DNA from: a virus
IMG/VR virus record: IMGVR_UViG_3300000229_000004
Location: 1-24,981 of that record
DNA: 24,981 bases
Strand: one strand, 5' to 3'
Shown here: positions 1 through 24,981 of the stretch, piece by piece
Layout: each line of letters starts with the position of its first letter
How positions within the stretch are numbered: the stretch's first letter is position 1
Notes under the pieces: generated by a model
The model's database searches: none
Told to the model about the DNA's origin: nothing
What the model saw: the letters and a program-made list of their open reading frames with translations, nothing else
Position numbers and translations under genes: made by a program

Positions 1-92
1 TCACGGTTTAGACCACTAGTGGTTCACGGTTTAGACCACTAGTGGTTCACGGTTTAGACCACTAGTGGTTCACGGTTTAGACCACTAGTGGT
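1..92. repeat. Four tandem 23-bp repeats with a 12-bp palindrome
   Basis: Four identical 23-bp units start at 1, 24, 47 and 70. Each unit contains the perfect palindrome ACCACTAGTGGT, preceded by the arm TCACGGTTTAG. There is no spacer, so this is not a CRISPR array. The contig starts inside the array, so the true copy number is unknown. The rest of the gene-free left end (93-258) is AT-rich and holds only the terminator at 144-176. Tandem palindromic units of this kind are typical of binding sites for a dimeric protein, such as origin iterons, partition sites or operators. Which of these applies cannot be told from the sequence. Confidence 0.95.
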
Positions 93-143
93 TTGACTAA
101 AATGATATGATATAAATTAAATCAATTTTTGAATTCTTTTTAC

Positions 144-176
144 AAAAAAAGGGATCCTTAGTAACAGGATCCCCTT
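144..176 (-). terminator. Rho-independent terminator of the minus-strand operon
   Basis: On the minus strand the stem GGGATCC pairs with GGATCCC around a 9-nt loop (TGTTACTAA), followed directly by seven T residues. Outer A-T pairs can extend the stem past a one-base bulge. It lies about 80 bp after the last minus-strand gene and would end the structural operon. The arm and loop, read on the plus strand as GGGATCCTTAGTAA, recur in the right-end repeats. Confidence 0.85.
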
Positions 177-258
177 AAACGCCTAAAAAAAACAATATAC
201 AAATCAATAATTTAAATTCATATAAATTACTAATAAATTATATATCTTGGTATTTTCA

Positions 259-726
259 TTATACTATTTTTAAAATGTCGAGTGAATTCAACTTTTCTTT
301 TATCGAATTCAATATAGTTTCACTTTCAGTATTTGCAGCATCTTTGATTGGCTTAATCGTTGTTTTTTCTGTATTTTTTAAGATAGCATTGATTACCAGA
401 GTCTTAATCAGAAGTCCAATTTTGTTCTTACCAAACTCTACTTTATCAATATTTGGTATTAATCTAGTAATGTTATAAGTTATTGTATCATCGATATGTG
501 ATTTTATAACTTTATCACCTTCTATTTTTTGAAAATCTTCTAAGGTACCAGTAAAGATCTCATTCTTATAGAATTTGTATATTATACTAGAATAATCATA
601 GTAATCTGCAACGAGACTTAAAAGTTCATTTTTTTTATCGATAGTGTTTTGTAAAGTACCATCCTCTTGTGGTGGAACCGGAATTAATAGATAATTGTTT
701 TCTATTTTAGTTGGAATTGTTATCAT
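259..726 (-). CDS. Hypothetical phage protein, last gene of the operon
   Basis: A 155-aa protein that I do not recognise. It opens with a segment ending in PVPPQEDGT, has mixed alpha/beta-looking sequence in the middle, and a C-terminal half rich in Lys, Asn and Ile that looks helical (about residues 105-155). No signal peptide or clear membrane span is visible. The ATG at 726 follows an A-rich leader without a Shine-Dalgarno sequence, normal for this genome. It follows the tail-fibre genes and is the last gene before the terminator at 144-176. That position suits an accessory tail or host-interaction protein, but this is inference from position only. Confidence 0.7.
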   Translation of the reverse strand: MITIPTKIENNYLLIPVPPQEDGTLQNTIDKKNELLSLVADYYDYSSIIYKFYKNEIFTGTLEDFQKIEGDKVIKSHIDDTITYNITRLIPNIDKVEFGKNKIGLLIKTLVINAILKNTEKTTIKPIKDAANTESETILNSIKEKLNSLDILKIV

Positions 727-805
727 TGTTGTTATTTTTTTTTATTTATTTATCTTTACACAGTTATCGTTTTTACTACATTTATTTGCTAATTGTTTAT
801 AGTAC

Positions 806-1018
806 TTAGTATTTTAATTCTTGTTTTTGCTCTTCAGTAAGAGCATCGGCAAACCATTCTTTCTCTAACATTACTTTCAAATGTTCTTTATTTCGGTCAA
901 TCCTGTCTTGTTCCTCTTCTGTAACTGTTTCTAATTCTAACAATTCGTTTATTAGATTTACGCTATCATAAGCGGCTAAAATATTTCTTTGTATTTCGTC
1001 TTGTGTTAATTCTTCCAT
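806..1018 (-). CDS. Small acidic helical protein after the tail fibre
   Basis: A 70-aa, Glu-rich, almost certainly all-helical protein. Its sequence EIQRNILAAYDSVNLINEL, followed by EEEQDRIDRNKEHLKVML, gives two amphipathic helices, and a third helix (ALTEEQKQELK) ends it. Small proteins of this look are common directly downstream of tail-fibre genes in phages of marine bacteria. Their role is not established to my knowledge. It starts 13 bp after the stop of the long fibre gene, so it is surely cotranscribed. A fibre chaperone or a small virion protein are possibilities only. Confidence 0.75.
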   Translation of the reverse strand: MEELTQDEIQRNILAAYDSVNLINELLELETVTEEEQDRIDRNKEHLKVMLEKEWFADALTEEQKQELKY

Positions 1019-1031
1019 TGTTATTTGTTTT

Positions 1032-3113
1032 TTATGCGGCGACTACTTCTATTTCTCCGCTATTGTTAATTATTATTTTTTTTGTTTGTGTTCCGTCTGG
1101 ACTTGTCAAGACTATTCCCGCTCCATTACCGCCAACGTATAGAGCTGTTAAGTAAGAGTTTCCTATTGTTGCTGTATTGCTACCATTACCTATTGCATCT
1201 GAACCAATTACTATTTGATTAGTTTCTCCATTGGCTGCTGGTCTTGTATCGTATCCAATAAACACAGAGTTATTTCCTGTTGAGTTTTGGTTTGGCCCTG
1301 TTCCTGCAAATCGACCTGAATAATAACCGTTTGCTATGTTGTAACTTCCTGTTGTGTTGTATAATAAGGAATTATAACCGTTTGCTAGGTTGGCAGATCC
1401 TGTTGTGTTGAAATAAAGAGCACTCGCTCCGTTTGCTATGTTTTTAATTCCGGTTGTGTTGTTGTAAAGAGCATCTCCCCCGTTTGCAATATTGTTATAT
1501 CCTGTTGTGTTATAACGGAGTGCGTTAACTCCGTTTGCTACGTTTGTATAGCCTGTTGTATTGGAATAAAGAGCATCTCCCCCGTTTGCAATATTGTTAT
1601 ATCCTGATGTGTTGGAACGGAGTGCGTTAACTCCGTTTGCTATGTTGTAACTTCCTGTTGTGTTGGATTGTAGTGAAGTATATCCATTAGCTGTATTTCT
1701 ATTTCCTGTTGTGTTGTTTCTAAGCGATTGATACCCGTTTGCAGTATTTTGATTTCCCGACGTGTTGGAATATAAGGCTTGATAACCATTAGCCGTATTA
1801 CTTGATGCATTTCCAGTACCTCTACCAATAGTAAGTCCATTAATTAAGGCATCTCCATTTATCAATACCTCGGTGGTAGAAGAATTACCTAATACGACTT
1901 GGTTTGATTTTGTAGGTTGAGTATTTGAACCTATTGATATTGTATTTTCATAAGCAAATTGAGGTGTAAGTATATGTCCTGTTCCTGTACCTGCACTAGT
2001 AATGTTAGTACCGTGATATATAGTGGCAGTTATTAACTCTCTAAAAGAAAGAGTATTTGCATCAATTATCTTAACCTGATAAATTGAATTATTGTTTAAA
2101 CCTGCAATAGATGACGTTCCTTGTGTATATCTTAAGTTTATCCATGTTCCATTAGAACCAAAACCATGACCGGTTATAGTAACCCTATCGGTTGCAATAT
2201 CAATATTAGTATTATCAAAAGTCTTATTTCCTGCGGTATTATCTAAGAAAGTGGAATAAACATTATGTCCAATTGCTATATTATTATTTTTTTGATTGTA
2301 CCTTAATGCATTACTTCCAACTGCTACAATATTATTACCTGTGTTATTAAAACCTGCATTATAACCACTTATAAGACCAATATCACTACCTGTGTTATTC
2401 ATACCTGCTACCGAACCACTAATAATTCCGATTTCACTACCTATGTTATTCTTACCTGCTGACGAACCACTTATAAGTCCGATATAACTACCTGTGTTAT
2501 TAAAACCTGCATAATCACCACTAATAAGTCCGATATTATTACCTGTGTTATTATGACCTGTATAATTACCACTTATAAGTCCGATATTACCACCTGAGTT
2601 ATCAAAACCTGCAGAAATACCACTTATAAGTCCGATACCACTACCTGTGTTATTATAACCTGCTTCATTACCACATATAAGTCCTATAACATTACCTGTG
2701 TTATCGACACCTGTATAAGTACCACTTATAAGTCCGATATTATTACCTGAGTTATTGACACCAGCACCTTCTCCTAAAATAACTAAGCCGTTTTGTCTAT
2801 TAATAATTAATACATTAGAATCCTCACCATCATAAGATTTAGTCAATTTCAAGTTTCCGTATTCATCTAAGCTAAATGAAAAAAGTGGATATGTACCGTC
2901 AGTACCCATTTCAATAGTACCTCCTTTTACTATTGCTTCAGCAAGATTTAAGGTACCTGTAAAAGTAGCAGAGTTAGTTCCTAATTTTAATGTTGATTCA
3001 TTACCTAAACCATCAGTTATAACCTGTTCTAAATCACTTATAATACCGTTGTCGGTTGTTTTAATTAACCCAATATATGAGTTTTTAATTTGACTGCCTG
3101 TTAATTGAGCCAT
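1032..3113 (-). CDS. Tail fibre with two 17-residue repeat arrays
   Basis: A 693-aa fibre-like protein. Residues about 1-65 form a conserved N-terminal domain (GLIKTT.NGII...EQVITDGLGN..TLKLGT) shared with the next fibre gene, so it is probably the virion-attachment part. Eight 17-residue units of the type NNTG..IGLISG..AG follow at about residues 119-254. A central beta-rich domain comes next (VTITGHGFGSNGTW...QVKIIDANTLSF), then ten 17-residue units of the type N.ANG..AL..NTTG (about residues 439-608). The end is a YadA-head-like segment plus a short C-terminal domain (SPDGTQTKKI). Such glycine/asparagine repeats are known from trimeric beta-helical adhesins and fibres. The receptor is unknown. 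The start at 3113 gives the shared N-terminus. Confidence 0.88.
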   Translation of the reverse strand: MAQLTGSQIKNSYIGLIKTTDNGIISDLEQVITDGLGNESTLKLGTNSATFTGTLNLAEAIVKGGTIEMGTDGTYPLFSFSLDEYGNLKLTKSYDGEDSNVLIINRQNGLVILGEGAGVNNSGNNIGLISGTYTGVDNTGNVIGLICGNEAGYNNTGSGIGLISGISAGFDNSGGNIGLISGNYTGHNNTGNNIGLISGDYAGFNNTGSYIGLISGSSAGKNNIGSEIGIISGSVAGMNNTGSDIGLISGYNAGFNNTGNNIVAVGSNALRYNQKNNNIAIGHNVYSTFLDNTAGNKTFDNTNIDIATDRVTITGHGFGSNGTWINLRYTQGTSSIAGLNNNSIYQVKIIDANTLSFRELITATIYHGTNITSAGTGTGHILTPQFAYENTISIGSNTQPTKSNQVVLGNSSTTEVLINGDALINGLTIGRGTGNASSNTANGYQALYSNTSGNQNTANGYQSLRNNTTGNRNTANGYTSLQSNTTGSYNIANGVNALRSNTSGYNNIANGGDALYSNTTGYTNVANGVNALRYNTTGYNNIANGGDALYNNTTGIKNIANGASALYFNTTGSANLANGYNSLLYNTTGSYNIANGYYSGRFAGTGPNQNSTGNNSVFIGYDTRPAANGETNQIVIGSDAIGNGSNTATIGNSYLTALYVGGNGAGIVLTSPDGTQTKKIIINNSGEIEVVAA
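1290..1799 (-). repeat. Ten 51-bp coding repeats (C-terminal array of fibre)
   Basis: Ten consecutive 51-bp units, read directly as CCTGTTGTGTTG-type motifs every 51 bp, encode 17-residue repeats with consensus N(T/I)ANG..(A/S)L..NT(T/S)G. Some units alternate in near-identical pairs (NGVNAL, NGGDAL), suggesting duplication of two-unit blocks. The final unit is degenerate. Confidence 0.93.
2352..2759 (-). repeat. Eight 51-bp coding repeats (N-terminal array of fibre)
   Basis: Eight 51-bp units encode 17-residue repeats with consensus .(N/D)N(T/S/I)G..IG(L/I)I(S/C)G..(A/T)G. A ninth, degenerate unit runs to about 2301. The sequence differs from the second array, but the 17-residue period is the same, consistent with one turn of a common fibrous fold. 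Confidence 0.93.
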
Positions 3114-3137
3114 ATCTTAGTTTTATTATTTTTTGTG

Positions 3138-4133
3138 TTATACAATTCTAATTTTCAATATACCAGCTGTGTGATAAACACCTCCTAACGGTATACCTCC
3201 AGTTGAAGCAGCTGCATCATCAGCATATCCTAAACTACCATAGTCTAACATTTGTAACTTTTTAATTGTTACAGTATTTGCGGTAGATGCGGTTACACCA
3301 TATCCTATAGCTACAGAATTATTTGCAAGGCTAAGAGTTTGAGCTCCTAATGAAATACTTTGATCTCCAGAAGTTGTTGCAGATCTACCAATAGCAACAC
3401 AAAACGTATTTCCACCCGTTATATGTTTAGCGTCATTACCGATATAAACACCACCATATGATGGATATATCTCATTACCTACAGATACACTATCTCCTCT
3501 AAATGCTAAATCAGTCGGCATATTATTACCAATTGCAACTGTGTTGCTTGCATATACCGGTCCTGTAGAGTCTCCAATTATAATCATATTAGATGATCCA
3601 GCATTTCCAGTTCCTATTGCTATATTTTTTGCTGAATTTGCATCAGCTCCATTACCAATTGCAATTGCATTTATTGCGGTTGATGAACATGATATAGTTG
3701 TTAAAGTATCTGATGACTTTATTGAATTCTCTACAGTTCCATTTACTAAACCAGCAGCTCCACCATCAGTTGCACTAACAATTGGATTTAAAGGGTCTGT
3801 ATTATCTATAGTTATATTTGTTCCAGCAACTACAGATTCTAATCCACCATCAGTTGCACTAACAATTGGATTTAAAGGGTCTGTATTATCTATAGTTATA
3901 TTTGTTCCAGCAACTACAGATTCTAATCCACTTACAGGAATTCCAGTTACAGTAGCTCCAGTTAAATTTAAAGTACCTACAAAAGATGCTGAGGTAGTTC
4001 CTAATTTTAATGTTGATGCATTACCTAAACCATCAGTTATAACCTGTTCTGAAGCACTTATAATACCGTTGTTGGTTGTTTTAATTAGACCTTGATATGT
4101 TTGATCTATTTGTTGATTATATAATGTTGACAT
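3138..4133 (-). CDS. Shorter paralogous tail fibre, YadA-head-like
   Basis: A 331-aa fibre protein. Its first ~60 residues match the N-terminal domain of the longer fibre gene downstream. Two copies of a 28-residue unit (VVAGTNITIDNTDPLNP core) follow at about residues 68-124. A region of YadA-head-like motifs (IAIGNGA, NSVAIGYG, AVAIGNN-type) covers about residues 135-285. The C-terminus has the small domain DDAAAS.GGIPLGGVYHTAG..KIRIV, a recurrent ending in marine phage fibre proteins. It probably assembles as a trimeric tail or side fibre. With the next gene it forms a two-fibre set sharing an attachment domain but with different tips. Confidence 0.85.
   Translation of the reverse strand: MSTLYNQQIDQTYQGLIKTTNNGIISASEQVITDGLGNASTLKLGTTSASFVGTLNLTGATVTGIPVSGLESVVAGTNITIDNTDPLNPIVSATDGGLESVVAGTNITIDNTDPLNPIVSATDGGAAGLVNGTVENSIKSSDTLTTISCSSTAINAIAIGNGADANSAKNIAIGTGNAGSSNMIIIGDSTGPVYASNTVAIGNNMPTDLAFRGDSVSVGNEIYPSYGGVYIGNDAKHITGGNTFCVAIGRSATTSGDQSISLGAQTLSLANNSVAIGYGVTASTANTVTIKKLQMLDYGSLGYADDAAASTGGIPLGGVYHTAGILKIRIV
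3759..3931 (-). repeat. Perfect 84-bp tandem duplication inside fibre gene
   Basis: Positions 3759-3847 are identical to 3843-3931, with a period of 84 bp (28 codons, in frame). The lack of any difference between copies indicates a recent duplication or continuing conversion. An assembly collapse or expansion here is possible. Confidence 0.95.
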
Positions 4134-4156
4134 AATTTATTTTTTAATTTTTTATG

Positions 4157-4594
4157 TTATGCTAATTGCCATTCTAATGTTTTGTTTTCCCAAAGGGTAA
4201 TTACATCTTCCCAAAATTCAAACATAGGTACTTCTGAATTCCATATTCTAAGGTCGTTATTATATTTTTGGGTATTTAGATTCCACCTAAATGAAGGTGT
4301 TGGAGGTGTTGGACTAGCTTCAAATGCTAATGTCATCCACCAAGTTCCTTCAGTAGGATTGATAATACCATAATAGTTTGATAATGCTATTGTCCATGAA
4401 CCATTAATAGGTTCAGTAATACCAAAATGATCACATAATGATATTAACCAACTATTATGTATAGGTTCGGATATCCCTAAATATTCACAATAAGCTTGTA
4501 GATATGAACCATTAACTGGCTCCACTACATTACCATTTGATTGTGTGTACACATATTGTGCTATAGCGCTTGAAATTCCTGTATTGAAAGACAT
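4157..4594 (-). CDS. Small protein with four NGSW-type repeats
   Basis: A 145-aa protein whose first ~90 residues hold about four copies of a 21-22 residue unit: EPVNGSYLQAYCEYLGI, EPIHNSWLISLCDHFGI, EPINGSWTIALSNYYGI and a weaker NPTEGTWWMTL. A Trp-rich C-terminal segment (about 100-145) follows. I have no firm function for this repeat. It occurs in the tail-fibre neighbourhood, immediately upstream of the short fibre gene and after the holin-like gene, so a baseplate or fibre-associated role, or a cell-wall interaction role, is possible. No catalytic motif of a lysozyme or amidase is visible. The ATG at 4594 is preceded by a TATATTTA motif 8 nt away. Confidence 0.75.
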   Translation of the reverse strand: MSFNTGISSAIAQYVYTQSNGNVVEPVNGSYLQAYCEYLGISEPIHNSWLISLCDHFGITEPINGSWTIALSNYYGIINPTEGTWWMTLAFEASPTPPTPSFRWNLNTQKYNNDLRIWNSEVPMFEFWEDVITLWENKTLEWQLA

Positions 4595-4616
4595 ATATTT
4601 CTAAATATAATTTGTA

Positions 4617-4814
4617 TTAAAGTTGTTTTGCTTTAAATAAGCGTTCAACAATATTTGTAATTCCTTCAATAGTAATATAAGCAGTGGCAATAACTACCCA
4701 GTCAGTTGATGTAATCACTTCACTAAATAAACCAAAAGAAGCTACCACAAAAACAGTAAGCTTGCGACTAATCCATTTTGAAAGAAATAAATCTATTTGT
4801 TCTCTTCTACTCAT
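4617..4814 (-). CDS. Holin-like small membrane protein
   Basis: A 65-aa protein. A charged N-terminus (MSRREQIDLFLSKWISRK) is followed by two hydrophobic segments, about residues 19-31 and 38-52, and a short charged tail (VERLFKAKQL). Size, topology and the LTVFVVAS / WVVIATAYI.IEG pattern resemble small phage membrane proteins often annotated as holins. The start overlaps the stop of the preceding small gene as TAATG. Holin function is inferred; no endolysin is recognisable beside it. Confidence 0.72.
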   Translation of the reverse strand: MSRREQIDLFLSKWISRKLTVFVVASFGLFSEVITSTDWVVIATAYITIEGITNIVERLFKAKQL

Positions 4815-4948
4815 TATTTATTATTATTTGAAAGAAAAACTTTAAGTTTTCTAATGTTATTATTAGTACTCTTAGTTACTATAGATACTTTAGGTACTTT
4901 AATTTGACATGCAGACTTTTGAGTTGTATTATATTGAATTTGTTCCAT
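4814..4948 (-). CDS. Very small basic protein (44 aa)
   Basis: Direct translation gives a 44-codon frame from the ATG at 4948 to the TAA at 4814-4816. The product is Lys/Asn/Thr/Ser-rich and basic (KVPKVSIVTK, IRKLKVFLS). It fills the otherwise empty gap between the connector gene, which ends 11 bp upstream, and the holin-like gene, whose ATG overlaps this stop as TAATG. That coupling is the same as at 5472 and 16632 and is the main argument that the gene is real. I do not recognise the product. Confidence 0.5.
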   Translation of the reverse strand: MEQIQYNTTQKSACQIKVPKVSIVTKSTNNNIRKLKVFLSNNNK

Positions 4949-4959
4949 TACTAAAATTA

Positions 4960-5472
4960 TTAACCTTTTTGAATCTGTAATCCACTAAAATATGGGGTGT
5001 CATGATTGCTTGGCATTCCATTGTTATTCCAATTTAACCATTCAATAAACATTGATGGATTTTGAATTAAGAAGTCTTTCATTCTTTGATCATAAAATTG
5101 TGCAGTGTCCATTGTACTTTCTCTTAAGAACTGTAATTCTTCTAAAGTTGTTTGACCAGTCTCTTCTGAAGAACCATTTAAGATACCTTTTTCTACCATC
5201 TTATACTTTAAGTTTGGTAATAATAAGTAAAGTGAGTATTGCATTAAAGTCGGACCAACATAATCCTTTAAGAATGTTGATTCGTCTACTGTTAAATTAT
5301 TTAATCTAACTCCTTCTTTCAGTCTATTAAAGAATCTAGTTCCAAGTGTGTCTTGTATATAGATTTCTTGTGCATTTAATATTGATGGAGTTAAAACATC
5401 AATCCTAATATTATTGTCTAATGAAGTCCATTGCTTCATTCTTTGTTCAGATACGAGTAATACGGTTTCCAT
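4960..5472 (-). CDS. Head-tail connector (DUF6712-like)
   Basis: A 170-aa, mainly helical protein. Its pattern (NIRIDVLTPSILNAQEIYIQ..LGT.FFN.L near residues 20-50, then FLKDYVGPTLMQYSLYLLLP near 67-88) matches the DUF6712 type of Bacteroidetes phage proteins. These are thought to be gp6-like head-completion or adaptor proteins on the portal. It directly follows the portal gene with a one-base TAATG overlap, the expected place for an adaptor. The assignment rests on pattern memory and position. Confidence 0.72.
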   Translation of the reverse strand: METVLLVSEQRMKQWTSLDNNIRIDVLTPSILNAQEIYIQDTLGTRFFNRLKEGVRLNNLTVDESTFLKDYVGPTLMQYSLYLLLPNLKYKMVEKGILNGSSEETGQTTLEELQFLRESTMDTAQFYDQRMKDFLIQNPSMFIEWLNWNNNGMPSNHDTPYFSGLQIQKG

Positions 5473-6626
5473 TACACTTGAGGTTGATTATTTATGTTTT
5501 GATCTTCTAAAGTCTCTATTGTTTGCGTTGCACTTAGTATTCGGTTAGGTATTACTATAATATTAATATTCCAACCTGCTAATTTAAGAAGGTAACCAAA
5601 TGAAGTTAAAACCTTTTTTCTTTTTGGTTCAATTACAGTACCTTCAAAGTGTCCGTATGCTACAACAATTTCATCAGCAACTGAACTAAAACCAGCACTA
5701 TCTTTGATTCCTAATAAAGCAGGACTAGTGATTCTATGAGCAGTTAATATTCGACTTGTAATTCTTTCTTCAAGTGTTAAGTAATATGCATCATTTGTAG
5801 CACTAATTGGTGTAACTTCTGGAGCAGTAGTAGCATCAGAAAAACTTAAAAAGAATCTACCAGCATTTTCTTCACCACTAAATGTTTGTTCTATCTCAGA
5901 ATGAACAGCTCTCCTTTGTTCAGGTGTTGGTATTCCATTCTTAAAACTTATAAATAAACTTGGTGCTAACCCGTTTGAAATGTTATTAATATGGAATCTA
6001 CTTACTTTAGCGTCTAATGTAATATCATTAATACCAGCTTGATATGCAGGTAGTGGATAGAAATCATTGCCTGGTGTATACATATAATAATAGAAGATTT
6101 GTGATGCATTATCTCCTTTATTATCAGTTACACTAAAAGAACGATAAGATTTTGGTGAATACTTTCGTATATTATCCCAATGATTAGTAAAAAAGTATTC
6201 TACAACTTCATCATCTTCATCCATTTTACCACTTCTAATGTTATTAAAAGGAATATGGTAGATCTCTGCAATTTTAGTACCTTCTTTATTCCATATTATG
6301 TTTAATGAATAACCTTGATAAATTGTGTAATCTAATACTACCTTTTCAAATATATCATCAATAGTTTCACCTTTAGTGTTACAGTAGTCATTACCAATTA
6401 ATTCAATACCTTCACCAAATATACCATCTTTAATTGCATCAATACAAGTTCTATGCATTGCAGAACTATTATATAATTCAATTAATGAATCTGGAAATAG
6501 ATTAGTTTCTCCATAAAATATGTAATCTTTATTGTTGATCTCTTTAATTAAAGGTACTGCTGGTGCTGTAAAGCTACTACCAACTACAGAATAAAGATTT
6601 TCTTTGTTTTCTTTGTTGTATTTCAT
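5472..6626 (-). CDS. Portal protein
   Basis: A 384-aa protein with the features of HK97/PBSX-type portals: an N-terminal arm, then YIFYGETNLFPDSLIELYNSSAMH around residues 33-57. A wing/clip region (Y.IYQGYSLNI.WNKEG..IAEIYHIPF..IRSG) and a C-terminal part with LEERITSRILTAHRITSPALLGI around residues 284-305 follow. The dodecameric portal forms the DNA channel at the capsid vertex and docks the terminase. Its usual place is directly after the large terminase. Here it lies about 13 kb downstream of terminase and after the major capsid gene, which is unusual. The connector gene follows with a TAATG overlap. Confidence 0.85.
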   Translation of the reverse strand: MKYNKENKENLYSVVGSSFTAPAVPLIKEINNKDYIFYGETNLFPDSLIELYNSSAMHRTCIDAIKDGIFGEGIELIGNDYCNTKGETIDDIFEKVVLDYTIYQGYSLNIIWNKEGTKIAEIYHIPFNNIRSGKMDEDDEVVEYFFTNHWDNIRKYSPKSYRSFSVTDNKGDNASQIFYYYMYTPGNDFYPLPAYQAGINDITLDAKVSRFHINNISNGLAPSLFISFKNGIPTPEQRRAVHSEIEQTFSGEENAGRFFLSFSDATTAPEVTPISATNDAYYLTLEERITSRILTAHRITSPALLGIKDSAGFSSVADEIVVAYGHFEGTVIEPKRKKVLTSFGYLLKLAGWNINIIVIPNRILSATQTIETLEDQNINNQPQV

Positions 6627-6634
6627 ATATCGTA

Positions 6635-7006
6635 TTAATAATTTGGTCTAAAAAAGACTTCTGATACTCTTTCATTAGTGTTAGCTCCTGGATTATACGT
6701 TAAAGTATTCATACCTCCACCAGGTTCTGTTATAATTTTAACAATACCTTTTTCAAGTGAAACTCCTTGAAAGACTAAATCCCAGTCATAAATTCCATTT
6801 TTATGAGCATCTCCAAATCCAATTGGGAATGCAACCCTAAAACTTGAATATCGTATGTTTGATAAGATACACTCAGCTTCAAGTAATAATGGTTGATGAC
6901 TATATTGACTAGTAATACTAAAAGTATAACCCACACCTATTTCTAAGTTTGATTGGCTAAATGATATTTTTACTAATAAATCATTCTCATTTATATATAA
7001 TGTCAT
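6635..7006 (-). CDS. Small virion-associated protein, beta-rich
   Basis: A 123-aa protein, probably an all-beta fold. The N-terminal strand region (ISFSQSNLEIGVGYTFSITSQYS) resembles an immunoglobulin-like sandwich. The C-terminal part (NGIYDWDLVFQG..LEKGIVKIITEP.., ending VFFRPNY) resembles small proteins found next to portal genes in Bacteroidetes phages. Its function is not established; a decoration, stopper or baseplate component is possible. It starts at 7006, facing away from the plus-strand gene at 7075 across a 68-bp gap that contains a 24-bp palindrome. It begins the distal half of the minus-strand structural operon. Confidence 0.72.
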   Translation of the reverse strand: MTLYINENDLLVKISFSQSNLEIGVGYTFSITSQYSHQPLLLEAECILSNIRYSSFRVAFPIGFGDAHKNGIYDWDLVFQGVSLEKGIVKIITEPGGGMNTLTYNPGANTNERVSEVFFRPNY

Positions 7007-7019
7007 TAATTTTTGAATG

Positions 7020-7043
7020 TTTTTATATTTATAAATATAAAAA
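7020..7043. promoter_or_regulatory. 24-bp perfect palindrome in a divergent intergenic region
   Basis: The sequence from 7020 to 7043 equals its own reverse complement and consists only of A and T. It contains TATATTTA on both strands (7024-7031 on plus, 7032-7039 on minus). It sits in the 68-bp gap between the minus gene starting at 7006 and the plus gene starting at 7075, the only divergent gap in the window. A symmetric regulator site or a pair of back-to-back promoter elements would fit. A perfect -33 partner was not found for either direction. Confidence 0.45.
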
Positions 7044-7074
7044 GTATGATCGTTGTAATCGAACTAGATATTTT

Positions 7075-7560
7075 ATGAAGACCGAGTCAATAATATATGG
7101 TAAATTTAAAAACTCAGAATGGAAACATGTAAATGGTATAGACTCTATTAAACATGTTATCGAAAGAATAAAGACTGAAGTATGCTTTGATGAGTATCAA
7201 CTATGGGTTCATGGCAGCATCTTAAGTGATGTGAATACTTATGATATAGATTTAAGCATCTTAGGTCCATTACGTCCTCCTATCATCAATCAGATGCTCG
7301 AGACAATTGTTAAAATAGGATTTGAAGAACATATATTTTGTGATGTCAAATATAGTGTAGATAATCAGCTTTATGATCCTGTAAATGATGCTCCAAAACA
7401 TATATTATGGGCATGTTATGATAGTAAAATACAAGTTAATGGCAAAACCTATCATTATGGTCAGCTTACTAAAGATTTACATGTAAAATTAAGTGAATAT
7501 CCAATGACTAAGACCTTAATAAACGGAATAGTCTATAAATCACCAATTAAAATAGCATAA
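7075..7560 (+). CDS. Nucleotidyltransferase-fold protein, only plus-strand gene
   Basis: A 161-aa protein from the ATG at 7075. The frame is open further upstream, but that would overlap the divergent gene and the palindrome. It shows the polymerase-beta superfamily signature: hydrophobic-HGS (G47, S48), eight residues, then DIDL (D57 and D59), and a later acidic residue on a strand (FCDVKYSV, D90). The first part matches the metal-binding hG[GS]...Dh[DE]h motif of small nucleotidyltransferases. The substrate is unknown. These enzymes include tRNA- and protein-nucleotidylating enzymes and MNT-type antitoxin partners, but no HEPN-like partner is visible here. It has its own terminator and interrupts a minus-strand operon, so it is probably an independently expressed moron. 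Confidence 0.78.
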   Translation: MKTESIIYGKFKNSEWKHVNGIDSIKHVIERIKTEVCFDEYQLWVHGSILSDVNTYDIDLSILGPLRPPIINQMLETIVKIGFEEHIFCDVKYSVDNQLYDPVNDAPKHILWACYDSKIQVNGKTYHYGQLTKDLHVKLSEYPMTKTLINGIVYKSPIKIA

Positions 7561-7586
7561 AAAAGGGTACCTTAAGATACCCTTTT
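7561..7586. terminator. Bidirectional rho-independent terminator
   Basis: A perfect 9-bp stem, AAAAGGGTA with TACCCTTTT, around an 8-nt loop, starts directly after the stop of the plus-strand gene. On plus it is followed by a T-rich run (TTTTATTTT). On minus the other arm gives six T residues. It can therefore stop both the plus-strand gene and minus-strand transcripts arriving from the tail-tube-like gene. Confidence 0.88.
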
Positions 7587-7608
7587 ATTTTAATAAAGTT
7601 TGTAAGTT

Positions 7609-7652
7609 AGTTTACAAATGTAAATTAATAGATAGTTTACAAATGTAAATTA
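7609..7652. repeat. Two 19-bp direct repeats, 25 bp apart
   Basis: AGTTTACAAATGTAAATTA occurs at 7609-7627 and again at 7634-7652. Each copy contains an interrupted inverted repeat, TTTAC-AAAT-GTAAA. The second copy includes the stop codon of the tail-tube-like gene. This could be a protein-binding site or a duplication left by the insertion that brought in the plus-strand gene. Confidence 0.8.
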
Positions 7653-8165
7653 TTCTACAATTGATCCAGTTACTATATACATAGGTGCTGCTTCTAGTCC
7701 TGAGATTGTAATTTCGTATCCGTTACGATCAGCATAAGCAACTCCTGATACTGCTGTACCTGAAGTCATATATGCTCCTCTTTCAATACCGATTGACCAA
7801 CAAATACCATTAGCATCTTTTGCAATTGCTATCATATTAGAAGCTTCTGCCATAAGAAGTAATTGGTTTCTTTTAGATGCTGACATTCTATTGAATACCA
7901 TTGCTAAATCTTGTTGATATGTTATTGTACCATTCTCTTTTGAAGGAGTGATAGTTTCAGTAATTGAAGAAGTTTGTCTTGGTGTTTCGAAAACGAAGAA
8001 ATCTGAAGGAGTTAAAGGAGCTCCATCAACTGTAATAGCTGTGATTACGCCTGCGGCTTCAGTGATTGATTCAACTGGACCATTTGCGATAAAGATCTTC
8101 TCAATACCACCTTGTCCATCGTTACAATCATTTACAAAACCTGCTGTTAAATTTGAACATGCCAT
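7650..8165 (-). CDS. Tail-tube-like virion structural protein
   Basis: A 171-aa protein from the ATG at 8165. An upstream in-frame ATG at 8225 is rejected because it would place the start inside the hairpin at 8198-8223 and add 20 residues that do not fit the family. The sequence begins MACSNLTAGFVNDC.DGQGG and ends with NGYEITISGLEAAPMYIV. Between them lie a strand-rich segment and ENGTITYQQDLAMVF..MSASKRNQLLL.A. This matches an abundant structural protein of Bacteroidetes siphophages that looks like a tail tube subunit. It directly follows the major capsid gene, so high expression is expected, modulated by the hairpin between them. Tail-tube identity is a moderate-confidence inference. Confidence 0.72.
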   Translation of the reverse strand: MACSNLTAGFVNDCNDGQGGIEKIFIANGPVESITEAAGVITAITVDGAPLTPSDFFVFETPRQTSSITETITPSKENGTITYQQDLAMVFNRMSASKRNQLLLMAEASNMIAIAKDANGICWSIGIERGAYMTSGTAVSGVAYADRNGYEITISGLEAAPMYIVTGSIVE

Positions 8166-8197
8166 AAGTTTTCTTGTTGTGTTTTTAAGTTTATAAA

Positions 8198-8223
8198 GGA
8201 CTGCCACCTTAAAGTAGCAGTCC
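8198..8223 (-). terminator. Leaky terminator or attenuator after the capsid gene
   Basis: In minus-strand RNA, GGACUGCUAC pairs with GUGGCAGUCC (10 bp including one G-U pair) around the loop UUUAAG. The stem is followed by UUUAUAAA, a weak U-tract. It lies 12 nt after the capsid stop and about 30 nt before the tail-tube-like start. A partial terminator here would raise capsid over downstream transcripts, or it may protect the 3' end of the capsid mRNA. Confidence 0.6.
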
Positions 8224-8235
8224 ATAATTGTTTAG

Positions 8236-9135
8236 TTACGCTAAACCGTTAGTAGCAAAAACATTAACTTGAGATACTCCTACTCCAATTCTCCAAGCTG
8301 CTTTAAATAACATTGCATCTAAAGAGTTAGAGTAAACGAATTTGAAAGAATCTAATTCATCTTGTAATCCAGTTGCGGTTATAATGAATTTACCAGGTCC
8401 AGCAGCTACATAGTTTGAACCAACTAATCCTGAAGACATAATAACTTTAATGTTAGTTCCTGGAAGGATCATTATTTCATTACCTTCTACTGATGGGTAG
8501 TGGTATAAGTTTTGAGCAACTAGAGCTCTTACTAAAGTTCTGTAGTTAGCAGGAGAAACAACCATAATTAAGTCGTCTCTATTGATAACTGACTCATCAA
8601 TTGCATCATAAAGGTCTAATGCTTGACTAACTGCATTTGATACAGTCCAAGCGGCTGCACCAGCTGGAACAGTTGCTCCGTTAGCTGCTGTTATTAATCC
8701 TTTAATACCTACAGTAGTACCAAAACCATTAATTAAGAAGTCTTCAGTAGCTTTAGTTAATTTACTTTGGTAAGATCCTGCAATTACTTCCTCAAATGGA
8801 ATGAAGTCGTTTCCAGTACCAGCAGACATGAAAGCTGATTGGTAAACTGAACGTAAGTCTTCTGGACAAAGTTGAGTTTTAGATTGTAATGATTCGATAG
8901 TTACTGGAACTTGAGAATAAACAAGTTGTCCATTTCCTGGGTAACCTCCACAAGATAAAGCAGAAACTGGTAATTCAGCGTCTACTAAGTTAATTGTAAA
9001 ACTACCACTTGTATATCCAGTTCTTAAATCAGTGTACTGTAACAAGTTAGTGTCTAATACCGCTTTAGCCATCAAGTCCATAGATAATTGATCAGTATAA
9101 GCTGGTAAATCTGAGATGTTAAATCCGTATGCCAT
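8236..9135 (-). CDS. Major capsid protein (HK97-like)
   Basis: A 299-aa protein with the look of a compact HK97-fold capsid subunit as found in Bacteroidetes phages. An N-terminal arm is followed by a region with a conserved FI.FEEVIAGSYQSKLTKATEDFLINGF (about 115-139, spine helix). A domain with TVSNAVSQALDLYDAIDESVINRDDLIMVVSPANYRTL (about 163-200) and a C-terminal strand region (GTNIKVIMSSGL...FKFVYSNSLDAMLFKAAWRIGVGV) follow. No separate delta domain is apparent; the scaffold-like gene upstream would replace it. It is preceded by scaffold with a 29-bp gap and followed by a hairpin. An inverted repeat (GTTTAG/CTAAAC) surrounds its stop codon. Confidence 0.85.
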   Translation of the reverse strand: MAYGFNISDLPAYTDQLSMDLMAKAVLDTNLLQYTDLRTGYTSGSFTINLVDAELPVSALSCGGYPGNGQLVYSQVPVTIESLQSKTQLCPEDLRSVYQSAFMSAGTGNDFIPFEEVIAGSYQSKLTKATEDFLINGFGTTVGIKGLITAANGATVPAGAAAWTVSNAVSQALDLYDAIDESVINRDDLIMVVSPANYRTLVRALVAQNLYHYPSVEGNEIMILPGTNIKVIMSSGLVGSNYVAAGPGKFIITATGLQDELDSFKFVYSNSLDAMLFKAAWRIGVGVSQVNVFATNGLA

Positions 9136-9164
9136 AATATTTATTTAGTTTTTTTATTAATTAA

Positions 9165-9740
9165 TTATTTGCTTTTGCGCATTTTTGCTAAAACTTCAAG
9201 TCTTTTAGCAGTTGCATCGTTTTTATCTGCCAATACATTAGCAAATGTGTTTTTTACTTTTGAAGCTCCTGGTTCAGCAGCCATAGTTTCAAATCTTTTC
9301 TTAAGTGTATCAACTTCTTCGTTAAGTGATTTGATTTCTTCGTTAAGTGATTTGATTTCCTTAAAGAAAGGCTCAATTAATTCAGCGATACTACTAAGTA
9401 GGTCTTCGGTTGTAGGTAAAACTTCTTCAGCTACAGGTTCTTCTACCTTAACTTCTTCAAGTTCAACTTCAATCTTTTCTTCTTTGTTTTTGTTAGAAAT
9501 TTTAGTGATTTCACCGTTTTCTCCAACAGTTACAATAGTTCCATTAAGTGTTTCATGCATTCCAGCAGGAGCAAATGGATCTTCAGATATACCTTCACCA
9601 GCTTTTACAAATAAGATTGCTCCTACTTCTAATTCACCTTCAGTATAAACGTGGGTTCCATCAACTAACTCAGCCTCAGCAAACTTGTACTGTGAACTTA
9701 ACATAATCTTAAGTCGTCTTAATGCTTGATTTACGTTCAT
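9165..9740 (-). CDS. Scaffold-like capsid assembly protein
   Basis: A 191-aa protein with three parts. A beta-rich N-terminal domain (about 1-85) contains HVYTEGELEVGAILFV and GMHETLNGTIVTVGENGEITKI. An acidic linker rich in Glu and Val lies at about 86-115. A coiled coil (about 115-150) contains the tandem unit EEIKSLNE and precedes a basic C-terminus ending AKMRKSK. A coiled coil and basic C-terminus next to the major capsid gene are typical of scaffolding proteins, and the basic end would bind the capsid shell. It is first in the short head segment driven by the putative promoter at 9791-9820. A decoration protein is a less likely alternative. Confidence 0.75.
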   Translation of the reverse strand: MNVNQALRRLKIMLSSQYKFAEAELVDGTHVYTEGELEVGAILFVKAGEGISEDPFAPAGMHETLNGTIVTVGENGEITKISNKNKEEKIEVELEEVKVEEPVAEEVLPTTEDLLSSIAELIEPFFKEIKSLNEEIKSLNEEVDTLKKRFETMAAEPGASKVKNTFANVLADKNDATAKRLEVLAKMRKSK

Positions 9741-9764
9741 AAATTTGTTGTTTTTATTTGATTA

Positions 9765-9820
9765 ATCAGAAACAAGTCTCTGATATATGTTAAATATAAA
9801 AAGTGTTAATAATGACAAAA
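9765..9820 (-). promoter_or_regulatory. Putative Bacteroidetes-type promoter with 5'-terminal RNA hairpin
   Basis: On the minus strand, TTTTG (9820-9816), a 17-nt spacer and TATATTTA (9798-9791) match the Bacteroidetes promoter pattern TTTG...TAnnTTTG except for the last base. A start site would fall near 9786. The transcript would then begin almost at once with an 8-bp hairpin (9784-9765), AUCAGAGA / UUUCUGAU with a CUUG tetraloop and one G-U pair. No U-run follows, so it is not a terminator. It would drive scaffold and capsid. Confidence 0.5.
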
Positions 9821-9832
9821 CTTATAACTTAG

Positions 9833-10009
9833 TTATAATCCACTATTTGGATCCTTTCTATTCTTTCTAATTTCATATATTCTAACGATATTTAATATTA
9901 TACCGGTTACTATCAAAATAAGGGTAAGAGTTTCATTCCAACCTAATACGATTCCACCTGACCCAACAATTGTTGTAACATTAGCAACCGAATCTTTAAC
10001 ACTATTCAT
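9833..10009 (-). CDS. Small membrane protein (58 aa), holin-like
   Basis: Direct translation gives a 58-aa frame from the ATG at 10009 to the TAA at 9833. A hydrophobic/glycine-rich segment (about residues 8-23) is followed by WNET, a strong membrane span (LTLILIVTGIILNIVRI, about 28-44), and a basic tail (RKNRKDPNSGL). It begins 5 bp after the protease gene and fills an otherwise empty 274-bp gap. One or two spans with a basic C-terminus suits a holin or antiholin, but its position inside the head module is odd for lysis. Confidence 0.72.
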   Translation of the reverse strand: MNSVKDSVANVTTIVGSGGIVLGWNETLTLILIVTGIILNIVRIYEIRKNRKDPNSGL

Positions 10010-10014
10010 ATTAA

Positions 10015-11160
10015 TTATTTATTTTTTGAAGTTCTTTCAATAAATTGGCCGGCTATTGAAAAGCCATTTAATTTACCATCTTTAATTTGTTTCCAAGTAT
10101 CTTGGTTATTAATCTTATATGATACAAACCAATCACCTTTTGTTGAATTAAAGCCTAATACGTTTGATTTATCATTAGTTGGATCTTCAACTATCCAAGA
10201 TTCAACTAGTGTATTCTCTTCATCAGGCTTCATGGAATGATTAATATCAGTCAGGTGCTGTTTATGTTCTTTTAAGAACTTCTCAGATAACTTTTTAATA
10301 GTTTTATCACTAAAATAAACATGAAATATGTTACCATCTTCATCTATACGTGGAATTAATTGAAAAGCCTTCATTGCTGGTCCAGTAATTATCATTTTTT
10401 CATCATCTTCAGCAAATTGCCATTCACTTTTTTGTGCTGATAATTTCCAATAATTATTACTACTACTTGCAATTTCACCAGCATCTCCAGGAGCAGGTCC
10501 CATAGAAAGTACTATGTTTCTACCACCTGGAGATCTGAATACTAATAATTGTTCAAAAAAATGTTTACAGTTTACTCCGCCTTTATAATTAAAAATATTA
10601 TAAGTATTAGTACCATGTGGTCCCATTCCAGGTTGCAAAGGTATTTGAGATAGTGTATCAAGTTCAACTTTAGTATAGATTTTGCCTAAACCAATCATTG
10701 ATACACAAAAGTTTCTAGAATTAGGTGATAAATTACCAGAATATCGATAAGAAAACTCTGGCATTTGTTCAGCTCCACTATTTACTATTTGATCGAGTAC
10801 ATCAATTGCCTCATTAGCTCGTAAAAATTCACCAATTGTTTCAAATTTATCCTTATGTAAGTTTATATAAGTCGTAAATTCGATGTCTAAGACTTCACCA
10901 AAATCAACTTCAGAAGCTTTTGCTAAAACAGCATTATGAAAGGTATCTTCTTTTACTTTAAAATCTTCGATTTGCTCATGAATGCAGACTTCTGATTCTC
11001 CTATTTCTTTATTTTCAAAAAATTGTTGAGCTGCGAATGCTGCCCAATGTATGCCAATTGACGGTTCTTCTACTAAACTCATTATTTCTATTGCAACGTC
11101 ATCAAATTCAACTCCGTCAACTTCTGCTAATAGCTCTACTACCTTATTAATGTTACTCAT
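10015..11160 (-). CDS. Prohead protease, XkdF-like, with MuF-like N-terminal domain
   Basis: A 381-aa protein. The C-terminal part (about 254-375) resembles the XkdF/Peptidase_S78_2 family of putative capsid maturation serine proteases. It contains NIFHVYFSDKTIKKLSEKFL, a conserved NHS (H308), LVESWIVED, GDWFVSYKI, and IKDGKLNGFSIAG with S368. H308 and S368 are my candidates for the catalytic His and Ser. Residues about 134-205 (YRYSG...SRNFCVSMIG...IYTKVELDTLS...YKGGVNCKHFF) resemble the C-terminal part of MuF-like minor head proteins. This looks like a fusion of minor head protein and protease, which fits the absence of a separate MuF gene. It lies upstream of scaffold and capsid, as usual for a prohead protease. 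Confidence 0.75.
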   Translation of the reverse strand: MSNINKVVELLAEVDGVEFDDVAIEIMSLVEEPSIGIHWAAFAAQQFFENKEIGESEVCIHEQIEDFKVKEDTFHNAVLAKASEVDFGEVLDIEFTTYINLHKDKFETIGEFLRANEAIDVLDQIVNSGAEQMPEFSYRYSGNLSPNSRNFCVSMIGLGKIYTKVELDTLSQIPLQPGMGPHGTNTYNIFNYKGGVNCKHFFEQLLVFRSPGGRNIVLSMGPAPGDAGEIASSSNNYWKLSAQKSEWQFAEDDEKMIITGPAMKAFQLIPRIDEDGNIFHVYFSDKTIKKLSEKFLKEHKQHLTDINHSMKPDEENTLVESWIVEDPTNDKSNVLGFNSTKGDWFVSYKINNQDTWKQIKDGKLNGFSIAGQFIERTSKNK

Positions 11161-11180
11161 ATCTTATTTAATTATTGTTA

Positions 11181-13163
11181 TTATAACCTAGCTAAATCAT
11201 TAATCTTACGATCAGCTTCTTGTTGTGAACTTATATCAGTCGATACAACATAAGCCTTTATGATTGTGGCTCCAGTACTTCCGGTTTGATTGGTTAAACT
11301 AATTTGATTATCTAATCTTTGACCTGTTGTATTACTAGTTAATGCTGCATTTGGATCGTATACTGGAGCTTGAGGAATTGCTGGAGTAGGTATAGATCCA
11401 CTAGATCCACTAGATCCATTACCCTTACCTGGTATTTTAACACTTAAAATCTTTTTAATGTTTAGTAGACCAGTAGCAACTGCCAGTCCAGCGGCTATTG
11501 GTGCTAAAGTCGGACCAACTACCGGAATTCCAACCATAGATTTATAAGCTGATGTAGCTGATACGTATGTATCAATTGTAGTTTGTGCAACTGCAGCTGC
11601 TTTTCCAATAATTGAACTTTCACCAACTACGTCAACTATATTACCAAGTACCTGACTTGTAGCTTTTAGTGCGTTATCTATATCCTGACGCCTTAATTCT
11701 TCTTTAAATTTAGTTTCTTCCTCTAATATTTTTTTACTTTTATCAGAGTATTTTTGATTTAACTTTATTAATTCGTCGGTAGTAGCTCCTGCTTGTTTTA
11801 GTTTTTCTTCATCTATTATTCTTTGAGCCTCTAATTCTGCTTGAGCCTTAGCAAACATATCATCAACTTTAGGTAACAGTGACGCATTTAATATGTCATT
11901 AATAATTTTTTGATTAGCTATTGCGGTCTGGTCATCTTCTAGTTTCTTTGCATCAGCTATAGCTTTAAATTTATCAGTAATTTCTTGTTTCTTTGTTCCA
12001 TATAGTTTATCAAATTCAAGAAGTAACTCTACACTTGCTTTTTTATCAAGTAATAATTGACGAGCAGCTATTCTCTCAACCTCTAATAAGGCCTGTGCTT
12101 TTAGTTCGGCATCTTCTATATTTTCAGCTTTTAATCTTGCAAGTTCTTTGTTTAGTTCTTTTTCATAATTAACTGTGTTTGTGTTTGAATCAGCTTTTGT
12201 ATTTTTTGCATCATCTGCTGCTTTAGTCTCAGCAGCTTTATTTTGCAAGATATAACCATCACGTGTATTCTTTAGTTTAACTAAATTAGCTTCTAATTCT
12301 GTGTTAGCCTTATCACCTTCTGTTTTTACTTTTTCTGGATTAAATAAAAGTTTAGCTATTCCACCACTAAACTTCTCTTCTAAATTAGTTCCAGATTCTA
12401 ATACTCCAACCTTAGCAAGTCCATAAGTTAATGCATCGACTGCTGCTAATAAGATACTAACAGGTATCATTAAATAACGAACAACATTCTGTGCGATACC
12501 AGCATTTCTTTCTAACGCTTCTACTTGAGCTTTAGATTGTTCCTTTTGTAATATTAACTGACTTTCCATTGCAATAATGGTCTCATCAGTTTGTTGAATC
12601 TTTAAGTCTCTTATTTCTTTTTCAGATTTACCACTAAGTTTTAATGAGTTTTCTGAGGCTAATGTGCTATCTAAGGACTGTTGCCTTACAATAACTTCAG
12701 ATTTAGCATCTTCAAGCAATTGAGCTTGTTTTGAAGAAACACCAGAGATTGCACCTACTATTTTATCCCAATTTGCGGCAATTAAACCTAATGCTACAAC
12801 AATTGCACCAATCCCTGTTGCGATCAGTGCTTTACCCATTGCATTAGCACCCATAACTGCTGATTTAAAACTCGAAACAGCAGAGGAACCTAATGTCATC
12901 ATTCCGCCTCCAACTTCTTTAACCTTAGTTCCGAGTCCTCCAAATGCTTCATCAATAATCTTAGTAGCACCCTCTGCATTTTTAGCAGCAGTTCCACTAT
13001 TCTTACCAACAGTATTAGTAGCATCAGCTATATTGTCAATTGACTTTTCAGTCTTTTTAGATTGTGATTCAACACCCTTAAGAGCTGATTGCAAGTCCTC
13101 AACTGAAGATACTGATTGTGGTATACCTTCGATTTCAAATACTATCTTAACTTCTTCTGCCAT
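11181..13163 (-). CDS. Tape measure protein
   Basis: A 660-aa protein, mostly helical. An N-terminal region rich in Thr, Asn and Lys is followed by a glycine-rich hydrophobic stretch (about 84-135, ALIATGIGAIVVALGLIAANW). A second hydrophobic patch lies near 228-252. A long coiled coil (about 325-500) and a conserved C-terminal hydrophobic segment (GKAAAVAQTTIDTYVSATSAY..., then PVVGPTLAPIAAGLAVATGL) complete it. This layout and ending are typical of siphovirus tape measure proteins, which set tail length and pass DNA through the cell envelope. By the usual 0.15 nm per residue, a tail of roughly 100 nm would be expected. It follows the large tail protein and precedes the protease, not the tail-tube gene. 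Confidence 0.85.
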   Translation of the reverse strand: MAEEVKIVFEIEGIPQSVSSVEDLQSALKGVESQSKKTEKSIDNIADATNTVGKNSGTAAKNAEGATKIIDEAFGGLGTKVKEVGGGMMTLGSSAVSSFKSAVMGANAMGKALIATGIGAIVVALGLIAANWDKIVGAISGVSSKQAQLLEDAKSEVIVRQQSLDSTLASENSLKLSGKSEKEIRDLKIQQTDETIIAMESQLILQKEQSKAQVEALERNAGIAQNVVRYLMIPVSILLAAVDALTYGLAKVGVLESGTNLEEKFSGGIAKLLFNPEKVKTEGDKANTELEANLVKLKNTRDGYILQNKAAETKAADDAKNTKADSNTNTVNYEKELNKELARLKAENIEDAELKAQALLEVERIAARQLLLDKKASVELLLEFDKLYGTKKQEITDKFKAIADAKKLEDDQTAIANQKIINDILNASLLPKVDDMFAKAQAELEAQRIIDEEKLKQAGATTDELIKLNQKYSDKSKKILEEETKFKEELRRQDIDNALKATSQVLGNIVDVVGESSIIGKAAAVAQTTIDTYVSATSAYKSMVGIPVVGPTLAPIAAGLAVATGLLNIKKILSVKIPGKGNGSSGSSGSIPTPAIPQAPVYDPNAALTSNTTGQRLDNQISLTNQTGSTGATIIKAYVVSTDISSQQEADRKINDLARL

Positions 13164-13194
13164 ATTACTAAATATAAAGTATTGTTATTTTGAA

Positions 13195-16100
13195 TTAGTC
13201 TGGACATAAACCTATTAAAGATGGTTCTGCACCATAAAATGTTATAATCTCAATAGCACAAAACCTAGTTTCATCATATCCACCTGATCCTATTCCATTA
13301 TAACATGCTTCCTCTTCTATTCCCGCACAGTTTAAATAAGTTGTACAACCTTCATCATAACCACCAATTACATATTCCTTACATGTTGAAGTACATAATG
13401 TACAATTAGAATAAGGTCCATCAAATGCAATAGAATCAACAGGTAAGAATGTTTTTCTTATTGCTTTATAACAACCAGCATGACCATCCAATTTCCAAAC
13501 AGTTCCAATTGTCATTCCAGGCACTTCATAAACAACTACTTCATTTTCTAACGTACAGTTTCTTAATAACCATTTAAGTGATGTTGATTCATGACATAAT
13601 ATACAACTAGTAAAGGTATCATCTACTAATGAATCTGGTGTATTATTAACTATTCGTCGTGGAACATAACATTCAGGACGACTAATATTGTTTAAATCTG
13701 TTAATTTATAGTAATTACTAAATGATGGTGTTGTTCCAGCAGGATACCATACATAAAATTCATTCATAGTATTTATGGTTTCACAATCAGCTATGATTTC
13801 TAAAAATAACCAAGTTGCTCCTATACCACCTTCACATGTTAATTCCTGAGTATAAGAATGTAAACACTCAAAGTGATCATAAACAGTATAAGAATATTGA
13901 CCAGCACATAAATTAGTTCTTGTAAAAGTGTATATATGCTCAGGATGCCAGTCAATTGAATAAGGTCCTGTACCACCAGATGGAGTCACTGTAATACTAC
14001 CATCACATTCATTACAATTTGATGGGTTTGTTATTAAAGCGGTTGCAGTAACTTCAGTTGCAACTGATGGTGGAACTATAACATCATTTATCGTTTTAGT
14101 TCTTCCTATCTGATCATTTATTGTTAATGTGTAAGTTCCTGCAGGTACATTTTCAATTGTAAATAAGTAAGGTGCCTGTCCTGGTAAACTAGTAGTAAGG
14201 GCAGAGCCTGTCATACCATTTGATAATTCCCAAGTAAATCCTGGGGTACCATTAGTCGTTATATCAATAAAACTAGATCCGAATGCACAAAGTGCTGCAG
14301 CACCAACTGCAGTAAAATCAAGTAAAATTTGAAATGGAATGATATTTGGTCGGTAATCATTTGCTGTTAATAACTGAACTTTTACTTGAGTATATGATCC
14401 AATTTCAATATCAATAATTTTTTCTGGTATATAATAAGTACCATTAATTAATATAGTGTCGTTAAAGGATAACTTATTAATATCAATGTTATTTAAAATA
14501 AAGGATGCTGTAATTCTACGAGAATATTTACCATATAAAAAGCTTATGTATCTTGACCAATAATTATCATACAAAGTTGGACTAATAATGGTATCTGGAT
14601 TAGTTAAATTATCAACATTAAAATATTTTATACCATTTCCCCAATTTAAATTCAAATTTTGGGTTTCTTCTGTTCCAATTGGCCAACTTTGATATGGTGT
14701 AACTAATGGATATGATGTATATGGTGTTTGACTTCCTTCAACATACCAATTAAGGCTATTATGTAGACCATTATAAAATAAGAATCTGGTTTTAGGTTTA
14801 ATCGGTAAATGTTTAGTAATACCACTATTATCTCCTTGTGTGTGCACATGTATTTGTGGAATAACAAAATTGTCATCATTCCGGCTACCTTCAAGATTTA
14901 AGAGTATAGTTGGTGCAATTCCATTTAATTTAATAGTCTTATTACCTATCAATAAGTCATTGTTACTACTAAAATGTAATGAACCATAAGGCTCTGAATA
15001 AGCTTGTTTATGATATACATTAGCATAGTCTCCACCTTCTTGTAAGCTAAAATCAAGTTTGTCTACTTGATTAATAAAGATTGACTCTATTTGAATATCT
15101 TTATCGTTTACTAATTTAGTTGACCAATCATAAAGCTCTCCACTATTAATATAAGTTTGCCAAGGCTCTACAATAAAGTTATGTGAGTTATTAGGATCTG
15201 GACTGAATACAAGTCTAAATGCTGTTAATATATCTTTAATAAACTCAATTTGCTTATAAGTACAATTTAAGGTAGTTACAGGATCATATTCTCCAGGTGC
15301 TGATATAACATCAAATGAAAAATTACTAGTAAAGAAGTTAGTATAAGGATTGCCAACATAGTTTAGTTCTCCTAAAAATAAGAATAGTTGATCACCTTGG
15401 GATATCTGGTATTCCGTAATATTAACATCAATTTGTAAAGTATCACCATATCCAGTTCCAGAATTAGATTCTGCAAGTGGTGTTGAATCTATATGAGCAG
15501 CACCAGCTCGCCATCTAAATAACTTTAAACTTTGATTAATATATTGAGGAGCTCCATTCGAGTTTACCAAATAACCTGCAAAGTAACATTGAGCTGTAAT
15601 TCTGTATATACCATTAACTGGTACATTATAACACGTAAAGTACTGATTATATGTGTCTCCATTATCTGTTGTAAAAGACGGAAGTACTTCTAAATTATTA
15701 TTAGGATCATTTATTGCTTCTGGTAATAAGATAGCATTATATAAGGATCCACTAGTTGCATTGTTTTGGGCATGACATATATTACCACTATTAGTGCTAC
15801 TAATATAAGAGGAATCCCATCTTATATTTGCAGTATTACCAAAAGAACTTATGTACATTTGATGGAATAACGCACTATTAATAAATGATGAAGTATAAGT
15901 ATAGCCAGTAGTTTCAAAGATCTTGTCCCAAATATATTTAGCACGAATCATTGGTTTAAATCTATCAATACTTAATGGATTTCCAGGTCGCGTAAATGAT
16001 TTACCTTCACTACCTATACTAACTCTAATTTCTGGTTCATTTACAGTTCCATCCTCACTATATGTATTACCATGATCGATTAAAGGGTATATGATATTTC

Positions 16101-16632
16101 CATTATGTAATCCAGAATCTAATATACCCAATTGAGGATATGCATTCCAACTGTTTTGAATATCAGCTACGGTTAGTCGATTATGTATTGCACCACCAAC
16201 TATCTCAGGCAACTTTAATTGACATAATGTTTTATCACTAAGCTTAGACGCGAAATCCTTAGTTTCACCAAAAAATAGTAACTCATAATCATATCTATTT
16301 AATTCGGGATTAAAGTATACTTTTTGTAATCTAATGTGTCCATGTTTAAACTCGACTCCATCAACTAATATTTCTGCTGGTTTCTTAATAGTAACATCAA
16401 ATATAACATCATTAACCTCAAACGAATTATTAAAAAATTTAGCATTATTTCTAGTACCTGGTACTTTAAAAGATTTTGAAAAGGCTGAAGTTGCATCTAC
16501 TTTTACAATGTCTTCAATACTTAAGGTTAGTTTAATTGGGTCGGTATCATACAAGTCAATCCATATTTGAGGAGTTGCCTCTCTTTCAGCTGGATTATTA
16601 AATGAATGTTCATAACATTTTAGTTGTATCAT
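13195..16632 (-). CDS. Large tail/baseplate protein with SprB-like repeats
   Basis: A 1145-aa protein. The N-terminal ~130 residues (WIDLYDTDPIKLTLSIED, SAFSKSFKVPGT.NN..FF) resemble an N-terminal domain common in large tail proteins of Bacteroidetes phages. A long beta-rich middle (about 200-770) follows. Residues about 780-932 form two SprB-like repeats; the second shows the family pattern C..CDGSITVTPSGGTGPYSIDW, then LCAGQYSYTVYD...C. The C-terminal ~200 residues are Cys-rich, with two related modules ending SCILC and NCTLC. SprB repeats are best known from the flavobacterial gliding adhesin, so this is probably the host-binding tail-tip protein. Its start overlaps the previous stop (TAATG). 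Confidence 0.75.
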   Translation of the reverse strand: MIQLKCYEHSFNNPAEREATPQIWIDLYDTDPIKLTLSIEDIVKVDATSAFSKSFKVPGTRNNAKFFNNSFEVNDVIFDVTIKKPAEILVDGVEFKHGHIRLQKVYFNPELNRYDYELLFFGETKDFASKLSDKTLCQLKLPEIVGGAIHNRLTVADIQNSWNAYPQLGILDSGLHNGNIIYPLIDHGNTYSEDGTVNEPEIRVSIGSEGKSFTRPGNPLSIDRFKPMIRAKYIWDKIFETTGYTYTSSFINSALFHQMYISSFGNTANIRWDSSYISSTNSGNICHAQNNATSGSLYNAILLPEAINDPNNNLEVLPSFTTDNGDTYNQYFTCYNVPVNGIYRITAQCYFAGYLVNSNGAPQYINQSLKLFRWRAGAAHIDSTPLAESNSGTGYGDTLQIDVNITEYQISQGDQLFLFLGELNYVGNPYTNFFTSNFSFDVISAPGEYDPVTTLNCTYKQIEFIKDILTAFRLVFSPDPNNSHNFIVEPWQTYINSGELYDWSTKLVNDKDIQIESIFINQVDKLDFSLQEGGDYANVYHKQAYSEPYGSLHFSSNNDLLIGNKTIKLNGIAPTILLNLEGSRNDDNFVIPQIHVHTQGDNSGITKHLPIKPKTRFLFYNGLHNSLNWYVEGSQTPYTSYPLVTPYQSWPIGTEETQNLNLNWGNGIKYFNVDNLTNPDTIISPTLYDNYWSRYISFLYGKYSRRITASFILNNIDINKLSFNDTILINGTYYIPEKIIDIEIGSYTQVKVQLLTANDYRPNIIPFQILLDFTAVGAAALCAFGSSFIDITTNGTPGFTWELSNGMTGSALTTSLPGQAPYLFTIENVPAGTYTLTINDQIGRTKTINDVIVPPSVATEVTATALITNPSNCNECDGSITVTPSGGTGPYSIDWHPEHIYTFTRTNLCAGQYSYTVYDHFECLHSYTQELTCEGGIGATWLFLEIIADCETINTMNEFYVWYPAGTTPSFSNYYKLTDLNNISRPECYVPRRIVNNTPDSLVDDTFTSCILCHESTSLKWLLRNCTLENEVVVYEVPGMTIGTVWKLDGHAGCYKAIRKTFLPVDSIAFDGPYSNCTLCTSTCKEYVIGGYDEGCTTYLNCAGIEEEACYNGIGSGGYDETRFCAIEIITFYGAEPSLIGLCPD

Positions 16633-18029
16633 TATCCTCTTTGACTTTTTAGTTTATGTGCTAGTTTAAATTTAATATTATATTGAAACAACTGGTCTTT
16701 TCTTACAGTTTTCTCAGTATAATCAGTATTTAGTATATTTATAGGGATCCATTTAAATGGTGTATTTGAATCATTGAATCTTACTTTAACATCAACACTT
16801 GTAAATAATCCTTGTAAGTACAAAGCTTCTGCATCTGTTAAGTAATTAGTAAATGCAGTATATTCTTCTGATAGATCTTGAGAATACACAGTTGTTCCTC
16901 TCTCATATATATTGGTAGTATATAATGTTGTATTATAGTCGACACCCTCTCTAAAAAACTCATTTCTATTAATCTTAACTGACCTATCTTTACGTTTTCT
17001 AAAAGAGAAGTAGTCTCTAAATCCATACGAATTTAGCCATGAAAATTGATATTGAGGAAAGTCATTACAATCTTCTTTAATAATATTGAAACGGTGTACA
17101 TAATGTAGAGAGTCTATTGTAAGTTTTTCAGGATCAGTAGTATGACTATAAGCATGAGAACTAACATAATAATGAGTGCTTTGAACCTTAAAACTTTTAA
17201 AGTTCTTAGGTCCAGTTCCTAAAGTAATTGCATAAAGAGGATATGTTGTAATTAATCCTTGACCTGGAATTTCGTTTGGTCCTCCACCTACATCATTAGT
17301 GTTATAATATGTGTATTCGCGAAAAGAGTCATTGCCGATAAATAACTCAAACTTAAAAGCCTCAATTCCTTGTGCATTTTCTGGGATTATACCTCTATTA
17401 CTATTATAATAAGAGATGGTAGTCATATCATTTATAGTAACATAATGATCGTACACTCTCATAGTATCTGTTAGCCAATTAGGTTTTCCATCAGTTATAT
17501 CTTTGCCTAATCTAAACTCTTTAAGATCAGTGAATGGCTGTGCTTGCTCAACAACTGCAGTATAAACTCCTCCACTATCATAACTAATTAATGGAATATA
17601 AGGATTTGGGTTATAAGGGACTTCATAGTATTGCTTAGTACCTCCAAAATTAAGTAATAATGGAGAACTACCATCTATTAAAACTTCGGATCCAGTTTCA
17701 CTACCAAATTCTATTGTATATGGCATTGATTCATTAGCTGAATTAGTCATTAAAATTTCAACTAAACCTGTTTCTTCTATATTATTAGGAGATGGTGCTA
17801 TGAAATTCTGTAAAACATTTTGAATATCAAAGATTGCATTACCTACTGAATTAGGTGTTTGCCTAAGATTTGCAATCATTGTACCTGCTCTAAATATTTG
17901 TAAGACATATTTGTCTGCTGATATTGCTCCAGTAGATGGATTAGTTGGAATTCCAGTTAGAGTTACTGGATTAGGACCATAAGTTTGATCAAATGGTGTT
18001 GATGGTGTTTGTAATAATGTAACTGACAT
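16632..18029 (-). CDS. Tail/baseplate protein, beta-rich
   Basis: A 465-aa protein without a motif I can name confidently. The N-terminus (SVTLLQTPSTPFDQTYGPNPVTLTGIP) and the strand-rich remainder, including NPYIPLISYDSGGVYTAV and the near-C-terminal YLTDAEALYLQGLFTSVDVKVRF, suggest a beta-sandwich structural protein. The terminal lysine-rich strand IKFKLAHKLKSQRG ends it. It is coupled by TAATG to the large tail protein and follows the gp10-like gene by 3 bp, so it is very probably a distal tail or baseplate component acting with the large protein. Confidence 0.65.
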   Translation of the reverse strand: MSVTLLQTPSTPFDQTYGPNPVTLTGIPTNPSTGAISADKYVLQIFRAGTMIANLRQTPNSVGNAIFDIQNVLQNFIAPSPNNIEETGLVEILMTNSANESMPYTIEFGSETGSEVLIDGSSPLLLNFGGTKQYYEVPYNPNPYIPLISYDSGGVYTAVVEQAQPFTDLKEFRLGKDITDGKPNWLTDTMRVYDHYVTINDMTTISYYNSNRGIIPENAQGIEAFKFELFIGNDSFREYTYYNTNDVGGGPNEIPGQGLITTYPLYAITLGTGPKNFKSFKVQSTHYYVSSHAYSHTTDPEKLTIDSLHYVHRFNIIKEDCNDFPQYQFSWLNSYGFRDYFSFRKRKDRSVKINRNEFFREGVDYNTTLYTTNIYERGTTVYSQDLSEEYTAFTNYLTDAEALYLQGLFTSVDVKVRFNDSNTPFKWIPINILNTDYTEKTVRKDQLFQYNIKFKLAHKLKSQRG

Positions 18030-18032
18030 AAT

Positions 18033-18485
18033 TTATATTGGTCTTATTAATTCTTCGGTTAATCTTTCGACAACTTCTTTTGTGATATCGATAAGGCTAA
18101 AGAAGTTCTTTGGCTTTAGTCCTCGTCTAATAATTGATCTTCTAACTGGAAATGGTAAACTACCACCAATAGCTTGTGATTTAAATTGAAATCTATGATT
18201 TGCAGCTACTCCAAATATTCCACTAGGAGTTGATATTGCTCCAGGATCTTCTTCGGTCCCTTTAACTCCATAATTTTGGAATATTCCATAATTTAACATA
18301 TTCAACTCTAATGAATTTGGATTAACTTTAAAAGATATACTAGAACGCAAAGCTCCAGTATTTACTGGAGCTGTTTGTTTAATTTGGCTAGTTATTTCAG
18401 CACCTATGTTTGTTAGTATATCTGAAAGATCAATAGCATTCTGCCCAAATGTACTAAGTCTTGCATTTAATTCATCGACAGTCAT
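18033..18485 (-). CDS. HK97 gp10-like tail completion/neck protein
   Basis: A 150-aa protein with the hallmark APVNTGALRSSISF (about residues 39-52) of the HK97 gp10-like family. It is followed by a strand with LNYGIFQNYGVKGTEEDPG and a C-terminal helix (DITKEVVERLTEELIR). Members bind between head and tail tube during assembly. It follows the tail-terminator-like gene by 24 bp, the standard order of these two genes. The spacing of 3 bp to the next gene indicates one transcript. Confidence 0.78.
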   Translation of the reverse strand: MTVDELNARLSTFGQNAIDLSDILTNIGAEITSQIKQTAPVNTGALRSSISFKVNPNSLELNMLNYGIFQNYGVKGTEEDPGAISTPSGIFGVAANHRFQFKSQAIGGSLPFPVRRSIIRRGLKPKNFFSLIDITKEVVERLTEELIRPI

Positions 18486-18509
18486 TAGATAACTTGTATA
18501 TTTTAATAA

Positions 18510-19010
18510 TTAGTTTGATATATCGAAAAGATCTATAGAGAATGGGGTAACGCAATTATTAATTGGTTGAGGTACCATTATCCTTAAGTTAACTGACATT
18601 CCAGCTACATCATCTTGAAATCTTTCATTAAAGGTATTATAAGTTAGACCATCCCAAAGTACTTGTGGTGAATCATCATAACCATTCCATAACTGTGCAA
18701 TTACATCATCAATATATTGTTGACATTGAGATTGAATAGTTAAGATGTTATCATAAGGATCACCATCGACTTCACCTCGTGCAATATCCATAACAATCAT
18801 ATTAAAGTTATAAGTAACAGCAGCACGAGTTCTATTGTGAGTTGATGGATTTAGGAATAAGTATGGATAATCGGCTTGTCCACTAGTACTACCGCTTGTA
18901 TTCTCAAATCTTGTTTTTAGATCTGATAGGTCTCCATAGCCAAAATCACATAACATGTTATGATTTTTCACTATATCTTGGATTCGATTTACGATGTCTT
19001 TGTAATTCAT
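18510..19010 (-). CDS. Tail-terminator-like protein
   Basis: A 166-aa protein. An N-terminal helix with KDIVNRIQDIVKNHNML is followed by YPYLFLNPST and the strand YNFNMIVMDIARGE. A helix rich in Gln and Asp (QSQCQQYIDDVIAQLW) and a strand segment with RFQDDVAGMSVNLRIMVPQPINNC end it. A strand-helix protein of this size next to a gp10-like gene is what a tail terminator (gpU-like) looks like, and similar proteins are frequent in Bacteroidetes phages. The assignment is based on context and fold impression, not on a signature motif. Confidence 0.6.
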   Translation of the reverse strand: MNYKDIVNRIQDIVKNHNMLCDFGYGDLSDLKTRFENTSGSTSGQADYPYLFLNPSTHNRTRAAVTYNFNMIVMDIARGEVDGDPYDNILTIQSQCQQYIDDVIAQLWNGYDDSPQVLWDGLTYNTFNERFQDDVAGMSVNLRIMVPQPINNCVTPFSIDLFDISN

Positions 19011-19021
19011 AATATTGTTTG

Positions 19022-19723
19022 TTATTTTCGTCGGTTAACTTCAAGTGCTCTCTTCTGTTGTAATAACTTAAAGTTCTCTTCTATTTGTTTCTCTTTTCGA
19101 TATGCCATAAAGTTAAATACTTTTTTAAGAGGTTGATCTGTCACATAGTCTATTTTTTGTAAGTCATTATCTGCTAGATCTATAATTATTTTATACCAGT
19201 TTTTGGCAACCTTCTTATAATCAAGTGCTTCTAATTCTTCAGTTTCATCTTCGAATTCTTGTTGTCCATTTTTATTAATATCAAAGAGTCCAGCATATTG
19301 TCGATATGTGTAGACCCTAAATTGTGTATATCTATCAATCAACCATAAGGCCTCATCAGCCCATTTTGTAACTTCTTGATCAGATTTAGTTAAGGTTTTT
19401 AGAATAATATCTAAGTTCTTTTCAACTCCAGCAATTAAGTAAATATCTAAATCAATAAATTCACCAAACATTATGTCATTGAACTCTCGTATCTTATGTT
19501 CTTTACGTTGGTTCATTAAATTAATAATAAAACCAACTGCAAGTATTTGACTATCATCTGTACATTGTATAATCTTTTCTGATTCTGCTCCAGTTAGAAC
19601 TGAAATAATCTTTGAATACTGTAAATAATCAGCAAAATCAAACTTAATTAACTGTTTCCATTGATCTATTGTTAATCGTGTTGGTATTATGTACTTCTTA
19701 TTATCAATTGTAAGGTTAATCAT
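19022..19723 (-). CDS. Possible tail assembly chaperone or unknown protein
   Basis: A 233-aa protein. The start INLTIDNKKYIIPTRLTIDQWKQLIKFD forms a small beta-grasp-like N-terminus followed by helices. The middle has DSQILAVGFIINLMNQR and FGEFIDLDIYLIAGVEKNLD. The C-terminal third is charged and helical (EALDYKKVAKNWYKIIIDLA, ending in a basic tail). Proteins with this N-terminal pattern occur in tail gene clusters of Bacteroidetes phages, where a chaperone for the tape measure is often expected. No frameshift signal or second overlapping product is seen. It lies between large terminase and the tail-terminator-like gene. A TATATTTA motif stands 8 nt before its ATG. Confidence 0.55.
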   Translation of the reverse strand: MINLTIDNKKYIIPTRLTIDQWKQLIKFDFADYLQYSKIISVLTGAESEKIIQCTDDSQILAVGFIINLMNQRKEHKIREFNDIMFGEFIDLDIYLIAGVEKNLDIILKTLTKSDQEVTKWADEALWLIDRYTQFRVYTYRQYAGLFDINKNGQQEFEDETEELEALDYKKVAKNWYKIIIDLADNDLQKIDYVTDQPLKKVFNFMAYRKEKQIEENFKLLQQKRALEVNRRK

Positions 19724-19747
19724 ATACTTTTAAATATAAATTTATAA

Positions 19748-20989
19748 TTAATTGAATTTGCTAGTTCTACCAGATACTGCATATTGACCATAATTTTTAT
19801 TTGTCTTACGATGGTAATTTGCAATTGCTAAAGAAATCACAGTATCATCATGTAAACCAGATGGATGACCATACCTAATATTCCTAGTTTTTGGATTATA
19901 TGAGTATGTGAATGTTGATAATTCAGAATAGAGTGATGGAAATAGATTAGAGTCTGGAATCTTAACAGTCAATTCATTCATGTCTAATATAAGACCCTCA
20001 ATGATCTCATTTTTACTTTTAGAACTAGTAATAAATGGATATGTGTCATTCCATTGCTTCTTAATTTGCTCATAAATTACATCACCAATCGAGTTAACTT
20101 CAATTAGCACACTTGCATTCCATTTACGTATTCTTTGAAGTATATTCTGAGTCATCTGCGACCACTCTGTTTGATTATCTCTATAGATGTCAATAGTATT
20201 ACCGTTAGCATCAATAAATGTTGCGACAGTGAAATCTTCTTGCTTACCAAGATCAATACCACAATAAACTTTACCAAATGGACTAGGATATGATACAAAA
20301 GTATTCTTATTAATATTAGAAAAGACTTCTCCACCTGCATCAATAAACTGAGCTAAGTACTCTTGTTTGAATACATTTTCTGGAAGAGTTCTCTTAGCAT
20401 CTTCAATTTCCTCAACTGCAATAAATGGAGAATCATAAGAGGATCCTGTATAAGCTTTATAATTTGGATAGTCTTCTGAAACTCCTAATTGAAATAAGTT
20501 ATAAAACCAATTCTTACCTTTAGGTGTACTAATAAACAGAACTTTCTTGCCTTTAACTAAAAAGACTGGTCTAATTGCTTCAGTCCATGCTCCTTCTTTA
20601 CAAAAAGCAGCTTCATCAATAATTCCATAATCACAAGTTAGACCACGTATATTATCATATCTTTCAGCACTTCGAAATATAATCCTACTATCATTTTTAA
20701 GTACAATTTCATTTGAACTATAGTTACAACTTTTGACTATCCCACTTTTAACGATAGCCCGCATTAATTCATTTTGAACTTTATTTGTTTGCGAATAAAC
20801 TGGGCTAACCCATAAAATTGTAACAGGTCCATCATTAAGGGCCCAATAAAGAACAAGATTCATTCCCATTAACGACTTACCAAATTGACGACCAACACAA
20901 GCTATATGAAATTTAGCATCCTGGTTAAGTATACCATTAATCATTTTTAACTGTGCATCATGTGGAGTGAATCCTATTGTTTTCTTCAT
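19748..20989 (-). CDS. terL: Terminase large subunit
   Basis: A 413-aa packaging motor. Walker A is CVGRQFGKS (residues 31-39), Walker B is GIIDEAA (122-128) and the coupling motif is STPKG (154-158). The C-terminal RNase H-like nuclease shows CGIDLGKQEDFTV (D246, D252), VLIEVNS (E297) and GLHDDTVISLA (D381/D382). All expected catalytic residues of both ATPase and nuclease are present, so the enzyme looks active. It translocates DNA into the prohead through the portal and cuts the concatemer. Its ATG overlaps the small-subunit stop as ATGA. The portal gene, usually next, lies 13 kb away. Confidence 0.95.
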   Translation of the reverse strand: MKKTIGFTPHDAQLKMINGILNQDAKFHIACVGRQFGKSLMGMNLVLYWALNDGPVTILWVSPVYSQTNKVQNELMRAIVKSGIVKSCNYSSNEIVLKNDSRIIFRSAERYDNIRGLTCDYGIIDEAAFCKEGAWTEAIRPVFLVKGKKVLFISTPKGKNWFYNLFQLGVSEDYPNYKAYTGSSYDSPFIAVEEIEDAKRTLPENVFKQEYLAQFIDAGGEVFSNINKNTFVSYPSPFGKVYCGIDLGKQEDFTVATFIDANGNTIDIYRDNQTEWSQMTQNILQRIRKWNASVLIEVNSIGDVIYEQIKKQWNDTYPFITSSKSKNEIIEGLILDMNELTVKIPDSNLFPSLYSELSTFTYSYNPKTRNIRYGHPSGLHDDTVISLAIANYHRKTNKNYGQYAVSGRTSKFN

Positions 20990-21360
20990 ATAACGTCGTC
21001 TTCAAATTCTATTTCTTCAGCATCAATGAGTCTATCATTAATCGGAGTTCCAAATTCAAATGTTATATTTTTAAATAAGTCATCACCATCTTTACCAGTT
21101 AATTCTGTTCTGGCTAATTTAGGAATGACGTACTCTGATAACTTAATCAGTAATTCAACGGCTCCCTTAGGATCGTTAGCAGCAACTTCTGCAATCCATC
21201 TACTCATTGATTCTAAGTTCATTTCAACTAGATTCTGATATGCTTTTCTAATAGCTGCGGTTTGTTTGTTTTTTGAACCTGGAGTTCGACCAGTATGATT
21301 TGCAAGTTCTAATGGTCCTTTCCAACCGGTTTTCTTAGGCTTTATCTCCTGATTTTCCAT
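20986..21360 (-). CDS. terS: Terminase small subunit
   Basis: A 124-aa protein with an N-terminal GWKGP..L.NHTGRTPGSKNKQTAAIRKAYQNLVE, the GSKNK-type DNA-binding start frequent in small terminases of Bacteroidetes phages. A helical part (MSRWIAEVAANDPKGAVELLIKLSEYVIPKLARTELTGKDGDD) and an acidic C-terminus ending IEFEDDVI follow. It would recognise the packaging site and recruit the large subunit. It overlaps the preceding small gene by 26 bp and the large subunit by 4 bp (ATGA), so all three are translationally coupled. Confidence 0.85.
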   Translation of the reverse strand: MENQEIKPKKTGWKGPLELANHTGRTPGSKNKQTAAIRKAYQNLVEMNLESMSRWIAEVAANDPKGAVELLIKLSEYVIPKLARTELTGKDGDDLFKNITFEFGTPINDRLIDAEEIEFEDDVI

Positions 21361-21511
21361 CTTCTTTATTTAACATTTTTTTGTAGTTAGTTAGAGCTAT
21401 CTTTGCTCCAGTTAAGTTCTTAGCCATTATCTTAAGGACATGGCCTGCTACATAAGCATCACTAATCTTAAGTATGCCAGTTGCAGTTTTATAGACATAA
21501 AAATTCATCAT
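21335..21511 (-). CDS. Small hypothetical protein (58 aa) before terminase
   Basis: Direct translation gives a 58-aa frame from the ATG at 21511 to the TAA at 21335. The sequence begins MMNFYVYKTATGILKISDAYVAG, has a basic helix (LKIMAKNLTGAKIALTNYKKML), and ends KEDGKSGDKA. Its ATG overlaps the stop of the upstream 69-aa gene as ATGA, and its end overlaps the small-terminase start by 26 bp. This tight packing on both sides supports it as a real gene. I do not recognise it. Confidence 0.7.
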   Translation of the reverse strand: MMNFYVYKTATGILKISDAYVAGHVLKIMAKNLTGAKIALTNYKKMLNKEDGKSGDKA

Positions 21512-21717
21512 TTTTGGATTGTGTATTTTTCAAATTCTTGTTTTAGTAAACGAATAACCGTTCTAACACAGCTGTTACATGTTGTGTATTTCATTGGTAT
21601 TGATACTAATGTATTGTAGATTTCAAAGATCTTTAAACTCTGGTCTTTAGTCATTCGAATAGAATTATAAAGTAGGGTCTTATTCTCTAATAACCATTCA
21701 TAATTTTCTTGTGTCAT
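21508..21717 (-). CDS. Small CxxC protein (69 aa)
   Basis: A 69-aa helical protein with a single CNSC motif in KYTTCNSCVRTVIRLLKQEFEKY (about residues 44-66). The pattern resembles small CxxC proteins in Bacteroidetes phage genomes near terminase. With only two cysteines a metal site would need a dimer. It overlaps the membrane-protein gene upstream and the 58-aa gene downstream by ATGA junctions. Confidence 0.7.
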   Translation of the reverse strand: MTQENYEWLLENKTLLYNSIRMTKDQSLKIFEIYNTLVSIPMKYTTCNSCVRTVIRLLKQEFEKYTIQK

Positions 21718-21959
21718 ATCTTGTGTATTTGTATATTTATAATTTCAGCTAAGATTGCAGTAATACTACTTATAAGTATAGCTAATGATCCTAATATAAT
21801 AAGGTTTACTATAAGTGTAACCCAAAAAGTTGAACACATAACACAGTTAAATGGCTTAAAATTTAATGACAGTGCCTTTAATGTATCATGATATATTGGT
21901 GTTTCGTGTACTAAGTTCATGAATGTTGCCATTCCTAAGATCATTATTAACGTATCCAT
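21714..21959 (-). CDS. Small membrane protein with CxxC and FWVTL (paralog 2)
   Basis: An 81-aa protein with a hydrophobic N-terminus (about 1-17), a polar linker (HETPIYHDTLKALSLNFKPFN), then CVMCSTFWVTL (C39, C42, W46) leading into a second membrane span (about 44-75). The arrangement of a CxxC at the mouth of a span with a nearby FW resembles the DUF1360 type of small membrane proteins. It is paralogous to the gene just upstream; both share ET..Y, LK.L.L, STFWVTL..N and the codons. Function is unknown; a holin-like or envelope-associated role is possible. Confidence 0.68.
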   Translation of the reverse strand: MDTLIMILGMATFMNLVHETPIYHDTLKALSLNFKPFNCVMCSTFWVTLIVNLIILGSLAILISSITAILAEIINIQIHKI

Positions 21960-21976
21960 ATTTTTTTAGTTGTTTT

Positions 21977-22225
21977 TTAGTTGGTTATAACATTAGCGAT
22001 GAAGGTAACCATACTAGCTATAAATATAAAATATAGGCCTATTAGAATAACATTTATTAAAAGTGTAACCCAAAAAGTTGAACTCATAATATTATTGATT
22101 GGCTCATTCTCTAATAATAGAACTTTTACTATTTTTTTGTATAACTTGGTTTCGCGCATTAAGTTAATAAATACTGTCATTAACGAAAGAAGTATTATAA
22201 TGTAAGTAAGCTTAAAAATTGTCAT
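21977..22225 (-). CDS. Small membrane protein with FWVTL, cysteines lost (paralog 1)
   Basis: An 82-aa paralog of the next gene. The first span is at about residues 4-22. The linker RETKLYKKIVKVLLLENEPIN is followed by NIMSSTFWVTL, where the paralog's C39 and C42 are replaced by N45 and S48. A second span covers about 51-78. A 22-bp stretch encoding this region is identical in both genes (22062-22083 and 21814-21835). Its start overlaps the sigma-like gene by 14 bp. Two diverged copies side by side suggest a hetero-oligomer or a subfunctionalised pair. Confidence 0.68.
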   Translation of the reverse strand: MTIFKLTYIIILLSLMTVFINLMRETKLYKKIVKVLLLENEPINNIMSSTFWVTLLINVILIGLYFIFIASMVTFIANVITN

Positions 22226-22742
22226 AATGTATTCCTTGTATTTTTAGTTGTTGTTTAATGTATTGTTTGGCCTCTTCGACTGCATGACTAATACTATTTC
22301 TAGGTATCTTAGTTTGTCTTGATAACTCAGAATAGTTTGGGTTAACCATCCACATCTGAAATAAAGTTGCCTTGTACCATAAGTCTGTTTGATGTGCCTC
22401 CATGTCTTCTAATATGCCTTGAATTGCTTCAATAACTAGGTCAGTTTCATAATTATATTCAGTATCTATTATATGTAAGTGACTTTCAGTAAGGTCATTA
22501 GCCTTATTCTTTTGTCTATATAATGAATGATATGCAGAAGTACTACTATTAAAAGATCTCCACATGATACCACTAATAAAGTTCATAGCTCTTCCGTTAT
22601 CTACTAACTCTTGAGCTCGTTCGTGATACATAAATGTCTCAATTGCAAAATGAGCAACATCTTCATATTCAGATGATCCTCTACATATCTTTTTAGACAT
22701 TGTTTTAATTTGGCTATAATTATTGGTTATGAAATTATTCAA
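22212..22742 (-). CDS. Sigma-factor-like transcription regulator
   Basis: A 176-aa protein. Residues about 12-80 (CRGSSEYEDVAHFAIETFMYHERAQELVDNGRAMNFI, then WRSFNSSTSAYHSLYRQK) resemble a sigma-70 region 2-like segment found in Bacteroidetes phages. Residues about 137-165 (YSELSRQTKIPRNSISHAVEEAKQYIKQQL) form a clear region-4-like helix-turn-helix. It may redirect host RNA polymerase to phage promoters, for example to the late structural genes that follow. It lies between the replication module and terminase, a usual position for a late regulator. It overlaps the genes on both sides by 8 and 14 bp. Confidence 0.68.
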   Translation of the reverse strand: MNNFITNNYSQIKTMSKKICRGSSEYEDVAHFAIETFMYHERAQELVDNGRAMNFISGIMWRSFNSSTSAYHSLYRQKNKANDLTESHLHIIDTEYNYETDLVIEAIQGILEDMEAHQTDLWYKATLFQMWMVNPNYSELSRQTKIPRNSISHAVEEAKQYIKQQLKIQGIHYDNF

Positions 22743-22980
22743 AATTATCTAATATATCTTTTAGCATGCGGCAATTTTCATATCGCTCATCATTTTCAAG
22801 TCTGATTATGTCAGACTTTATGTGTTTTAGAGTTAAAGATAAGTCATTAGTATTACGGTAAAAATATATTTTAAAGACTAATTCCTGTAATAACTCTTTA
22901 ATTTCAGGATCCTCTTTAATATAATTATCAAAATGATTAAGTATATCTACTTTTTCTACTTTAGCATTTAATGGGTACAT
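22735..22980 (-). CDS. Small hypothetical protein (81 aa)
   Basis: An 81-aa, charged and largely helical protein (VDILNHFDNYIKEDPEIKEL, LTLKHIKSDIIRLENDERYENCRMLKDILDNFE). No motif is recognised. It sits between the helicase loader and the sigma-like gene and overlaps the latter by 8 bp. A role in replication or its regulation is possible from position only. Confidence 0.68.
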   Translation of the reverse strand: MYPLNAKVEKVDILNHFDNYIKEDPEIKELLQELVFKIYFYRNTNDLSLTLKHIKSDIIRLENDERYENCRMLKDILDNFE

Positions 22981-23006
22981 ATTATTCTTACTAAATGTAT
23001 TTTTGT

Positions 23007-23516
23007 TTATAAATTCGATTCAGAAGATATAATTGCACGTAAATTAGTATCATCTAAAACTAGTCGGTCACACATTTCCCAAATTCTATCAACTACTCTA
23101 ACTCCATATTTTTCAGTTAAACCTTGTTTATCTAAGTTAGTTGTAAATATTAAACGAATTGGACGATTTGGATTCCTTTGATTAAACTCATAAATATCTA
23201 GAATTGCATAAGCAACTGGATCTAGACCATTACCGAAATATTTAACTTCGGATTCTAAACCAAGATCATCAATTATAACTCTGCGACTTTGCCAGTCAGT
23301 TTGTTGATTTATATTGTTTTTAACGGCTTTAAGTCCATAATCTTGATATGCTAAGGCAAGGTCTAATGCAGTAACCATGTATCTTTCACGGATTAAGGTT
23401 GTCTTACCTACTCCTGGTTTTCCAATTAAGATGATACCATTAGTTGATGCATCTATGAATTCTTTAGCTTGTGCTCTATTTACTTTGAGTGATGTTGTTT
23501 TAATAATTGTTTCCAT
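23007..23516 (-). CDS. DnaC-like AAA+ helicase loader
   Basis: A 169-aa AAA+ ATPase. Walker A is GKPGVGKTT (residues 32-40), Walker B is VIIDDLG (80-86), and sensor 1 is FTTN (124-127). A box VII-like arginine region is YGVRVVDRIWEMCDRL (137-152). It is shorter than host DnaC, lacking an extended N-terminal helicase-binding domain; residues 1-26 may be all that remains. It would load the host replicative helicase at the phage origin together with the initiator-like protein encoded just upstream, since no phage helicase is seen. Gene order initiator, loader is typical of lambda O/P-like or DnaD/DnaC-like phage modules. Confidence 0.82.
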   Translation of the reverse strand: METIIKTTSLKVNRAQAKEFIDASTNGIILIGKPGVGKTTLIRERYMVTALDLALAYQDYGLKAVKNNINQQTDWQSRRVIIDDLGLESEVKYFGNGLDPVAYAILDIYEFNQRNPNRPIRLIFTTNLDKQGLTEKYGVRVVDRIWEMCDRLVLDDTNLRAIISSESNL

Positions 23517-23542
23517 AATTGTTTTGTATATTGTTTGTTTTT

Positions 23543-24301
23543 TTAGTCAATGTCGTTATAATTAGTTGGGATATTGTGTTTTGTGTCTTTACCCCTTTTA
23601 ATTGATTTAGCTTCTTCTAATTTTAGATATTCTTCAGACCAACATTCTTGATCTATATAATTCAAAAATGATTTGATATAGATGGAATCATTTACTGTTT
23701 TTAAGTATCTATTTAAATTTATAAGTGCGGTCTTAGCTTGTTCAAGATTTAGCTTTTTAAATGCGGTTAACCCATGTTTTCTATTACCTATTTTATTTTT
23801 AGGGTACATATCAACTAATTTATAAAATATCATAGTCTTTTTCTTTTCTTCTTCATCTAATATAGGATTAGTTTCTTTATCTTTATGGTTCATTTTTTGA
23901 ACCTGTTCCTTTGAAGTTTCGCTTTTTACCTCTAAAGGTTCATTTTTTTGAACCTGTTCCTTTGAAGTTTCGCTTTTTACCTCTAAAGGTTCATTAAACC
24001 ATACCAAAATAGCATCATGATTAATTATGAAATAATCTTTAGCTGGAATTCCTTTCTTAACGATTGATATTGCTCCTGTGTCTACTAGAACCCTTTTAGC
24101 TTCTCTAATCTGATGTTCAGATAGAGTAGTATCTTCTATAAGTCTAGAAACTTGTTGATAAAACTCAATACCTTTAAAGTAATTGTCTTCTAAATCGATT
24201 AAATGTTGAAGTAACAAAGCTGCTTCTAATCCTACTTTTTTCATAATTTGTTTGTTAATGACAAAGAATGCATTGTTCCCTATTAATTGTTTTAAATTCA
24301 T
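23543..24301 (-). CDS. Replication-initiator-like winged-helix protein
   Basis: A 252-aa protein. Residues 1-102 form a DnaD/replication-initiator-like winged helix (AFFVINKQIMKKVGLEAALLLQHLID, DTTLSEHQIREAKRVLVDTGAISIVKKG, DYFIINHD). A linker holds two tandem 17-residue units (NEPLEVKSETSKEQVQK, 103-119 and 120-136). The C-terminal domain (about 158-228: MYPKNKIGNRKHGLTAFKKL, SIYIKSFLNYIDQECWSEEY) matches a module common in phage replisome organisers. It would bind the origin and recruit the DnaC-like loader encoded next. The nearby repeat array at the right end is a natural target. A slippage-prone A-tract lies at each repeat boundary. Confidence 0.75.
   Translation of the reverse strand: MNLKQLIGNNAFFVINKQIMKKVGLEAALLLQHLIDLEDNYFKGIEFYQQVSRLIEDTTLSEHQIREAKRVLVDTGAISIVKKGIPAKDYFIINHDAILVWFNEPLEVKSETSKEQVQKNEPLEVKSETSKEQVQKMNHKDKETNPILDEEEKKKTMIFYKLVDMYPKNKIGNRKHGLTAFKKLNLEQAKTALINLNRYLKTVNDSIYIKSFLNYIDQECWSEEYLKLEEAKSIKRGKDTKHNIPTNYNDID
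23893..23995 (-). repeat. 51-bp in-frame tandem duplication with A6/A7 tracts
   Basis: Two near-identical copies, period 51 bp, lie in the linker of the replication gene. One boundary carries seven T (23943-23949), the other six (23893-23898). GGTTCA/TGAACC arms flank each tract and form a 6-bp hairpin whose loop is the homopolymer. Confidence 0.93.
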
Positions 24302-24347
24302 TTTTGATTTGTATATTTTTTTTTAGATTGTTAAGATAATTAATGAT

Positions 24348-24665
24348 CTATTGATCTATTTTTATCTTTTCCCAATAATTGAACTTATTAGATCGTTTAA
24401 GTAAATTTAAATTTGATAGTTCAATTAAGTTTTCTCGTACAGCTTTATTGGAGAATCCAGTTAACTCTACAATACTATGTTGACTGATAGGATATGTATA
24501 CGTATCCATGATATGCATGATGATTCTACCATAAGGTTTAATGTCCCTTTGCATTAACCAATCTATTTTAGAATTAGTCATTAAGTATCTCAATCGATTG
24601 ATCATTTCCTCTAATCTATCAATTGATTCATTAAAATCGGTGTTTTTGTTGTTTTCTGTAGTCAT
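24348..24665 (-). CDS. Small winged-helix DNA-binding protein
   Basis: A 105-aa protein and the first gene of the minus-strand operon. Residues about 12-32 form an amphipathic helix or short coiled coil (ESIDRLEEMINRLRYLM), useful for dimerisation. Residues about 45-98 form a winged helix: GRIIMHIMDTYTYPISQHSIVELTGFSNKAVRENLIELSNLNLLKR, then a wing ending KFNYWEKI. It resembles MarR/DnaD-like wHTH folds. Its place next to the right-end repeats suits an autoregulator or an origin-binding accessory of the initiator-like gene. Confidence 0.72.
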   Translation of the reverse strand: MTTENNKNTDFNESIDRLEEMINRLRYLMTNSKIDWLMQRDIKPYGRIIMHIMDTYTYPISQHSIVELTGFSNKAVRENLIELSNLNLLKRSNKFNYWEKIKIDQ

Positions 24666-24704
24666 TTTGATTAAATTTATATTATTTTTGAATCATTCTA
24701 TATT

Positions 24705-24731
24705 ATTATATATCTATGACTTTTTGCAAAA
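24705..24731 (-). promoter_or_regulatory. Possible promoter of the replication operon
   Basis: On the minus strand TTTTG (24731-24727), 16 nt and TATAAT (24710-24705) lie 40-66 bp upstream of the first gene. The -33 element fits Bacteroidetes promoters, but the -7 element is more like a sigma-70 TATAAT than TAnnTTTG. The region is very AT-rich, so chance is a real possibility. Confidence 0.25.
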
Positions 24732-24772
24732 TTCACACTTTTTCATAAAATAATTGAAAATAATTGTTATTA

Positions 24773-24981
24773 ATAATGATTATAAATAGCGGAACCTTAT
24801 AAACGGTTTTAATATCAAAGTGGGGATCCCTAATAAACGGTTATTTATAATGATTATAAATAGCGGAACCTTATAAACGGTTTTAATATCAAAGTGGGGA
24901 TCCTTAGTAAAAGGTTTTTAATATCAAAGTGGGGATCCTTAGTAAAAGGTTTTTAATATCAAAGTGGGGATCCTTAGTAAA
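24773..24981. repeat. Right-end periodic repeat array, iteron-like
   Basis: A 74-bp unit occurs at 24773 and 24847, and a 35-bp unit (AATATCAAAGTGGGGATCC...) at 24885, 24920 and 24955, the last cut by the window end. All contain a common 16-bp element of the type (A/T)CC(T/C)TA..AA(A/C)(C/A)GGTT at 24793, 24827, 24867, 24901, 24936 and 24971, spaced 34-40 bp. The rest of the gene-free stretch (24666-24772) is AT-rich with only the weak promoter candidate. Regular spacing beside initiator-like genes suggests an iteron origin. Confidence 0.85.

Follow-up and report, generated by a model that had tools for sequence, protein, structure and literature searches.

We propose that a 1145-residue protein encoded in this window (24,981 nucleotides of the viral record IMGVR_UViG_3300000229_000004) forms the central hub of the tail in a long-tailed phage of marine Bacteroidota, and that a pair of SprB-type domains within it acts as a flexible stalk that holds a cysteine-rich C-terminal end. 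We give this reading a probability of about 0.72. The phage is probably a siphovirus. The proposal is based entirely on computation: it draws on a modeled hub fold, on conserved gene order, on two immunoglobulin-like (Ig-like) domains, and on relatives in which the tail region has been exchanged or lost. The SprB match by itself does not mean that infection involves gliding motility.

The first-pass annotation placed a tail-tip protein at 13195..16632 and did not mention the strand. The open reading frame is real: it begins with ATG and lies on the minus strand. The genes around it are phage genes (terminase, HK97 gp10-like, tape measure, protease, capsid, and portal). Directly upstream is a conserved tail gene of 465 amino acids (16632..18029, minus strand), which has no Pfam or PHROG match; 73 of 89 related loci have a homologue, nearly always immediately before the hub. 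Directly downstream is the tail length tape measure protein (11181..13163, minus strand; phrog_24676, E = 5e-21), and a tape measure gene follows the hub in 45 of the 89 loci. (The order of hub and then tape measure is the reverse of the classical siphovirus order, and it is kept in the relatives and in the Nonlabens phage P12024L.)

The model of the full-length protein is of moderate quality (pLDDT 80, pTM 0.58). With Foldseek, it matches structures of lambda gpJ (E = 1.4e-11 and 6.2e-11). With VIA-align, residues 1–760 match the baseplate initiator of cyanophage A-1(L) (8kea; Z = 12.1, 4.6 Å over 305 residues), a needle-complex protein of phiCD508 (9g8s; Z = 12.1), and a baseplate protein of Agrobacterium phage Milano (8fqc; Z = 11.9); these hub matches rest on 286–305 aligned residues at 4.6–5.0 Å. 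Together, the predicted hub fold and the syntenic position between the 465-amino-acid tail gene and the tape measure identify the protein as a tail hub, so placing it at the tail tip was right. Residues 1–757 (14362..16632, minus strand) are the hub core, as delimited by alignments, a core profile, and the fold matches. Inside the core is a C1q/TNF-like jelly-roll (residues 281–449; 15286..15792, minus strand), which aligns to 1c28 (Z = 13.1, 2.6 Å over 121 residues with VIA-align), whereas the insert in gpJ is a fibronectin type III (FNIII) domain. Pfam's C1q model matches just 2 of 36 members of the family, with a best E value of 0.0011. This insert is possibly a second binding module.

Behind the core are two Ig-like domains, one clearly of the SprB type and one degenerate. 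Two consecutive SprB repeats with the pattern GGTGPY...W...G.Y...D...C had been reported here. A profile search, which the first-pass annotation had suggested as a check, does detect the family: PF13573 (SprB) matches residues 867–895 with E = 2.4e-9 and 37.1 bits, where the curated cut-off is 28 bits. These residues correspond to 13948–14034, and a six-frame search puts the match at 13945–14034 on the minus strand. It lies in the second domain (residues about 861–938; 13819..14052, minus strand), which also fits the pattern. This is the single stretch that passes Pfam's cut-off. The first domain (residues about 771–860; 14053..14322, minus strand) falls below the threshold and reads G.PGF.W...G.Y...D...G, without GGTGPY and without the final C. 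To a profile trained on Flavobacteriaceae host repeats alone (the phage contigs L093–L095 were excluded), the first copy scores 17.9 bits (residues 792–843) and the second 42.9 bits (residues 875–923). Both copies are clearer in the relatives, and the first copy of the window is homologous to their repeat 1. Thus the pair of repeats stands, with the first copy backed by the host-trained profile and the relatives rather than by Pfam, and the reported pattern holds for the second copy only.

Since the Pfam match spans 29 residues of the 37-residue profile, and one copy is under the cut-off, these scores might be a chance or low-complexity resemblance without true SprB homology. We give this almost no weight. 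The E value is low, the best of 2000 shuffles of residues 758–1145 reaches 8.7 bits with the host-trained profile, and PF13573 also matches 25 of 59 non-redundant tails of the hub family. Furthermore, an AlphaFold2 model of the C-terminal 390 amino acids starts with two consecutive beta-sandwich domains (mean pLDDT 90). The solved structures that match these domains are Ig and FNIII proteins and the adhesin GhpA of Aureispira, a bacterium of the Bacteroidota.

Lambda gpJ and T5 pb3 each continue beyond the hub scaffold with a tandem pair of FNIII domains, which may attach weakly to carbohydrates of the cell surface (PMC10721106). We suggest a stalk because the SprB-type pair sits where gpJ and pb3 have their FNIII pair. 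By analogy to these proteins, a hub trimer would close the tail tube. The two SprB-type domains would hang beneath it as a short, flexible stalk, which would hold and space the distal cysteine-rich modules; the two domains may also stick weakly and broadly to surface polymers before specific binding takes place. The C-terminus would then be the receptor-binding part. The window's protein resembles gpJ and pb3 in its N-terminal hub fold (in the model), in having two consecutive Ig-like domains after the scaffold, and in being encoded within a tail gene cluster. It differs in that its Ig-like pair is SprB-type in sequence instead of FNIII, its gene precedes the tape measure, and no sequence similarity to either protein was detected.

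The cysteine-rich region (residues 939–1145; 13198..13818, minus strand) has 14 cysteines in 207 amino acids. It has no family match and was barely covered by the fold searches. Its last module can also be read in four related loci (L027, L029, L030, and L051). That these variable modules are a putative receptor-binding part is a guess.

A single scan with the protein found 19 viral relatives; using an alignment as the query increased this to 328, and we retained 80 of them. All members of the family share the first 757 residues, and the part behind these differs. Besides the tails that match PF13573, others match DUF5977, collagen, BACON, or other families, or nothing, so that across the relatives the C-terminal slot holds SprB-type, BACON, DUF5977, collagen-like, or cysteine-rich modules, or none. 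In a tree of hub cores, 28 of 58 members carry SprB-type tails, and all 28 belong to a single clade (support 100), whose 35 members also include some with short tails or other tails. The SprB-tail label needs 4 changes on this tree; the starred branches force 3. In L053, L056, and L072, there is no SprB tail and the tape measure gene comes straight after the hub.

Another arrangement is seen in Nonlabens phage P12024L, whose host is a marine flavobacterium. Its gp46 (AFM54766.1) is a homologous hub whose gene is placed in the same way and follows one of similar size. But gp46 has BACON in its C-terminal slot and no SprB repeats, and it is about 30% identical to the window's protein over residues 21–153 only. 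Because the SprB-type repeats occur across a clade, are missing from some relatives, and are replaced by BACON in P12024L, they are an exchangeable accessory module that is old within one clade and dispensable. The searched collection contained no isolated phage with a SprB-tailed hub.

We also considered that the SprB-type domains might be carbohydrate-binding receptor modules that set host range, independently of gliding. Phage Ig-like proteins confer adhesion to epithelium, as seen when they were displayed on another phage (PMC13370021), and adhesive BACON, PKD, or Ig-like proteins have been reported for gut phages. In crAss-like phages, tandem BACON repeats are associated with tail proteins (PMC6949934); these are also Bacteroidota-type Ig-like repeats, although they differ from the window's in domain family, phage lineage, and habitat. 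However, the gut-phage work concerns binding to epithelium and not to bacteria. And across the clade the two SprB-type domains are constant in number and order, while the parts beyond them vary more, which fits a stalk better. So we view a receptor role for the pair as unlikely. Nevertheless, a large clade has kept the repeats, and their function may be more specific than spacing.

The host of this phage is one of the Bacteroidota, and probably one of the Flavobacteriaceae. Portal matches are almost all to phages of Bacteroidota, with Nonlabens phages the best. Scanning genome contigs with the single protein gave no relative. With the alignment as the query, one turned up on a contig that belongs to a Flavobacteriaceae metagenome-assembled genome (MAG); the recognized genes of that contig are phage genes in the window's order. 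Among 60 Flavobacteriaceae genomes, the hub core was present only in this MAG, which has it on three contigs, and in the remaining 26 matching genomes it was the repeat part alone that matched. We found no integrated prophage with a hub of this family in the 60 genomes. (The three loci from the MAG, L119, L120, and L088, correspond to contigs C5, C8, and C7, each about 24 kb, and have related SprB-tailed hubs.) The same MAG also contains GldM and SprA. Because the binning of phage contigs is weak evidence, we consider Flavobacteriaceae to be the probable host family. The host group suggested by the original annotation agrees with these results.

That annotation also took the SprB repeat to be a hallmark of gliding adhesins. 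Our results do not support this. PF13573 matches a Hoc protein from a Klebsiella phage with 35.1 bits, which is above the cut-off, and a T5-like decoration protein with 26.2 bits, just under it; the hosts of these phages do not glide. The host-trained profile gives T5-like pb10 38.5 bits, as compared to 42.9 for the window, and it also matches Hoc and a tail protein. A profile of the hub tails matches pb10 (5lxk) with E = 5.8e-4, and Hoc-like PHROGs are matched by only 2 of 36 members. With a related tail as the query, 616 phage records were found, mostly from phages of enterobacteria. The SprB profiles thus also recognize Hoc proteins, decoration proteins of the T5 type, and tail proteins of other phages, whose Ig-like domains may be related to the window's in sequence. 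These proteins are displayed on the virion, as the window's pair would be, but on the capsid or the tail tube, while the window's domains are fused to the hub. Hoc also matches Ig_3, which the window's protein does not.

In Flavobacteriaceae, too, the repeat is widespread: it occurs in 55 of the 60 genomes, with as many as 53 matches in a genome, and the proteins that carry it vary greatly in size. In a tree of the repeats, most phage copies fall into two groups, one with 20 of the 22 first repeats (90/85) and one with 20 of the 22 second repeats (99/82), each apart from the sampled host repeats. This tree was built from 84 columns and leaves many forks unresolved; phage contigs L093–L095 were left out of it. 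The window's two repeats are about 40–48% identical to their nearest sampled host copies, over 42–68 residues, and at the tree's resolution we saw no recent transfer of repeats from host to phage. (Apparent matches of 90% between phage and host repeats were false, as the host set had included L093–L095.) Given the matches to Hoc and pb10, the general distribution among the hosts, and the separate phage groups, a match to PF13573 by itself does not imply gliding. Annotators should not take such a match as a marker of gliding adhesins, as an ordinary phage Hoc protein exceeds the cut-off.

Alternatively, the SprB-type domains might mimic or bind SprB-like gliding adhesins of the host, as was first suggested, with the phage fastening onto the moving adhesin layer and needing gliding in order to infect. 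The profile match to the hub protein is compatible with this, and the two-domain unit also matches consecutive repeats in large Flavobacteriaceae proteins. The MAG linked to the hub has GldM and SprA. For Flavobacterium columnare, the receptors used by phages are said to belong, probably, to the gliding machinery (PMC7345892), which makes some connection with gliding possible on other grounds. However, the same profile fits proteins from phages of non-gliding hosts nearly as well, the repeat is common in Flavobacteriaceae proteins generally, the phage copies cluster away from the sampled host copies, some close relatives have no repeats, and binding of SprB repeats to one another would have to be assumed. 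The hub protein also differs from the gliding adhesins and other SprB-repeat proteins of Flavobacteriaceae, even though those have PF13573-type Ig-like repeats that also come in consecutive pairs. It has two repeats where the adhesins have many, and it is encoded in a phage tail operon. It has no signal-peptide-like N-terminus: in 10-residue averages, hydropathy near the N-terminus peaks at 0.54, versus 2.65 for a secreted control. And it has no match to a T9SS sorting domain in NCBIfam up to E = 1. (As a positive control, TIGR04131 was detected in the phage-record protein L090, described below.) Mimicry or binding of the adhesin is therefore quite improbable in our view. A specific version, in which the pair engages SprB-repeat surface proteins of the host and the phage is carried along with the moving adhesin layer before its DNA enters, strikes us as slightly more doubtful still.

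SprB repeats on phages are not new, as UniProt already names them on proteins of uncultured Caudovirales; the useful result here is that they sit on a tail hub. (We found no literature that joins the SprB repeat and phages beyond work on polymorphic toxins.) With the tail hub and its proposed Ig-like stalk, these annotated repeats of uncultured tailed phages acquire a definite location and a probable structural function. The analysis also describes a hub family of marine Bacteroidota phages whose C-terminal slot takes Ig-like modules of the Bacteroidota type, both SprB and BACON.

Two records of huge uncultured phages also have SprB-like sequences. L090 (4924-9936 of LR756502.1, a 642-kb record) is a protein of 1670 amino acids with about 13 SprB repeats, a hydrophobic N-terminus, and a T9SS type B sorting domain (TIGR04131, E = 2.4e-13). 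It is either a host-type secreted protein carried by a phage or a sign that a bacterial contig was mislabeled. The other record (LR745206.1, 634 kb) has a SprB-like stretch at 26701-26937 (E = 3e-4).

Elsewhere in the window, 1032-3113 and 3138-4133 encode two fibre-like proteins with repeats that resemble YadA heads or tail spikes; they are present in only 5 of the 89 related loci. The second gene (3138-4133) contains an exact duplicated stretch, ESVVAGTNITIDNTDPLNPIVSATDGG. These two proteins are candidate receptor binders, and they could be the real ones instead of the C-terminus of the hub. At 6961-7560, an open reading frame of 199 amino acids lies on the plus strand, opposite to the structural genes.
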